The notes beneath the pieces were generated by a model. The model was not told the DNA's origin, ran no database searches, and was given only the letters and a program-made list of their open reading frames with translations. 64,000 bases of DNA. It comes from Armatimonadota bacterium. GTDB taxonomy: Bacteria; Armatimonadota; Fimbriimonadia; Fimbriimonadales; Fimbriimonadaceae. This document shows positions 1 through 64,000 of this stretch, one piece after another. The first letter of the stretch is position 1. Every line of letters begins with the position of its first letter. Made by a program: the position numbers and the translations under genes. The DNA is taken from positions 62,001 to 126,000 of the forward strand of contig JANYCU010000037.1 of the NCBI GenBank assembly GCA_025360125.1, given 5' to 3'.

Positions 1-1827
1 GATATAGACCTCAGGATCTTTGTCATTTTCAAACCAATAGATTCGGCTGTGCTCTAAGAATCGGCCAATGACAGAGTTAACGGAAATATTCTCGCTCATC
101 CCCTTCACCCCTGGCCTTAAACAGCAAACTCCACGCACGATGAGGTCCACCCTCACACCAGCATTTGATGCTTCATAAAGGGATTCAATAACCTCGGGAT
201 CAACCAAAGCATTGATTTTCCAGATGATTCTCGACACCTTCCCGAGCTTTTTGTTGCGAATTTCGCGCTGAATTTTCTCCATGATTCCATCACGGAGGTT
301 GACGGGAGCGACCAGAAGTTTGCGATATTGGGTTTGCTTGCTAAATCCGGTTAGGTAGTTAAACAGTTCGGCAATGTCTTGAGTGATGTCTTCGTCGCAC
401 GTAAACAGTCCGAGGTCCGTATAGAGACGAGACGTTACCGGATTGTAGTTGCCCGTGCCAATATGGGCGTAGGATCGCAGCCCACCTGCTTCTCGCCGTA
501 CAATGAGGCATAGCTTTGCATGGGTCTTCATTTCCGAGAAACCGTAAGTGACGTGCACTCCCGCGCGCTCCAATGCGCGGGCCCAAACAAGGTTATTACT
601 TTCATCGAATCGCGCTTTAAGCTCAACCATTGCGGCGACCTGCTTATCCTCTTCGGCGGCATCAAGCAGACTTTCGACAATTTTCGACTCAGTACCGACG
701 CGATAAAGGGAAATTTTTATGCCGAATGCCTTGGGGTCATCGGCAACCGATCCAACAAACTCTTCTACGGGACGAAAAGAATCATACGGATGATGAAGGA
801 GAACATCTTTCTGAGAAACTTGCTCGAAAATTGAAGTGTGATTTGTAAGTTGTTCAGGCAAATAAGGCTGAAAAACAGGAAACTTCAACGCAGGCTTATC
901 GATCTTTGCTAGCTCCCACAAAACTTCCATCCCGAGTGGTCCATCGATCACCATTAAATCTTCTTCGTCGAGACTCAAGAGGCGGAGTAGGAGTTCTCGC
1001 GTGGACGATGGCATGCTTTTGTGAACTTGTAACAGCACCGGGTCGCCAAATCGGCGAAGTCGAATAGTTTCTTCGATTGTCGAAATAAGATCGGCGGCCT
1101 CCAATTCTCTAATTTCAACGTCTGCATCTCGCAGCACCCTAAAGAGGGATGCACCCTTGATTTCGAGGCCCGGAAAGAACATTTGAATGTTCCGTATGAT
1201 GAGCTCCTCGAGCAAAACAAAGTCATTTCGTTTTGGCGTTAAGCGTATTGCTCGGGCGATAACCGTTGGTACTTTTACACGCGCCAATCGAGGCTCTTCA
1301 CCTGGAGCCGCCAGTTCGACGACAATGTTAAGTGATCGATTTGAAATAAATGGCACCGATACGGCTGGGTACAGAACCAACGGAGTGCAGAGCGGAAAAA
1401 TTTCCGACATGAAATACTCATCGAGTTCTTCAAGCTTTTCTGGCTTCAATGAATGGATGGGACGAAGGTGAATGGCTGCCTTGTCAAGTTGAGCAAGAAT
1501 ATCATCAACTAATATTCGTGCCGCTCGATTTCGCATTGGGGAGCTTATGGATGCTATCGCTTCAAGTTGGTCACCCGCCGTTAATCCGTCGGGTGAAAGC
1601 ATTTGCACTCCGGCTTCTACTTGTTCGATGAGTCCGCTAACCCGAACCATAAAGAATTCGTCAAGGTTCGACTCAAATATTGCTAAAAACTTCAGCCGCT
1701 CCAACAGCGGATTGAGTGGATCGGCCGCCTCGTTAAGGACCCTCTGGTTAAAGTTCAACCACGAGAGCTCACGGTTAATAAATCTTGACTCAACTGCGCC
1801 GATCGGCTTCTTCTTGGCCTTGCTCAA
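1..1827 (-). CDS. ppk: Polyphosphate kinase 1 (3' end cut by window edge)
   Basis: Polymerises the gamma phosphate of ATP into inorganic polyphosphate. The visible 609 codons cover the N-terminal domain (start 'SRFINRELSWLNFNQRVL'), the middle domain and most of the two PLD-like catalytic domains. Signature strings are 'LLHHPYDSF', 'MKTHAKL' (phosphohistidine region), 'YAHIGTGNYNP' and 'RIIWKINALVDPEVI'. The family is about 700 residues, so roughly 80-100 C-terminal residues lie outside the window. The start is a TTG that overlaps the TGA stop of the upstream ppx gene (TTGA) and has GGGAGG 8 bases before it, which argues for translational coupling of the two polyphosphate enzymes. Confidence 0.95.
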   Translation of the reverse strand, partial: MSKAKKKPIGAVESRFINRELSWLNFNQRVLNEAADPLNPLLERLKFLAIFESNLDEFFMVRVSGLIEQVEAGVQMLSPDGLTAGDQLEAIASISSPMRNRAARILVDDILAQLDKAAIHLRPIHSLKPEKLEELDEYFMSEIFPLCTPLVLYPAVSVPFISNRSLNIVVELAAPGEEPRLARVKVPTVIARAIRLTPKRNDFVLLEELIIRNIQMFFPGLEIKGASLFRVLRDADVEIRELEAADLISTIEETIRLRRFGDPVLLQVHKSMPSSTRELLLRLLSLDEEDLMVIDGPLGMEVLWELAKIDKPALKFPVFQPYLPEQLTNHTSIFEQVSQKDVLLHHPYDSFRPVEEFVGSVADDPKAFGIKISLYRVGTESKIVESLLDAAEEDKQVAAMVELKARFDESNNLVWARALERAGVHVTYGFSEMKTHAKLCLIVRREAGGLRSYAHIGTGNYNPVTSRLYTDLGLFTCDEDITQDIAELFNYLTGFSKQTQYRKLLVAPVNLRDGIMEKIQREIRNKKLGKVSRIIWKINALVDPEVIESLYEASNAGVRVDLIVRGVCCLRPGVKGMSENISVNSVIGRFLEHSRIYWFENDKDPEVYI

Positions 1828-2723
1828 CTGGCAATCCTCCCGGCGGCCATTTCAAGAATCGCTCCCTCGCGAACTCCGAACTCGCTGATCAGGCATTCTT
1901 CAATCCCAAAGTGCTCCATCAATGCTAAATAAACCATACATCCGGGAAGCAAGGTTCCCGCACGCTTTGGCTTGACATTAAACCTCGAACCAATTCGATC
2001 AATCGAGAGTCCTTCGACGGCTCGTAGCAAATATTGAATTTCGTATTTTGAAAGCATCTTATCGCCATCAGGATGAAGCGCTCGCCACAGACCGCGCCCA
2101 ACTCCTCCGGAGGCGATAGCGATGCGTCCTTTTGTTTGAATAGTGGTTCGTTGCATAACGCGAGTTATATAATTGTTAGCTGCTACTAATGCATACTCAG
2201 GACAAGGATTTGAAAGACCCGATTCGGCAATCAGTCTTCCGGTTCCGAGTGGTAACGATTGTTGCTCAAGGATTTGATCGTCCTCAATTACGGCAATCTG
2301 GGCGCTGCCACCGCCAACTTCGAACAAGAGGCTCGCACCTAAATTTCGCGTATCCAGTTGAGTTCCGCGAAAGCTGAGGTGAGCCTCAGCTGCGGGACTG
2401 ATGATTTCAACCCGGACTCCCGTCTCTTTGAAAATCTTATCGAGGACTGCTTTGTGATTTCTTGCCAACCTTGTACCTTCGGTGGCAAAGACGTAAAAGC
2501 CGTCAACTTTTTTGCTCGTAGCAATGCGTTTAAATTCCTTTACGGCCAATGTTAACATTTCCATAACATCCTTGGGGATTTCGCCGAGTCTGGTTACTAC
2601 CTCACCTAAAGGAATCCACTCATTGAGGTTATCGACCCGCATGACGAGCTCGCCATCGGTCGCCGCTACCAAAAGGTGGGCGGTATTGCTGCCAATATCA
2701 GCAGCGGCGAAAGTTCGAACCAT
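1824..2723 (-). CDS. ppx: Exopolyphosphatase, Ppx/GppA family
   Basis: A 299-residue ASKHA-fold phosphatase expected to hydrolyse polyphosphate or pppGpp. The phosphate-1 loop is 'AAADIGSNTAHLLVA' near the N-terminus, and the second nucleotide-binding glycine motif 'LLFEVGGGSAQIAVI' lies near residue 135. A third glycine segment is 'IASGGVGRG'. At about 300 residues it is the short, two-domain form without the C-terminal HD-like domain of E. coli Ppx. It is the first gene of the ppx-ppk pair and overlaps ppk by 4 bases. Having both synthesis and degradation enzymes in one transcript is common in bacteria. Whether the substrate is polyphosphate or pppGpp cannot be told from sequence, but the ppk linkage favours polyphosphate. 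Confidence 0.92.
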   Translation of the reverse strand: MVRTFAAADIGSNTAHLLVAATDGELVMRVDNLNEWIPLGEVVTRLGEIPKDVMEMLTLAVKEFKRIATSKKVDGFYVFATEGTRLARNHKAVLDKIFKETGVRVEIISPAAEAHLSFRGTQLDTRNLGASLLFEVGGGSAQIAVIEDDQILEQQSLPLGTGRLIAESGLSNPCPEYALVAANNYITRVMQRTTIQTKGRIAIASGGVGRGLWRALHPDGDKMLSKYEIQYLLRAVEGLSIDRIGSRFNVKPKRAGTLLPGCMVYLALMEHFGIEECLISEFGVREGAILEMAAGRIAS

Positions 2724-2739
2724 ACATTAATAATGGTTG

Positions 2740-2745
2740 CATAAT
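2740..2745 (+). promoter_or_regulatory. -10-like box 5 bases before a start codon
   Basis: CATAAT followed by five bases and then the ATG at 2751. No Shine-Dalgarno sequence is visible for the HD gene, so this looks like a promoter for a leaderless transcript. Inferred from position only. Confidence 0.35.
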
Positions 2746-2750
2746 CAGTC

Positions 2751-3314
2751 ATGCCATATAGTCTTTTGTCTAAAGCGATGCAATATATCGTCGAAAAGCA
2801 CGATGGAAGCTATCGAGACGGTGAATTTGGCTTACCGTATGCCACCCATCCAGTCGAAGTCTGTAACAACCTTCGGTACATAGGCGGAATTACGGACGTC
2901 GAACTACTATGTGCCGCTCTCCTTCATGACGTAATTGAAGAAACAGGTACCGACCCGGCAGAAATTGAATCAGAATTTGGGCCAAAGGTCAGTGGTCTGG
3001 TGACCGAATTAACGCGATCTGAACCAACCGACGAGCAACTCGCATCACTGGACAAGGATGAGGTCTGGCTTCTGCGATCTGGACTCCTTTTGGCGGACAT
3101 TACGGCGATGTCGTCCGACGCCATGACGATCAAATTAGCCGACCGCCTTGCCAATTTTCGCCAAGCAATCGTGACGAGAAAAGGGGAGAAATTAAGACGA
3201 TATATTCGACAAACTAAGAAAATCGTCGAAATTATACCGAAATCAGTCAATCCAGGCCTGTGGAAGGCTATCAACCGCGAATTGTCGTCTATTTCACGAA
3301 AATCCAAATCCTAG
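2751..3314 (+). CDS. HD-domain phosphohydrolase, SpoT/MESH1-like
   Basis: A 187-residue protein made of a single HD domain of the RelA/SpoT hydrolase type, which removes pyrophosphate from (p)ppGpp in characterised members. Visible metal-binding residues are His in 'YATHPVEV', the HD pair in 'ALLHDVIEETG' and Asp in 'IKLADRLANF'. The position usually occupied by ED after HD reads EE. There is no synthetase, TGS or ACT domain, so it resembles a small alarmone hydrolase. It is divergent from ppx with a 27-base gap. Related HD enzymes act on other nucleotides, so the substrate is an inference. Confidence 0.82.
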   Translation: MPYSLLSKAMQYIVEKHDGSYRDGEFGLPYATHPVEVCNNLRYIGGITDVELLCAALLHDVIEETGTDPAEIESEFGPKVSGLVTELTRSEPTDEQLASLDKDEVWLLRSGLLLADITAMSSDAMTIKLADRLANFRQAIVTRKGEKLRRYIRQTKKIVEIIPKSVNPGLWKAINRELSSISRKSKS

Positions 3315-3462
3315 TATCTTTTCCGCCAAACCTCGTGCCATTATAAAAGTTAACCCCCATCGGAACTTAAGATTGAGGGGATACCAACATGGAACCAAGC
3401 AGTACACAATAGGATCGCTCAACTCATTGATGTGATCCGCGACCTAAGATCAGGAGAACGTC

Positions 3463-4872
3463 ATGAGAACCGATGAGCAAGCCCTAGTGGATCGCCTGCC
3501 CAGCCTTGCGCTGGAAGAGGATAAATACAAAGTCCGAGATACCCTCGAGAATTTTCGACCCGAGGATCTCGCCGATGCCATTCAACGAAGCGATTTAGAA
3601 ATCGGCCTCGCGATTCTGCGTAAGCTCGACGCCGAAACCGCGGCCTATGTCTTAATCGAACTTCCCGAAGATACATCGCGATCGATCATCGACGAACTTC
3701 CAGACACCACCGTTGCCCACTACCTTGACATCCTTCCTATGGATGACGCGCTCGGGCTGCGAGATAGTTTGTCTCCCGAACGATTTGAAGCATTGCTTCA
3801 TGTTATTCCAGATCAAGATGCGCAGGAAATCCGCCGACTTCTCAGTTATCCAGAAAACTCGGCGGGCCAAATGTTGACGGAAAAATTCGTCGAAGTTGGT
3901 CCGACAGATTCGATGAGTGATGTGCTTGATTTAATTCGGAACACGAACGATATTGAGTTTGAGACGGTTAATTACGTTTACGTTCTTAGTGAAGATCGCC
4001 ACCTCCTTGGGCTGCTCACTCTCAAGCGGGTTATTCGGGCTCAGCCCAACAGCCTCGCCCGAGATGTGATGGTCGAAGATGTCATCACTGCCCCAGTGGC
4101 CATGCCCGAAGAGGAGATCGCCCGGACTCTTGCGCGATATGGATTCTCGGCTATTCCCGTTCTCGATGAAAGAGGACGTATGTTGGGAATCGTCACCGCC
4201 GACGACGCTCAGCAAATCCTCGAAGAAGCTCAGACCGAAGATGTCCTTATGCTTGGTGCCGTTACGGGCGATGCCGAAAACTATCTTTCGCTCTCGGTTG
4301 TGGAACTCGTCAAGCGCCGCTTGCCATGGTTGGTGGTCCTTTTCGTCGCAGAGTTTTTTACCGGAAGCGTGCTGCGGTATTATGTTGGGAAGGATGCTGG
4401 ACCGAATCCGTCGGGGTCACTTGGCATTATTGCGAACCTCAGTCTGTTTGTTCCTCTCCTGATTGGAGCGGGCGGAAACGCAGGTTCACAAGTTACGACC
4501 ACCATTACTCGGGCACTTGCCCTTGGCGATGTTCGAACCAAAGACTGGTTCCGAGTCATTCGCCGAGAATTCATCGTTGCCGCACTCGTTGGCGGAACTT
4601 TGGGACTTATTGGAATGGCGCGGGTTTCCCTTCCTTATGTTGGCTGGCAAATGCCCATATACTTATCATTGACGGTCGGTTTGGCATTGCCCGGCATCAT
4701 TGTTTGGGCCACTTGTATCGGTTCGGTGCTGCCGATGGCCGCAAAGCGACTCGGCATTGACCCGGCGGTCATGAGTGCACCTTTTATTTCGACCTTTGTC
4801 GATGCAACCGGACTCATCATCTACTTCGAAGTGGCCCACCGTATCACCTCAGCCTACGGCTTGCACTTCTAA
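3463..4872 (+). CDS. mgtE: Magnesium transporter MgtE
   Basis: A 469-residue inner-membrane Mg2+ channel. Order of domains: an acidic N domain of MgtE superhelical repeats (about residues 1-130), a CBS pair (about 135-260) that senses cytoplasmic Mg2+, and a C-terminal domain with five membrane helices (about 285-465). The pore signature 'GGNAGSQVTTTITRAL' and the conserved 'DPAVMSAPFISTFVDATG' segment with the selectivity Asp are intact. The start has an AGGAG Shine-Dalgarno about 7 bases upstream. The 148-base leader was examined for an Mg2+ M-box riboswitch; no convincing match was seen. Length is typical for the family. Confidence 0.95.
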   Translation: MRTDEQALVDRLPSLALEEDKYKVRDTLENFRPEDLADAIQRSDLEIGLAILRKLDAETAAYVLIELPEDTSRSIIDELPDTTVAHYLDILPMDDALGLRDSLSPERFEALLHVIPDQDAQEIRRLLSYPENSAGQMLTEKFVEVGPTDSMSDVLDLIRNTNDIEFETVNYVYVLSEDRHLLGLLTLKRVIRAQPNSLARDVMVEDVITAPVAMPEEEIARTLARYGFSAIPVLDERGRMLGIVTADDAQQILEEAQTEDVLMLGAVTGDAENYLSLSVVELVKRRLPWLVVLFVAEFFTGSVLRYYVGKDAGPNPSGSLGIIANLSLFVPLLIGAGGNAGSQVTTTITRALALGDVRTKDWFRVIRREFIVAALVGGTLGLIGMARVSLPYVGWQMPIYLSLTVGLALPGIIVWATCIGSVLPMAAKRLGIDPAVMSAPFISTFVDATGLIIYFEVAHRITSAYGLHF

Positions 4873-4904
4873 GTCCCATGACTATGTCCAAGCAGTAATG
4901 GGAC
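4873..4904. terminator. Possible bidirectional terminator hairpin
   Basis: Seven-base inverted repeat GTCCCAT/ATGGGAC spaced by 18 bases, placed between convergent mgtE and the membrane-protein gene. It overlaps the last codons of the latter. There is no clear T-tract, so support is weak. Confidence 0.3.
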
Positions 4905-5439
4905 AAGGGCTCACGAAATGGGTGTTGTCATAAACGGGAATGCCTAGTTTTTGCCCGTACTTAGTGGCTTTGGCTACTAAGTAATGACCTCCGGCTTGAG
5001 GCCCTCCGGGTGACACCCGAACCTCCGATTCGAGAACCATCAAAGGGGCCATATTGTTTTTCCAATGAAGAACCAAATGATATCGAAATGAACCGGGTGC
5101 AATGAGTGAAGTTTCGGCCACAACTACCAGCGCGTCCAGATCATTGACTGAGCCTTGCCAAAGGCGAGGAATCATTCCCGGCCCTTGTCGACGACGAAAA
5201 GTCCGATTCTTCAAATCAAATCGAATACGGACCAGCGAGAGGTTGGCCCAAATTCCGGCAAAGCATACGGCCAGAGAAATCAAAGAGAGATTAATGTTGA
5301 ATTCGACGAGGCCCCAAAGGGCAATCGCACCGCCGCCGAATATGCACGAGTAAACCAGAACCATGTACGCTGGCTCCGGTTCAAAGATTAGAAACCGTTC
5401 TTCCTTTAAAAATCGCCCTCTCGTCGGCGTTTCCAGCAT
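4882..5439 (-). CDS. Membrane protein of unknown function, last gene of lon operon
   Basis: 185 residues that I do not assign to a family. Two hydrophobic stretches near residues 25-70 look like a membrane hairpin, followed by a soluble domain that begins 'RIRFDLKNRTFRRRQG', a pattern seen in small membrane-anchored proteins with a PH-like beta domain. The ATG directly abuts the lon TAA stop, so it is probably translated from the same mRNA by coupling. Function is not inferred. Confidence 0.7.
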   Translation of the reverse strand: MLETPTRGRFLKEERFLIFEPEPAYMVLVYSCIFGGGAIALWGLVEFNINLSLISLAVCFAGIWANLSLVRIRFDLKNRTFRRRQGPGMIPRLWQGSVNDLDALVVVAETSLIAPGSFRYHLVLHWKNNMAPLMVLESEVRVSPGGPQAGGHYLVAKATKYGQKLGIPVYDNTHFVSPCPITAWT

Positions 5440-7869
5440 TTACTTCTCCAGTGCGTATTTCAGTACTTGTTCGGCACGGTTGACAAACTGCACGGTCAGC
5501 AGCTTTTGAATATCCGCTGGAACTTCTTCATAGTAGTCTTTTTGGTTCTGCTCAGGAAGAATAAGCGATTCGACACCAGCTCGCTGGGCGGCAAGAACCT
5601 TTTCTTTGATCCCACCTACCGGAAGCACCTGACCACTGAGTGTTAATTCTCCAGTCATCGCCAGGCGAGGTCGAACCAGTCGACCGGTGAACAGCGAAAC
5701 CAATGCCGTCAGCATCGTCACGCCAGCACTTGGTCCATCTTTAGGCACTGCTCCAGCCGGAACGTGGACATGAATGTCATTCTTTTCGAATTGACTCATG
5801 TCAATCTTAAGCGTTTCCGAATGAGAGCGAATAAAGCTCAATGCGGCGGTGATCGATTCCTTCATCACGTCGCCCAATTGGCCCGTAACGATGAGTCCTT
5901 TTGTCCCGGCCATCTTGGTTGTTTCAATAAACAAGACTTCTCCACCAACCGGGGTCCACGCTAAACCTACGGCAATTCCTGGGGTTATCTGCCGTTCCCG
6001 AATGACATCGTGAAGATAGCGTGGAGAACCAAGCGCCGTTTCGATAAAGCGTTCGGTCACCGTCATTTTCGATGTCCTCCCCTCGGCAACTTGGCGGGTG
6101 ACTTTTCGAACGACACTTCCAATTTCACGTTCAAGGTTTCGAACTCCGGCTTCGCGAGTGTAGTACCGTACGAGTTTACGTACTGCTTCGCGCTTGAAAA
6201 CTATTTGAGAGGGACGGAGGCCATGCTCGGAAATCTGCTTTGGAACGAGGTGGCGAACCGCAATTTCAACCTTCTCTTCTTCAGTATAACCACCGAGTTC
6301 AATCACTTCCATGCGGTCGCGCAGGGCGGCGGGAATCGTGTCCAGTCGATTTGCGGTAGCGACAAAAAAGACTTTCGAGAGGTCAAAAGGCGTATCGAGA
6401 TAATGATCGCGGAAGGTCGAATTCTGCTCTGGGTCCAGAACTTCCAACAGAGCTGATGAAGGGTCTCCACGATGGTCGCTGCCAAGCTTGTCGATCTCAT
6501 CGAGAACAACGACCGGATTATTGGTCCCGACTCGTTTGATTCCTTGGATGACCTGGCCAGGTAGAGCTCCGATATAGGTTCTTCGATGACCACGAATTTC
6601 AGCCTCGTCGCGCATGCCGCCCAACGAAAGCCGAGTGTCTTTTCGACCCATTGCGTCGGCAATTGAGCGACCGAGCGAAGTCTTGCCCACACCGGGAGGG
6701 CCAATAAAGCAAAGGATGGGTTGACGGATCACTCCGGTCGACTTGACTTTACGAACGGCGAGAAATTCGATGATTCGATCCTTAATTTTGTCAAGCCCAT
6801 AGTGATCGTGGTTCAAGACTTCCATCGCATGAAGCAGGTCAAGATTGTCAACAGTTGCCTCATGCCATGGAAGAGCGACAATAGTGTCAATATAAGTTCG
6901 AGCAACCGAGTATTCAGGAGAGCCAGGATTGATCCGCTTCAGGCGGTCATATTCACGGTTCACTTCCTTCAGAGTTTCTGCTGGCAAGTTTGCCTGATCA
7001 ATCTTCAATCGAAGGTCATCAAGCTCCTCACCCCGATCTTCACCCTCGCCGAGCTCCCTCTGAATCGCCTTCAGCTGCTCGCGCAAATAATATTCGCGCT
7101 GGCTCTTGCTTAACTCGGTGTTGACCTCAGTCTGAACCTTAGAGGTCAACTCCAATACGCGAACTTCTCGAACAAGCATTTCGAGCAAGGCCTTTAGCCG
7201 GTCTTCAAGATTGATCGTCTCAAGAACTTTTTGCTTATCTTGCACATTCAAGTGCATATGAGCGGCAACGAGGTCAGCCATAACATTGGTTTCGTTGACT
7301 GCTTGGGTCAGCGACCTCAATTCGTCAGGAAGTCCCGGAGAAAGCCGAATTGCTTGCTCAAACATCGCGGCTACGGTGCGCCGCAATGCTTCAATTTCTT
7401 CGGCACCTTCTTCAGTTACTTCTGGCTCGTCGATGACCTCAATCCGAGCCCGCATATACGGAGCTTCAGAAATTCGTTCGACTATTCGAAATCGTTGAAT
7501 TCCTTGGACGATCAACCGAACGGAGTCGGGCAGTTTTACCAACGTGCGAATAATGACCGCGCAACCATATTCGTGAATGCCGTCGAATCCGGGTTCATCA
7601 AATTGAGGGTCCCGCTGGGCAACGACGCCGATGACCCGATTATTGCCACTTACCGCATCGTCAATCAGCTTGATGCCTCCATCTCGCGAGATGCTCAGCG
7701 GAGCGATGAGCATAGGGTAAATCACACTTTCCCGGAGGGGCAAAATGCTGATTTCATCCGGCACAATTGGCTTTCGCTCTTCTTCGAGCAAAATGTCGTG
7801 CACCTGCGGTGAGCTTTGTTCGTCGTGCTCAGGAATATGTTCTTCGATTGGTAATTTAAGGTCAGCCAT
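5440..7869 (-). CDS. lon: ATP-dependent Lon protease
   Basis: An 809-residue LonA protease that degrades misfolded and regulatory proteins. Visible parts: the N-terminal substrate-binding LAN domain beginning 'ISILPLRESVIYPMLIAPL' (about residues 40-230), a coiled linker to about 310, the AAA+ module with Walker A 'GPPGVGKTS' near 390 and Walker B 'VVVLDEIDKLG', and the protease domain with the Ser-Lys dyad at about S714 ('PKDGPSAGVTM') and K755 ('VGGIKEKVLAA'). Start ATG overlaps the hsp20 stop by one base (TAATG). Full length, with no disruption. Co-transcription with an Hsp20 places a holdase and a degrading protease in one unit. Confidence 0.97.
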   Translation of the reverse strand: MADLKLPIEEHIPEHDEQSSPQVHDILLEEERKPIVPDEISILPLRESVIYPMLIAPLSISRDGGIKLIDDAVSGNNRVIGVVAQRDPQFDEPGFDGIHEYGCAVIIRTLVKLPDSVRLIVQGIQRFRIVERISEAPYMRARIEVIDEPEVTEEGAEEIEALRRTVAAMFEQAIRLSPGLPDELRSLTQAVNETNVMADLVAAHMHLNVQDKQKVLETINLEDRLKALLEMLVREVRVLELTSKVQTEVNTELSKSQREYYLREQLKAIQRELGEGEDRGEELDDLRLKIDQANLPAETLKEVNREYDRLKRINPGSPEYSVARTYIDTIVALPWHEATVDNLDLLHAMEVLNHDHYGLDKIKDRIIEFLAVRKVKSTGVIRQPILCFIGPPGVGKTSLGRSIADAMGRKDTRLSLGGMRDEAEIRGHRRTYIGALPGQVIQGIKRVGTNNPVVVLDEIDKLGSDHRGDPSSALLEVLDPEQNSTFRDHYLDTPFDLSKVFFVATANRLDTIPAALRDRMEVIELGGYTEEEKVEIAVRHLVPKQISEHGLRPSQIVFKREAVRKLVRYYTREAGVRNLEREIGSVVRKVTRQVAEGRTSKMTVTERFIETALGSPRYLHDVIRERQITPGIAVGLAWTPVGGEVLFIETTKMAGTKGLIVTGQLGDVMKESITAALSFIRSHSETLKIDMSQFEKNDIHVHVPAGAVPKDGPSAGVTMLTALVSLFTGRLVRPRLAMTGELTLSGQVLPVGGIKEKVLAAQRAGVESLILPEQNQKDYYEEVPADIQKLLTVQFVNRAEQVLKYALEK

Positions 7870-8318
7870 TATGATGTTTCGATGACCACTTGGTGCGAGG
7901 TGGTCATCATTTTTGGAATCAAAACTATCAGTATCCCGTCTCGGAACATCGCGCGAATGTTGGACGGAACGATTGCAATATCTTTTGGTAAGGCAATTTC
8001 ACGCTCAAAATGTCCGTAAAGAATCTCTAATTGAAATACGCCAACTCGTTCCTCATCTGACTCAACATCCTCCATTCGATGTCCGCGCAAAAGTATTGAA
8101 TGTCGTTCGGGAATATAGGTTAGCTCAGTCTCATCGCCCTTCACCCCTGCAATTTCGCCTTTGAGGACAAGTCGTGTGGATTCTTCCGTAAGGTCAATGA
8201 GTGGCTCCCAACATTTTTTGGTCGCAACCTTCGGGCGTAGGCTGGTCAACTCAGCCGAAAGCTTGTTGAGGTCTATTCCCCCTTGCCATAAAAAGTCATC
8301 CCGATCACGTTGCGACAT
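7869..8318 (-). CDS. Hsp20/alpha-crystallin family small heat shock protein
   Basis: 149 residues with an alpha-crystallin-like beta-sandwich at about residues 37-140. The segment 'PLIDLTEESTRLVLKGEIAG' matches the start of the domain, and 'GHFEREIALPKDI' followed by 'ANFRDGIL'-type sequence (here 'AMFRDGILIVLIPK') matches its end. The C-terminal I-x-I/V anchoring motif may be 'VVIET'. It would hold unfolded clients in oligomers. It lies 8 bases after the MFS gene and overlaps lon by one base, so it is the middle of a three- or four-gene operon. Confidence 0.88.
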   Translation of the reverse strand: MSQRDRDDFLWQGGIDLNKLSAELTSLRPKVATKKCWEPLIDLTEESTRLVLKGEIAGVKGDETELTYIPERHSILLRGHRMEDVESDEERVGVFQLEILYGHFEREIALPKDIAIVPSNIRAMFRDGILIVLIPKMMTTSHQVVIETS

Positions 8319-8326
8319 TCGTACCT

Positions 8327-9601
8327 CTATTTTGCCTCAAGTGAGAGCTTTTTCGTCCATGCCCAACCCGCAACAATCATCGTTAAGACTGATGCAACCC
8401 GAAGAGCAAAGGGCAGCTTGCACTGTTCAGCCAAATATCCAAATGGATATACGCCTAATGCGCCGATTCCGCTCAACGCCCAGATATGCATGGAAATAAC
8501 TCGACCCCGCAGGTGCTCGGGCGCAATGATCTGAAAGAGAGAATTACAAGTGTTAAAAATGGTGACATTGCTTACACCTAGCAAGATAAGGATTGGGACA
8601 GCGGCCCAAACATTGGTAGTGAAGGAAAGCAGGAATAGACCGAGAGCGGCTGCCGTAACGCTGATTCGAATCAGCATTCCCTTCACTGGCTTTTCTGAAG
8701 TCTTCGATGTCACCATCAGGGCTAGAATTGCGCCGATTCCAACGGCAGTAGTCACGATTCCAACTCCAGTTCCCGTTTCGCTTTTACCAAGGTGAAACAT
8801 TTCCTGGGCGATCGCCGGCAATTGAGCCAGATAAAACAAGCCACAAAACGAAAATAATGTCTCCAGCAAGAAGAGCATTTTAAGACGCTTGTCTCGCCAG
8901 GTATACCGAAATCCTTCGATAATCAGGTCAACGATTGGACTCGTTCGATCAGCCTTTGCACTGAGGTCGGCCCGAATAGCTAGCGCGGCAAAGATAAGAG
9001 CGGTAAACGAAATTCCATTAACAAGGTAACACTTGTCAACCGTGAATCGGGTTAGGAGTAGAGCAGCGAGGGCCGGGCCAAAGACCCGAGCGAGGTTAAA
9101 CGTAAACCCTTGAAACGGAATCGCAATTGATAGGTCTTCCTTGGGGATGACCGAACTGAGCGTTGCTTGGCGAACTGGCATCTCAAAACACGAAATGATG
9201 CCGTTAAACGCGGCCGCGATGAACAAGTGCTCAACACGAATTTGCTTGCTCCACGTCAGATATGCAATAGCGAAAGCCGAAAGGGCTAATAAAATTTGGC
9301 TCCAAACCAAAAGGGCACGCTTATTCATTCGGTCAACGAAGCTTCCTGCAAACGGGCCGAATAGCGTGACGGGTACCATAGAGAGGAAAGATACGAGTGC
9401 AAGTCTCTCTTTACTACCAGTTAGCTCATAAATTAGTACTCCCTGTCCGACATTTTGAACCCATGAGCCAACGAACGATAGGAAGGCACCGATCCACAAA
9501 AGGCGAAAGTCTCGGTATCGGAAGACTCGGACAAACTTTGAATTTGGATCAGTAAGCAATTGACGCGCGCGCTTTGGAATTTCAGAAAAAAATCGCGCCA
9601 T
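8327..9601 (-). CDS. MFS exporter, EntS-like (MFS_3)
   Basis: A 424-residue major facilitator with about 12 membrane helices. The opening 'FRVFRYRDFRLLWIGAFLS'-type sequence (here 'VFRYRDFRLLWIGAFLSFVG') and the loop 'GPFAGSFVDRMNKRALL' are typical of the MFS_3/EntS group that exports siderophores and drugs. The ATG at 9601 is preferred to a TTG one codon upstream. It is the first gene of the operon with hsp20 and lon, which is an unusual partner. The transported substrate is unknown. Confidence 0.85.
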   Translation of the reverse strand: MARFFSEIPKRARQLLTDPNSKFVRVFRYRDFRLLWIGAFLSFVGSWVQNVGQGVLIYELTGSKERLALVSFLSMVPVTLFGPFAGSFVDRMNKRALLVWSQILLALSAFAIAYLTWSKQIRVEHLFIAAAFNGIISCFEMPVRQATLSSVIPKEDLSIAIPFQGFTFNLARVFGPALAALLLTRFTVDKCYLVNGISFTALIFAALAIRADLSAKADRTSPIVDLIIEGFRYTWRDKRLKMLFLLETLFSFCGLFYLAQLPAIAQEMFHLGKSETGTGVGIVTTAVGIGAILALMVTSKTSEKPVKGMLIRISVTAAALGLFLLSFTTNVWAAVPILILLGVSNVTIFNTCNSLFQIIAPEHLRGRVISMHIWALSGIGALGVYPFGYLAEQCKLPFALRVASVLTMIVAGWAWTKKLSLEAK

Positions 9602-9649
9602 CAAGTACTAGTATGGTCGGAAAAAGACTCCTTAAATTGAGAACCAAGA

Positions 9650-10747
9650 ATGGATAATCGAGAACAATTACGGATTTTGCAACTCTGTTCAAGCAGTGCT
9701 GTGTCGGGGGCCGAAAAGAATGTATTCGGGCTGAGCACAGCACTCCGCCAACGGGGCCATTATGTACAAACCGTTATTCCAGAAAAAGGATGGTTAAGTG
9801 CCGCCCTTCTGACCGACGAAGTTCCCTGCCATACGATGTCAATGCGAAATGTTGGCTGGTGGAAAACGGTCGCCTACTGCCTTCGCCAGATGCATCAAAA
9901 CCGGGTAGACGTTATTCACACCCACCTAACACGAGCGGCGTACATCGGTCACATGGTTGGCCTGATCTCGCGAAAGCCAGTGGTGACCAGTGTCCACATC
10001 GATAACCATGACAATATTTATCGAAAGTTAGCCCATGGCAACAACCGAATTGTTGCTGTTAGCGATTACGTTCGAGGGGTTCTTCACGGTCTCGGAGTGC
10101 CAAGTGCCTTCATCGACACCGTATATAACGGAACCGACTTCCTCGATCTGCCGGGAACAGATCCCAATGTCACCAAAGCTTCCTTTAACCTTGCGGGAGA
10201 AAAGGAAATCATTGGCGTGGTCGCTCGCATTTGCCGAGAAAAAGGATCCCTTGAGATGGTTCGAGCAATGAAGAAAGTAGCTTCGCAAAACCCCAACGCT
10301 CAATTACTATTCGTTGGTAAAGTTGTCGAAGAATTCCGGGCTGAACTTGAGGCTGAGATTGAATTTCAGGGTCTTCGCAACAAGGTCACATTTGCGGGAA
10401 TTCGCCACGATATTCCGGCGATCATCGATACATTTTCGGTTGCAGTAATGCCGTCGGTACTCGAAACCTTTGGTATCTCCGCCCTCGAATCGATGGCCAG
10501 AGGTAAGCCAGTCGTCGCCACACGGGTCGGTGGCCTCCCGGAACTAGTAAAAGATGGCCAAACTGGACTATTGGTTGACCTGCGAGACAGCGAAATTGCC
10601 GAAGCAATTAATCGGCTTCTGTCGAATAAGGGCCTCCGCGACACCATGGGGCAAAACGGCCGAGTGGCAGTAGCCGAAAAATTCACGATGGACCACATGG
10701 TCAATCGATTTGAATCCGTCTACGAAAAGTGCCTCAACCTTGGCTAA
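9650..10747 (+). CDS. Glycosyltransferase family 4
   Basis: A 365-residue GT-B retaining glycosyltransferase. The N-terminal domain opens with 'LRILQLCSSSAVSGAEKNVF', the glycine-rich start of the acceptor fold. The C-terminal domain contains 'VARICREKGSLEMVRAM' and the donor-binding E-x7-E signature in 'PSVLETFGISALESMARGKP', followed by 'VVATRVGGLPELV'. Such enzymes add sugars to lipid carriers or surface glycans. It stands alone, with the DCC gene 20 bases downstream. Sugar and acceptor cannot be told. Confidence 0.9.
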   Translation: MDNREQLRILQLCSSSAVSGAEKNVFGLSTALRQRGHYVQTVIPEKGWLSAALLTDEVPCHTMSMRNVGWWKTVAYCLRQMHQNRVDVIHTHLTRAAYIGHMVGLISRKPVVTSVHIDNHDNIYRKLAHGNNRIVAVSDYVRGVLHGLGVPSAFIDTVYNGTDFLDLPGTDPNVTKASFNLAGEKEIIGVVARICREKGSLEMVRAMKKVASQNPNAQLLFVGKVVEEFRAELEAEIEFQGLRNKVTFAGIRHDIPAIIDTFSVAVMPSVLETFGISALESMARGKPVVATRVGGLPELVKDGQTGLLVDLRDSEIAEAINRLLSNKGLRDTMGQNGRVAVAEKFTMDHMVNRFESVYEKCLNLG

Positions 10748-10767
10748 AAATTCGTAGAATAAGATTG

Positions 10768-11187
10768 ATGGCGCAATGGACGCTCTATTACGACGGAGGA
10801 TGCAACCTTTGTCATACGAGCAAACTGAAAATTGAGAAATGGGCTGAACAGGCTCAGCAGCCGTTGAACGTTGACGTTCTGCAATCAGACGAAGGAATCC
10901 GCAAGGGCTATTCCCTTGAAGGGATGATCCTCGAGATCGACGGAAAACCGCACATAGGCTACGACGCCTGGCTAGAGTCCATGAAAGTATCTCCCTGGTA
11001 CCTTCGCGGCATCTACGGACTCCGCAATGTTCAGCCGATTCGCTGGTGTTTCAAGGTTGGCTATGGCTTTGTTGCCAAATATCGCCTCATGATGTTTGGA
11101 ACTCGGACTTGCCCAATTCCCCCGCGAAAGCCAGTTGAACCATCAGTCGAAGAGCCTGATCAAAATGAAAAAGTCGGACAGCCTTAG
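10768..11187 (+). CDS. DCC1-like thiol-disulfide oxidoreductase family protein (DUF393)
   Basis: 139 residues starting MAQWTLYYDGGCNLC. The defining Asp-Gly-Gly-Cys-x-x-Cys motif sits at the N-terminus, followed by the family's Gly-Tyr-Asp-Ala segment 'IGYDAWLESM' and a C-terminal region ending with a proline-rich tail. DCC proteins have a thioredoxin-like fold with a putative redox CxxC; precise roles are mostly unknown. The ATG at 10768 was chosen because a longer reading would start inside the glycosyltransferase gene and add non-conserved residues. Probably co-transcribed with the upstream glycosyltransferase. Confidence 0.85.
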   Translation: MAQWTLYYDGGCNLCHTSKLKIEKWAEQAQQPLNVDVLQSDEGIRKGYSLEGMILEIDGKPHIGYDAWLESMKVSPWYLRGIYGLRNVQPIRWCFKVGYGFVAKYRLMMFGTRTCPIPPRKPVEPSVEEPDQNEKVGQP

Positions 11188-11302
11188 CAAAGATGGGCAA
11201 TCTGGCTAAGAATTGATACGGAATGACCCCAAAGTCCAATCGGAACGGCGTCTAGCCAATACCTGCACTCGAAATCGTGACATAATATAAATTCCTCTGT
11301 GG

Positions 11303-11379
11303 GGTGCCGTGCCCAAGTGGCCTAAGGGGTCGGTCTGCAAAACCGTTATTCGGCGGTTCGAATCCGCCCGGCACCTCCA
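11303..11379 (+). tRNA. tRNA-Cys (GCA)
   Basis: Cloverleaf read directly: acceptor GGTGCCG pairs with CGGCACC (11369-11375), D arm CCC/GGG, anticodon loop CTGCAAA gives GCA, T arm GGCGG-TTCGAAT-CCGCC (11352-11368), discriminator U and an encoded CCA (11377-11379). The anticodon stem has a T-T mismatch at its outer pair. An AT-rich CATAATATAA lies just upstream and may be its promoter -10 region. Confidence 0.95.
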
Positions 11380-11412
11380 ATTTTCTTGCGAATAAAGGAA
11401 ATCAAATCGTGA

Positions 11413-11418
11413 TATAAT
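11413..11418 (+). promoter_or_regulatory. -10 box immediately before a start codon
   Basis: Perfect TATAAT separated by six bases from the ATG at 11425. No Shine-Dalgarno is present in between, so a leaderless mRNA is likely. Inference from spacing. Confidence 0.45.
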
Positions 11419-11424
11419 TTGATC

Positions 11425-12195
11425 ATGATTACCACCCTTGTGGCCTTTGCCGTTCAGTCGCCAACACTTTTTGCCGATCAATCTTGGAAGTTGAGCTTCG
11501 CCATCGTTGGCAAGTTCGGGTCGACACCGGGATCGAGGAATCCCTATGAGATCAAAAATCCGTCGCTGACTGGAGACCTTGCCCTCACCAATAATAAGGC
11601 GGTAGACAAAGACCATGATGTTGTCCACCTGCAACTTAAGCTGAAAATGGATCAAAACGACCTCATCACGTCCCTAACTCAAGGATTTCCGACAAAAGAC
11701 AGTCCTGAGTCGACTGCGATGGGAATGTACTCCGACAAGAACTTTGCCTACGTTGAAGCAAAATTCTTGCTTGACCGGACCAAGGCGACCTCCGCTCCTT
11801 ATTCGACGGATTCTGCTTATGGCAGCACTTCCGTTTTAGGCCCCATCGGCATTGGGCTCGCTGTTATGGAGCGAGGAATGATGGCGCCGGAACTGAAAAA
11901 GGAATTCTTCCTTTCCGAGGATGGACCTCGAAAATTCTACGTCACGTTTAAGCCGAATCTCAACGCAACAACCGACTCAAAGAAGGGCGAGGCTGCATTT
12001 GCATTCCAAATCAAAATGAATGATCAAGGCAAGGATTATCCAAACTTTTTCACGGGTGCTCTACGCCTCAATATCAAGACGAAAAAGGTCCAATACTTCC
12101 GGGCCACATCGAAAGTGAGCGATGGCCCTGCGGGACCCGAGGATGCAGTTTTCAGCCAAGCCGAAACCCTCGTCGTCAACATCGAATCAAAGTAG
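11425..12195 (+). CDS. Predicted secreted protein, unknown family
   Basis: 256 residues. The N-terminus 'MITTLVAFAVQSPTLFADQS' looks like a short signal peptide. The rest is soluble and predicted beta-rich, with repeated lysine/asparagine-rich segments, and shows no motif that I recognise. The ATG at 11425 was preferred to a TTG two codons earlier because it sits six bases after a perfect TATAAT. It follows the tRNA-Cys gene and precedes scpA by 55 bases. No function is proposed. Confidence 0.6.
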   Translation: MITTLVAFAVQSPTLFADQSWKLSFAIVGKFGSTPGSRNPYEIKNPSLTGDLALTNNKAVDKDHDVVHLQLKLKMDQNDLITSLTQGFPTKDSPESTAMGMYSDKNFAYVEAKFLLDRTKATSAPYSTDSAYGSTSVLGPIGIGLAVMERGMMAPELKKEFFLSEDGPRKFYVTFKPNLNATTDSKKGEAAFAFQIKMNDQGKDYPNFFTGALRLNIKTKKVQYFRATSKVSDGPAGPEDAVFSQAETLVVNIESK

Positions 12196-12250
12196 CAGTT
12201 ATCCACATCTGGTCCTTTTCGGGGTTCCGTTTCGTCTTTAATATCCATCC

Positions 12251-12994
12251 ATGAGGAGTAAGACTGCCGAATCGTCGCACGCCATTACTCCAATTGGAGT
12301 AGTGGCCCCACCCCCAATCTTGGTTCAAACTCCTGCATTCGAGGGCACACTTGCTGCTCTCTTCCGATGCGTTCGAGACCGAAAGGTCGACCTCATGGAG
12401 GTCCCTCTTGAGCCTATCTGCCAGGCTTATCTCGAATACTTGATGGATTCACCGGAAACAAACCTCGACGAGGCCGCTGCGGCCCTCACCGTTTTGGCCT
12501 ACCTCCTTGAACGAAAAGCTTGGCAACTTTTGCCATCGGAAGATATTGAACCAGAATTCGAGGAGCCAGCAGCCCTACCCGACCCAACTGGCTACGCCTA
12601 CTCCGACGTTATTCAACTCCTCCTGGGTGGACACGAAGAACGGTCAAAGCTCTTTTTCCGAACTTCCGGCCCCGACCCAACTCTGTACGAAATCCCCTAT
12701 TCGGTGGGTGAAGTAACCATCGGCGATTTGGCCAGGGCGTTCGAAAATCTGATAAGGAAAGCCGAACCCGACGAAATTGATGTCCTCAGCAAACCCCGAA
12801 AGTCGCTTGTTGAGCAAATGCGAGTCGTTCTTCTTTGCCTTACCAAAGAGTTTCGCCCCATTACGGCTTTATTTGTCGGTGCCTACACCAGAAACGATGC
12901 CGTTTATTGGTTCCTTTCCTTGCTTGAACTCATTCGATTAAAGCAAGCTGCGGTTAAACTAGAAGGCGAGGAGGTTCTCTTCGCCAAAAAATGA
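12251..12994 (+). CDS. scpA: Segregation and condensation protein A
   Basis: A 247-residue kleisin that bridges SMC heads in the bacterial condensin. The N-terminal part matches the family ('FEGTLAALFRCVRDRKVDLMEVPL', shorter pieces of which are diagnostic, such as 'DLMEVPLEPI') and the region 'AAALTVLAYLLERKAWQLLP' corresponds to the conserved 'A..LL.iKS..LLP' helix. The C-terminal winged helix is at about residues 165-240. It is followed by scpB with an ATGA overlap, the standard arrangement. No smc gene is in the window. Confidence 0.9.
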   Translation: MRSKTAESSHAITPIGVVAPPPILVQTPAFEGTLAALFRCVRDRKVDLMEVPLEPICQAYLEYLMDSPETNLDEAAAALTVLAYLLERKAWQLLPSEDIEPEFEEPAALPDPTGYAYSDVIQLLLGGHEERSKLFFRTSGPDPTLYEIPYSVGEVTIGDLARAFENLIRKAEPDEIDVLSKPRKSLVEQMRVVLLCLTKEFRPITALFVGAYTRNDAVYWFLSLLELIRLKQAAVKLEGEEVLFAKK

Positions 12995-13554
12995 CGTTAG
13001 TCGATCAATTGGAAGCGCTCCTCTTTGTGAGCGAAGCACCCGCCAAACTGAATGACCTTGCCCGGGTTCTCAACCTCGCCGAAGGTCAAATTGAGCAAGG
13101 GCTAGAAATCCTCGGTCACCGAATCGATGGAGCGGGAGCGATTAAACTGGTCAAGATCGCGGGCGGCTACCAACTTGCGACAAAATCAGAGTTTTCCGAA
13201 CTCGTCGGCTCATACATGAAGCCACAAAAACAACGTTTAAGCCGAAGCATCATGGAAGTCCTCGCGATCGTCGCCTACAAACAACCGATCACCAACGGCG
13301 AAATCGAAGTCATCCGCGGAGTTCAAAGCGACTATGGAGTTCGCGTCCTTCAAGAGAGAAACCTCATTTGCGAAGTTGGGCGAAAACAGACTCCTGGGCG
13401 ACCCATCCTCTTCGGCACCACCCAACAATTTCTTCACCAATTTAACCTCGACGGCCTAACTCAACTCCCCCAACTGGAAGTCGATGCCCTTCCCGTCCTT
13501 TCCGCCGATAATGGCCAGGAAGAACTAATGTCAACCGAGGAAGCAACCGCATGA
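12991..13554 (+). CDS. scpB: Segregation and condensation protein B
   Basis: 187 residues containing two winged-helix domains. Signatures are 'LEALLFVSEAPAKLNDLARV' at the N-terminus and 'SRSIMEVLAIVAYKQPIT' followed by 'EIEVIRGVQSD' and 'GRKQTPGRPILFGTT'. ScpB dimers bind ScpA in the SMC complex. Start overlaps scpA (ATGA), and its own stop overlaps the next gene in the same way, so the operon is translationally linked. Confidence 0.95.
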   Translation: MTLVDQLEALLFVSEAPAKLNDLARVLNLAEGQIEQGLEILGHRIDGAGAIKLVKIAGGYQLATKSEFSELVGSYMKPQKQRLSRSIMEVLAIVAYKQPITNGEIEVIRGVQSDYGVRVLQERNLICEVGRKQTPGRPILFGTTQQFLHQFNLDGLTQLPQLEVDALPVLSADNGQEELMSTEEATA

Positions 13555-14729
13555 GCCTGATTCTTCCTCTCCTATTTCGACTCGTCGTAACAGGCTATGG
13601 CGATGCCCCCGAAGCGCTCAAAACTACGTCGTGTCAGGCCGGATGCATCATGGACGCCAAAACAAAAAAGGTGCTTTGGTCACGCGATAAAGACACGATG
13701 CGGTACCCCGCCAGCACGACGAAGATCATGACGTGCCTGCTCATGTTGGAGCATTACAATCCCGAAGACGTAATCACCGCTCCGCCGGACATCCTGAGCG
13801 TCAAAGAGTCGAGCATGAACCTCAAGCCTGGCGAACGAGTCCGGGTCAAAAACATGGCCTACGCCCTCATGCTCCGCAGTGCCAACGACGGCTGTTACGC
13901 CATCGCCAAGCAAATGGATGGCTCAGTCGCTGGGTTCAGCGAGCGAATGAACAAGCGAGCCAAAGAAATTGGCTGCGAAAACACTCACTTTGCAAATCCC
14001 AACGGCCTGAATGACAAAAACCACAAAATATCTGCATTTGATCTATGCCTGGTCGCCCGCGAAGCACTAAAAAGACCCGATTTCCGCGACATTGTCAAAA
14101 CCCAACGTAAGGTCATCGACCGCAGCATCAACTTCCAAGATCGCCTGATGGTCAGTCGCAACAAATACCTGTGGCAAGACAAATCCGCCGATGGCGTCAA
14201 AACAGGCTTCACCGTCCCCGCAGGCCACACGTATGTCGGAAGTGCCACCCGCGAAGGCACCCAGTTCATCACCAGCCTGCTCAACGCCCCCCACTGGATG
14301 GCAGACCACAAGCTGATGCTCGAATGGGCATTCCAGAACTACGAGACGAAATTGGTCCGCAAAGCAGGACCGTTGGACCCCAAAAAAATCTCTTCCGACA
14401 TCCATTGCCAAATCGAACTCAAAGATGACATTTATGCCTGCGTTCATCGAGACCAAGACAAGATTGAACAAAAATTTGTTGGCCTCAAAACCGATCATTC
14501 ATATACTAAAGGAGACCTCGTCGGCCACTATGAAGTCATTGACCGAGATGGATACCTCCAGCGAATTCCGGTGTATGCCGCCTCGGATGAAGGAGGCATA
14601 AAGCTTCCCCAAGTTGGCTCAATCCCTGGATCATCTCTTGCTGGTTTCGGGGTAATTGCCGTTTTGGGGGCACTCGGGGCCGGTACTCTTATCTACCGTG
14701 GAATCCTCCGTGCCCAAACCAGAGCTTGA
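13551..14729 (+). CDS. D-alanyl-D-alanine carboxypeptidase (penicillin-binding protein 5/DacF type)
   Basis: 392 residues. Low-molecular-weight PBP trimming the terminal D-Ala of peptidoglycan stem peptides. Catalytic motifs: SxxK as S55-T-T-K58 in 'RYPASTTKIM', SxN as 'RSANDGC' near 110, and KTG as 'DGVKTGFTVPAG' near 220. An N-terminal signal sequence and a C-terminal hydrophobic segment ('LAGFGVIAVLGALGAGTLIY') would anchor it at the membrane. The 5' end overlaps scpB. The 3' end overlaps the pseudouridine synthase start. Confidence 0.93.
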   Translation: MSLILPLLFRLVVTGYGDAPEALKTTSCQAGCIMDAKTKKVLWSRDKDTMRYPASTTKIMTCLLMLEHYNPEDVITAPPDILSVKESSMNLKPGERVRVKNMAYALMLRSANDGCYAIAKQMDGSVAGFSERMNKRAKEIGCENTHFANPNGLNDKNHKISAFDLCLVAREALKRPDFRDIVKTQRKVIDRSINFQDRLMVSRNKYLWQDKSADGVKTGFTVPAGHTYVGSATREGTQFITSLLNAPHWMADHKLMLEWAFQNYETKLVRKAGPLDPKKISSDIHCQIELKDDIYACVHRDQDKIEQKFVGLKTDHSYTKGDLVGHYEVIDRDGYLQRIPVYAASDEGGIKLPQVGSIPGSSLAGFGVIAVLGALGAGTLIYRGILRAQTRA

Positions 14730-15450
14730 AAGACTGCATGTGCGAATCGCACATTCGGGTATCTGCTCGCGCAGGGCTGCGGAAAACTACATTATTGAGG
14801 GCCGGGTCCAAGTTAATGGGGCCTCAATCATGGAGCTGGGTTTCAAAGTTGGCCCCGCCGATGTTGTTTCGGTCGACGGAAAAGTAATTTCCGACGCAAA
14901 AAAATACACTCTCATTTTTCATAAACCGATCGGAGTCGTGACCACCCTCAACGACCCCCAAGGGCGTCCGACCATCAAGCAATATCTTCCAAACTACGGA
15001 GTTCAACTGAAACCCGTAGGACGCCTTGACAAAGATACCGATGGATTACTTTTTGTGACCAACGATGGTAATATCGCCCTTCGGATATCTCACCCAAGGT
15101 ACGGCCTCGATAAGGAATACCAGGCAGTAGTTGAAGGAATTCCTGACGAGAAATCGCTGGACAAGCTGCGGAACGGAATTTTCATCGAAGGAGGCAAGAC
15201 CGCTCCAGCAAAAGTTGAGCTTGTGTTTGTTGAGCAAAATCACCAAACGACTTCGGTGAGAATCACCATTCACGAAGGACGAAAACGCCAGGTCCGTCAA
15301 ATGTTTTACGCCATCGGTCACCCAGTGATCAAGCTCACTAGACTGCGCATCGGCCCCTACTACCTGAAGGGCCTCCGCCCCGGCGAGTGCCGAATGCTCA
15401 GTAAGGTCGAGGTCGATAAGCTCAAAAAAACGTTGGGACTCGAGGTTTAA
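14698..15450 (+). CDS. Pseudouridine synthase, RsuA/RluB family
   Basis: About 250 residues. An N-terminal S4 RNA-binding domain ('RIAHSGICSRRAAENYI') is followed by the RsuA-type catalytic domain with the active-site Asp in 'VGRLDKDTDGLLFVTNDG' and the C-terminal motif 'HEGRKRQVRQMF'. It isomerises uridine in rRNA; RluB-like 23S modification is most likely from the overall pattern. Start is uncertain: GTG at 14698 or GTG at 14710, both inside the end of the preceding carboxypeptidase gene; no strong Shine-Dalgarno decides. Confidence 0.9.
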   Translation: MESSVPKPELERLHVRIAHSGICSRRAAENYIIEGRVQVNGASIMELGFKVGPADVVSVDGKVISDAKKYTLIFHKPIGVVTTLNDPQGRPTIKQYLPNYGVQLKPVGRLDKDTDGLLFVTNDGNIALRISHPRYGLDKEYQAVVEGIPDEKSLDKLRNGIFIEGGKTAPAKVELVFVEQNHQTTSVRITIHEGRKRQVRQMFYAIGHPVIKLTRLRIGPYYLKGLRPGECRMLSKVEVDKLKKTLGLEV

Positions 15451-15453
15451 ACC

Positions 15454-16668
15454 ATGCTGGCGGGACTCAACAAATACCAGCGATTTGTTCTCATCATTGC
15501 CTGGCTTGGCTGGGTCTTCGACGTCATGGAGGCGTCCCTGTTTGGACTCACCAAGCAACCGATGCTCAAGGAAATGTTGGGCGAAGCGGGCTACAAAGCC
15601 AATGGCACCGTATGGGAAAGTTGGGGCCACAATGGCATGCTCCTTGGCTGGGCCGCAGGCGGTTTCATCTTCGGCATAGTCGCCGACAAATGGGGTCGGT
15701 CAAAGACCCTCATCCTCACGGTAGGGATGTATTGCGTCTTTACTGCGCTAACCTCGCTATGCCGAACGCCTGAACAAGTCGTCTTCGCACGGTTCCTAAC
15801 CGGACTTGGAATTGGCGGCGAGTGGGCGGCAGGGGCAGCCCTCATCGCCGAGACAGTGCCCGATAACTTCCGCGCTCGTGCAGCGGCCTTCTTGCAGACC
15901 GCGGCCGCTATCGGCTCGATCATCGGCGTCTTCGTCAATATGTCGGTCGGCGGCATGAACTGGCGATTCGTGTATCTCGCGGGCATCATTCCCGCTATCA
16001 TTTGTCTTATCGCGAGATTCAAATTGGAACCCGACCAGCCCACCGAGAAGGAGCGAAAGAGCAACCCTCTCGGCGAACTTCTACGAACAAAACCTTACAA
16101 CAAGAACTTACTTATCGCCGCGGTCATCGGAGTTGTCGGCATCACGGGCGGCGGCATTCTGCCGTTCTGGCTTCCCAACTTGATCGCAAAGGCTGTTTTA
16201 CCCGCCGACCTCACCTACTGGAAGAACGTCTCGATGATCGCGCTCCAACTAGGAACCCTGGCTGGAGTCCTTGTCTTCCCGCCGTTAACCGACCGTTTTG
16301 GTCGGCGCCCCATGTTCGCGATCTTTGGAGCCTGTGCGGGCATTCTGCTGTATTTAACGGCGACAATGGCGCATAATCTCACGTTGATTTTTCTACTTGC
16401 TCCGCTCACTTCCTTCTTTGCTCTCGGACTCACGGCCGGGTTCGCGCTCTACTTCACCGAACTGTTCAGCCATCGGTTTAGGGCGACTGGTGCAGGAATC
16501 GCCTACAATACGGCCCGGATATTCAACATTCCCGTCGTCATGTTCATCGGCATCGTGGGCAAGACAAACGTAGCACTCGCGATCGGAACCGTATCAAGCA
16601 TCTATATCCTCATGCTTATCGCGCTAATCTTCGCCCCCGAGACCCGCGGCAAACCCCTCGAGGCATAA
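15454..16668 (+). CDS. MFS transporter, sugar/acid symporter type
   Basis: 404 residues with 12 predicted membrane helices. The loop 2-3 signature 'GIVADKWGRSKTLI' and the helix 4-5 signature 'RFLTGLGIGGEWAAGAALIA' place it near the AAHS and sugar-phosphate symporters. A repeat of the loop motif, 'PPLTDRFGRRPMFA', is in the second half. It starts 3 bases after the pseudouridine synthase stop and ends the scpA operon. Substrate unknown. Confidence 0.85.
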   Translation: MLAGLNKYQRFVLIIAWLGWVFDVMEASLFGLTKQPMLKEMLGEAGYKANGTVWESWGHNGMLLGWAAGGFIFGIVADKWGRSKTLILTVGMYCVFTALTSLCRTPEQVVFARFLTGLGIGGEWAAGAALIAETVPDNFRARAAAFLQTAAAIGSIIGVFVNMSVGGMNWRFVYLAGIIPAIICLIARFKLEPDQPTEKERKSNPLGELLRTKPYNKNLLIAAVIGVVGITGGGILPFWLPNLIAKAVLPADLTYWKNVSMIALQLGTLAGVLVFPPLTDRFGRRPMFAIFGACAGILLYLTATMAHNLTLIFLLAPLTSFFALGLTAGFALYFTELFSHRFRATGAGIAYNTARIFNIPVVMFIGIVGKTNVALAIGTVSSIYILMLIALIFAPETRGKPLEA

Positions 16669-16694
16669 TTCTACGTCCTAGTTTGTGGCTTGCT

Positions 16695-16757
16695 ATCGCC
16701 ATCGCCCTTGCCCTTGCCCTTGCCATTACCCTCGCACTCGCACTCGCACTCGCACCC
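16695..16757. repeat. Hexanucleotide tandem repeats between convergent genes
   Basis: Runs of CCCTTG and then CACTCG hexamers fill the 88-base gap between the MFS stop and the methyltransferase stop. The same style of hexamer repeat recurs at 19.9-20.05, 26.4, 30.27 and 63.9 kb. Confidence 0.75.
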
Positions 16758-17512
16758 TACTTCGGTCTTATCGCCGAAAAATGAATCCGATCCGACTTCT
16801 CGCGGGGCGGCTGCAGCGTGTACGAATGGAAGAATCGAATGTCTTTAAATCCCGCTTCCATCAGCATATCGATCGTCTCCTCAAGTCCGTAGGCCCGTTG
16901 AATATGGAGCTCTTCGAACACTTGGTCGCCAACCCAAAACTTCATCGTCACATGAATGAGCCGCGTCTCCGGGTCCCAATCTCCTTTCCATCGGTATCGA
17001 ACCTTGCTGGTCTTCGATAAGTCCTGCTGATTAAACAGCTTCTCCTCAAAGGCATAAGCCGTGTTCATATCAAAGATGAACGAGCCACCCGGGGCCAAGT
17101 GCCGATATGCCGACTCAAATGCTTTCTGCAACTGACCCTTGTCGGTGATGTTATTGAAACTATCGAAGAATGAAAAGACAGAGTCATAGGTTCGACCCAT
17201 ATCAACATCCGCCGCGTCAGCGACTTCAAAACGCAGGGGCATTCGCTTCCGCTCCGCTTTCTCTCGAGCGATCTGGATCATATCCGCCGACAGGTCAAAT
17301 CCTTCAACTTCAAAGCCTTCTCGAAACATGAATTCCGTCATGGTTCCTGTTCCACAACACATGTCGAGCATCGACTTCGGCTTCACTTCTTGCATCGACA
17401 GCAGGAGCAAATAATAGGAGACCCACATGCGATACGGCACGGGACGCATGAGCTCGTCATAGAACTCAGCGACCTTGGTAAAGCTTTGGGCTTGCGGTTC
17501 CGCCAAACTCAC
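16757..17512 (-). CDS. Class I SAM-dependent methyltransferase
   Basis: 251 residues. The SAM-binding motif I is 'MLDMCCGTGTMTEFM', motif II includes 'VEGFDLSADMI', and motif IV is 'YDSVFSFFDSFNNI'. The chain resembles small-molecule methyltransferases with a beta insert. The start is a GTG that overlaps the ccmD stop (GTGA), so it belongs to the ccmABCD transcript. A role in cytochrome maturation is suggested only by this coupling. The substrate is unknown. Confidence 0.82.
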   Translation of the reverse strand: MSLAEPQAQSFTKVAEFYDELMRPVPYRMWVSYYLLLLSMQEVKPKSMLDMCCGTGTMTEFMFREGFEVEGFDLSADMIQIAREKAERKRMPLRFEVADAADVDMGRTYDSVFSFFDSFNNITDKGQLQKAFESAYRHLAPGGSFIFDMNTAYAFEEKLFNQQDLSKTSKVRYRWKGDWDPETRLIHVTMKFWVGDQVFEELHIQRAYGLEETIDMLMEAGFKDIRFFHSYTLQPPREKSDRIHFSAIRPK

Positions 17513-17643
17513 TTTCCGAGCAACTCTTCGAGCCTTGCTTCCGCTACTTTGAGTCGTCGATCAGCTTTCGTCAGATACAGATATACGCCGAACCACAGGA
17601 GTATCGGTGGTAGAGCTACGAGTATTTTGAATGTCGTGTCCAT
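17509..17643 (-). CDS. ccmD: Heme exporter protein CcmD
   Basis: A 44-residue single-span membrane protein, M-D-T-T-F-K at the start. The helix 'ILVALPPILLWFGVYLYL' is followed by the basic segment 'TKADRRLKVAEARLEELL', the typical CcmD layout (W-x-G-V-Y then charged coiled tail). CcmD stabilises the CcmC-CcmE heme-delivery complex. It overlaps the 3' end of ccmC by 83 bases in another frame and its stop overlaps the methyltransferase GTG. Confidence 0.85.
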   Translation of the reverse strand: MDTTFKILVALPPILLWFGVYLYLTKADRRLKVAEARLEELLGK

Positions 17644-18298
17644 AATTTTCTACTTCTAGTTCAAGAATGCCAGCGCGGGAGCGCAGATTGTAAATCCAAT
17701 TCGTAATGATCGACACTAGGATCATGAGTTCAATCGTAACATAAGCGTAGCCGCCTTTAAGATTGCCCTTCATGATGGTGTCGGTCGGGTGGAAACTCTC
17801 TCCGAGAATTTGGGGCAGCCGCGGATAGACGAAGGTTAAGAAAAGGAAGGGAAGAAACGCGGCAATCGCATAACCCGCGCTATTTGTGGCGCGTTTTCCG
17901 GTATCAGTAAAGGCAGTTCGTAAGACGAAATAAGCCAAGTAAATAACCATCACCAGCAGGAAGGAAACCTGACGAGGATCGTTTTGCCACCACCAACCCC
18001 ACTGAATCCGGCTGAAGAAGATTCCCGAGATCATGGTCAGGACAATGAAAATCATGGCTAGTTCATGAACGGCCGACGAGCGGATATCCCACTTCTCATC
18101 GTGGGTCTGGAGGTATTTCATGCTGAAATACAGCCCCATGCAGATGAGGAGAGTGGCCATGATCGGGCAAGGGAAGTGCCAGAAGAAGATGCGGGCGAAC
18201 TCGGGTGACTGGAAATTGGCCGCGTCGGGAACCAAGTAGGAATGGAACGTCGCCAGTGGAATGCCAACGATCAGCAGAATCTTCCTTAGCCTTTCCAT
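17561..18298 (-). CDS. ccmC: Cytochrome c biogenesis protein CcmC
   Basis: A 245-residue six-helix membrane protein that loads heme on CcmE. The tryptophan-rich heme-handling loop is 'IQWGWWWQNDPRQVS', flanked by conserved histidines ('FWHFPCP' and 'AVHELAM'). The last 25 or so residues form a hydrophilic tail encoded where ccmD overlaps. The start overlaps the ccmB end by 13 bases. No ccmE, ccmF or ccmH is seen in the window. Confidence 0.9.
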   Translation of the reverse strand: MERLRKILLIVGIPLATFHSYLVPDAANFQSPEFARIFFWHFPCPIMATLLICMGLYFSMKYLQTHDEKWDIRSSAVHELAMIFIVLTMISGIFFSRIQWGWWWQNDPRQVSFLLVMVIYLAYFVLRTAFTDTGKRATNSAGYAIAAFLPFLFLTFVYPRLPQILGESFHPTDTIMKGNLKGGYAYVTIELMILVSIITNWIYNLRSRAGILELEVENYGHDIQNTRSSTTDTPVVRRISVSDES

Positions 18299-18966
18299 AT
18301 CTTTGAGTAAACCACAGGACCGATTGAACAGGTTGCAAAGGCGTATGCAATCATTCCGATTGCCCCATTTTCTCCCGACTTAAGGAATTCACCGAGGGAA
18401 GTCGCCGTGCCTGTTACACCAAGATTGATGAGGAAGATGAGAAGGGGCGCGGAGATAGCGGTCGACAATGCATATCGACTAGATGCGGGCGATGCGATCG
18501 CACCCGCGAGCGTTACCGTACTCGCGATGCTGACCGCTCCCGCAAAGGCCATGGCGATAAAAAGACCAACATTCTCTACATGCACTTTGACGATGACGAG
18601 GAAGGCGATGCTCATGAGCGTCGTCGCCAGCAGCATCTGGGCGATGTTAAAGAGGGCCTTTCCCCAATAGACAGCCTCAGGTCGGGCCATCAGCCGCCAG
18701 AAGTCGGCAGTGCGACTGTCTTCTTCTTGCAAAAACGTTCGAGGAAGGCTAATGCTTGCCGAGAAAACGAGAATCATCCAGTACATTCCCGATGCGATCA
18801 TCGGATTGATCGAGGTCGTCCAAGTAATCGAATTGACAATCACCACGCTGACCAGACAAAGCAGAGCAGTGGTCATGATTCCACTGAGCGAGCGGCTTTC
18901 CGACCTCCATTCTTTTTGGAAGACCGCGTAGATCTCGGTCTGCCAACTATGCCAATTCGATTTCAT
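18286..18966 (-). CDS. ccmB: Heme exporter protein CcmB
   Basis: 226 residues, six predicted membrane helices. It is the permease of the CcmAB ABC transporter that drives release of holo-CcmE. Family segments are 'AVFQKEWRSESRSLSGIMTT' at the N-terminus and 'LPRTFLQEEDSRTADFWRL'. The start ATG at 18966 was chosen because homology begins there; it overlaps ccmA by 20 bases. Confident by order and motifs. Confidence 0.9.
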   Translation of the reverse strand: MKSNWHSWQTEIYAVFQKEWRSESRSLSGIMTTALLCLVSVVIVNSITWTTSINPMIASGMYWMILVFSASISLPRTFLQEEDSRTADFWRLMARPEAVYWGKALFNIAQMLLATTLMSIAFLVIVKVHVENVGLFIAMAFAGAVSIASTVTLAGAIASPASSRYALSTAISAPLLIFLINLGVTGTATSLGEFLKSGENGAIGMIAYAFATCSIGPVVYSKIWKG

Positions 18967-19525
18967 GCGTGCCGAACCTCCTTTCATCGGGGTCATTGGT
19001 CGCGATGACGAGCAAACCCCGTTGCTTTTGCTCACCAATAACACGTTCGATGAGGACTTTCCCTGCGCCATCGAGCGCGACGCCGGGTTCATCCCACAGC
19101 AAAATCTTCGGCCGGCTTTGGATCGCTAACGCGATTTTTAGGCGAGAGCGCAAACCGGAAGACAAATATTGCGATTGAACATCTTTGTGCTCTTCAAGGC
19201 CGCACTCAAGAATCGTCTTCTTATCGTCGGTTTCGATCCCGCGAATCTTGGCCGCCAACTCCAGATGCTCGGCAACGGTTAAATTCGCAAAGGTCGCTTG
19301 CTCAAGCGCGCAGTACGAGAGTTCGGTTCGGTAGTTGGTTGTCTCGGTCTTGACCGTCCCCGCCGTCGGACGCTCGAGCCCGGAAAGGACCTTTAAAAGC
19401 GTCGATTTTCCCGCGCCGTTTTTGCCCGTGACAATGAGGCAATCCCCTGCGCTTAAGCTGAATGTGAGGTCGCGAAGAATCCAGCGGCTGCCATATTTCT
19501 TGCCTAATCCGTTGACCTCAATCAC
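18947..19525 (-). CDS. ccmA: Cytochrome c biogenesis ATP-binding protein CcmA
   Basis: A 192-residue ABC ATPase. Walker A is 'VTGKNGAGKSTLLKVL', the ABC signature is the CcmA-like 'YLSSGLRSRLKIALAI', and Walker B is 'ILLWDEPGVALD'. The start is a GTG at 19525 ('VIEVNGLGKKYGS'). An open frame continues upstream for more than 100 codons, but it consists of repeat-derived, non-conserved sequence. It heads the ccmABCD-methyltransferase operon. Confidence 0.92.
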   Translation of the reverse strand: MIEVNGLGKKYGSRWILRDLTFSLSAGDCLIVTGKNGAGKSTLLKVLSGLERPTAGTVKTETTNYRTELSYCALEQATFANLTVAEHLELAAKIRGIETDDKKTILECGLEEHKDVQSQYLSSGLRSRLKIALAIQSRPKILLWDEPGVALDGAGKVLIERVIGEQKQRGLLVIATNDPDERRFGTHEIELA

Positions 19526-20267
19526 GTCTTTCAGTATGGCACCTGGGGGTCGAGGAGCAAGGCTCCCAAGCGTCTCGCCCGGATTTTGACCCGGAGGGTC
19601 GCAGAAGGTAGCCAGGTGGTCGCAGCGAGTGTCGAGCGAAGACCCCTGGATAGTCCAGTATTTCCGACCCAGCGGGTCGCAGAATTCGGAATTTCGTGCC
19701 AGTCGATAATTGGTAGTTTGCCGCCGTAACGGCGGGGTCACGCAACTCCTCGGACTTCCGCAGTTTCGATTATGTGACCCAGCCCTCCGCTCCGCAAAGC
19801 GGAGTTCCAGACTGGGCTGAGAAATTGCCAGCCTTTCGGGCCTCCGGAAGGTTTGTACGGAATTGGTTATTAGGTTCAAAGTGAAATTAGGTCAGCATCA
19901 AAAAGCGGGGGTGATGAAAAAAAGTACCCTAAGTTTTGAAGGCAGGGCGATGGCGAGGGCGAGGCTACGAAGGAATTTCCGGGGTAGAGAAAAAACGTAC
20001 CCAAAGAAACTGAGGGCGACGGCAAAGGCGATGGCGAGGGCGGTCTTCGAGTGGGATTGCGGAAAACATCGATGAGTGATATTGAAAAAATTTGTTCCTA
20101 AAACTGCTTTCAGCCGTCCGCCGAGAAAGGTGAGGTGACGAAAAAGTTGGCCCGCCGGATTTGGTTTTTTTCGGGGCATACTTATTTAGACGTCCAAATA
20201 GTAGACATTGTTCTACTTTTTCGAGCATTTCTACAAAATCTCAGCAGATGACTAATCCTCATTTACA
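19526..20267. other. Hairpin- and repeat-rich intergenic region
   Basis: No gene is supported. It holds several short palindromes: GACCC/GGGTC pairs near 19590 and 19670, CCGCCG/CGGCGG near 19722, and CTCCGC/GCGGAG near 19790. It also has GGCGAGGG-type hexamer runs at 19945-19975 and 20005-20045. The upstream promoter of ccmA should lie here, but I cannot point to it. Confidence 0.6.
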
Positions 20268-20379
20268 CTGGCTTCTCCCAGCGTCACTCTGTTTCCACTC
20301 GTACCTCGTGTCCCTTCGCTCGACGCAGAGGTCGGAGCAAGTGCCACAAATTAGCCCCGCCCACGCTAGTGGCTTGCCG
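20268..20379 (+). repeat. Dispersed repeat, copy A, ending in a REP-like hairpin
   Basis: This stretch is similar over about 110 bases to 22884-23000. Shared blocks include CTCCCAGYGTCAYTC, TCGACGCA and GGTCGGAGCA. It ends in GCCCACGCTAGTGGC, a short stem-loop found at three further places nearby. Confidence 0.7.
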
Positions 20380-20635
20380 TCGAAGCCGAAACCTCGGAGG
20401 TCTGGGCATTGAGTCGGATTCTCAAACTGGACGAGAAATGCTGTTGTTTGTCTTTTTAAAATGGACATTGTCTTCATTTCTCGTTCTCACTGACTCAACG
20501 TCTAGAAAAGTTTGCTCTGGATTTCAAACAGGCAACTCCCAACTTCGTAGACGTCGCTACCAATGCCACCCGGTTTCATTTTCCAAAAGTACCCAGTTCA
20601 CACAGTGACTTGTCGCAGGTCACAACATGATAACA

Positions 20636-20658
20636 CCGCCCACGTTAGTGGCTCACCG
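20636..20658 (+). repeat. REP-like stem-loop overlapping the TIR gene end
   Basis: CCGCCCACGTTAGTGGCTC matches the hairpin at 20354-20379 with few changes. On the reverse strand it supplies the last codons and the TAA stop of the TIR gene. Confidence 0.65.
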
Positions 20659-21040
20659 ACATGAGATCCTGGATGCCCACTTCAAACCCTGCTCGAAAGT
20701 CTATATATTTGTGGGTTTTGAGGAGGAAGGGTATATCGCAGTTGTCCAAAAGTGCAACGATAAGCCGTCCCGAATCTCCTATCGGATCTTGATTTAAGAA
20801 TAGATATCGTTCGAGAGATGCCCATTCCGACTTTACTGACTCGAACGAAAGGAACGCCACTAGGATTCGTGAGGTTTCCAAGCCTTTTGCTATCGCAGAT
20901 GGAAAAGATTCGCCGTGTGGTGCGCTCCAGGTGTCTTTCCAGACTTTTAGACCTTGATTACGCATGTGATCACCAATTTGACGGATGCGTTCCTCATCGG
21001 CGTGGGAGTAACTTAAGAAGACATCAAATTTAAAATCCAT
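20645..21040 (-). CDS. TIR domain protein
   Basis: 131 residues that are essentially one TIR domain. The first strand is 'FDVFLSYSHADEE', the box 2-like region is 'GLKVWKDTWSAPHGESF', and the alpha-D region 'LSFESVKSEWASLE' carries the catalytic-type Glu (E77 in W-A-S-L-E) of TIR NADases. No effector or sensor domain follows. The last residues 'SVSH' and the stop come from a REP-like repeat, so the gene may have lost a downstream part. A strong Shine-Dalgarno (AGGAGGTG) lies before the ATG. It sits among other accessory genes. A role in defence is plausible but unproven. Confidence 0.8.
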   Translation of the reverse strand: MDFKFDVFLSYSHADEERIRQIGDHMRNQGLKVWKDTWSAPHGESFPSAIAKGLETSRILVAFLSFESVKSEWASLERYLFLNQDPIGDSGRLIVALLDNCDIPFLLKTHKYIDFRAGFEVGIQDLMSVSH

Positions 21041-21261
21041 CGATTAACACCTCCTCGTGCATTGCCAAGAGTATCGAAGTAAGGTTGACAGTATATATTA
21101 GTTTATTACCTTTACCATTAACGCTCGAGTTGAAACAAGTGAATCCGCACTCAAATAGAAGAGTTTTTAACATTCACCGTCAAGTTCCGGCGAAAGCCAA
21201 GAAGCAGAAGGTAGGAGGTAATTCTGTTCGCTGCTATCTATTTTTGTTTAAGGGTAAGGGT

Positions 21262-21486
21262 TTATTTTGCAGAATTTTTACGCGCCCTCAATTTCTGAAC
21301 CTTATATCCACCAGAGCCACTGGGATCAAAAATGACTCGACTGTTGTTTTGCTTGGCAAATGCTTCAAGTTGCTTGCGAAGCTCCTCTGGGAGTTTAGGC
21401 GTACCAGATTTCTTATTCGATGGCTTGGTACGTCCAATGGACTTCCGCTGACTTGACTTCTTCCTCATTGGTTGCCAACTTGCCAT
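21262..21486 (-). CDS. Small basic protein, unknown
   Basis: About 74 residues if started at M-A-S-W-Q-P; an in-frame extension to 21675 exists but looks non-conserved. The protein is lysine- and serine-rich, with a short helix 'KLPEELRKQLEAFAKQNNS' and a basic end. It lies downstream of the AbiEi-like gene on the same strand, where a toxin partner would be expected, but it does not resemble the AbiEii nucleotidyltransferase. It may be a real small gene or a remnant. Confidence 0.35.
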   Translation of the reverse strand: MASWQPMRKKSSQRKSIGRTKPSNKKSGTPKLPEELRKQLEAFAKQNNSRVIFDPSGSGGYKVQKLRARKNSAK

Positions 21487-21704
21487 TCTAATAAATGGCG
21501 TTGGTAGCAGGAATACTGATGAATGAAAGTTCCTTGCCCTTGATGATTGATGCTTCGGTGCCCTCAATTTCGTCACGAATGCAGCATTACTCGATTCTTC
21601 GGGCAAAATACGGCTGATGAGGTCAGAGTCAAGTCTCAACAAATTAAGCCGAATTCGGCTGGTTATTCTCCTCAATTGAGAGACAGAATCTTGAATTCCT
21701 TGTC

Positions 21705-22445
21705 CTACTTAGCTTGCCATTTCTTTACGTTCGGAAGGTCAGAGAATTGTCCGAAGTGGAATTTCGAGAGTGGGTTCAGCGATCCTTTAAGTGGTTCCCA
21801 ATATTCATTGTCAATTCTTGAGGACTCAAGCAGTGCACCAAGGATTGTTCGAACCCTCGCGGGTTCATGTAAGGTGGCTTGGCATAGGATGTTCAGGTTT
21901 TCAGGAGGGATTTGATCCCTCAATATTGCTCGGAGTCGACGAAACGTTTCTGCCGGGTCGGTTACGGCACATGCTCCTCCATCTCGAATAAGTTCGAGAA
22001 ACGCACCTTCAAATTTTGGAAGCGAAATCGCCTCCAAGTCTCTTCTCAACACTATGTGAATATCGCTAAACTGGCGGGGTCGGCTTTTCGTGAAAACGAC
22101 AAACTGCGGCCGGGCTGGTATCTGGGTCGTCAGACCCAAGATATTGGCGGCCGTCGTGAGGGTTGGTCGGAACTTGCCAGCAAAGGTCTTTTCGAAAATA
22201 GCTAACTGGGTAGCTTTGCTTTTTCCTAGAAGGGTGTCTTTCGGCAAGTAGTATAGACCCCAGCCAACCCGAACGAGGACATTTCGCTTTGCAAGAGTTG
22301 CGAGGGCTTCCAAAGCTGCCATCGGGCGGCTGAGGCCCTTGACGTCTTTGGCCGTGACAAGAGAATCCGAAGAGGATTTAACTTGAGATAGCACAAGATC
22401 GATTGCCGTCTCACATGATTTATTGCTTCGAACAAGCTTTGCCAC
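21705..22445 (-). CDS. DUF6088/AbiEi-like transcriptional regulator (orphan antitoxin candidate)
   Basis: 246 residues, GTG start. An N-terminal winged helix ('LVTAKDVKGLSRPMAALEAL' with 'LVRVGWGLYYLPKD') is followed by a domain typical of the DUF6088/AbiEi group ('QLAIFEKTFAGKFRPTLTTA' and 'LLELIRDGGACAVTDPAETF'-like sequence). Members are usually antitoxins of type IV toxin-antitoxin loci, paired with an AbiEii nucleotidyltransferase. No such partner is visible either side. It could be an orphan regulator or a decayed system. Confidence 0.65.
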   Translation of the reverse strand: MAKLVRSNKSCETAIDLVLSQVKSSSDSLVTAKDVKGLSRPMAALEALATLAKRNVLVRVGWGLYYLPKDTLLGKSKATQLAIFEKTFAGKFRPTLTTAANILGLTTQIPARPQFVVFTKSRPRQFSDIHIVLRRDLEAISLPKFEGAFLELIRDGGACAVTDPAETFRRLRAILRDQIPPENLNILCQATLHEPARVRTILGALLESSRIDNEYWEPLKGSLNPLSKFHFGQFSDLPNVKKWQAK

Positions 22446-22524
22446 ATATCAATTGTGTCACGACTCTAGAACTGACTTAGCACTGAATCTCACGAGCGGA
22501 AGGGAAGATGGGGAATTAATTCGG

Positions 22525-22821
22525 CTAAGACTTTTTCCGTGGAGGGCAATCGGGCAGGGATAAGAGGCATTCAGGTTGTCCGTCATCATTTTCTCCCTTA
22601 AGGTACTCATGCCCGTTTTGGGTGACGGCGAGAACAACGTTCACCTCTATGCCTTGGTGTATCACTTTCCAAGAGTGCATGCCTCGCTTGAGCATGGCAA
22701 CAAGCAAATCCAATTCCATCAGCCAAGGCTTACCGATGTCATCAAGTCCGCCTAAGGCAGTGATTCGTTCATGCGGCAGATTGGAAGTACCTTTTCTAGA
22801 ACACGATATTAACTCGCTCAT
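22525..22821 (-). CDS. DUF3892 family protein
   Basis: 98 residues. The sequence follows the DUF3892 pattern: 'ERITALGGLDD' near the start, then a Trp, 'LLVAMLKRGMHSWKV' in the middle, and 'YLKGENDDGQPECLLSLPDC' at the end. The family is small, widespread and of unknown function, often found in accessory regions. The C-terminus 'PPRKKS' is basic. No cognate neighbour is clear. Confidence 0.8.
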   Translation of the reverse strand: MSELISCSRKGTSNLPHERITALGGLDDIGKPWLMELDLLVAMLKRGMHSWKVIHQGIEVNVVLAVTQNGHEYLKGENDDGQPECLLSLPDCPPRKKS

Positions 22822-22883
22822 GGGTTGAGAATACTTCCAATAACGCGAGTGATTCGTCTTGTTTCTAACTCAGTCAAAACAAT

Positions 22884-23033
22884 GGTTGCTCCCAGTGTCA
22901 TTCCGTTTCCATCAATACTCGTTCCTCGCGACATCACTCCATTCGACGCAAGGGTCGGAGCATGTGCCACAAAATAACCCCGCCCACGCAATGGCTTGCC
23001 ACGAAATGGCCTCGCCCACAGCAGTGGCTCGCC
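22884..23033 (+). repeat. Dispersed repeat, copy B, with two REP-like hairpins
   Basis: Partner of the repeat at 20268-20379. It shares GCTCCCAGTGTCATTC, TTCGACGCA, GGTCGGAGCATGTGCCAC and the hairpin CCCGCCCACGCAATGGCTTG. A further hairpin CTCGCCCACAGCAGTGGCTC follows at 23011-23033. Both copies lie outside coding sequence. Confidence 0.7.
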
Positions 23034-23040
23034 TGTCGAA

Positions 23041-23370
23041 CTAGTGCCCATGGGTTATGCTTTGCCCAAATATAGTGAAATGGCCGTCGGTATGAATCTC
23101 ATGCGGCAATGTATCAAGAATTGCTTTATTTGATGAAAATATCTGAACTTCAACGAAATTGGCATTGTAACTCAAAATGTATAGTCTGACATCTTTCCTT
23201 CCCGCTACAAGTTTAGACATTGAATTGACTTGCTGGGTTGTAAGTGATAACGGAAAATTTGTCCTTATGAGCGGTGCCGGATGACGCCCGCTTTTTACTT
23301 GGGCATTTGACGGAGAAACCGATATCATAATACTGAGCATCGGGATGTAGAAATATTTTTTAATGGTCAT
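23041..23370 (-). CDS. Small secreted protein downstream of the RHS gene
   Basis: 109 residues. The first 23 residues, 'MTIKKYFYIPMLSIMISVSP' and onward to SNAQ, look like a cleavable signal peptide. The mature part is about 85 residues without cysteines, with 'SLTTQQVNSMSKLVAGRKDV' as a likely helix. It starts 12 bases after the RHS C-terminal stop on the same strand. That is where RHS toxins keep their immunity gene, so an immunity role is a reasonable hypothesis. No family recognised. Confidence 0.6.
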   Translation of the reverse strand: MTIKKYFYIPMLSIMISVSPSNAQVKSGRHPAPLIRTNFPLSLTTQQVNSMSKLVAGRKDVRLYILSYNANFVEVQIFSSNKAILDTLPHEIHTDGHFTIFGQSITHGH

Positions 23371-23382
23371 TCTATTAACTTC

Positions 23383-24267
23383 CTATGGCGAAAAAATTCC
23401 TATTGAATTACAAAATTTAAGTACGTCTGGGTCAGGTTTACATTTCAACAGGCCAAGTTCGCCATAGGGATCAACCCCTAGTAAATATTTGCACTGCAAT
23501 TTAACTAATCGACAGCCGATTGAATTCACATTATCGCAAACCTTTGGTTTGGTAAAACCAGCCATACATCTGATTTGGACGCCAAATGCCCGACACTCTG
23601 AGTCATTTCCAGCATTACCTGGCTTAAATGTTTGCCTACCGCAGCCGCTATCGCTACTGCATTTACAGGCACCAGGATACTTGTTACAGTACTTTACATG
23701 ATCATTTTCATGGGCATCTGCACATTTCTGGTACCTTTCTAGCCCTCCGACTCCTTTATAAATGGCACCGCAGCCAAACACTTTCCCTTTACAGCATCCT
23801 ACTAGACCTTCTATTGATTCTGCGCCTGTTAGTTTCCTTACAGCTTGGCAATCACAGTCGCGACACGGATCCGGATCTGAACATGGAGCTAACCCACTAG
23901 GGTCAGCGACAGAGACTATTCTATTTGTTACATAACTATAAGTTGGTTCTGATGGCCACAGTCGATCAACTGTAGTCCAGTTGCCGCTTGTCTTCGAATA
24001 GTGTCTTGCTCTGACGTAGTGGCTTGAGGCAGAGAGTCCAGTTTCACGGTATCCCCATGACCCGATCCAACCATATTTACCCCTAGTTCCAGTGGTGGTG
24101 AGATCTCCACCATATGGCTTGTACCGACCGTCGAAGGTCTTTGCGCATGTTTGGTCGATTTCAGCAGTGACGGAGCCAAGAGCGTCAGTGAGGAAGTCTT
24201 TTCGACCACCAGCGTCCTTGTAGCCAACCATTTGACCGTCGATTGTGTAGTAGTTCGTAACTGGCAT
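23383..24267 (-). CDS. RHS protein C-terminal part with Cys-rich HExxH domain
   Basis: 294 residues. The first 126 continue the RHS core ('YYTIDGQMVGYKDAGGRKDF', 'DALGSVTAEID', 'YVRARHYSKTSGNWTTVDRL') to the hallmark D-P-S-G-L at 122-126. The remaining 168 residues hold 19 cysteines and an HExxH motif at 186-190 (H-E-N-D-H), as in zinc metallopeptidases. The frame is the same as the upstream RHS part; only a TAG codon separates them. GGGAGG lies 6 bases before this ATG, so it could be translated on its own. The C-terminal module has the position of a polymorphic toxin domain; activity is inferred. Confidence 0.75.
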   Translation of the reverse strand: MPVTNYYTIDGQMVGYKDAGGRKDFLTDALGSVTAEIDQTCAKTFDGRYKPYGGDLTTTGTRGKYGWIGSWGYRETGLSASSHYVRARHYSKTSGNWTTVDRLWPSEPTYSYVTNRIVSVADPSGLAPCSDPDPCRDCDCQAVRKLTGAESIEGLVGCCKGKVFGCGAIYKGVGGLERYQKCADAHENDHVKYCNKYPGACKCSSDSGCGRQTFKPGNAGNDSECRAFGVQIRCMAGFTKPKVCDNVNSIGCRLVKLQCKYLLGVDPYGELGLLKCKPDPDVLKFCNSIGIFSP

Positions 24268-25197
24268 CTAGTTCCTCCCTTGTAAGTAGTCTGGTCCATC
24301 CCAGACAAGTGTCGTCGTAGTTGCACCTACCTGCTCGGTACGCTTCATTCCGTCAGGTTGGTAAGTGAACGAATTCAAGACAGATCCAGATGAATGAATG
24401 GTCATTCGGTTCTCTTGATCGTAGCTCATTGTAACAAAGTTTGCTCCAGTTTGAACAACCGAATTGTTTCCGTCGCTATCAAAGGTATAAGTTGAGAGGA
24501 CACCAAGGGCGTTTCCTGCCAAAACTTGACCAACTGGATTGTAAGTAAATGTTGATGGACCATCTTCGCTAGCAAACGTACGGTTATCCACGGCATCGTA
24601 GGTGTAGGTGTAGAACTTGTTGCTAACCGGAGCAAAGTTTGCCGAAGTCAATCGATACTTCGCATCGTAGCCGTATTGAACAAGATCGCCACTTGAGTCG
24701 AGAATCTGGGTCGGATTTCCGACCGAGTCGAAGGTGTAGGTCAATAGTTGCAAATTTGCATTTGCAGCATTGGTATCTTGAAGTTTGGTTGTTCGACCAA
24801 TTGCGTCGTAGCTTCGAATTCGAGTCGTGCCGGAATTGTACGCCGTTGTTGTTTCACGAGAATCGGCATCGTATTGAAAGGTCGAAAAATTATTGTCGGG
24901 GTCTCGGAAGACACTCTTTCGGCCAAGAGCATCGTAGCTAAAGGTTCGAATCCCACTATCGGGATCTTTCAAGGTTAGCTGCTGTCCAACTGCATCGTAT
25001 GTGTAGGCTTGAACCAAAGTTCCTGGATCAGTTTTGCCAAGCAGCTGGCCGTTACCATCATAGGCAAAGGTTAAACTGACCTGGAATAAGTGCTTGGTGT
25101 AGTCCTGGCTCCGATCTCGGCCTAGGACGAAATGGCGCTGGGAGGAGCCAGTAGTATCGAGGCAGCGTTCATTCTTCACCTGACTGCATTTTAACAC
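24268..25197 (-). CDS. RHS/YD-repeat protein, N-terminally short, ending at an in-frame amber codon
   Basis: 309 residues with about ten YD repeats ('AYDGNGQLLGKTDPG', 'YTYDAVGQQLTLKDPD', 'FSYDALGRKSVFRDPD' and so on) ending in 'LVWDGPDYLQGRN' then TAG. RHS proteins usually exceed 1000 residues and have an N-terminal export module; here the first 35 residues do not look like RHS and upstream sequence holds none, so the 5' part is probably lost. The TAG falls inside the conserved core, continuing in frame in the next gene. Either a nonsense mutation or a deliberate split. Confidence 0.72.
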   Translation of the reverse strand: MLKCSQVKNERCLDTTGSSQRHFVLGRDRSQDYTKHLFQVSLTFAYDGNGQLLGKTDPGTLVQAYTYDAVGQQLTLKDPDSGIRTFSYDALGRKSVFRDPDNNFSTFQYDADSRETTTAYNSGTTRIRSYDAIGRTTKLQDTNAANANLQLLTYTFDSVGNPTQILDSSGDLVQYGYDAKYRLTSANFAPVSNKFYTYTYDAVDNRTFASEDGPSTFTYNPVGQVLAGNALGVLSTYTFDSDGNNSVVQTGANFVTMSYDQENRMTIHSSGSVLNSFTYQPDGMKRTEQVGATTTTLVWDGPDYLQGRN

Positions 25198-25312
25198 CAG
25201 AAAGATTGAATGTGAAAAGAATCTCCCAGCTTAAACTGGCCCTCATGACTTAATGGTTTTACCGAGCCGCACAAAGGCTGACCGCACATTTGCAAATCCA
25301 AGAGAAGTTAAC

Positions 25313-25804
25313 TTAGAGGTCCTTATCGTAAAACGTGTCGCAGGAACTATGTCCAGTGTTGCCTTGCGCGCAGCCGATTTGGGTGAATCCGTTACGTTCA
25401 TAAAGTTTTCGGGCGGCGGCAGCCGACTCGATTGTTTCCAGATACATTTTGGTATAGCCCGCGGCTTTGGCCCGAGCGAAGATCATCTCGATCATCTCTT
25501 GCGCTTTGCCAAGTCGTCTGGCTGAAGGATAGTAGTACATCTTCCGCAACTCGCAGACTTCCGGCGTGGCACCCGTCAGAGGAGCGAATCCGCCTCCGCC
25601 AACGACCACTCCATCGACCTCAAGAACAAAGTAACCCGAGCGCGGTCCGGCATAGTTTTGCGACATCGCGAGAACCTCGGGATCATTGATCGAATACCCT
25701 TCGCCCGACGCCCCAATTTCGGTCATCACCGCCTTGATCAGAACCGAAAGTTGGTCGTCGTCGTAGGGATGGACTTCGCGGATGAGGATTTGGTCAGGGG
25801 TCAT
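25313..25804 (-). CDS. GNAT family N-acetyltransferase
   Basis: 163 residues. The acetyl-CoA-binding segment is 'YYYPSARRLGKAQEMIEMIF' (the usual R/Q-x-x-G-x-G/A loop) and the end 'ARKLYERNGFTQIG' is the GNAT motif B. The start M-T-P-D-Q-I was chosen because the same ATG and its upstream bases are duplicated twice further on. Ends 115 bases before the RHS gene. Substrate unknown. Confidence 0.85.
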   Translation of the reverse strand: MTPDQILIREVHPYDDDQLSVLIKAVMTEIGASGEGYSINDPEVLAMSQNYAGPRSGYFVLEVDGVVVGGGGFAPLTGATPEVCELRKMYYYPSARRLGKAQEMIEMIFARAKAAGYTKMYLETIESAAAARKLYERNGFTQIGCAQGNTGHSSCDTFYDKDL

Positions 25805-26189
25805 TGTACGAATTATGGATGAAGGTAATGTCAAATTCAACTCGCGATTACCGATCAGCCATCGCTACTGGCTTTGGTGGCGAGTTATAGTTGGTACGCG
25901 AGGGGCGAGGGCTTGGCCGTTTGCCGTTGGCCGCAAGGAGCGGCGATAATCGCCGGGTCGCAATGCTCCTTGGCCTTGGGAGTTCGCTGTCCTTTCCAGG
26001 GGTCTTCGTTCCAATTTCGCTAGGGCTCATTGTCTCTGCGACCACCTGGCTACTGTATGTGACCCCTCCGGGGTCAGGTTCCTGATGTTTCGAATTGATA
26101 GGGCAAAGTCGCATGTGCTGGCGGGGAATCGATATCCGAAGACGGTTTGTCGGAGGATAGGCGTCTAGCCTGTGTGTTTGTGCCGCAGG

Positions 26190-26283
26190 CACCGATTTCG
26201 GTCATTACCGCCTTGATCAAAGCCGAGAGTTGGGCGTCGTCGTTGGGATGGACTTCGCGGATGAGGATTTGGTCGGTTGTCAT
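26190..26283 (-). pseudogene. GNAT 5' fragment, copy 2
   Basis: The first 31 or so codons, 'MTTDQILIREVHPNDDAQLS' and onward to 'TEIGACG', match the N-terminus of the intact GNAT protein with a few substitutions. Homology then stops. A duplicated, truncated remnant. Confidence 0.75.
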
Positions 26284-26523
26284 TGTACGAATTATGGATG
26301 TAAGTAATGTCAAATTCCACGAAACTAAGCTCGACTAGCGACTACCGATCATCCATCGCTCCCGGCTTTGGTGGGGAGTTATAGTTGGTACGCGAGGGGC
26401 GATGGCCAGGGCGAGGCCGAGGGCGATTGATCTTCCACTCTGCTTTCAGCGAAACAGGTTTCGCAGGCCAAAGCGCGGACAAGTCCGAGCACTCCACATA
26501 AGACGAAATTCTTCTTCCTTGGC

Positions 26524-26559
26524 GCGGACTTCGCGGATGAGGATTTGGTCGGGGGTCAT
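26524..26559 (-). pseudogene. GNAT 5' fragment, copy 3
   Basis: Only about twelve codons (M-T-P-D-Q-I-L-I-R-E-V-R) remain, preceded by the same upstream region as the other copies. The shortest member of the array. Confidence 0.6.
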
Positions 26560-26640
26560 TGTACGAATTATGGATGTAAGTAATGTCAAATTCAACGAAC
26601 CTTAGCTCGACTCGCGATTACCGATCATCCACCCCCCGAT

Positions 26641-27033
26641 CATCCACCCCCCGGGAATTTCATTCCTCCGCCAGTCATCGGTTCGAAAAGCACTTGGAAT
26701 GACTGGCGCGCCACCCCTCCCAGCTTCGGAGGGGAGCTTCGTTTGCGGGTGTCTGAGATGCCTCGAAGCTTTTGGACGGCAAGATGCCGACCCACCATAG
26801 GGCCGTTCAAGAATCCATAGCTTCCGTTCCTTTTGGACGGCAAGATGCCGACCCTCCATAAAATACATATTTCCGCAGGGCCCGTATTCTTGCTCGGCTC
26901 TGCCAGGTAAATTGGCGGAATATTCCAGCTGGGTATGGATTTGGTCTTGAAAATGCATGTTTCGAGACTGTTTCAGCGCGACACACCTAATGGCGTGACG
27001 CAGATTCGACCAGAATGGAGTAAGAGGAGATTA
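26641..27033. other. Intergenic region before clpP
   Basis: No gene seen. It has a direct repeat CTTTTGGACGGCAAGATGCC at about 26767 and 26831, and a GATCATCCACCCCCC doublet at 26625-26655. The clpP promoter should lie near the end; AAGAGGAGA at about 27022 is the clpP Shine-Dalgarno. Confidence 0.5.
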
Positions 27034-27615
27034 ATGGGCATACCTTACGTAATCGAGCAAACCGCACGCGGCGAGCGATCTTATGACATTTGGTCGAGAC
27101 TGCTAAAGGATCGAATCATATTTCTCGGCACCGAAGTCGATGACTATGTTTCGAACCTGATCGTGGCTCAACTTCTATTTCTTGAAAAAGAAGATCCTGA
27201 CAAGGATATCGACTTTTACATCAATTCACCGGGTGGTTCGGTGACCGCAGGACTGGCAATGTACGACTGTATGCAACACATCAAGTGTGATGTTGCGACA
27301 ATCTGCGTTGGTCAAGCTGCGTCGATGGGAGCCGTTCTGCTTGCAGGTGGAGCCGCCGGAAAGCGTTACGCGTTGAAACATTCACGAATCATGATCCACC
27401 AAGTATCAGCCGGATTCCGAGGTACTGCTGCCGACATTAATGTCCAAGCTGCAGAGATCAATCGGATGATGGATAGCTTGATGGGAATCCTCAGTCGCCA
27501 CACCGGTAAGACTGAAGAACAAGTTCGAAAGGATTGCGATCGAGACCATTTCTTGTCGGGTGCCGAAGCCGTAGAGTACGGTTTGGTCGACAAAGTCTTG
27601 GAAAGAAAGCCGTAA
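27034..27615 (+). CDS. clpP: ATP-dependent Clp protease proteolytic subunit
   Basis: 193 residues, the usual ClpP length, if started at M-G-I-P-Y-V, which has AAGAGGAGA upstream. The catalytic Ser is in '[11 protein letters not shown]', His in 'RIMIHQ' and Asp in the '[18 protein letters not shown]' segment. '[17 protein letters not shown]' forms the oxyanion and strand region. It forms the tetradecameric chamber fed by ClpX, encoded 24 bases downstream. An extended upstream frame adds 33 non-conserved residues and was rejected. Confidence 0.96.
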
Positions 27616-27639
27616 TCCTATACAATAGAAGGCATCTGA

Positions 27640-28947
27640 ATGGCAAAATCAACGGAACGAAGAGATCAGTGTTGTTTGTGTGGAAAGGCGAAAGAGCAAG
27701 TAAAGAAGCTCATCGTTGGTCTGCATGGCGCGGTTTGTAGCGATTGTATCGACTTATGCAACGACATTCTCCATAGTGACGGTGACTCACGCCAGCCAGG
27801 TGCCAAGGCTCCTGTAGCCCCAAGTCAGCCTGCCCACCAGCCAATGGCTCCGGTGATGAAAGCGGGCACCGTACCGAAGCCGAAGGAAATTGTTGGCTAT
27901 CTCGACCAATATGTCATTGGTCAGGATCATGCCAAAAAGGCCCTGTCGGTCGCGGTTTACAACCACTTTAAGCGAATTAACGAGAAAGGCGGCGACGTCG
28001 AACTCCAAAAGAGCAACATCCTGATGGTCGGGCCTACTGGCTCGGGCAAGACGCTCTTGGCTCAAACACTCGCAAAACTTTTGCATGTACCGTTCGCAAT
28101 CGCGGACGCTACCGCCCTAACCGAAGCTGGTTATGTCGGTGAAGATGTCGAGAACATCCTTCTCAAGCTGTATCAATCGGCCGAATCGATGGATCCGAAC
28201 AACGCGAAGGAGCTTTGTGAAAGAGGAATCATCTATGTTGATGAAATCGACAAGATTTCTCGAAAGAGCGACAACCCGTCGATCACTCGAGATGTCAGCG
28301 GCGAAGGCGTTCAACAGGCCCTGCTCAAGATCCTTGAAGGCACTATCGCTAACGTCCCACCGGGCGGCGGTCGAAAGCACCCTCAGCAAGACTATCTTCA
28401 AATCGATACCTCAAACATTCTGTTTGTCTGCGGTGGAGCCTTCGAAGGCGTCGAAGAGATGATCAAACGGCGACTAAAGGAAAATGTCATGGGCTTCCGC
28501 TCGGAACCTCAAAGCAAAACGGATGCGCCAAACGATATTCTTCGCCACGTCCTCCCCGAGGATTTGCTCAAGTTTGGATTGATTCCTGAGTTTATTGGTC
28601 GGCTTCCGGTCATCGCAACGCTCGATACCCTCGACGAGGAAGCACTGATCCGAATTCTGAGCGAGCCTCGAAACGCGATCCTGAAGCAATACACCCGGTT
28701 CTTCGAACTGGACGGAGTTGAGCTTGTGGTTGAGCCAGGCGCGCTCAAAGAAGTTGCCCGAGAAGCCCTCAAGCGCAAGACTGGTGCCCGAGCCCTTAGA
28801 GCGATTATCGAAAGCGTGATGATGGACGTCATGTACGAAGTCCCATCGTCCGAAGAAATCAAGCGGGTCGTCCTTCCAACCGGAATCATCGACGACGGAA
28901 AGCTTCCATTGCTTCTCAATGCCGAAGACCTTCGAAAGGCAAGTTAA
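27640..28947 (+). CDS. clpX: ATP-dependent Clp protease ATP-binding subunit ClpX
   Basis: 435 residues. The N-terminal zinc-binding C4 domain is '[15 protein letters not shown]' with 'CSDCIDLC'. The AAA+ module has Walker A '[15 protein letters not shown]', Walker B '[13 protein letters not shown]', and the pore loop '[14 protein letters not shown]'. A 30-residue Ala/Pro linker lies between the two. ClpX unfolds tagged substrates for ClpP. The gene follows clpP closely and ends before a strong hairpin. Confidence 0.97.
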
Positions 28948-28976
28948 GCGGTCACGTTTTCATTGCCTTTCCAATC

Positions 28977-29008
28977 AGCCATTTCACAAATCATATTGTG
29001 AAATGGCT
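28977..29008 (+). terminator. Hairpin after clpX
   Basis: A perfect 13-base stem, AGCCATTTCACAA paired with TTGTGAAATGGCT around a six-base loop, ends 61 bases after clpX. The following sequence ATTCTAATTG is only moderately T-rich. Confidence 0.6.
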
Positions 29009-29030
29009 ATTCTAATTGTAATACGGTCAA

Positions 29031-30236
29031 ATGTCTGGACAACCCATTGAAGGTGCAAAGCGGGAATTCTTTCCCCAACTGACGTCAGTGCGATTCTTCG
29101 CTGCGCTGATCGTGATTTTGTACCATTACGACAAGGAACTGTCACCATACCTTCCCGTTGCGCTCCAAAACTTCATCGAACACGGCTACATCGGCGTCTC
29201 GTTTTTCTTCGTCCTATCTGGCTTCATCTTGGCCGCCAATTATTACGATCGGCTGCTCAATAAGACGGTTTCAAAGGCGGATTTTTGGTGGGCTCGGTTT
29301 TCGCGCATCTATCCGCTCTATCTTTTATCAATCCTGATCGTCTTGCCGCGCTACTTCATTCCACAAAGCATGGACCCCTTGCCAGATCAGTGGGTTTATG
29401 CTCACGCTCACCCATTCGAGCTTGTAACGGTAGTGACGTTCGCCCTGCAAAGCCTGGCATTTCCAAGCGGGGCATTTTTCAATTCACCCGCCTGGTCGAT
29501 CAGTACGGAGATTTTCTTCTACTTGTGTCTGCCATTCCTCTTGCCGCTCATCAAACGAATCAAGACCCATCAACTGATGATCGTCCTGGTCGTGTTGCTT
29601 TTGTGGGCAGTTCTGGGACCGTACTGCTACCATGAGCAAATCTTTACGGTGAATGTGCCCAAGCATCTCGGCATTGCCTACACGGGCCCAGTCGATGTCT
29701 TCCTCAACCAATTTGTCCGCATGAGTTTCATCACCAGGTTGCCCGAGTTCCTGTCCGGCGTCATCGGCTACCGAATTTATAAGGAAGTCCTGATGGGGCG
29801 GAAGTCGCCGTGGCTGGCGCCGTTTGTCGTCCTAACCGCAATCCCATTCTTTGGCCTTATGCTCTACGAGCCAGGGAACAACATCTTAAATACGGTGCTC
29901 TACACTGGACAAGTCCTCGGTATTCCGTTCTTTGTGTTCATCATTCTCTGGCTCATCCAGTCTCAATCGAAGGTGGTTCAGATTCTCAAGCATCCGAAAT
30001 GGGTTCTGCTTGGCGAAGCCAGCTTTGCGCTTTATTTGTTCCATATTCCGATCAAGAACGCGGGGCAGTTGTTCGTTTCGCACTTCCTCCATCGCGACAA
30101 AAACAACGTGTGGCTCTGCTTGGCAATGATTGCGTTTAGCATTGCGACCTCGATTTTCTTGTTCCACAAGGTCGAAACCCCGTCCCGCAAACACTTGACA
30201 AACTGGTGGAAGCATCGCAAGGCTCATGGAGCGTAG
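29031..30236 (+). CDS. Acyltransferase family 3 (OafA/YrhL type)
   Basis: 401 residues, about ten membrane helices. The start 'FFPQLTSVRFFAALIVILYH' with the active-site His matches the family, followed by 'GVSFFFVLSGFILAANYY' and 'RIYPLYLLS'. Such enzymes O-acylate surface sugars. No neighbouring glycan operon is evident apart from the more distant glycoside hydrolases. Start ATG without an obvious Shine-Dalgarno. Confidence 0.9.
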   Translation: MSGQPIEGAKREFFPQLTSVRFFAALIVILYHYDKELSPYLPVALQNFIEHGYIGVSFFFVLSGFILAANYYDRLLNKTVSKADFWWARFSRIYPLYLLSILIVLPRYFIPQSMDPLPDQWVYAHAHPFELVTVVTFALQSLAFPSGAFFNSPAWSISTEIFFYLCLPFLLPLIKRIKTHQLMIVLVVLLLWAVLGPYCYHEQIFTVNVPKHLGIAYTGPVDVFLNQFVRMSFITRLPEFLSGVIGYRIYKEVLMGRKSPWLAPFVVLTAIPFFGLMLYEPGNNILNTVLYTGQVLGIPFFVFIILWLIQSQSKVVQILKHPKWVLLGEASFALYLFHIPIKNAGQLFVSHFLHRDKNNVWLCLAMIAFSIATSIFLFHKVETPSRKHLTNWWKHRKAHGA

Positions 30237-30271
30237 GCTTCTAGCCTGCATTATTCCTCAAGACCTTATTT

Positions 30272-30309
30272 TTGCCCTTGCCCTTGCCCTTGCCCTTGCC
30301 CTTGCCCTG
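30272..30309. repeat. CTTGCC hexamer tandem repeat
   Basis: Six near-perfect GCCCTT units in a row between the acyltransferase gene and tRNA-Gln. Same motif as at 16.7 kb. Confidence 0.85.
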
Positions 30310-30334
30310 AACAAGGTATCCTCTAAAACCTCAT

Positions 30335-30405
30335 TGCCCGCTCGTCTAATGGCAGGACGAAAGTTTCTGGTTCTTTTAATCGTGGTTCGAATCCACGGCG
30401 GGCAG
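30335..30405 (+). tRNA. tRNA-Gln (CUG)
   Basis: Acceptor TGCCCGC pairs with GCGGGCA; D stem GTC/GAC; T arm CGTGG-TTCGAAT-CCACG; the anticodon loop TTCTGGT reads CTG. The U1-A72 pair and G73 are the known identity elements of glutamine tRNA, which supports the call. The anticodon stem has a T-T apposition at its inner pair. CCA is not encoded. Confidence 0.88.
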
Positions 30406-30509
30406 CTTTAGTTCTTTCCCTCCGATTCGTTGATGAATCCGAAGATCACGGTTGAGAGTTCGGCGTATTCCGAACTCCAGCTCAAGTAGAATGGAGTCGG
30501 TTCAACCCT

Positions 30510-32534
30510 GTGAAACCTCTAAGCGCTTCGTTTTTGATTCGATCTTTCGCAGCCATCTGCGGCATCGGTCTCATCGGTTTGGTAAGCGCTGCCCCCGTTC
30601 GCATAACTCACCCAGTCGCACGGACAATTCAATCCCCCGATGGCCGTCTCAAAGTCGAACTCGCGATTCCGCCATTAGACTCTCAGGAAACGCCCAAGTG
30701 GTCTGCGACCTTTCGTGGCAAGCCGATTTTAACTGACTGCAAGCTCGATCTCGATATCGTCAGAGAGGGAAGCCTCCTATCTGGTGCCGCTGTATTGCGC
30801 GAAAGCAATCGTTCGGGAGATTCCAGGATCAAGGTTCTCTTCGGCAAAGCCGACCATGTTCAGGATCGCTACGCAGAATATCGGTTGTCGCTGAAAGCAC
30901 CTGGCAAGCACCAGATCGATATCACGCTTCGGTGTTACGATGACGCGATCGCTTTTCGTTACGAAGTACCCAAGCAAGAAGGCTCAAATAAGCTGGTGGT
31001 TCAGGATGAGAAAACGACTTTTGGGCTCTCAGGAGACCCGACCTCTTACATCCAATATCTCGAAAACTTTCAGACTTCGCATGAACATAACATCACTACA
31101 ACGTCGCTGCACGAGATCAAACCCGACACCCTGCTCGATACGCCCGCCACTTTCGCCTATCCAGATGGCACCCATTTAGCGATAACCGAGGCAGCCTTGA
31201 GGCACTACCCAGGAATGTCGCTGATGAATTCGAATCAATCCCTGGCGTGCAAATTGGCACCGAAAGCGGACGGCACCAAGGTCGAAACGACGTTGCCGAT
31301 GAAGACTCCGTGGCGAGTCGTTTTGGTGGGTGATCGAGCGGGAGCATTGCTCGAATCAAATGCCCTGTACTGCCTGAACGAACCAAGTGCGATTAAAGAC
31401 ACGAGCTGGATTAAGCCGGGCAAAATGTCTTGGCCTTGGTGGAATGGAAATGTGGTGTCAGACGGCAAGCCTGACCCACCGATTTTCAACCTAGAGTCAC
31501 AAAAACTCTACATCGACTTCTGCGCGGCGAACAACATCGCCTTTCACTCGACCATTGCCGATAACACCGATACTCCGTGGTACTTCCAAACGAAGCCGGG
31601 CATTGCTCCCGGACCAGACACGGACGTGACAAAGGTTCGCCCTGGCTTAGATTTGCCCGCAATTCTTCAGTACGCCCGATCAAAAGGAGTTCGCTCTTGG
31701 ACATGGGTTCATCAGGGAGCCTTGCGCGGACACGTTGAAGAAGCGTTTGCCGCATTCGAGCGATTGGGGTGGAGTGGCATGATGGTGGATTTCTTCGATC
31801 ATGACGATCAGGACTCGGTCGAACATGCCGAGGCTATTTTGACCGCCGCGGCAAAGCATCACATTCTCATCCATTTTCACGGGATTTGGAAGCCGACCGG
31901 ATGGCAGCGGACATTCCCAAACCTTATGAATCACGAAGGGTCTCTCAATTTGGAGTATCTCAAATGGAGCAACCGATGTACGCCCGAACATACGCTGAAC
32001 GTGCTGAGCACTCGGATGGTGGCTGGCCCCATGGACTATCACCTGGGTGGGTTCAGAGCCGTGAATGCGGACAAATTTGCGATTCATTTCGCCGCGCCCA
32101 ATGTGTTTGGAACTCGGTGCTTCATGTTGGCCGCTTACGTTTGCATCGACAATCCAAATCCGATGGTCGCCGATTATCCCGACGCTTACAAAGATCAGCC
32201 GGGGTTTGATTTCATCAAGCTCGTTCCAACCTGGTGGGATGAGACAAGAGTCTTGGTGAGCGACGTTGGCAAGGTACTCGTTACAGCAAGGCGAAAGGGG
32301 CGATCTTGGTATGTCGGATGCATGTCGTCAACCATCTCGCGAGATCTCGACATTCCTCTGGAATTCTTGGGCTCCGGCAATTACAATGTCACTCGATGGA
32401 GCGATTCGGCGAAGACAGAAGCCGATCCCAATGAACTGGCTAAGAAACAATTCATGGTTTCGTCTCATGACAAATTGGCGGTCCATGTATGCCGCGATGG
32501 CGGATTTGTTGCCCAGTTCACGCCAATTAAGTGA
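30510..32534 (+). CDS. Glycoside hydrolase family 97
   Basis: 674 residues from a GTG start. A signal peptide ('MKPLSASFLIRSFAAICGIG' onward) precedes an N-terminal beta-sandwich (about 30-280), a TIM barrel (about 285-565, with 'VRSWTWVHQGALRGHVEEAF' and 'MMVDFFDHDDQ'), and a C-terminal beta domain. The Asp in 'MVDFF' and 'LMNHEGSLNLEYLKW' match the catalytic region of GH97. Members are alpha-glucosidases or alpha-galactosidases; the D at this strand suggests the retaining clade, but this is tentative. Secreted or periplasmic polysaccharide use is likely. Confidence 0.9.
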   Translation: MKPLSASFLIRSFAAICGIGLIGLVSAAPVRITHPVARTIQSPDGRLKVELAIPPLDSQETPKWSATFRGKPILTDCKLDLDIVREGSLLSGAAVLRESNRSGDSRIKVLFGKADHVQDRYAEYRLSLKAPGKHQIDITLRCYDDAIAFRYEVPKQEGSNKLVVQDEKTTFGLSGDPTSYIQYLENFQTSHEHNITTTSLHEIKPDTLLDTPATFAYPDGTHLAITEAALRHYPGMSLMNSNQSLACKLAPKADGTKVETTLPMKTPWRVVLVGDRAGALLESNALYCLNEPSAIKDTSWIKPGKMSWPWWNGNVVSDGKPDPPIFNLESQKLYIDFCAANNIAFHSTIADNTDTPWYFQTKPGIAPGPDTDVTKVRPGLDLPAILQYARSKGVRSWTWVHQGALRGHVEEAFAAFERLGWSGMMVDFFDHDDQDSVEHAEAILTAAAKHHILIHFHGIWKPTGWQRTFPNLMNHEGSLNLEYLKWSNRCTPEHTLNVLSTRMVAGPMDYHLGGFRAVNADKFAIHFAAPNVFGTRCFMLAAYVCIDNPNPMVADYPDAYKDQPGFDFIKLVPTWWDETRVLVSDVGKVLVTARRKGRSWYVGCMSSTISRDLDIPLEFLGSGNYNVTRWSDSAKTEADPNELAKKQFMVSSHDKLAVHVCRDGGFVAQFTPIK

Positions 32535-32698
32535 GTTGATAGGAACTTCCCATTATTGAATGGTGTGACTTCCCCAAGGATCGAAACTGATCAAAATCTG
32601 CGATTAATAACCCGTTTTTAGCTATTTCCCGTGATAAGCTCGAACAATCTCAAGCTCGTGGCGACGGATTTGTCGCACAGGTTACGCTGGTGAACAAA

Positions 32699-33166
32699 AT
32701 GCAAAAAGGACCAAACACTTCGGACGATACGATCCTCATTAATCCAATTGGAACGATCCAGTCGGCGGTTCGCAAGCAGCAAACTGGTGGGTTCGAAGGA
32801 ACCGAAAGCCTCGTGGAGCTGAATCCAAAATTCAGCGATTACCTGGTTGGTCTTGAGGACTATTCCCACTTGCACATCATCTATTGGCTAAGCCAGATGG
32901 ACGAAACTCACGGGCTGCATCGACCACAAGCAAATCCAGAAGTTCCTATTGTGGGAATGTTCGCCTGCCGCTGACCGCAACGTCCCAACCCGGTCGGGTT
33001 GACGGTGGTCGAACTTATTTCCATTGAGGGAACGACACTTCACGTTCGGGGCCTTGATGCCATCGACGGCACGCCCGTCATCGATATCAAGCCTTACTAT
33101 CCTCCCTATGACACACCAAAAGGAGAGGTCCGCGTACCTGAATGGGTTTGGAAACTCAAGTACTGA
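32699..33166 (+). pseudogene. trmO: tRNA methyltransferase TrmO (TsaA/YaeB) interrupted by in-frame TGA
   Basis: Codons 1-91 from the ATG read 'ILINPIGTIQSAVRKQQ' through 'PEVPIVGMFACR', the N-terminal half of TrmO. Codon 92 is TGA. In the same frame the sequence continues 'PQRPNPVGLTVVELISIEG', 'LDAIDGTPVIDIKPYYPPYD' and ends with a stop at 33166. The family motif is A/T-R-S-P-x-R-P-N-P-I-G, so TGA replaces the Ser codon (TCA to TGA needs one change). No frame change is needed. It would methylate N6 of t6A37 in tRNA if read through. Otherwise it is a recent pseudogene. Confidence 0.85.
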
Positions 33167-33191
33167 GAATCGAATAGTCATTGCCAAACAA

Positions 33192-33220
33192 GGTTTGAAA
33201 AGCGTCCATGATGGGCAGCT
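33192..33220 (+). repeat. Palindromic intergenic repeat, copy 1
   Basis: TTTGAAAAGCGTCCATGATG followed by GGCAGCT, 26 bases after the trmO stop. The core AAGC-N2-CCAT-N-ATGG-N2/3-GCTT is an interrupted palindrome. Confidence 0.75.
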
Positions 33221-33406
33221 CTACACTTCTTGCTCGCCTAACGCGCATCGTAAATAGCCAGATCACAAGGCCTTGACGACGAGGCGGCGGACTTCAACGT
33301 CGACCAAGGCGGACCTCAATTGACTTCGCCCACTCCCAAGGTGGGAGTAATATCCCTCAAATTCGCGCGAATTATTCAATACACTCCTGGGAGCCTATTG
33401 AGGTGA

Positions 33407-34096
33407 CTAAACTCGCTTCTTCCGTCGAGACGCTACCAGGGCTCCAATGCTCAGCACAATGATGGTTGACGGCTCTGGAACTGCGTCAAATGTCACTGTC
33501 TTTGTCAACGTATTGCTTCTCATGAGCGACGTACCTGCCCCAAACCAAACGTAGTTCATGTAGGAACCGCCATTTGCTGTTCCAAGCCCTAAGGATGTCA
33601 CGATTGAGTTATCCACAAATAGGCGAATAACATTGCCGTTCGCGCGTACCGAATAATTATGGAACGCACTAGTTGTGTCCATTGTCACAAAGGAATTGAT
33701 GCTTGTAAGATCGTTGAGTAGGAATACTCCGGTATCCGTAATGCCAACATAGGCAAGCCGACCCGCTGAGTCCCCCATCGCCAAATAATATCCGGCACGT
33801 TGCAAGCCCGCTGGCTGGTAAGCGGAGCTAATTACTTTCACGTCAGCCGAAATGGACGCACCTAAATTAAAGTCCGTCGCCGAGGCTGCGTGAGTTTCCC
33901 ACCACCTTGCCCCACTCGCGCCAGAATCATGGCTGAGAATTCCACCTGAAACACTCGGAGGCGGATTAAACCCATTGTCGAAGAACGTCCAGCCCTGGGC
34001 CTGAGGCAGAGAACCGAGATTAGGATCATAAACTATGGTCCCAGCAAATGACATCGAAGAAAATGCGAGCAACAAACCCAAAACTGCGACTTTCAT
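33407..34096 (-). CDS. PEP-CTERM sorting domain protein
   Basis: 229 residues. Signal peptide 'MKVAVLGLLLAFSSMSFAG', a beta-rich middle that may be a LamG-like jelly roll, and the C-terminal signal V-P-E-P-S-T followed by a hydrophobic stretch and basic 'ASRRKKRV'. Such proteins are sorted by exosortase to the cell surface; no exosortase gene is in the window. TACAAT lies 7 bases before the ATG, so the mRNA may be leaderless. Confidence 0.9.
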   Translation of the reverse strand: MKVAVLGLLLAFSSMSFAGTIVYDPNLGSLPQAQGWTFFDNGFNPPPSVSGGILSHDSGASGARWWETHAASATDFNLGASISADVKVISSAYQPAGLQRAGYYLAMGDSAGRLAYVGITDTGVFLLNDLTSINSFVTMDTTSAFHNYSVRANGNVIRLFVDNSIVTSLGLGTANGGSYMNYVWFGAGTSLMRSNTLTKTVTFDAVPEPSTIIVLSIGALVASRRKKRV

Positions 34097-34568
34097 TCAG
34101 GTGATTGTAACAGGAGCAGCCAATTTTAGATACAGCAATTTTACTTGCTTTGGATGCCCGCCAAGAGCAACTGGGCGGAGCCGTCAATCCATTTTGAGGT
34201 GGCGCTGGGAGAGACCAGCTGAAATGATTTGCACTTCAGTCTTAAGCTAAGGAATTGCCTTTAGGTGATGGACTACGTTCTCTCAAAAGTCTCTCAATTG
34301 GCCGGGATTTTGAGAGAATTCCAGAGACTGCAGTAGGTTCAAAGCCGTCACTTTGAACCTAAGCGAACCCCCTTGAGGCGGTAGTGCCCTTCGCCTAGTT
34401 TTGGAAGTTCTAAACTCAATTTAAATTCAAAAAGCCCGCTTCGTACCTCGAAGTTGCTTCCCTCAATCGATGGCAATATCCGTAGGTCCTGAGAATGAGA
34501 ACTATAGGTAAAATCACAACCGACCTGGGTAACGTCGCGTTGTCTAGGCAGCTTGGGGTACTACACGA
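34097..34568. other. Intergenic region with two inverted repeats
   Basis: No gene supported. A perfect ten-base inverted repeat AGGTTCAAAG/CTTTGAACCT with a six-base loop lies at 34335-34360, and CTCTCAAAA/TTTTGAGAG at 34280-34316. TACAAT at 34104-34109 faces the PEP-CTERM gene. Confidence 0.5.
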
Positions 34569-35231
34569 ATGCCGATGATATCGTTCCTCGCCGGAGCGCA
34601 TGACCGAACGGGCTATCTAGCGACTCCCGCTTCAGGCAGCGGAGCAGGTGTTTTGGTGCTACACGCGTGGTGGGGACTCACTCCATTTTTCACACGTCTT
34701 TGCGACCGGTTGGCAGACGAGGGCTTTGTCGCTTTCGCGCCAGATTTGCATCACGGCAGGTCTGCGGCCACAATTGATGAGGCAAAGGTGATTCTTGCTG
34801 AGCGCGATTTCCCCGCAGTTCAAGAGACGGCCCTCGCCGCGCTCGAATTCTTACGTCGGCATCAGGCGGTGAAGAGTGATCAATTGGGAGCGGTTGGTTT
34901 TTCCATGGGGGCAGCTTTTGCCTTATTACTTCAGGATCATGCGTCCGACGCATTCGCCGCAATCGTCATGTTTTACGGGCAGAGCGGGGCAGATCTCACG
35001 CACGTTCATGCGGCGGTGCTTGGGCATTACGGCGGGACGGACGATTGGGAGCCGCTTGACCACGTGCGGCAGATGCAGGGCGATACCGTCACGACCCACA
35101 TCTACCCGCATGCCGGGCATTGGTTCTTCGAGGATGACCGTCCCGACCATTTCCACGAGGAAGCCGCCGCGTTAGCTTGGGACCGCACGGTCGATTTTCT
35201 GCGCGTTACCATGGGAACTGCTGGCAAGTAA
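34569..35231 (+). CDS. Dienelactone hydrolase family protein
   Basis: 220-residue alpha/beta hydrolase. The nucleophile elbow is 'VGFSMGAAFALLL' with Ser where classical dienelactone hydrolases have Cys. The Asp is likely in 'HYGGTDDWEP' and the His in 'YPHAGHWFFED'. 'VLVLHAWWGLTPFFTRLCDR' is typical of the family start. Cytoplasmic (no signal peptide). Substrate unknown; the local base composition looks slightly richer in G+C than the neighbours. Confidence 0.85.
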   Translation: MPMISFLAGAHDRTGYLATPASGSGAGVLVLHAWWGLTPFFTRLCDRLADEGFVAFAPDLHHGRSAATIDEAKVILAERDFPAVQETALAALEFLRRHQAVKSDQLGAVGFSMGAAFALLLQDHASDAFAAIVMFYGQSGADLTHVHAAVLGHYGGTDDWEPLDHVRQMQGDTVTTHIYPHAGHWFFEDDRPDHFHEEAAALAWDRTVDFLRVTMGTAGK

Positions 35232-35401
35232 TGTCCGCCGAAAGTTCAAATCCTCGTTTGCTCCCGACCATCAAGAAAATTTAGGTCGTGGGGGCCTCCG
35301 AAAATGGGTCAGCGGTACTTCACATGATCGATGTCATTGTGACAACGAGCATTTTTACGTCGTTCTGCCACTCATCCTCTTGTCAATTTCTACCACAAGA
35401 G

Positions 35402-35431
35402 CGTTTGAAAAGCGTCCAAGATGGCCAGCTT
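35402..35431 (+). repeat. Palindromic intergenic repeat, copy 2
   Basis: TTTGAAAAGCGTCCAAGATG followed by GCCAGCTT, between the hydrolase and ankyrin genes. Confidence 0.7.
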
Positions 35432-35508
35432 AGATTTTCAGTCTTTGGTTTGTAGCTGGTTTGGCTGGCCGATCAAGCTTATTTTTGGTGCCTGACCGAA
35501 AGCTCAGT

Positions 35509-35514
35509 TACAAT
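35509..35514 (+). promoter_or_regulatory. -10 box six bases before the ankyrin gene start
   Basis: TACAAT with TTGGTG 18 bases upstream as a possible -35. The ATG follows after six bases, so transcription probably starts at or next to the start codon. Confidence 0.45.
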
Positions 35515-35520
35515 AGACTA

Positions 35521-36945
35521 ATGAAGTTAGGGCTTCTTTATTCGGCCCTGCTGGTTTCCGTCGTCGCGACAACTGCATCGGCAGGACCATTGGGGCAGTC
35601 GAAACCGGCCAAGAAGGGCGAAAAGATGGGCTGGACCGCCTATCACGGCATGGTTATGACCGAGGCACGGCAGGTGGACATTGACCTGGAAGCAGCGGTG
35701 GAGAAGAACGATTTGGCCACCGTGAAGAAGCTATTGGCGGCAGGTGGGAATCCCAATTACGAGGTGCGTCCGCCACTGCTCGAGCTTCGCGGGACGCACA
35801 GGCAGATGCTGGCGATGGCCAGCCTCCTGATCAAGCACGGAGCAAATGTGAATGCGGTGGACTATGGTCATCGAAGCGTGCTCCATCTGGCGATCGAGGG
35901 ATTTTTCGATCAGGAGAAGGATCCCGATCCGGTGGATTTGGTCCGATTTTATCTTTCTCATGGAACGAAGACCGAGATTCCGGACGGCAACGGAAAGACG
36001 GCGCTGCATTGGGCCGTGACCGAAAAAAAGACTAAGTGTGTGCGAGCCTTGTTAGACTCTCATGCCGACCCAAATGCCCGGGCCAACGCTGACAAATACC
36101 GATTGGCGGACAAAGAAACTCAGGATTGGAACGATGGTCGATTCGAGCGGGGCTATAAGGAGGTCGGAATCACAGCCTTGCACATGTTGATGGAGTACAG
36201 GGGCAATTTGGCGATGATGGAAATACTTTTGAAGGCCGGGGCCGACCCCAAGTTGGCGGATGCGAACGGCTGGACGGCCTTGCATTACGCCGTTTTGGGC
36301 TCAAATGGGGATGGGGTTCGATTTTGTTTAAACCACGGGCTCTCGGCGGACACTCCGACCAAGCTGGGTTCGACTCCCCTCATGATCGCGGTGGGGCATA
36401 ACCTTTCTTCCTTGGACCCAAAAACGGTAGTCCTGTTGGTTGGTGGGAGCCGCCCCTCTCTGCGTTCGGCTTTTGAGAAGCAGGCAAGAGCGGAATTGAA
36501 GCGACTAGCGTTCGATCCCAACTACGCCGATGGAATGGACCCAAAGAAGATCCTTGCGAATCTGAATCAAGTGGGGAGGATGTTGGACCCAAAGGCAACT
36601 GCCTTTGTGATGCCACAGGTTCCAGTGGGGGAGGACGGGATTCATTATTTGCCCTTGGATTGGGTGCAGATGTCGGTTTCGCGAGTGGTGAAGCGCGAGA
36701 AAAACTGCGTTGGGGTTACATTGGGGTTTCAGATTTTGCCTTCGGAGTCAATGAAAGAAGCGCATGCGACGGTTAAGAACTTTCGATTGGGGTCGTCGGT
36801 GAGCCGGTCGTTTTCTCTGACAGTGAAGAAGGGGCAGGCGAGGTTCGTTCGCTTGAAGTTTCCGGTGTCGACGAACGTGGGTGCTCCAGCCCATGGGACG
36901 TATATTTTGCGCTGGCATGACGGTGGGCGAAGCGGGTCCGTTTGA
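35521..36945 (+). CDS. Secreted ankyrin repeat protein
   Basis: 474 residues. Signal peptide 'MKLGLLYSALLVSVVATTAS' (cleavage near 'ASA'). Ankyrin repeats from about residue 55 to 310: 'VEKNDLATVKKLLAAGGNPN', 'SLLIKHGANVNAVDYGHRSV', 'GKTALHWAVTEKKTKCVRAL' and 'NGWTALHYAVLGSNGDGVRF'. A C-terminal region of about 150 residues has no recognised domain and is predicted beta-rich. A protein-binding role outside the cytoplasm is likely; partner unknown. Confidence 0.88.
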   Translation: MKLGLLYSALLVSVVATTASAGPLGQSKPAKKGEKMGWTAYHGMVMTEARQVDIDLEAAVEKNDLATVKKLLAAGGNPNYEVRPPLLELRGTHRQMLAMASLLIKHGANVNAVDYGHRSVLHLAIEGFFDQEKDPDPVDLVRFYLSHGTKTEIPDGNGKTALHWAVTEKKTKCVRALLDSHADPNARANADKYRLADKETQDWNDGRFERGYKEVGITALHMLMEYRGNLAMMEILLKAGADPKLADANGWTALHYAVLGSNGDGVRFCLNHGLSADTPTKLGSTPLMIAVGHNLSSLDPKTVVLLVGGSRPSLRSAFEKQARAELKRLAFDPNYADGMDPKKILANLNQVGRMLDPKATAFVMPQVPVGEDGIHYLPLDWVQMSVSRVVKREKNCVGVTLGFQILPSESMKEAHATVKNFRLGSSVSRSFSLTVKKGQARFVRLKFPVSTNVGAPAHGTYILRWHDGGRSGSV

Positions 36946-37098
36946 GCAACACGAAGACTATTAAGCTCCTCCATCTGTTGCGACAAAGCGGCTCGTCATT
37001 GATTTTAAGACGAGACAAAACACCGAAATCGGCAATGGCAATTACGGCATTGCTCTTCCATGAACCAGGCTGCCTTACTTTTTCTTAAGCTTGGGAAA

Positions 37099-37126
37099 TT
37101 TGAAAAGCGTCATGATGGGCCGCTTT
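37099..37126 (+). repeat. Palindromic intergenic repeat, copy 3
   Basis: TTTGAAAAGCGTCATGATGG followed by GCCGCTTT in the 317-base gap between the ankyrin gene and the next small gene. One base shorter than the consensus. No gene was seen in the rest of the gap. Confidence 0.65.
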
Positions 37127-37262
37127 AGCATTCAAAGTATTCATTGGGAATTGCGACTTCACATCTGCGCTTCAAGGACTAAATGAGACTTTATTCCCAG
37201 ATATGCAATGAAACGTAGGGGGACGGCGTTTGATAGGTAGGAACCCATTAGGGACTTAACAA

Positions 37263-37544
37263 ATGAAGAATTTGAGAACAATCATCGCCGTCATCGCCAC
37301 AATCGCGGCATTTACCATCGCGGTTCCCGCGCAAACTCCCCCAGCTCCTACTGCAAAACACGCTAATATGGACCTGAAAGCCGCAAAACGAGATATCGCC
37401 AGACTGCAGGCAGATCGGGCCAGGGCTCGCAAACACCACGACTGGAAGAAGGTTGCGCAGGATGATCGGCTAATCGCAAAGGACAAAGAATGGATTCGTA
37501 AAGATGCCCAGAGGCTTGAGAAACTCCGCAAAGGCGGAAAATAA
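37263..37544 (+). CDS. Small secreted coiled-coil protein
   Basis: 93 residues: signal peptide 'MKNLRTIIAVIATIAAFTIA' with a cleavage site after V-P-A, a short Pro/Ala stretch, and a highly charged helix from 'MDLKAAKRDIARLQADRARA' to the end that should form a coiled coil. Isolated gene followed by a hairpin terminator. Function unknown. Confidence 0.75.
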   Translation: MKNLRTIIAVIATIAAFTIAVPAQTPPAPTAKHANMDLKAAKRDIARLQADRARARKHHDWKKVAQDDRLIAKDKEWIRKDAQRLEKLRKGGK

Positions 37545-37569
37545 AATCTGACGGAGAGGCATTAAAAGA

Positions 37570-37598
37570 AATTGACCCACTTGTAAGGTGGGTCAATT
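37570..37598 (+). terminator. Hairpin terminator
   Basis: AATTGACCCAC paired with GTGGGTCAATT around a seven-base loop, 26 bases after the stop of the small secreted protein gene. Confidence 0.65.
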
Positions 37599-37749
37599 CT
37601 ATGTTGGTTCCTTAATTTCCAACTTATTTTTGTTGCGCCCGCAAACCTGTGGATACAGAGGCTCAAAGGTACGCCGATTTTCAGATTACTTCACCTGCGT
37701 TCTTTTGGTCGGGCACCAACCTTCGCTAGGCCAGCTATGCACGAAGAAA

Positions 37750-37777
37750 GTTTGAAAAGCGTCCATGATGGCAGCTT
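37750..37777 (+). repeat. Palindromic intergenic repeat, copy 4
   Basis: TTTGAAAAGCGTCCATGATG followed by GCAGCTT. This copy best shows the 21-base interrupted palindrome AAGCgtCCATgATGGcaGCTT. Confidence 0.75.
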
Positions 37778-37817
37778 CGAAAATCAGAATGACTGCATCC
37801 TTTTCAAGTAGATTATT

Positions 37818-38819
37818 TCACATCATTTTGATGACGACCTTGCCTTTGGCGCGCCCAGTTTCAACGTAAGCCAATGCCTCCGCTGTCGCCTCAAACGGGA
37901 AGACTCGATCAACGACTGGTCTGATCACACCTGATTCGATGAGGGCCGTGATCTCACGCAATTGACTGCCATTTGCCCTCATGAATAGGAATGAATAGTC
38001 AACTTTGCGATGATTGGCTTTCTTTCTAATGCCAGAGCTTAACATGCGCACTATCTGTTTCATCAACCATGGAGCGCCGATTTTTTTGGCAAATGCAGGA
38101 TCGGGAGGACCAGAGATCGAGATGACTTTTCCTCCTGGCTTGAGGATGTTCAGGGACTTGGTCAACGTCTCACTGTCCTGGCTGTTCAACACAACATCAT
38201 AGTCTCTGAGAATCTTTTCGAAATCGTCTTTCTTGTAGTCGACGACGAGGTCGGCACCAAGTCCCTTGACCATGTCAATATTTGCCGCACTAGTCGTCGT
38301 CGCCACAAAAGCGCCAAGATGCTTCGCCAACTGAATGGCAAAAGTTCCGACGCCACCGGAGCCAGCCTGGATGAAGACCTTTTGCCCCGGTTTGAGATTT
38401 GCTTTCTCGATTAACGCTTGCCAAGCGGTCAGGCCGACAAGGGGAATAGAGGCGGCTTCTACCATGGTGAGTGCTGGTGGCTTGATCGCAAGCGAGTCTT
38501 GCTTTATCGCGATGAGTTCGGCGAATGCACCAATGCGGAAATCATCAGGTCGAGAATAGACCTCGTCGCCCACCTTGAATTGGCTAACCTTTGGCCCAAC
38601 TTTGACTACTACTCCGGCCACATCATGGCCAAGGACGAGCGGCAATTTGTAGGGCAGGATGAGTTTGAACTCGCCACCCTTGATCTTCGAGTCTAAGAGA
38701 TTCACACCTGCAGCGTGAACTTTGACGAGGACTTCGTCATCGCGCAGTTCTGGCTCTGGCACTTCGCCAAGTCGCAGACTGCTTTCTTTTCCATATTTTT
38801 CGAGAATGAATGCTTTCAT
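37818..38819 (-). CDS. NADP-dependent medium-chain oxidoreductase (quinone reductase-like)
   Basis: 333 residues of the MDR family. The N-terminal GroES-like domain has 'VLVKVHAAGVNLLDSKIKGG', and the nucleotide-binding domain has 'VFIQAGSGGVGTFAIQLAKH'. Zinc ligands of true alcohol dehydrogenases are absent, as in quinone or alkenal reductases. It lies 47 bases downstream of the SDR gene on the same strand, so the two may be co-transcribed and share HxlR control. Confidence 0.88.
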   Translation of the reverse strand: MKAFILEKYGKESSLRLGEVPEPELRDDEVLVKVHAAGVNLLDSKIKGGEFKLILPYKLPLVLGHDVAGVVVKVGPKVSQFKVGDEVYSRPDDFRIGAFAELIAIKQDSLAIKPPALTMVEAASIPLVGLTAWQALIEKANLKPGQKVFIQAGSGGVGTFAIQLAKHLGAFVATTTSAANIDMVKGLGADLVVDYKKDDFEKILRDYDVVLNSQDSETLTKSLNILKPGGKVISISGPPDPAFAKKIGAPWLMKQIVRMLSSGIRKKANHRKVDYSFLFMRANGSQLREITALIESGVIRPVVDRVFPFEATAEALAYVETGRAKGKVVIKMM

Positions 38820-38865
38820 GATTTGTATTTTCGTGGTCGTATTTTTAGTTCAAGGTGTAGCCAGT

Positions 38866-39681
38866 CTATGCTTCTAGGCCGACGTCTTTCCGAATTCCTG
38901 CGTCCAATACATTGGCCGGTGCAAACCTCCGCAGCAATCGCAGGCGACGGGCGAGTCCTGGAACATAGTGAAGTTTTGGATGGTCCGCCTTAGCCGCCTT
39001 CACCACTACAGCGGCCACAATTTCCGGCCCGTCCGCAGTTTGTAGCAAATGCCGCATCCGCGTGTCCACTTTCGCGCTTGTTTCACGATATACGCCGATG
39101 GGAGAGTCGGGTTCGATGACGTTGGCATCAAACGACGTCTTGATGTAAGCGGGTTCAATGACCGAAACCCGTATACCAAAAGACCGTGTCTCGTGATCGA
39201 GGGATTCCGAGTAGCCAGCCACCGCGTGTTTGGAGGCCGTGTACAGCGCCATGTAAGGAAGGGGGAGGAATCCCATGGCAGACCCGATGTTGACGATACG
39301 GCCGCTACCTTGTAGGCGCATATGTGGCAAGACTGCACGGGTCATGCGGACGATTCCAAAGAAGTTGGCATCGAAGATAGCCCGAGCTTGGTCAAGCGAA
39401 CTCTCTTCGGCACCTGCGGGAGCAATACCGTAACCTGCATTGTTCACGAGCAGGTCTATTTTGCCTTCGCGTCGAATGACCTCGGCAACGGCAGTCTCGA
39501 CGGACTCGTCGTTGGTGACGTCCAGAGCGAGCATTTCAAACGAACCGTGTTCAGTTGCTGCTGCCTTTCGGCTGGTGCCATACACCTTATAACCTGCTTT
39601 GGCCAGTTGCTCGGCGGTGGCCTTTCCAATTCCTGAAGATGCGCCAGTCACGAGGGCCACACGCGTATTGTTCTTGTTCAT
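38866..39681 (-). CDS. Short-chain dehydrogenase/reductase
   Basis: 271 residues. Cofactor motif 'VALVTGASSGIGKATAEQ', the 'LLVNNAGYG' strand and the active-site Ser/Tyr/Lys in 'IVNIGSAMGF' and 'YTASKHAVAGY'. The start at M-N-K-N-N-T was preferred to an upstream Met because conservation begins there. Divergent from the HxlR regulator over an 81-base region with a palindrome. Substrate unknown. Confidence 0.9.
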   Translation of the reverse strand: MNKNNTRVALVTGASSGIGKATAEQLAKAGYKVYGTSRKAAATEHGSFEMLALDVTNDESVETAVAEVIRREGKIDLLVNNAGYGIAPAGAEESSLDQARAIFDANFFGIVRMTRAVLPHMRLQGSGRIVNIGSAMGFLPLPYMALYTASKHAVAGYSESLDHETRSFGIRVSVIEPAYIKTSFDANVIEPDSPIGVYRETSAKVDTRMRHLLQTADGPEIVAAVVVKAAKADHPKLHYVPGLARRLRLLRRFAPANVLDAGIRKDVGLEA

Positions 39682-39726
39682 ATTTTTCCTTGCTCGACAG
39701 GTGACTATCGATTTGATACCGAGTAT

Positions 39727-39743
39727 ACTATCATATTGATAGT
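39727..39743. promoter_or_regulatory. Palindromic operator between divergent SDR and HxlR genes
   Basis: ACTATCATATTGATAGT, a perfect seven-base inverted repeat with a three-base spacer, centred between the divergent starts. HxlR family dimers bind such sites next to their own gene. It is probably the autoregulatory site. Confidence 0.7.
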
Positions 39744-39762
39744 TAGTCACTACTAAAATGAT

Positions 39763-40206
39763 ATGAACTCAAAAAAAACTTCCGCTAATACCTGCCCGAT
39801 TGCTCGGAGCCTAGCTGTGCTCGGCGATTCATGGAGCATTTTGATCCTGCGCGACGCCCACGCAGGCCTCACTCGTTTTGATCAATTTCGAAAGAGCCTC
39901 GGTATTGCCCCGACGATTCTCACTCGACGACTAGCTATGCTGACCGAAGAGGGCCTGCTTGAAAAGCGTCGCTACTCAGAGCACCCGCCACGTGAAGAAT
40001 ATGTGTTGACGGAGGCGGGACGCGACTTCTTGCCCGTGCTTTTTATGATCGGAACGTGGGGCCGCCAGCACCGCGGAGACGGCAAGTTGGTGCGTTTTTT
40101 CGACGCTGAGACAGGTACAGAAATAAGACCGGTGACGGTGGACGAAGTCACGGGAGCGAAGATTGGAACTCGTCCGATCCGAGTCGTCATGCCCAATGAA
40201 AGCTAG
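39763..40206 (+). CDS. HxlR family transcriptional regulator
   Basis: 147 residues. Winged helix with 'CPIARSLAVLGDSWSILILR', 'FDQFRKSLGIAPTILTRRLA' and 'RREYVLTEAGRDFLPVL'-like sequence (here 'PREEYVLTEAGRDF'). A Cys at the usual HxlR position suggests thiol or aldehyde sensing. It would control the divergent SDR and oxidoreductase genes. Confidence 0.9.
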   Translation: MNSKKTSANTCPIARSLAVLGDSWSILILRDAHAGLTRFDQFRKSLGIAPTILTRRLAMLTEEGLLEKRRYSEHPPREEYVLTEAGRDFLPVLFMIGTWGRQHRGDGKLVRFFDAETGTEIRPVTVDEVTGAKIGTRPIRVVMPNES

Positions 40207-40214
40207 CGCATTGG

Positions 40215-40243
40215 GTCAGAAAAGTGACCATGACGAGCAGCTT
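40215..40243 (+). repeat. Palindromic intergenic repeat, diverged copy 5
   Basis: TCAGAAAAGTGACCATGACG followed by AGCAGCTT, 9 bases after the HxlR stop. It matches the family with several changes but keeps the CCATGA core and CAGCTT end. Confidence 0.5.
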
Positions 40244-40294
40244 AATTTCAGGAACCTAGAAAGATGGGTGCACCAATATGGATTCGAACGATAG

Positions 40295-41047
40295 TTAAGG
40301 ACTAGCTGCTAACCATTCCTCATCTTTGGTCGCAATGACGTAGGTTCCGTTGCTCTTCAACTCTCGCCTGCGCCATTTGGCATGCCCATCGGCAAGAACA
40401 TACACAAATCCACCAGTGTGAGAAGGATAGCCATCTTGAGACTTGCCACCCACGCTGAGGTGTGTGGAATCCCGATGACCCCATTGCCAGTTAATCTCGT
40501 GACGGGCGTGCCCCAGGGTCACGTCATCACCGTCACCAGTGTCCAATTTTGAAGGTAGGTTATCGGCGATAAGGATGGTTAAAGCGGGAGAATTTAGAGC
40601 GGTAGTGGATTTCCCAGCAACGCCAATGTGTCGACAAATTGGATCGTCGGAGGATACGCAGTCGGAGGCAATAATGTCGTTAATTCCATAGTTGTAGCTC
40701 CATTGCTGGCTAAATGTTGTAACACCCGTCTTGAACGTAAGGGGTTGGTTCTGGCTTGGGCACACTAGCATCTGCCAATTCTTGACGTAGGGCTGAAGCA
40801 TGTCTCCCCAGTAGTATTCGTGGGCATCGTCCACATTGGCCCCAAGTTCGGTTGGAGTGAAGAGGTCGTCATAGTCGCCCGCATACATCAATTCGGCAAG
40901 TCCGATTTGACGCTGGTTAGAAAGACAACTGGTCTTTTTGGCCGCTTCTTTTGCCTGTGAAAAGACCGGAAACAAGATCGCCGCAAGAATGGCGATGATG
41001 GCAATGACGACGAGGAGTTCGATGAGAGTAAAGGCGCGGCGGTTCAT
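40295..41047 (-). CDS. Pseudopilin-like protein with H-X9-DG tail (DUF1559 type)
   Basis: 250 residues. The prepilin signal is [18 protein letters not shown], with cleavage expected before Phe. The C-terminus has the H-X9-DG motif as [12 protein letters not shown]. Conserved cysteines (in '[20 protein letters not shown]' and 'LVCPSQNQ') match the family. It is common in Armatimonadota and Planctomycetota, often in many copies per genome. Immediately upstream are two direct repeats. Confidence 0.92.
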
Positions 41048-41048
41048 A

Positions 41049-41093
41049 CTTGACAAAAAAGTATAGATTATTCTTGACTGAAAAGTATAGATT
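41049..41093 (-). promoter_or_regulatory. Two 21-base direct repeats before the pseudopilin gene
   Basis: CTTGACAAAAAAGTATAGAT(T) and CTTGACTGAAAAGTATAGAT(T), period 24 bases, 19 of 21 identical. On the gene's strand each contains TATACT. They start one base before the ATG. They could be tandem binding sites or duplicated promoters. Confidence 0.6.
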
Positions 41094-41254
41094 GAAAATT
41101 TATTCCTATCCGAGGCTGAATGATAGGTGTTTGAACCCGGTTGCCAAGAGTTCGATGGGACAAACGCAGGTATATTCCGCCTAAATCACTCAACTATTTT
41201 TTGAGGAAATATTATATGTCCGAACAGTTTGAACCTCCGTCACGATTGAATTAA

Positions 41255-41282
41255 GGTTTGAAAGTGTCCATGAGTGCAGCTA
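41255..41282 (+). repeat. Palindromic intergenic repeat, diverged copy 6
   Basis: GGTTTGAAAGTGTCCATGAG followed by TGCAGCT in the divergent gap before the GH36 gene. Two short deletions relative to copies 1 and 4. No other feature was seen in this gap apart from the direct repeats near 41070. Confidence 0.55.
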
Positions 41283-41426
41283 GTAAAGAGCCAAGTTTTG
41301 CCGACATCTGTTGGCCCTCAAAATAAGTTTTCAGGTGATCTAGTTCTCATTCATCGAATTCTGCGACTTTTTTCAAATGACACGGAGTAGCCCGGGTCAA
41401 TCGGTATCTTCAAGTAATCTGTGGCC

Positions 41427-44009
41427 ATGCGAATTGGTGCCAGCGTAGCAGTAACTTTAGCAATTCTATCGGTCAGTTCTTTGGCATTTTCCGCCGATCA
41501 TCAATTAGGCAAAAGTTGGACTGGCGCGGACTTGAATTCCAAAGGAGGCACCTTGCCGTTTTCCTTTGTTTTTGGAGGCGAGAAATCCGATAAATTGCTG
41601 CGTCATTGGACTGCTAAGACCCAACTTCGACAACTTGACGACAATCGAAAGAGCATGGTGCTCACTCGTACCGACCCAAAAACTGGATTAGAAGTACGGT
41701 GTGTTGCCGTCATTTACCGGGATTCTTCTTCGGTGGAGTGGACGGTTTATCTCAAAAATACTGGTAACGCAGATACGCCGATCATTGAAGACCTTCAAGG
41801 CTTAAATACCAGATTGGAACGAACTGGCTCTAGCGAATTCTTGCTGCACCACAATGTCGGCTCGCCCGCAAATCGCTCTGATTATGCTCCTCTCGAGACG
41901 CCTCTGGAAATCAATGCAACCAAGGTAATTTCGGCCGCAGGTGGGCGATCTACCAATTCAGACATGTCCTACTTCAACCTCGCGTGGGGGAATCAAGGAG
42001 CGATTATCGTAGTGGGCTGGCCCGGCCAATGGAAGACTGAATTTATCCGGCAAAGTGATCGCGGAATTCAAATCCAAGCTGGACAAGAACAAACTCATTT
42101 CAAACTTCATCCGGGAGAAGAGATCCGAACTCCGCTCATCGTCCTGATGAATTACCAAGGTGACTGGATTGCGGGCCAAAACAAATGGCGGCATTGGATG
42201 ATGAAATACGGCATGCCAAAACCAAATGGACAACTTCCCAAGCCAATGCTGCTGGCGATGAGTGGCCGAGCCTATGGCGAAATGATTGGAGCTAACGAAG
42301 CCAACCAAATTATGCACATTGATCGCTATCTCGAGGAGGGCCTCGGGTTGAATTATTGGTGGATGGATGCCGGTTGGTACGTTCAAACGAAAGGCTGGCC
42401 CCAGGTTGGAACGTGGGAGATGGACAAGACTCGTTTTCCGATGGGATTCAGGCCGATCAGCGATCATGCCCATGCGAAAGGAGTCAAAACTCTGACGTGG
42501 TTTGAACCAGAGAGAGTCGCGCCAGATACATGGCTTTCGAAGAATCGTCCAGAATGGCTGCTTGGCTCGGTGTCGAAACTTGAACTGAAGCGGTCCACTG
42601 CGCTTGGTGGAAACGAGCCATGCGTCAACTTTAACACTGATACCAAGGTCCTCAACTGGAATGGAATAACGTGGGGTCCTCGTAGCCTCTCGTTCCATCC
42701 TGGCCCGAAGGGCGAATACAGCGTTGTGCGTTGGACTGCGCCAACAAAGGGCGAGTACAAAATTAGTTCGTCGTTCTATGCAATCGACCCAAATGCGACA
42801 ACGGATGTTCATGTCATCGGCGGTAAACAGAATCTTTTCAGTGACGTGATCAACCTCAATGGAAAGGGAAAACGAACAGGATTCATTGGCACTGTTCAAA
42901 TCGAGGCGGGAGAATCGATCAATTTCATTGTTGGATACGGAAATGGAGCCTATCCTTTTGATTCGACCGGACTTACGGTTTCGATTACTGAACCCAACGG
43001 AGTCCGCCACCAAGCCGCAGAAGAATATAAGAGTGGGAATTGGTCGTACGGCTACCTTCAGCCTGGACAATCACCCGATCCAGTTACTTTGAAAGAGTAC
43101 GATAAGACTGAGAAACTAGGGGAAAACGGAAACAAGCTGTTTGACTTCGGCAATCCTGACGCTCGAAAGTGGATGACCGAACGAGTTGATAAGCTGATTG
43201 TTGACAACGGAATTGACTTGTATCGGCAGGATTTCAATATGGATCCTTTGTCATTTTGGCGCGAGAATGATGCTCCAGACCGACAGGGCATAACCGAAAA
43301 CAAGCATGTTGTCGGTTACCTTGCGTATTGGGATGAGCTAATCAGGCGCCATCCTGGAATGCTAATCGACTCATGCGCATCGGGCGGACGGCGTAACGAC
43401 CTAGAAACGATGAGACGAGCCGTTCCCCTGTGGCGGAGCGACTATGCTTACGAGCCGATTGGGCATCAAGGCATGATGTACGGAATCTCGATGTGGCTCC
43501 CATTTCACGGTACTGGAACCGTCGCTGCGGCTGACGCTCCGTACTATGGCGGAGGATTTACGCCAGTTCAGCCGTATGCCTTTTGGAGCAATGCTTCGCC
43601 GAGCATTGTGTCGGGAATCGACATTCGGGTCAAAGAGATCGATTACGCCTCGCTGAGAAAACTCCTTGGCAATTGGCGAGAAGTCAACCAATATTATTAC
43701 GGCGACTACTATCCTTTGACGCCATATAGCCAGGCTGACGACGTTTGGATCGCTTGGCAATTCAATCGATCAAAAAATGGAGATGGCATAGTTCAAGCCT
43801 TTCGACGACCAAAGGCGCCGAATAATACCATTCGAGTGAAGCTTCGTGGTTTAGATCCGAAAGCATCGTACGCAACGAGGGCCATTGATGCCAAGGGCAA
43901 CGAATTCTTGAGAATGAGCGGAGCGGAACTCATGACATCTGGATTGCCCATTGCCGTAAAAGAGCAACCTGGAGCCGCAGTCATCCAGTACTCCCGCGTG
44001 AAATCTTGA
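41427..44009 (+). CDS. Glycoside hydrolase family 36-like alpha-galactosidase with inserted beta domain
   Basis: 860 residues. A signal peptide ends at about 'AFSADHQ'. The N-terminal beta-supersandwich (about 30-280) precedes a TIM barrel with 'YWWMDAGWYVQTKGWPQVG' and 'KTLTWFEPERVAPDTW'. The nucleophile Asp is in 'LYRQDFNMDPLSFW' near residue 600 and the acid/base Asp in 'CASGGRRNDLETMRRAVPLW' with 'RSDY' after it. About 120 residues (roughly 410-535) between barrel strands form a separate beta domain that looks like a carbohydrate-binding or jelly-roll module ('AIDPNATTDVHVIGG'). Likely cleaves alpha-galactosides outside the cytoplasm. A GTG two codons upstream is an alternative start. Confidence 0.9.
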   Translation: MRIGASVAVTLAILSVSSLAFSADHQLGKSWTGADLNSKGGTLPFSFVFGGEKSDKLLRHWTAKTQLRQLDDNRKSMVLTRTDPKTGLEVRCVAVIYRDSSSVEWTVYLKNTGNADTPIIEDLQGLNTRLERTGSSEFLLHHNVGSPANRSDYAPLETPLEINATKVISAAGGRSTNSDMSYFNLAWGNQGAIIVVGWPGQWKTEFIRQSDRGIQIQAGQEQTHFKLHPGEEIRTPLIVLMNYQGDWIAGQNKWRHWMMKYGMPKPNGQLPKPMLLAMSGRAYGEMIGANEANQIMHIDRYLEEGLGLNYWWMDAGWYVQTKGWPQVGTWEMDKTRFPMGFRPISDHAHAKGVKTLTWFEPERVAPDTWLSKNRPEWLLGSVSKLELKRSTALGGNEPCVNFNTDTKVLNWNGITWGPRSLSFHPGPKGEYSVVRWTAPTKGEYKISSSFYAIDPNATTDVHVIGGKQNLFSDVINLNGKGKRTGFIGTVQIEAGESINFIVGYGNGAYPFDSTGLTVSITEPNGVRHQAAEEYKSGNWSYGYLQPGQSPDPVTLKEYDKTEKLGENGNKLFDFGNPDARKWMTERVDKLIVDNGIDLYRQDFNMDPLSFWRENDAPDRQGITENKHVVGYLAYWDELIRRHPGMLIDSCASGGRRNDLETMRRAVPLWRSDYAYEPIGHQGMMYGISMWLPFHGTGTVAAADAPYYGGGFTPVQPYAFWSNASPSIVSGIDIRVKEIDYASLRKLLGNWREVNQYYYGDYYPLTPYSQADDVWIAWQFNRSKNGDGIVQAFRRPKAPNNTIRVKLRGLDPKASYATRAIDAKGNEFLRMSGAELMTSGLPIAVKEQPGAAVIQYSRVKS

Positions 44010-44125
44010 CTCATTAGCCATGTTCGGACTCGCTGGTGAGTTTTAGAAAACGTTTTCAACCGATCCAGAAACTCATGCATCTAACCCTGTGTTCTTTCTT
44101 CCAAAGAGAACAGGAAACATCGACA

Positions 44126-44674
44126 ATGACGGACAAAGAGCTGGCAAAGAAAATAGGGCAGGGTGACGCAGAGGCTGCCGAAGCATTTGCGAGGGAGCAT
44201 TATCCCGCTGTGCTTCGACTCGCCTTTCGGCTATGCGGTCACCGCGAACAAGCCGAAGACATCGCCCAAGAAACCTTCTTGGTTGCTCGGCAAAAAATTG
44301 GCTCCTTTCGAGGAGGCTCAAGCCTTCGAACGTGGATTCATCGAATTACATTGAATGAATATCGGCAATGGCGGCGTAAACGCCAAACTTTGTCGCTAAT
44401 CGATCACGATTTGGCGAACCACGATGCAGGAATCAATGCCTTCGAAACGGGCCACGTTTTAGCTAACGCAATGAAGAATCTGCCCGAGAAACAGCGCGAA
44501 GCATTTGTCCTATTCGAAGTCGAACAACTCCCCATGAACGAAGTAGCCCAAGTGTTGGGCGTCCCCACCGGCACTGCCAAAGCGAGAGTGTTTTACGCTC
44601 GCCAGAACCTGCGCCAACAACTGGAAGGAAGATCAGAGGTGATCAAAGATGAACTACAACAATCAACAATCTAG
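44126..44674 (+). CDS. ECF-type RNA polymerase sigma factor
   Basis: 182 residues. Region 2 is 'RLAFRLCGHREQAEDIAQET', followed by 'TWIHRITLNEYRQWRRK'; region 4 is 'LPEKQREAFVLFEVEQLPMN' with 'LGVPTGTAKARVFYARQNL'. The start at M-T-D-K-E-L has AGGAA about 8 bases upstream; longer forms start in non-conserved sequence. The downstream membrane protein gene overlaps by 26 bases and is probably its anti-sigma factor. Confidence 0.93.
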   Translation: MTDKELAKKIGQGDAEAAEAFAREHYPAVLRLAFRLCGHREQAEDIAQETFLVARQKIGSFRGGSSLRTWIHRITLNEYRQWRRKRQTLSLIDHDLANHDAGINAFETGHVLANAMKNLPEKQREAFVLFEVEQLPMNEVAQVLGVPTGTAKARVFYARQNLRQQLEGRSEVIKDELQQSTI

Positions 44675-45938
44675 CGACGAAATCATCGATCGCGAATTGC
44701 AAGCCCTCCGTGAGCCGGTGGAATCCATGCATGGCGTTGGCGATGCAATTCGAACAATGCAAGAAACCCCCAAATCAAAACGGACCCTCAACCTCAGATG
44801 GCCAATCGGCATCGGATCGGTGGCCGTGGCCGCCAGCGCAATCATTCTGGTGGGCTCCCTGTCAACCGGAAAGGCCTATGCCGGAGAACTCCATGCGATA
44901 TCCGCAGCCCAGTTGGGCCAACATACGATGATCATGAAGTGCGCAAACTTCGTTGGACATGAAACTCCCGAGTGGACCACCGAGTGGTACCTCGATCATC
45001 AACGCCACGCTTCGTTCGAATACCGAGATCATGGAAGGCTCCAATACATGGAAGTCGGTGATGGTACTCGCCGATTCACCTACAGTGCGGGCAGTACGTC
45101 ACCGAGTGGATACGTGGTGAAAGAGCAAGCTCTGATTGACGAGGACACTTCCTCGCTCATGACCATCGGAACCGTCGATTCGTACCTGAAAGATGATTTT
45201 TTCAAGGCGCGTAAGATTGAAAAGCAAACGAATGTCGACCTGAATGGACGGACATGTGACTTATATTTGTTGGCAAATGGTTGCTATCGAATCTGGGTCG
45301 ATCAGGCCACAAGATTGCCTATCCAGCGGGAGGTCTACAGCAAAGGCGTAACCCTCTGGGAACGCGATACTTACGAATATCCGGCCACGATGCCAGAGGA
45401 TAAGTTCAAGGAGCCAACCATTCCTGGTATTACCGCCTTTGACTACATCGCGGCTCGAAAGACCGTTACCGACTCATTCACTCAGCCCGGCCAAGTCCAG
45501 ACGGTTGGTGGCGTAACCATCAGCCTCAAGGCAATGGTGAAAGATGAAAACCAAATCGTGGCCTTATGGACCACGAGCGGCCTCGATGGACGCACCGACT
45601 TTGCCGTGAATCTTCAAGTTGAGGGTGCTCAAAACCAGGACAAGCTTGGCGAAGTCGTCGAATCGAATCTGCCGTCAGTCGATCGAACAATCCTCAATGC
45701 TCGCCTCCGAGTCATCTACGGCCAACCATTCAAACTTCCAACCACCGTGAAAATCGCGGTTTGGTCCGGCGACAATGGCAAGCTTGATAAGAATGGAAAG
45801 CCCGTCAAGAAGTTTGTGGGTTGGGCGACATTCGCGGTGGACCAGGTGATCGATGCCCCTCATATCGAAAACCTGCTTCATCGACCAGTTCAAGGAACTG
45901 GTGAAGGAATCGCCCTGAATACAAAGAAAAAGGGCTAA
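44649..45938 (+). CDS. Probable anti-sigma factor with periplasmic domain
   Basis: 429 residues. A short cytoplasmic part (1-50, 'DEIIDRELQALREPVESM') lacks the Cys/His zinc motif of many anti-sigma factors. One membrane helix lies at about 51-73 ('GIGSVAVAASAIILVGSLST'). The outer part (75-270) resembles LolA/RseB-like folds ('WYLDHQRHASFEYRDHGRLQ'-type strands), followed by another domain with beta strands. Overlap with the sigma gene supports co-translation. The RseB-like domain could sense lipids or envelope damage, as an inference. Confidence 0.75.
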   Translation: MNYNNQQSSDEIIDRELQALREPVESMHGVGDAIRTMQETPKSKRTLNLRWPIGIGSVAVAASAIILVGSLSTGKAYAGELHAISAAQLGQHTMIMKCANFVGHETPEWTTEWYLDHQRHASFEYRDHGRLQYMEVGDGTRRFTYSAGSTSPSGYVVKEQALIDEDTSSLMTIGTVDSYLKDDFFKARKIEKQTNVDLNGRTCDLYLLANGCYRIWVDQATRLPIQREVYSKGVTLWERDTYEYPATMPEDKFKEPTIPGITAFDYIAARKTVTDSFTQPGQVQTVGGVTISLKAMVKDENQIVALWTTSGLDGRTDFAVNLQVEGAQNQDKLGEVVESNLPSVDRTILNARLRVIYGQPFKLPTTVKIAVWSGDNGKLDKNGKPVKKFVGWATFAVDQVIDAPHIENLLHRPVQGTGEGIALNTKKKG

Positions 45939-45954
45939 TTCCCTTAGAACTCAA

Positions 45955-45984
45955 AGGGGCTTTTGGAGAAATCCATCAGCCCCT
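45955..45984. terminator. Bidirectional terminator hairpin between convergent genes
   Basis: AGGGGCT pairs with AGCCCCT, with an inner GGA-GAAA-TCC stem. It lies between the anti-sigma stop and the stop of the convergent gene, whose last bases it overlaps. Confidence 0.6.
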
Positions 45985-47629
45985 ATTTCAAATCCATTCC
46001 AAACTCAATCGGTTGCGGAGCAGTCCGATTGGGCCGAGCCGGAATCGTGAGCTTCAACGAGAGAATATGATGGTCCCCCTCAGCCTTGATGGAAACCTGC
46101 AGTTTCGACTTCACCAAGAGCGAGGAATTGAGCGGATGGGTGTAGCTCGGATAATTCAGCCAAACATAGTCTCCGCCGAAATAAGCCAAGATCTCCGAAC
46201 GTGACTCCTTCGGCAAATCCTTATACTCAATATCAAGTGTGTCCTGATCCGGCTTCATCGCCTTCAAGGCAATTTTCAACAACCCAGAGCCGTGCATAAC
46301 GGCATCATAATCGTTGGTCGTAAAAGTCATTTCGTTCGAAATCCGGTCGAGCGATTTCCTTTCTGACTCAGTAAAGCCATCCACAATCTCCAAAATCTCT
46401 TGCCGAGTCAAACGGCTTTTCTGCATCGCATGGAAAACCTTCATAAACGGCGACCAATCTTCGGTAGCAGGCGGAATCGCTCGGTCATAGTTTCGCAGGG
46501 TCATGGCTTTCCGCACTTCTTGGAATCGGCACTTGGGATACAAGGAATTCTTGAGGGCCTCACTAATCGCCCCTTTTTCGCCCTTAATCCAAGTATTCAT
46601 CAACCACTCGAACCAGCCCACGTAATCCTTAGCTAATGGGCCAGCGAGCGCGCCCATCGCATTGAGCTCAACCAGTTGCCCATTATGGAGAATGCTCTCC
46701 GGCTTAACTGGCTTGCTCAGATCGGGATAACTTTCCTGATCCGGAATCACCGGGTTGCCCGACACAAGAGAAATTGAAAAAATATCCACTGCTCGGTGTT
46801 CCGATGGATTGAATGCTCTGCAAAACAGATAATCCTCATTCGGTGACCTCATATGCATGAAATGCACAATCGGATCGTCCGAGCTGACCTTCGCAAATTG
46901 CTGCCTGAAGGTCTGACTAATCGAAAAAACACTACCATTGTTCTTCGCCTCCGGATCATTGGGATCAAGTAAGTCGAATGCTTCGGTTCCATTTCCTTGC
47001 AACACTTGTAGAGCCAACTGCCTGGCATCGTCGCTCATCGGCAAGTCCTGCCCTCGGTGGTACGGCTGGCTCAATGTGCTCGAAATGAGCCCTATATCGT
47101 CAAAAAGAAGTGGCGAAATGCACACCATCTGTCGAGTGATGGCGGTCGATGCGACCATTCGTGCTCGTTCCGAGATTTGTTCGCTACGGGCACGGTCTTG
47201 CTCCGCGTCAGCCAGGCCCTGCAGCCGTACCGATTCGGCATACCGTTGCCGAGGAGTCATATTTCGAACCGTCTTCATCGAATCACGCAGGGTCTCCAAG
47301 GTCAGCGCGATCCGTTGAGACTCCGACAGCCTCGGTTGTCCTTTCGACGAAAGGGTAACCTTAATGACCTTCGTCTCGGGATTCACCTCGGTGTCCAAAC
47401 CCAAAAGGGTGCAAAGGTCCTTGAGGCGTTCTAATGGATTTCCTTCGGCATTCAAGGAGACCATCACGGGAGAATGAAGGATGCTCGGGTTGCCCTCAAT
47501 TCGGTACGAGGCAGCTTTCGCCAAAGGCTCCATCGCCTGGACAAATGTCTTTAGGTCCAAAACTTTCGGCGGTGTCGGCTCCTGTCGGATTGCGCCAAAA
47601 AGCATTGCGGCGGCGAGTTGGGCAATCAT
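45983..47629 (-). CDS. Secreted protein of unknown function with secretin-N-like start
   Basis: 548 residues. The N-terminus 'MIAQLAAAMLFGAIRQEPTP' is a probable signal peptide. Residues 25-95 ('VSLNAEGNPLERLKDLCTLL' then 'TEVNPETKVIKVTL') resemble the small beta-alpha domain (STN-like) found in secretins and TonB receptors. The remaining 450 residues are unrecognised. TAGAAT and AGGAAAG lie just upstream of the ATG. Convergent with the anti-sigma gene. Confidence 0.7.
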   Translation of the reverse strand: MIAQLAAAMLFGAIRQEPTPPKVLDLKTFVQAMEPLAKAASYRIEGNPSILHSPVMVSLNAEGNPLERLKDLCTLLGLDTEVNPETKVIKVTLSSKGQPRLSESQRIALTLETLRDSMKTVRNMTPRQRYAESVRLQGLADAEQDRARSEQISERARMVASTAITRQMVCISPLLFDDIGLISSTLSQPYHRGQDLPMSDDARQLALQVLQGNGTEAFDLLDPNDPEAKNNGSVFSISQTFRQQFAKVSSDDPIVHFMHMRSPNEDYLFCRAFNPSEHRAVDIFSISLVSGNPVIPDQESYPDLSKPVKPESILHNGQLVELNAMGALAGPLAKDYVGWFEWLMNTWIKGEKGAISEALKNSLYPKCRFQEVRKAMTLRNYDRAIPPATEDWSPFMKVFHAMQKSRLTRQEILEIVDGFTESERKSLDRISNEMTFTTNDYDAVMHGSGLLKIALKAMKPDQDTLDIEYKDLPKESRSEILAYFGGDYVWLNYPSYTHPLNSSLLVKSKLQVSIKAEGDHHILSLKLTIPARPNRTAPQPIEFGMDLK

Positions 47630-47706
47630 ATCTTTCCTATTCTAACGGGATAGACGCTCAAAGACAATTGTCGAAACGACAAAAATAGGTTAACATACGC
47701 AACAAG

Positions 47707-50700
47707 ATGGTGTTAATTGCGACGTTGCTTTTTGCCCGACAGTTCGGCAATCCCTTGTTGTTTGCGAGGGACGCGATTGAGCGGGAAGCGGGCAGCAAAA
47801 TGTCCAACATCGAACTCAAAGTTGAGCCTTCGAAGCAGAAAGAAGCCTATACGATCACGAGCAAGAACGGAAAGGTCAGCATCGTCGGCAGCGACAAAGT
47901 TGGAGCCATGTACGGTGCATTCGAGTTTGCCGAGCGTCTCCGCCAACACCCCGACACCGCCTGGAACACCAACGCCACGGGCAAACCATTCCTCGCCGAC
48001 CGCGGCCTCAACCTCTTCCTCACCCTGCCCTGGAACTACGCGAAAAACGACACCGACTACGATGTCGCCGCCCTCACCGACCCCAATCGCTGGTGGTTCC
48101 ACAACGAGGATTACTGGAAAACTCTCCTCGACCTGATGGCAAAGAGTCGACTCAACTGGCTCGATATCCACGGCACCTGGGACATCAGCGTCACCAACGC
48201 ACCAAACCTCTATGCCTACTTCGTCACCAGTCCGTCGTTTCCCAAAGTTGGCGTTCCGCAATCGGTAAAAGACAAAGACTTAAGTCAGCTAAACCATATC
48301 ATCGACCTCGCCCACGAGCGCGGAATTCGGGTTTCGCTCATGGCTTACGAAGCCAACTTGCGCATTCCTCAGAACCCAAATCCCGGCTACGATGCTTCCG
48401 AGAAGAATATCTACACCTACACCAAAGAGGTCGTCGAACAGATGATTCGTCGCGCGCCCGGTCTCGATGCCATCGGCTACCGAATCGGTGAGAGCGGACG
48501 AAGCGAGTCATTTTTCCATTGCTACGGCGAAGCCGTCAAAGCATCCGGACGCGAAATCCCGATCTACACCCGAAGCTGGATTACCCGAAAGCAAAGGGTG
48601 CTTCCTCTCGCCCGAGCGAGCAAAGACTTTACCGTCGAAATTAAATACAATGGGGAGCAGTGGGGGGCTCCCTATCCTGTCGTCGGCGGACGAATGGCCA
48701 ACTGGCAAAGCTACTCCTACGAGGACTACCTCAGCGACTCTGGCAACGCGCCCGCAGCCAAAACATGGGAAGGTAACGACACCGATGACGGCAAAAAATG
48801 GCCCAACGAACCGTACAAGATCGTCTGGCAGGTTCGCGCCAACGGCACCCACCGCATCTTCCCGTTCTACAACCCCGACTGGGTTCGACGCTCGATCAGC
48901 GAAATGCGCCTCGGCACTGCCAGCGGCTACACCATCGAGGGCGAAGATGCTTACTATCCAAAATCCCCCGAATACTATCTGGCCAACCCCAAAGACAAAT
49001 ACTGCGACTGGATCCACCAACGCGACGAAATGTACTGGATGACGTGGGGTCGCTTGGGCTACGATCCAAAAACGCCGGATGAAACGTTTGATCATCGTGC
49101 CGCCGAACTGCTCGGCGAAGGATCTGATGCGTTGGTTGAAGCTTGGAAGGCATCAAGCGTAATCGTGCCGAAAGCGTTCATGGGTTACAGCCTTGGCCCC
49201 GACCACCGTAACCACGCTCCCGAACTCGAATGGGGTGGAGATACCAACGCATTCATGCAGAACGGCGGGTTTGATAGTCATAGCTATATCTCAACCAGCG
49301 AATTCCGAGCGAATCGTGAAACAAACGGAGTAGATGGCCGAAGGTTTGCGCCTTATAGTCGAAGCTATAACGACGCTGATCTCGCAAAGATTCTTGAATT
49401 CAAGTCGAATCCAAGAGCCCACGAAATTGTCGAATCGATTCGAATGGAGCAAGCTTTAGGCTATTACTATGATGCTCGCATAACATCAGGCTATTTCATT
49501 CCAGAAACGGATCCGTCACGTCGGGACAATATTTCTGGATTCATGAATTCAGCTGTCAAGGCACATGAGCTTTTGGCGAACAACACGTTTTACAAGCCTT
49601 TCACCGAGCGCCTGCGAATGAGAACGAATACGTTCTCGTGGAAGGATGAACATCAAAAGCTCGTTGCCGAGCAAGCCCGAATTCTATCCCTCTATCCGCC
49701 CAAGCCAGTGGTAAAGAACCCTTCGCCCCCCGGCAAGAGTGACGGTGGGACCCAATTGTCGGGTGGTGCCGGACTAGTACCCGATACCATCGACCACATC
49801 CCGTTCATTCCAGAAGATGGCAAGTTGACTTGGAAAGTCGACGGAGACATGGTGACGTGTTCGCTGCTCAATGTCGACAATGCCAATAAAGCTTTCCTGA
49901 AATTCAAACCACTACCAAGCACGACTTTCTTCCATCGCATCCCAATGCGAAAGGTAGGAAAGGTTTTCCAAGCCAGCCTCCGGCGCGAAAAGTACGGCTA
50001 TGATATTTCTGCCGAAGCATTCTTTGATAGCGAAGGCCTTAGGATTCCGGAAGTCGACAAAGAGACCCCATACCTGGTCATCCCGGCCCAGCCCGGCCCA
50101 ACTCCCCAGTTCTACTCATCTGAAGAGGCGATGACCTTCCTCAAGCCCGCCGTCATCACGCCAGACAAATACGGCGCGATGCTCATCGGAACGCGAGCCG
50201 CTAACTTCTTTAGCGGATTCAATCGAGCCACGAAGCGCAAGTTGCTTGAGCCAGTGCGGGAGGGAATGAAGATGGTTATTCTTCAGCAAAACTTCACGGC
50301 GAATAAACTTGACTGGCTGCCAATTCCGTTGAAATTTGAGAATGCTCAGGAGAGCACTTTTGATCCGGGTGGAGCTTTAGGACTTTCTAAAGTCACCGTC
50401 CCGGGCATCATCTGGCAGCGAATTGCCAAGACCGATGGATGGGAAGTCTTTGGTAATGGCGGCATTGCCCGGTACAAACTCGGCAAGGGCGAAATCTGGG
50501 TCACCAGCGCTCGCCTGATGCAGAACATGCATCTCAAAGACGCCGCGGTCAACTTCGTCAAACTGCTCGGGGTTGGTGGCAAAACCAAGCCAACCGTTTT
50601 GGTCGACAGTGGGAGCGAAGGTGGCGAGTTCACCAGCTCGAACCATCCCGACCTCATGAATTCCCACGACATCCCCTTTATGACCCTTGGCGAGGTTATC

Positions 50701-52500
50701 GCTAAAGAACAGCAAATGGATAGCTTTACTCCCGTCCCTGGCCCAATTAGCAACGACGACGTCCTCAACGGAAATGGCGCCAACATCGCCAGCAAGTTCG
50801 TTCGTGACCAAGTTATCAAAATGTCGAAGGTGCCAACCGCGCAAAACTTGACGGTGTTTGAAAAGCTTCGAACCGAACGAAGGAAGGAACTCTTGCGCAC
50901 TCTCGGCCTCGACCCGATGCCCGCCAAAACTCCGCTCAACGCTCGCATCACAGGCACGCTTCATCGCAATGGCTACCATATCGAAAAAGTCGTGTTCGAG
51001 AGCCGACCCAATTTCTTCGTCACCTGCCATGTTTATAAACCCGATGTCGCGATTGGCCGACTCCCCATCGTCGTCAACGTGAACGGACACTGGGCCCACA
51101 AGAAAGACGAAGACCGAATTCAGCTTCGCTGCGCTTTCCAAGCTACCCAAGGCTACATCGCCATCGCGGTCGATAGCCCCGGCTGGAGCTTTGAAGGAAA
51201 CAGTCTCATCGAGCGTCGCGAGGAAGGCAACCATAACGATTTCATGTTGGTTCAAGGCGGATCCAACACGACGGGCTACTACGTTTGGGACTCGATTCGG
51301 GCTCTCGACTACATGTCAACTCGACCTGACACCGATATGAGCCGAATTGGGATTACCGGTGCGTCCGGCGGAGGTCTCGCAACGCTCTATACGTTTGCCG
51401 CCGATGACCGTTACAAGGCTGCCGTTCCGGTGGTTTACATGTCGAGCATGGAGCTTGCTCCCGACAATGGCTGCCTTTGCAATCACGTTCCGGGCACGTC
51501 GCAGATCGGAGATCGTTCGGACGTCATCGGAATTCAAGCACCAAAAGCCGTGTATTTGATGGGTGCCCAAAATGACGGAGAATTCCCTCCTGCACCCATG
51601 CGATTGACTCACAAAAAGATGCAAGAAACATGGGCGTTATTTGGCAAGAAAGAGGACGTCCAGGTTCAAATTTTTGCGGGTGGGCACGACTATAACCAGC
51701 TCATGCGCGAAGCCTCAATCGGCTTCTTCAACAAGTATCTCAAAGGTGATGGCGACGGCTCGCCGGTGAAGCAGCCGGTGCTCACCGCCATCGATCCCGA
51801 GGATCGCCAGCTTCTGGCATTGGACCCGCCCGCCACGAACGAGCGAACCATGCGTGAACTCTCGAAAGAGTATCTTGACCATGCGCCGAAGAATGTTTCG
51901 GTTGCGGACGTGTTCAAGATCAATGGCGGTTTGCCTAAGCGTGGCGACCTCAAATATAAGGAGGCCAACACGGAGTTGACTCGGCCTGTTACTTTTGAAT
52001 CTGAACCGGGACTTGTCACTCCTGGCATCCTGAAGACGGGGAGAGACGGCGGGAATAATCTTACGATTTATGTCAGTGACGATGGCAAAGGCGCTGAATT
52101 TAGCCGACACGAAAGGGATGCGCCATACGGAAAGTCGCTCTTCCTCGACATTCTTGGTACCGGAGAACTCAACGAATTCGACCTCCGATTTCCTATCTAT
52201 GCGGGGCGGTCAGTCGCGTTTACTGCTGGTTGGCAAATTGCGAAAGCGGCCGAACTTATGCGGAAGTATTCGGATGATATTGAAATTGTCGGACGCGGAC
52301 CAATCAGCTCTCAAGCCGTCATGTTTGCCGCCCTTATGAATCCGAAGATCGTTAAGACCACCGGAATCGACTGCTTCCGAAGCTGGGAAGACGTATTCAA
52401 AGACGGTACTCCCGAAAAAGCAATCCAACCCCGCGCGCACCTGATGGGAACCCTGGAAAACCTCCGAAAGAAAGTCAAAAACGGTGAGTGGAAGTTTTGA
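47707..52500 (+). CDS. Giant fusion: GH67-like alpha-glucuronidase and acetylxylan-type esterase
   Basis: 1597 residues, continuous. Order: an N-terminal alpha/beta domain as in GH20/GH67 enzymes (about 15-85, 'KVSIVGSDKVGAMYGAFEFA'), a TIM barrel (about 95-600, 'DYWKTLLDLMAKSRLNWLDI', 'IDLAHERGIRVSLMAYEANL', 'GYRIGESGRSESFFHCYG'), a beta domain (about 700-790), a Rossmann-like ThuA/amidotransferase-type domain (about 810-970), and an alpha/beta hydrolase (about 1050-1597) with nucleophile Ser near 1219 ('ITGASGGGLATLY'), Asp in 'QNDGEFPP' and His in 'AGGHDYNQLMRE'. These activities together would debranch glucuronoxylan. An N-terminal hydrophobic segment suggests export. The glycoside hydrolase activity is by resemblance, not certain. 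Confidence 0.8.
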   Translation: MVLIATLLFARQFGNPLLFARDAIEREAGSKMSNIELKVEPSKQKEAYTITSKNGKVSIVGSDKVGAMYGAFEFAERLRQHPDTAWNTNATGKPFLADRGLNLFLTLPWNYAKNDTDYDVAALTDPNRWWFHNEDYWKTLLDLMAKSRLNWLDIHGTWDISVTNAPNLYAYFVTSPSFPKVGVPQSVKDKDLSQLNHIIDLAHERGIRVSLMAYEANLRIPQNPNPGYDASEKNIYTYTKEVVEQMIRRAPGLDAIGYRIGESGRSESFFHCYGEAVKASGREIPIYTRSWITRKQRVLPLARASKDFTVEIKYNGEQWGAPYPVVGGRMANWQSYSYEDYLSDSGNAPAAKTWEGNDTDDGKKWPNEPYKIVWQVRANGTHRIFPFYNPDWVRRSISEMRLGTASGYTIEGEDAYYPKSPEYYLANPKDKYCDWIHQRDEMYWMTWGRLGYDPKTPDETFDHRAAELLGEGSDALVEAWKASSVIVPKAFMGYSLGPDHRNHAPELEWGGDTNAFMQNGGFDSHSYISTSEFRANRETNGVDGRRFAPYSRSYNDADLAKILEFKSNPRAHEIVESIRMEQALGYYYDARITSGYFIPETDPSRRDNISGFMNSAVKAHELLANNTFYKPFTERLRMRTNTFSWKDEHQKLVAEQARILSLYPPKPVVKNPSPPGKSDGGTQLSGGAGLVPDTIDHIPFIPEDGKLTWKVDGDMVTCSLLNVDNANKAFLKFKPLPSTTFFHRIPMRKVGKVFQASLRREKYGYDISAEAFFDSEGLRIPEVDKETPYLVIPAQPGPTPQFYSSEEAMTFLKPAVITPDKYGAMLIGTRAANFFSGFNRATKRKLLEPVREGMKMVILQQNFTANKLDWLPIPLKFENAQESTFDPGGALGLSKVTVPGIIWQRIAKTDGWEVFGNGGIARYKLGKGEIWVTSARLMQNMHLKDAAVNFVKLLGVGGKTKPTVLVDSGSEGGEFTSSNHPDLMNSHDIPFMTLGEVIAKEQQMDSFTPVPGPISNDDVLNGNGANIASKFVRDQVIKMSKVPTAQNLTVFEKLRTERRKELLRTLGLDPMPAKTPLNARITGTLHRNGYHIEKVVFESRPNFFVTCHVYKPDVAIGRLPIVVNVNGHWAHKKDEDRIQLRCAFQATQGYIAIAVDSPGWSFEGNSLIERREEGNHNDFMLVQGGSNTTGYYVWDSIRALDYMSTRPDTDMSRIGITGASGGGLATLYTFAADDRYKAAVPVVYMSSMELAPDNGCLCNHVPGTSQIGDRSDVIGIQAPKAVYLMGAQNDGEFPPAPMRLTHKKMQETWALFGKKEDVQVQIFAGGHDYNQLMREASIGFFNKYLKGDGDGSPVKQPVLTAIDPEDRQLLALDPPATNERTMRELSKEYLDHAPKNVSVADVFKINGGLPKRGDLKYKEANTELTRPVTFESEPGLVTPGILKTGRDGGNNLTIYVSDDGKGAEFSRHERDAPYGKSLFLDILGTGELNEFDLRFPIYAGRSVAFTAGWQIAKAAELMRKYSDDIEIVGRGPISSQAVMFAALMNPKIVKTTGIDCFRSWEDVFKDGTPEKAIQPRAHLMGTLENLRKKVKNGEWKF

Positions 52501-52600
52501 TGGCGTAGCCATCTTTGGGAGTGCGCAAACCTGTTTGCACTTTGGCCTGGAGGAACGAAGTTCCCAGGACCTGTTTCGCTGAAATTCTAACGTTCCAAAT

Positions 52601-52837
52601 CTACGAAATCGCCGCCAACCAACCCCGCCGGTTATAGTACGAAGTCACCCGACAAATCTTCCCGCCCCCAACCTCAAAAGTCGCAGCTGCCGGAATCGAA
52701 TACCGTTGCCCGTCGCCTCCGGCAACCTGGCTTATCGAATCGACCGAAGGAATGTTCGCCAATGCTTCTCCGCTAATTCGATGAATTTGAATTACCGGGA
52801 TTGACTCGCCGCCCTCCCCCGTGCGAACATGAATCAC
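52601..52837 (-). pseudogene. C-terminal fragment of an NTF2/SnoaL-like protein
   Basis: 78 codons from a GTG ending 'FEVGGGKICRVTSYYNRRGW', the usual last strand of NTF2-like enzymes. Family members are about 130 residues, so the N-terminal half is absent; a stop codon lies in frame just before. It overlaps the first bases of the GH172 gene by 9. Likely a remnant. Confidence 0.5.
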
Positions 52838-54481
52838 ATGTCAGGATTTCCTCTTCTCACTGGCCCCATGAGCTCACTCGCGACCCCGCAAAACGGACGC
52901 AGCATGCGCGCGACTTCTACGTTTAGAGAAGGAGCCGATGGACTTTATGATCCAACTGCCCCACCCAAAAGCGACCTCGAAGAGAAGAGTAACCGCGACA
53001 ACTTCCGCGTCGCGCCCGGAGCAACCCACGTCCTCATGGATGTCCAGGGCCCCGGCCTCGTCACCCACATGTGGATCACATTCCTTGGCCCCGAGCCCCA
53101 TCCATGGGCCAAAGACGGCTCCGCTAACCACCAAGAACTCCTGCTCAGAATCTTCTACGATGGAAACGAGCGACCCGGAGTCGAGGCCCCATTCGGCGAC
53201 TTCTTCGCCGGCTGCTTCGGCAAGCGCAGCATCGTGGTCAGCATCCCCGTCGTCGTCGAAGGCGGCGACTCGTACAACTGCTTCTGGCACATGCCGTTTC
53301 ACAAAAGCTGCCGAATCGAAATCGTCAACGAGAGCGAAAAGCCGCTGAACCTGCTGTATTACAACATCGACTGGATCAAGAAGGACTCGCTGCCCGAAAA
53401 TACGCCCTACTTCTATGCCCAGTACAACCAGTCATATCCACTCAAAACTGGCGAGCCCTACACCATCCTCGACACCAAAGGAAAGGGTCACTACGTCGGA
53501 ACCGTCTTCTCCGTCCGCACTCGCAGCCCCTATTGGTTCGGCGAAGGCGACGAGATGATCTCAATCGATGACGACACCACGCCGTCCGTCTGGGGAACCG
53601 GAACCGAGGACTACTTCCTCTGTGCATGGGGCCTCGAAAAGACACTCACGCCGTTCTTTGGCGTTCCTTACTTCGACCAATGGGGCATCGTCGGCGGACA
53701 CACCAGCGCCTATCGCTGGCACATTAACGACCCATTCCTCTTCAACACCTCGTTCAAATTCGATTTCGAAACCTTCGGCTGGATGTCGCCCGACGAGAAC
53801 CCCGAATACCGCGCTCACAGCTGGAACCCCCGCGAAGACGACTTCTCCAGCGTCGCCTTCTGGTACCAAACCGGAACTCCAACTTTCTCTGCCCGAACGC
53901 CAAGTGCCAAAAACCGCAAGCTACCAAACATCGAACGGCTGGTCGTGGTTGCATCCGAACTACCGCTCGGACAAAAGAACGATCTCGACAACAAGGAACT
54001 ACCTAGGCTGGAATACGACGGACGAAAGGGAGAGTCACCGACCGAGATGGAAGTCCAACGCTACCCAGAGCATTTCGAACACTACCTTCTGTATTCGCCT
54101 GCAGGTGCCGATGGCCGAAACTCCCTCGAAATCCCATTCATCGTGACAGAAAAAGAACCGCTTCGCCTACTCATCAACATGGGAATAGGCCCTGACCTTG
54201 GCATCTACCGAGTCCAACTTGACGGAATCGAGATGGGCGAAAAAATGGACTTCTACAACCCGACCGTCGAAGCCCGCGAGTTCCACTTCCTCGACTTCTG
54301 GCCTGAACCCGGAACATACACTCTCAAGCTCATCTGCGTCGGCAAAAACCATCTATCGAGCGGACACAACCTCATGATCGAATCGGTGAGACTTCGAGAG
54401 AGAAGACCGAGAGTGAAGGAAATGGCCCACGACAAAGAAAAAGACTGGCGCACCGACCCGCTCTATTACGCGGGTACGTAA
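52829..54481 (+). CDS. Glycoside hydrolase family 172 (DUF2961)
   Basis: 550 residues. The family signature is 'DDDTTPSVWGTGTEDYF' with catalytic Glu in G-T-G-T-E-D-Y-F, preceded by the jelly-roll strand 'DVQGPGLVTHMWITFLGPEP'. GH172 enzymes act on alpha-furanosides such as fructofuranosides or D-arabinofuranosides. There is no clear signal peptide in the first 20 residues, so it may act inside the cell or start downstream. It lies 328 bases after the glucuronidase-esterase fusion. Substrate is inferred. Confidence 0.9.
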   Translation: MNHMSGFPLLTGPMSSLATPQNGRSMRATSTFREGADGLYDPTAPPKSDLEEKSNRDNFRVAPGATHVLMDVQGPGLVTHMWITFLGPEPHPWAKDGSANHQELLLRIFYDGNERPGVEAPFGDFFAGCFGKRSIVVSIPVVVEGGDSYNCFWHMPFHKSCRIEIVNESEKPLNLLYYNIDWIKKDSLPENTPYFYAQYNQSYPLKTGEPYTILDTKGKGHYVGTVFSVRTRSPYWFGEGDEMISIDDDTTPSVWGTGTEDYFLCAWGLEKTLTPFFGVPYFDQWGIVGGHTSAYRWHINDPFLFNTSFKFDFETFGWMSPDENPEYRAHSWNPREDDFSSVAFWYQTGTPTFSARTPSAKNRKLPNIERLVVVASELPLGQKNDLDNKELPRLEYDGRKGESPTEMEVQRYPEHFEHYLLYSPAGADGRNSLEIPFIVTEKEPLRLLINMGIGPDLGIYRVQLDGIEMGEKMDFYNPTVEAREFHFLDFWPEPGTYTLKLICVGKNHLSSGHNLMIESVRLRERRPRVKEMAHDKEKDWRTDPLYYAGT

Positions 54482-54484
54482 TCT

Positions 54485-54579
54485 GTAGGATTCAGCCCTT
54501 CCGACTCGCACACGATATTTTCGATCCGACCAAAGGAATCGCGTGCGAGCCACCTTCCCATTCATGGGAAGGACCTTAG
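54485..54579 (-). repeat. Two-hairpin element, copy 1 (inverted)
   Basis: On the reverse strand it reads GGTCCTTCCCATGAATGGGA(AGG)TGGC, then a second stem CTCGCACGCGAT/ATCGTGTGCGAG, then GGAAGGG. It starts 4 bases after the GH172 stop and may act as its terminator. Related to copies at 54656 and 55178. Confidence 0.75.
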
Positions 54580-54655
54580 TTTTAAAAAATTCCAAACGTT
54601 TTGCGCTGAGAATGTGCTTTGATCGTAATTCAAAGCAACCGGTCATTTACTCGCC

Positions 54656-54748
54656 AAGATCCTTCCCATGAATGGGAAGGTGGCGCATCGGTCACTCCAA
54701 ATAATAGAATCAATCTTGACCGATGCGACGGAAGGGTTGAACATAGCA
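54656..54748 (+). repeat. Two-hairpin element, copy 2
   Basis: Hairpin 1 is CCTTCCCA-TGAA-TGGGAAGG. Hairpin 2 is CGCATCGGTCA/TGACCGATGCG, perfect. It ends GACGGAAGGGTTGAACATAG. It lies 28 bases before the DUF559 gene start. Stem 2 differs in sequence from copy 1 but still pairs. Confidence 0.8.
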
Positions 54749-54775
54749 GGAAACAAAATTGGATAAGATAGCTCC

Positions 54776-55174
54776 GTGGAGCCTGAAAATCGAGACCATT
54801 TTCCACCGCTAACCCAAAAGCAAATCAGTCGATCACGACGACTCAGGCAAGAGATGTCTCTGCCCGAAGTATTGCTTTGGCAATACCTGCGACCCAAGAA
54901 TAACAAGGACTTCCGCTTCCGACGGCAGGCCGCACTTCTTCCGGGCATTACCGCTGATTTTTTCTACGCGGCTCTCCGAATTGCATTTGAAATCGACGGC
55001 CAAATCCATGCTTTAAGAGAAGAGGAAGATGAACTGAGAGACGCAAGGTTGAGAGCCGCCGGATACACAGTAGTCCGGATTCCTGCTCGAAATGTCCTAA
55101 AGAGTCCGAGCGATGTCGCAGATTATGTTCGATTGATCTGTCTAGGTGAAATTGGCTTTGACGAATTAGACTAA
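54776..55174 (+). CDS. DUF559 endonuclease-like protein
   Basis: 132 residues from a GTG start. The fold is that of Vsr-like PD-(D/E)XK nucleases: 'LWQYLRPKNNKDFRFRRQAA', catalytic-type Asp in 'ITADFFY', and the Glu-x-Asp of 'IAFEIDGQIHALREEEDEL' followed by 'RAAGYTVVRIPARNVLKSP'. TAAGAT lies six bases before the GTG. The gene sits between copies 2 and 3 of the two-hairpin repeat and its stop is three bases before copy 3. Family members are widespread, with mostly unknown roles. Confidence 0.85.
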   Translation: MEPENRDHFPPLTQKQISRSRRLRQEMSLPEVLLWQYLRPKNNKDFRFRRQAALLPGITADFFYAALRIAFEIDGQIHALREEEDELRDARLRAAGYTVVRIPARNVLKSPSDVADYVRLICLGEIGFDELD

Positions 55175-55177
55175 GCA

Positions 55178-55269
55178 AAGGTCCTTCCCATGAATGGGAA
55201 GGTGGCGCATCGGTCATTCCAAATGTTTGAATCAATCTTGACCCGTGCGACGGAAGGGTTGAACATTAG
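55178..55269 (+). repeat. Two-hairpin element, copy 3
   Basis: Nearly identical to copy 2 in hairpin 1 and in the end GACGGAAGGGTTGAACATTAG, with differences in the loop of hairpin 2 and one base in its stem. Directly after the DUF559 gene. Confidence 0.8.
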
Positions 55270-55402
55270 TTTGCAAAAAAATGATTTTTCGCCGAAAAAC
55301 TCACCAGTCCCGCTTCTGCTTCCAATCATCAAAATTGTCACCTAATCATCAAAAAATGCAAAAAAGTACTAAAAGTTGCGATATTCACTAACGGCATCGG
55401 CT

Positions 55403-55408
55403 TATAAT
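55403..55408 (+). promoter_or_regulatory. -10 box before the cytochrome gene
   Basis: TATAAT located 34 bases before the ATG at 55443. The -35 is not clear (TTGCGA lies 21 bases upstream, too far). The 55270-55402 stretch shows only AT-rich sequence. Confidence 0.4.
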
Positions 55409-55442
55409 TACAATAATTCAAGAGTTCAAGAAGAGCAACCAT

Positions 55443-55841
55443 ATGAAATCAAATACAACTTTCCTCGCCCTCGCTGCCGTCGTTGTCGGAGCGCTTGCCG
55501 TTCCAACCATGTCGTTCGCTCAAAAGAAGCCAGCAACAAAGAAGCCAGCTCCAAAGGCCGCCGCTGTCACCTATAAGACGGTTGGACCAACGATCACCAA
55601 GACTTGCGCTGGCTGCCACACCGGAGCCGCTGGTAAAGCTGGACTTGATCTCAGCACCTACGCAGGAATCATGAAAGGTAACAAGGAAGGCAAGATCGTG
55701 ATGGCAGGTAACCCAGCCAAGAGCATGCTTTGCACCGTTCTTCACGGTAAGCCAAAGCTTATGCCTCCTAAGCACGCTGTCGATGCAAAGACAATCGCAG
55801 TAGTAGAAGCATGGGTCAAAGGCGGCGCGAAAGAAAAGTAG
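55443..55841 (+). CDS. Small secreted c-type cytochrome domain protein
   Basis: 132 residues. Signal peptide 'MKSNTTFLALAAVVVGALAV' to 'SFAQ', a Lys/Pro/Ala linker, and a heme site C-A-G-C-H at about residue 57. A distal Met ligand may be in 'LMPPKHAVD'. The layout matches planctomycetal PSC1-type cytochrome domains. Heme attachment would need the Ccm proteins, of which CcmABCD are encoded at 17.5-19.5 kb. Monocistronic, with a strong terminator. Confidence 0.9.
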   Translation: MKSNTTFLALAAVVVGALAVPTMSFAQKKPATKKPAPKAAAVTYKTVGPTITKTCAGCHTGAAGKAGLDLSTYAGIMKGNKEGKIVMAGNPAKSMLCTVLHGKPKLMPPKHAVDAKTIAVVEAWVKGGAKEK

Positions 55842-55858
55842 AGACTCTTTGAATCAGC

Positions 55859-55896
55859 AAAAAAGCCAGTCGCGAACTTCGCGACTGGCTTTTTTA
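55859..55896. terminator. Rho-independent terminator
   Basis: AAAAAGCCAGTCGCG-aactt-CGCGACTGGCTTTTTT, a perfect G+C-rich stem flanked by A and T tracts. It can serve both the cytochrome gene and the convergent aldo/keto reductase, whose stop codon overlaps its T-tract. Confidence 0.9.
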
Positions 55897-56835
55897 ATTT
55901 CCCGACACGCTATCCACATGGGCGAAAATCTTTGCCAATCGTCGCCGCACTTCGTCCGGCAATGGTTCACCGCACAGCGAACGAGCGTTCTCGCGCAAAT
56001 GCTCGATATTCCCCGTCCCCGACAAGACCACATCAATCCCCGGCTCCCACAGGCAATACCGATACGCCGCCTCTTGAATCGAACCTGCAACTCCACTCTC
56101 CGTCAAGAACCCGAGCGGATCAAAGTGCTCGAAATCGTAAGGATCAACCAGGTCTTCTTGTACTAATTGATTCATCAAATCAATCAGAGCTTCTGGCTGA
56201 CTCAATGCCCGCCGTACCGCAAACATGCAAAGCGTGCCCACCTTTCGCTCCATCGTCATAGGCAAAACCGAGTGTCGAGCCGATTGATTCAACACACTGA
56301 ATCCGAGCATCACCACGTCCCAACAATCGTCCGCCAGCAGCCCCGGGGCAAGCATTCGGTGGTCCGGCTCGGGAATAAATGATTCCGTGATGCCGATCGC
56401 CCGAATCTTCCCCTCCTCCTTCAATCGAATCATTTCGGGAACCAGAAACTCAACCGAATATGCATAGTCCCGCAACGGCACGCCATGCAAGTGAAACACA
56501 TCGACGTAGTCCGTCCCAAGACGTCCCAAACACCCTTCCAGTCGCTCGCGCATCTGCAAAGACGTCGACTTCTCGTCCTCCCATGTAGCACCGACTTTGG
56601 TTGAAATGAAAACCTTCTCCCGCGGAATCCCCGCAAGTCCCTTTCCAACCGCCTCTTCAGTTCCATACGACTCTGCGGTGTCGAAAAAGTTGACACCAAG
56701 GTCATACGCTTCCCGTACAATTCGGACCGCACCCGCCAAATCTCCGTTCCGCATCCCCAGGCGGCTATGCCCACCACAACCGAGCCCCATCCGAGACACG
56801 TTGAAATCCGTTCGACCAAGAGTTGTGTAAAGCAT
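55894..56835 (-). CDS. Aldo/keto reductase
   Basis: 313 residues from the ATG of M-L-Y-T-T-L-G. Active-site Asp and Tyr are in 'VNFFDTAESYGTEEAVG', Lys in 'VFISTKVGATW' and His in 'VDVFHLHGVPL'. NAD(P)-binding region near 'VVLSGTGNIEHL'. Reduces an unknown carbonyl. The longer upstream frame (44 codons) is not conserved. Confidence 0.9.
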   Translation of the reverse strand: MLYTTLGRTDFNVSRMGLGCGGHSRLGMRNGDLAGAVRIVREAYDLGVNFFDTAESYGTEEAVGKGLAGIPREKVFISTKVGATWEDEKSTSLQMRERLEGCLGRLGTDYVDVFHLHGVPLRDYAYSVEFLVPEMIRLKEEGKIRAIGITESFIPEPDHRMLAPGLLADDCWDVVMLGFSVLNQSARHSVLPMTMERKVGTLCMFAVRRALSQPEALIDLMNQLVQEDLVDPYDFEHFDPLGFLTESGVAGSIQEAAYRYCLWEPGIDVVLSGTGNIEHLRENARSLCGEPLPDEVRRRLAKIFAHVDSVSGN

Positions 56836-56976
56836 AAATCTGTCCAGAGTATATGCCGAAGCCAACAACGACCATCCATCCAATGCCTTCTCGCCCCGCA
56901 CTTGTCGTCTCGGCGATATCCCGAGAGGCTCCGCCGAATCGGGACGCCCTTCTGTTATATAATCCAAACAAGCGAC

Positions 56977-57414
56977 ATGTTCATCCTCACTGCCCTCATC
57001 ATCTCCCAGTCAATGGAAGTCGTCCAGCTGGAGATCGACCACGAGTACATCCGCTGGGATAAAGCCGTGGTCGGCCACGACGAAAAGACCATGGAGTCCA
57101 TGCTCGCCAAAGACTTTTCGGCCGTCGTCGTTGGTCGCCAAAAACCGATGACGAAAAGCGAATTCGCTGGCACCATCGAATCTCGCTGGAAGAGTCTCTT
57201 CCCGACAGAGCTTCGCTTCGTAACCAAAATCGACAAGGTCGAATTGGTTAAAACTGAAAACGCCAAGTCAAGCCTGTACGCCGCAACGATTCAGGAAACC
57301 GTCAACTTCCTCATGAAGGACGGCAGCGTCCGTGAGATTTCGTTTAAGTCTTTCGACACCTGGCGCAAATCCGGAAAATCCTGGCAAATTGTCATCTCTC
57401 GGAATTTAGACTAA
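56977..57414 (+). CDS. Secreted NTF2-like (DUF4440/SnoaL type) protein, paralogue 1
   Basis: 145 residues. Short signal 'MFILTALIISQSMEV' then 'WDKAVVGHDEKTMESMLAKD' and 'FKSFDTWRKSGKSWQIVISR', the start and end of an NTF2-like cone fold. TATAAT lies 14 bases before the ATG. It shares clear similarity with the gene at 58095 ('KWDHAVLVRDKNAMQNLLSP', 'DTWKMVGKNWILFSSDNLE'). The two flank a structured tandem repeat. Confidence 0.75.
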   Translation: MFILTALIISQSMEVVQLEIDHEYIRWDKAVVGHDEKTMESMLAKDFSAVVVGRQKPMTKSEFAGTIESRWKSLFPTELRFVTKIDKVELVKTENAKSSLYAATIQETVNFLMKDGSVREISFKSFDTWRKSGKSWQIVISRNLD

Positions 57415-57510
57415 TTCCCAAGCAATCCGCAATTGCCTCCCTAACATCTCGACTGGGAGCGAATCATTGGATGGAAATGTGCTGATTCCAATTTCCGCGA
57501 CCTTGACTAA

Positions 57511-57650
57511 AACCACCGTTGCAGGCTTATCCGGGTCCTCCTGAGGCCCAAAGGGCTGACAGTTTCTCAGCCCAGGAGAAGGATCGTTTGAGAGTTGTAC
57601 GAACAAAAGATCCGTAGGCCTGGGTTAGCATCGAAACTTGTCCCTTCCCA
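57511..57650 (+). repeat. 140 bp structured tandem repeat, unit 1
   Basis: Begins AACCACCGTTGCAGGCTTAT. Contains GGGCTGA/TCAGCCC, GGATC/GATCC with GTTTG/CGAAC inside, and AGGCC/GGCCT closing both hairpins into a three-way junction. Unit 2 follows with no spacer. Confidence 0.85.
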
Positions 57651-57790
57651 AACCACCGTTGCAGGCTTATCCGGGTTCTCCTGAGGCCCAACGGGCTGAC
57701 AATTTCTCAGCCCAGGAGAAGGATCCTTTGTGAGTTGTACGAACAAAAGATCCGTAGGCCTGGGTTGGGATCGAAACCTGTCCTTTCCAA
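57651..57790 (+). repeat. 140 bp structured tandem repeat, unit 2
   Basis: Same length and order as unit 1 with scattered base changes (CAAAGGG to CAACGGG, GGATCGTTTGAGAG to GGATCCTTTGTGAG). Loop changes leave stems mostly intact. No third unit is seen. Confidence 0.85.
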
Positions 57791-58094
57791 GTTCGCTCAG
57801 TCCTTACCTGGACCCTATGCCAACTCTGAGAGCGAACCCGGTTGTTACAACCGTATCCTTAAAACAAATGGCGGAACCAGGGCGACTTGAAAGTTCCGGC
57901 GCGAAGCGGCTAACCGAGAGCCTGAACCGTTGAAATTTGGTGAGATTTTGTTATGGCGAGCCCGGGGGGGGAGAATTACAGCTCTAAACGACAGGAAAAC
58001 CTTCGTATGAGTTCCAGTGCGTTGAATTATTTATGAAGCACATCATCAGTGTTTTGTTAAACAATCCGTCGTCACCAACGTCCACCCAATCAGC
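57791..58094 (+). other. Hairpin-rich non-coding stretch
   Basis: No gene. It has GTTCGCTC/GAGCGAAC (57791-57837), GGTTG/CAACC (about 57840), GGAAC/GTTCC (about 57875-57895) and G-rich CCCGGGGGGGG at about 57962. It follows the tandem repeat directly and may be part of the same structured RNA. Confidence 0.5.
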
Positions 58095-58517
58095 ATGTTA
58101 AGCCTCGTCCCCTTCCTGTTGCTCACCCAAACGGCAACCGCGCCACAAAGAAAAATTGAAGCGCAATACAAGAAATGGGATCACGCGGTGCTAGTTCGCG
58201 ACAAAAACGCCATGCAAAACCTCCTGTCGCCGAAATTTACGGCAAAAGCTATTGCTGGCCAAAAGCCGCTCAATCGAACCCAATTCATCAAGGCGATCAC
58301 CAGTCGCTGGCGACCTCGGGCCCCAAAAGAACAAAGCTACATCACCAAAATCAACGATTTCGCTCAAACCAGCGGAGCCTGCATCACCACCGTCACCCAG
58401 TCAATTGTCTATAAGTACTCAAACAACACGACCCGAAAGTCACATTACAAACTCATCGATACATGGAAAATGGTTGGCAAGAATTGGATTCTCTTTTCAA
58501 GCGATAATCTAGAATAA
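58095..58517 (+). CDS. Secreted NTF2-like (DUF4440/SnoaL type) protein, paralogue 2
   Basis: 140 residues. Signal peptide 'MLSLVPFLLLTQTATAP', then an NTF2-like domain closely related to the gene at 56977. Conserved pieces are 'YKKWDHAVLVRDKNAM' and 'LIDTWKMVGKNWILFSSDN'. Probably arose by a local duplication. Followed 5 bases later by a GNAT gene on the same strand. Confidence 0.75.
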   Translation: MLSLVPFLLLTQTATAPQRKIEAQYKKWDHAVLVRDKNAMQNLLSPKFTAKAIAGQKPLNRTQFIKAITSRWRPRAPKEQSYITKINDFAQTSGACITTVTQSIVYKYSNNTTRKSHYKLIDTWKMVGKNWILFSSDNLE

Positions 58518-58522
58518 GCACA

Positions 58523-60207
<1,685 letters not shown>

Positions 60208-60227
60208 GCTGACACGTCGAGGTCAAA

Positions 60228-60731
60228 GTGAAGTCCAAAATCTCTCCAGGCTTTGTGATCGTGGCGATCGTGGTCGGTGCCTGCTGTCTCATCGCTTTTG
60301 TTTTGCAGTATGTTGGCTACAAAAACTACAATGAGATAAGTCATCAATCTAATGATGCCGATACAATCGCCAGGGCATTTTCCGTATACCCGAAGTCCCA
60401 CGGTGGTCGTTATCCATCATTTCTTAGTTCAGTCGATGCATTTTCTCAACTTAGACCAGTGCTTGAACAGGATGCTTCAAGAGTGAGTGACGAAGGGCAC
60501 CATTACACCACAATTGAACGCCTAGAATCGATGGCCAAGAATGCCGTATGGAATACTGCACTTTCGGAAAAAATCGCAAATGCCGAGTACGACGCGCCAG
60601 TTATTTGGACATTCTACTTACCAGCTGTCCTTAGCAAGGAGCGCTATGTCGTAGGCTACACGAACGGCAATTATAAGACTATGGATAAGAGTGAAATGAG
60701 CGAATTATTTAGAAATCCAGGTAAGAATTAG
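60228..60731 (+). CDS. Single-span membrane protein, unknown
   Basis: 167 residues from a GTG. One hydrophobic helix at about 8-30 ('GFVIVAIVVGACCLIAFVLQ') with a short basic front, then a soluble domain rich in Ser and Tyr. The pattern recalls a pseudopilin without the cleavage signal. No family recognised. Ends before a hairpin and a convergent regulator. Confidence 0.6.
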   Translation: MKSKISPGFVIVAIVVGACCLIAFVLQYVGYKNYNEISHQSNDADTIARAFSVYPKSHGGRYPSFLSSVDAFSQLRPVLEQDASRVSDEGHHYTTIERLESMAKNAVWNTALSEKIANAEYDAPVIWTFYLPAVLSKERYVVGYTNGNYKTMDKSEMSELFRNPGKN

Positions 60732-60738
60732 TCGAAAC

Positions 60739-60776
60739 GGGTCAATCAACAGCCTCGATCCCTAAATTGTTGACCC
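60739..60776. terminator. Hairpin between convergent genes
   Basis: GGGTCAA pairs with TTGACCC over a 24-base loop between the membrane protein and the SARP-like gene. Long loop, so modest support. Confidence 0.35.
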
Positions 60777-60789
60777 CACATCTGAGAAC

Positions 60790-62595
60790 CTACTTAAACG
60801 CCTCAAGTTCTTCCACGATCCAACGACTTAAGGCGACCAAACTGATCGGCTGAGCACTTGGCGTAGTCTTCTCCGAGTGGCCATCGAAGCACGATCGAAT
60901 AAAGCCGATTTCCGCCGGACCGCGAGGGTATCCCGACGCTTCCCTCAAGATTCGGTTCAGCGCCGCAATCTGGGCCGCGGTCACGAATTCGCCCTTATCA
61001 GCTAAAAGCGCGACGCCAAAGTCAATCGACATCATGTTGAAGCGACGCATCCGCTCCCGAGTCGTCTGCACGATTCCATCAATAATCAGCTCAATCCCGC
61101 CCGGAACCCCAAGTTTACAGAGTGCCAGCCCGTACGCCGCCGAAACATAGATTTGGTAAATTTTTGCGCTCCGCTCGGCAAACTGAAACGCTTGCTCGCC
61201 GTGGTGACGGGCCGACTCCCAGTGGCCCCGCAAAGCCTCCATCGAACACAAGTTGCCGTGAAAACTCGCCAGCCGCGAATCACTCGACGCATCATTCGTA
61301 ATCGACTCTCGCTCAATCGCCTCTAAAAAGAGTCCACGCCCCAAATCAAAGTTGCCGAGGTGATACTCCAGCACCGCTTTGCGATTCAATACTCGCGCCA
61401 ATTCGCCTGAAATCTTGTATTGATGGCAAAGCTCAATTGCCCTATTGTGCAGTTCACGCGAATGATCGTAATTCTTGGTTTCAAAATGCAGAAAGGCTAA
61501 TACACTTAAAGTACGAATGTACCGTTCATCGCTTTCTAACAAAACATTTAGTACCTTTTTTGCCGCCCACTCCCCAATCTGAAAATCCGAAGCGTACGAC
61601 GCTAAAAATGCAGCATTAATCGCAATTTGAATCTGATCATCGGTGTTTATCTCGATGTTTTCTAACGCAACCGCCAAAATCGAAAGCAGCGTTTTCGCGT
61701 GCGACCAATTGTCCACGTTGCTCGACTCCTTAGCAAGCAACGCCATCGCCTCAGTACCATTGGATCGAATATTCGCCTCCACCATTCGCGCTAACATCGC
61801 CAATTCATTCTTGGTCTCAAACAACTCGGGAACCGGAACCTGCTCGGTCTGACCTTGCCGAATGCGTTGAATCAATCGCCGAACGGGTTTCGGTATCTCA
61901 AGCTGGGGAGGAAGGTCAGCCAGCAACTGCTCCAACATCAAAGTCATCGCGTGCCCGCCCGAAGACTTTGATTGCAATCGAAGTGCCCGCTGCAGTAATT
62001 CAAAATCGAGCGGTGCTTTGTGAAGAATCTGTTGCATCACTTCAAAGCACTCGTCGTATCGCCCGTTTGCTTCCAGAGCTTCAGCCAGCCGGAGTCCAAG
62101 TTCATGACTCCGCGACTCGAAATTGCGACGCTCATCAACAACCCAATCATCGTCCCAATTTTCCAAAAGCGGACGATCAAGAACCTTCCACTCGTCCAAT
62201 AAATAGTTGATCGATTCAGGCAGATGGGGCGCAAACGCATAATGGCGATGAAGAGAATCCGTCCGGTCTAAGTCGCTCAATACCAATTCACGATTGATCG
62301 AGATTTTGTCCGAATCACTCAATACGACGTCGGGAGTAGCAAACGATGCTCTCGCCCGTTGCACGGCCTTTCTCAGGTTTGCGCGTCCAATGCTAGGTTC
62401 GGTTCCCGGCCAAAACTGATCAACAAGTTCTTGGCGGGTGACCCACCGATTGCGATGTATTACTAAATAAGCAATCAAGGTGGCGGCCGATCGTGCAGCA
62501 AAGCTAAGCTCAGTCTGCCCAGCGCAAGAAAACTGGCCCATAACATGAACGAGGAACGGCTGATTTTGATGAGTCAACGGAAGTTTCGTTTCCAT
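60790..62595 (-). CDS. SARP-like transcriptional regulator with BTAD and TPR-like repeats
   Basis: 601 residues. N-terminal winged helix ('RSAATLIAYLVIHRNRWVTR' with 'LVDQFWPGTEPSIGRANLRK'), a bacterial transcriptional activator domain (about 110-245, 'RLAEALEANGRYDECFEVMQ') and a C-terminal helical repeat domain of about 350 residues ('HFETKNYDHSRELHNRAIEL'). It lacks the NB-ARC ATPase of large SARPs. It probably activates a target near or far that the window does not reveal. Confidence 0.85.
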   Translation of the reverse strand: METKLPLTHQNQPFLVHVMGQFSCAGQTELSFAARSAATLIAYLVIHRNRWVTRQELVDQFWPGTEPSIGRANLRKAVQRARASFATPDVVLSDSDKISINRELVLSDLDRTDSLHRHYAFAPHLPESINYLLDEWKVLDRPLLENWDDDWVVDERRNFESRSHELGLRLAEALEANGRYDECFEVMQQILHKAPLDFELLQRALRLQSKSSGGHAMTLMLEQLLADLPPQLEIPKPVRRLIQRIRQGQTEQVPVPELFETKNELAMLARMVEANIRSNGTEAMALLAKESSNVDNWSHAKTLLSILAVALENIEINTDDQIQIAINAAFLASYASDFQIGEWAAKKVLNVLLESDERYIRTLSVLAFLHFETKNYDHSRELHNRAIELCHQYKISGELARVLNRKAVLEYHLGNFDLGRGLFLEAIERESITNDASSDSRLASFHGNLCSMEALRGHWESARHHGEQAFQFAERSAKIYQIYVSAAYGLALCKLGVPGGIELIIDGIVQTTRERMRRFNMMSIDFGVALLADKGEFVTAAQIAALNRILREASGYPRGPAEIGFIRSCFDGHSEKTTPSAQPISLVALSRWIVEELEAFK

Positions 62596-62706
62596 CGGGA
62601 TCGGTATTTGGTTTATGACACAAACAAGACCATATCTCGGCTGTTCGACGTTTCTTTTGACAGGATTTAACCTATCGGGTGCCCTGGCAGGGATAATAAA
62701 TTCACG

Positions 62707-64000: not shown

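Follow-up and report, generated by a model that had tools for sequence, protein, structure and literature searches.

The window, a 64,000-nt stretch of contig JANYCU010000037.1 from an Armatimonadota bacterium of the class Fimbriimonadia (GCA_025360125.1), contains a small gene of the DUF559 family that is surrounded by three copies of one repetitive element, of which the first, inverted copy follows a GH172 gene (Table 1). A 24-nt core, CCTTCCCATGAATGGGAAGGTGGC, occurs exactly three times in the window and never in shuffled sequences. Each element combines two hairpins with a further arm, and thirteen copies collected from the same genome align as CCTTCCC-loop-GGGAAGG-TGG-[11-bp stem, loop of about 22]-AC-GGAAGGG-ATGATT. 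In these thirteen copies hairpin 2 is paired in 98.6% of all cells, whereas slid registers give 21-35%, 9 of 11 pairs show changes on both sides, and the covariation score is 0.747 against 0.202 for shuffled sequences. The sequence-only reading, which had described three copies around a DUF559 gene, a fixed hairpin 1 and a covarying hairpin 2, was thus correct in its observation, although three points require correction. Copy 3 has an imperfect hairpin 2, hairpin 1 is fixed only among the three copies of the window and varies elsewhere in the genome, and the GGAAGGG taken for plain flank is a third arm of the element.

Table 1. Features of the DUF559 locus in window coordinates; R1 denotes the covariance model of the element.
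Feature	Position	Strand	Description
Element copy 1	54490-54572	-	Inverted; R1 match 77.7 bits, at 116490-116572 (-) of genome contig C54
C-arm of copy 1	54566-54572		+ strand coordinates
G-arm of copy 1	54553-54559		+ strand coordinates
Third arm of copy 1	54496-54502		+ strand coordinates
Element copy 2	54661-54742	+	R1 match 90.5 bits; folds at z -5.4 as single-stranded DNA
Hairpin 1 of copy 2	54661-54680	+	C-arm CCTTCCC 54661-54667, G-arm GGGAAGG 54674-54680
Hairpin 2 of copy 2	54684-54727	+	11-bp stem CGCATCGGTCA/TGACCGATGCG; sequence varies between copies, pairing kept
Third arm of copy 2	54730-54736	+	GGAAGGG, mirror image of the G-arm (purine-motif triplex layout)
DUF559 gene	54776-55174	+	132 aa; PF04480, E 2.9e-22; predicted Vsr/homing-endonuclease fold
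Element copy 3	55183-55264	+	R1 match 86.5 bits
Third arm of copy 3	55252-55258

A covariance model of the element (R1) was used to search the genome and found 47 copies at E<=0.01. Whether the copies are enriched beside DUF559 genes, scattered at random or placed next to a RAYT transposase had been put forward in advance as a check, and this was tested in the genome. Of its 11 DUF559 genes, 8 have a copy within 300 bp, with the nearest copy 54-97 bp from the domain match in each case (P about 4e-14 against random placement), while none of its 22 Y1_Tnp (RAYT-type) genes does, the nearest lying 2.4 kb away. In spite of a similar overall layout, mobilization of the elements as REPs by these Y1 transposases is thus refuted for adjacency and highly unlikely overall, the more so as there is no GTAG tag among the invariant positions of the 13 aligned copies. 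Note that the palindromes, if any, that flank the Y1_Tnp genes were not examined. A total of 34 of the 47 copies are solo and lie away from any DUF559 gene, whereas several DUF559 genes (loci L002, L003, L007 and L008) lie between two outward-facing inverted copies. In G009, a sister genome, a single gene is set among six copies that are largely arranged as inverted pairs (locus L201, 2239-3652, on contig C45).

We further studied the distribution of element and nuclease in 113 genomes of the class. At E<=1e-5 the element was found in only three of these, the genome of the window (G000), G009 and a further genome, G002. The closest homologues of the window protein lie in the first two, and these three are exactly the genomes with members of the same DUF559 clade. 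In a tree of 58 DUF559 proteins, the nine genes flanked by R1 elements fall into one clade of 13 with three label changes, against 8.6 for shuffled labels (0 of 500). Support values in this tree are modest because the protein is short, the four remaining members of the clade (L196, L197, L202 and L203) have no R1 match near them, and in G002 the R1 copies are not adjacent to a DUF559 gene. Within the genome of the window, 8 of 8 genes of the one clade are beside R1 elements and 0 of 3 others are. DUF559 genes of other clades in the genus are flanked by distinct palindromes of their own, often with the same sequence on both sides.

In order to assess whether this pairing is general, we analyzed 80 named DUF559 loci from many phyla, among them Pseudomonadota, Chloroflexota, Verrucomicrobiota, Bacteroidota, Nitrospirota, Planctomycetota and Bacillota. 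The same repeat was present in both flanks (score >=20) in 72% of these loci, but only in 1.9% of 269 offset pairs from the same contigs. A gene-based control was not informative, as the longest open reading frames chosen in GC-rich DNA were spurious, but a stricter scan of positions yielded 47% of loci at the gene against 0.4% of other positions. The R1 model, although built from a single genome, found elements in sphingomonad and related loci at E values down to 8e-6, and the 17 best matches lie within about 500 bp of the DUF559 gene. Elements of Novosphingobium and Alteriqipengyuania read GGGGAGGTGGCA-[hairpin]-TGACGGAGGGG, close to the GGGAAGGTGGC-[hairpin]-GACGGAAGGG of the window.

The sequence GGAAGGG that follows hairpin 2 is the mirror image of the G-arm GGGAAGG. 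In 30 copies of the genome, the third arm matches the mirror of its own G-arm in 7 of 7 positions in 23 cases, where A may face A or T as in purine-motif triads. The sum of matches is 199 against 177 +- 3.7 when third arms are shuffled (0 of 500), while a direct repeat (173 against 171.9) and an inverted one do not exceed shuffles. Several arm classes agree (GGGAAGG/GGAAGGG, GGAGGGG/GGGGTGG, GGAGAGG/GGAGAGG and GGGGGAG/GAGGGGG), but as related copies are not independent, the shuffle count is not a probability. The third arm thus covaries with the G-arm, and the layout is that of the G/C-rich intrastrand triplex motif (TM, PIT or Box C) described for E. coli and more than 260 genomes, which was shown to fold in vitro, is linked to instability and had no mobility gene found beside it (PMC4666352). 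As in that motif, the element is intergenic, present in many copies and arranged in inverted pairs. It departs from the loops of 1-6 nt that define the ITxF search, as the loop between G-arm and third arm is enlarged to about 49 nt and holds the covarying hairpin 2; by that definition it is a variant and not a member. Triplex formation in solution was not measured for the element of the window, and in vivo footprints did not show a stable triplex at the E. coli motif (PMC4666352). Among the named loci, 58 of 73 DUF559 genes have a triplex motif with perfect 7-nt arms within 250 bp, against 15 of 289 windows further off (p 1e-38), and in the order to which the genome belongs the figures are 26 of 53 against 2 of 68. 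For arms that are not their own mirror image, mirror third arms occur in 91 loci and direct ones in 63. A role as a structured RNA, considered in the sequence-only reading, is not supported, as no Rfam family reached its gathering score, sub-threshold matches to MIR7696 merely reflect the inverted pair, and the layout is that of a DNA triplex motif.

The DUF559 gene of E. coli K-12 is ycjD, located between sapF and fabI with triplex motifs downstream. It is present at this position in 3365 of 5426 complete genomes and thus absent from 38%. Those genomes without ycjD that were read carry the eef efflux operon instead (PMC12817139) and are therefore not clean empty sites, and the 5.5 kb read from one such strain hold no such motif by the same scan, although strains without ycjD still have a few similar copies elsewhere. 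In addition, ycjD has a near-perfect palindrome (CACCTCATTCTGACAA...TTGTCAGAATGAGGTG) at its 5' end (locus L294, 1950-2570). This exchange of ycjD for the eef operon, together with the greater variability of E. coli triplex-motif loci relative to controls (PMC4666352), might suggest that the motifs are passive hotspots of unstable DNA in which DUF559 genes are merely frequent passengers. We consider this improbable, as it does not explain why each DUF559 clade carries its own element type. In N. gonorrhoeae, a DUF559 gene that appears to be NGO0050, identified from the match and not from annotation, is flanked on both sides by direct repeats of a triplex-like element, CTCTCTCCC...GGGAGAGAG...AGAGAGGG (locus L271, 2350-3210).

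Empty sites in sister strains, likewise named beforehand as a check, were sought at several loci. At the window's own locus, G009 retains GH172 and the cytochrome-like gene side by side with a gap of 215 bp against 961 bp and without any element. At the pntAA-pntAB junction of sphingomonads some species have a gap of 62 or 116 bp, while others hold a DUF559 gene with elements (367-905 bp), in one case with an internally deleted gene; in S. parapaucimobilis plasmid NZ_CP155755.1 the cassette with inverted elements sits inside this transhydrogenase operon (locus L272, 2423-2875). No clean empty site was found at base resolution, since intergenic DNA of the sister species G009 is too diverged and 370 kb of three sister genomes yielded too few copies. 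A site that holds a DUF559 cassette in genomes G015 and G001 instead contains in G018 a different inverted-repeat insert of about 100 bp (GGAGTGCGGAAACTTGTTACC...), perhaps another mobile palindrome (locus L236, contig C1 of G018, near 1511800). No target-site duplication was found in 30 copies at any boundary offset, nor was a target consensus. Decayed DUF559 genes with stops also occur in the genome of the window.

The window protein matches PF04480 with 79.1 bits over a cut-off of 20.6, and D61, E72, D74 and H78 are invariant in 35 sequences; their role as catalytic residues is inferred from the Vsr fold. An AlphaFold2 model based on 35 sequences (pLDDT 90.5) predicts a Vsr-type PD-(D/E)XK fold, and its nearest folds are 3hrl, 3r3p and 1cw0. 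The best match is 3HRL, the structure of NGO0050 (Z 13.0), followed by homing endonuclease I-Bth0305I (Z 11.4, 3.1 A over 94 residues), the Vsr-DNA complex (Z 9.9) and TnsA (Z 6.5). YcjD was already treated as a PD-(D/E)XK member in 2005 (PMC1189080). A search for defence systems returned only weak PADLOC matches, and a tblastn search of phages with the window protein gave no match.

The resemblance to Vsr raises the question of whether DUF559 is a host repair enzyme, either a VSP-type mismatch nuclease or a maintenance nuclease that removes hairpin or triplex DNA and stays near the motifs for regulatory reasons. A DUF559 protein of Caulobacter, VsrA, is linked genetically to a cytosine methylase, is genotoxic in vivo and causes an SOS response when the methylase is lost, and is proposed to act in VSP repair; no palindromic repeat is mentioned in that study (PMC12907096). 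The genotoxicity of this protein also counts in favor of the selfish cassette described below. No linked methylase was recognized among the open reading frames read at 50-60 kb of the window, but the genome as a whole was not searched, and this observation does not decide for or against a VSP repair system. With up to 11 paralogues per genome, patchy occurrence, decayed copies, clade-specific flanking elements and presence or absence at the same site, a host repair function appears unlikely. A more serious rival is homing alone, in which the elements spread by other means such as replication slippage or repair, and DUF559 is a homing-endonuclease-like gene that cuts existing copies and is copied into them by gene conversion through the flanking copies, parasitizing the repeats. 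The fold of the nearest characterized protein, the position of genes between two copies and the coexistence of gene-borne and solo copies are in line with this view. Note that in contrast to I-Bth0305I-like genes there is no intron or intein, and the gene lies between repeat copies rather than interrupting a conserved gene; cleavage of empty alleles was not assayed. The restriction of the element within the class to genomes with the matching DUF559 clade is not expected if elements spread alone, and the sister species has no solo element at the site of the window. We therefore regard homing alone as a tentative alternative, less likely than the reading given below, although it could also operate together with it.

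The reading that we favor, with a probability of roughly 0.6, is that of a selfish cassette in which a small Vsr/homing-type PD-(D/E)XK endonuclease lies between copies of its own cognate DNA element, a single strand of which can fold into an intrastrand R-R-Y triplex. In this view the nuclease would recognize the folded element of its own clade when it is single-stranded during replication or repair and cut at it, and repair or copying from that break would then duplicate the element, alone or with the gene between two copies. Our analysis shows the association of element and nuclease, its clade specificity, their joint distribution, the triplex-like covariation, the presence and absence of the cassette at one site and the predicted fold, whereas it is by inference only that DUF559 cuts the element and thereby spreads it. 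No cleavage, binding or movement was observed, and a PD-(D/E)XK nuclease alone is not known to carry out transposition. The interpretation of the sequence-only reading, a different kind of mobile unit or a structured RNA tied to DUF559, is thus supported in part, namely in the link to DUF559 rather than RAYT and in the absence of the cassette at the same site in a sister species, as expected of a mobile unit. Its conclusion that covariation means selection on structure was overstated, as template switching between the arms of a DNA palindrome can also keep stems perfect, although such switching does not obviously produce a mirror-image third arm. The third arm, the generality across phyla and the fact that the repeat class is already known as an intrastrand triplex motif had been missed.

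The closest working analogy is the REPtron of RAYT/TnpA-REP and REP sequences, which shares with the present cassette a single small nuclease gene flanked by palindromic elements, inverted pairs, dispersed solo copies and a clade-specific pairing of enzyme and element. The enzyme, however, is an unrelated PD-(D/E)XK protein and not a HUH tyrosine transposase, and the element is of the triplex type. While the repeat class is known, the link to a nuclease and the hairpin-bearing variant appear to be new, as no paper that ties DUF559 or ycjD to repeats was found in the open literature, subscription papers and preprints not being covered. In its widest form, which we consider about as likely as not, DUF559 nucleases including E. 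coli YcjD and N. gonorrhoeae NGO0050 are the cognate mobilizing enzymes of bacterial intrastrand-triplex repeats, a class of selfish element widespread over bacterial phyla in which a Vsr-like nuclease recognizes folded triplex DNA. The origin and spread of triplex motifs, of which E. coli K-12 has 23 copies, are described as unanswered (PMC4666352), and DUF559 is a domain of unknown function found in many phyla, so that tying the two together gives both a testable role, in E. coli K-12 itself through ycjD. If the nuclease reads a folded triplex, this would be a new mode of DNA recognition and perhaps a tool. The triple-arm covariation is also comparative evidence that the third strand matters in vivo, a point that footprinting did not settle.

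CGTC-tagged REPs are a further family without a known transposase (PMC3733652), and in reverse orientation hairpin 2 of the window element reads CGTC-stem-GCCA. The last C of this CGTC is paired here (C-G in 13 of 13 copies) rather than part of an unpaired tag, and the element measures about 82-90 bp instead of 20-40, so that its relation to these REPs is left undecided by the comparison. Yet another arrangement is found at locus L004 (1150-1450), where a DUF559 gene is preceded by a tandem duplicated unit of about 115 bp with a palindrome of a different sequence.
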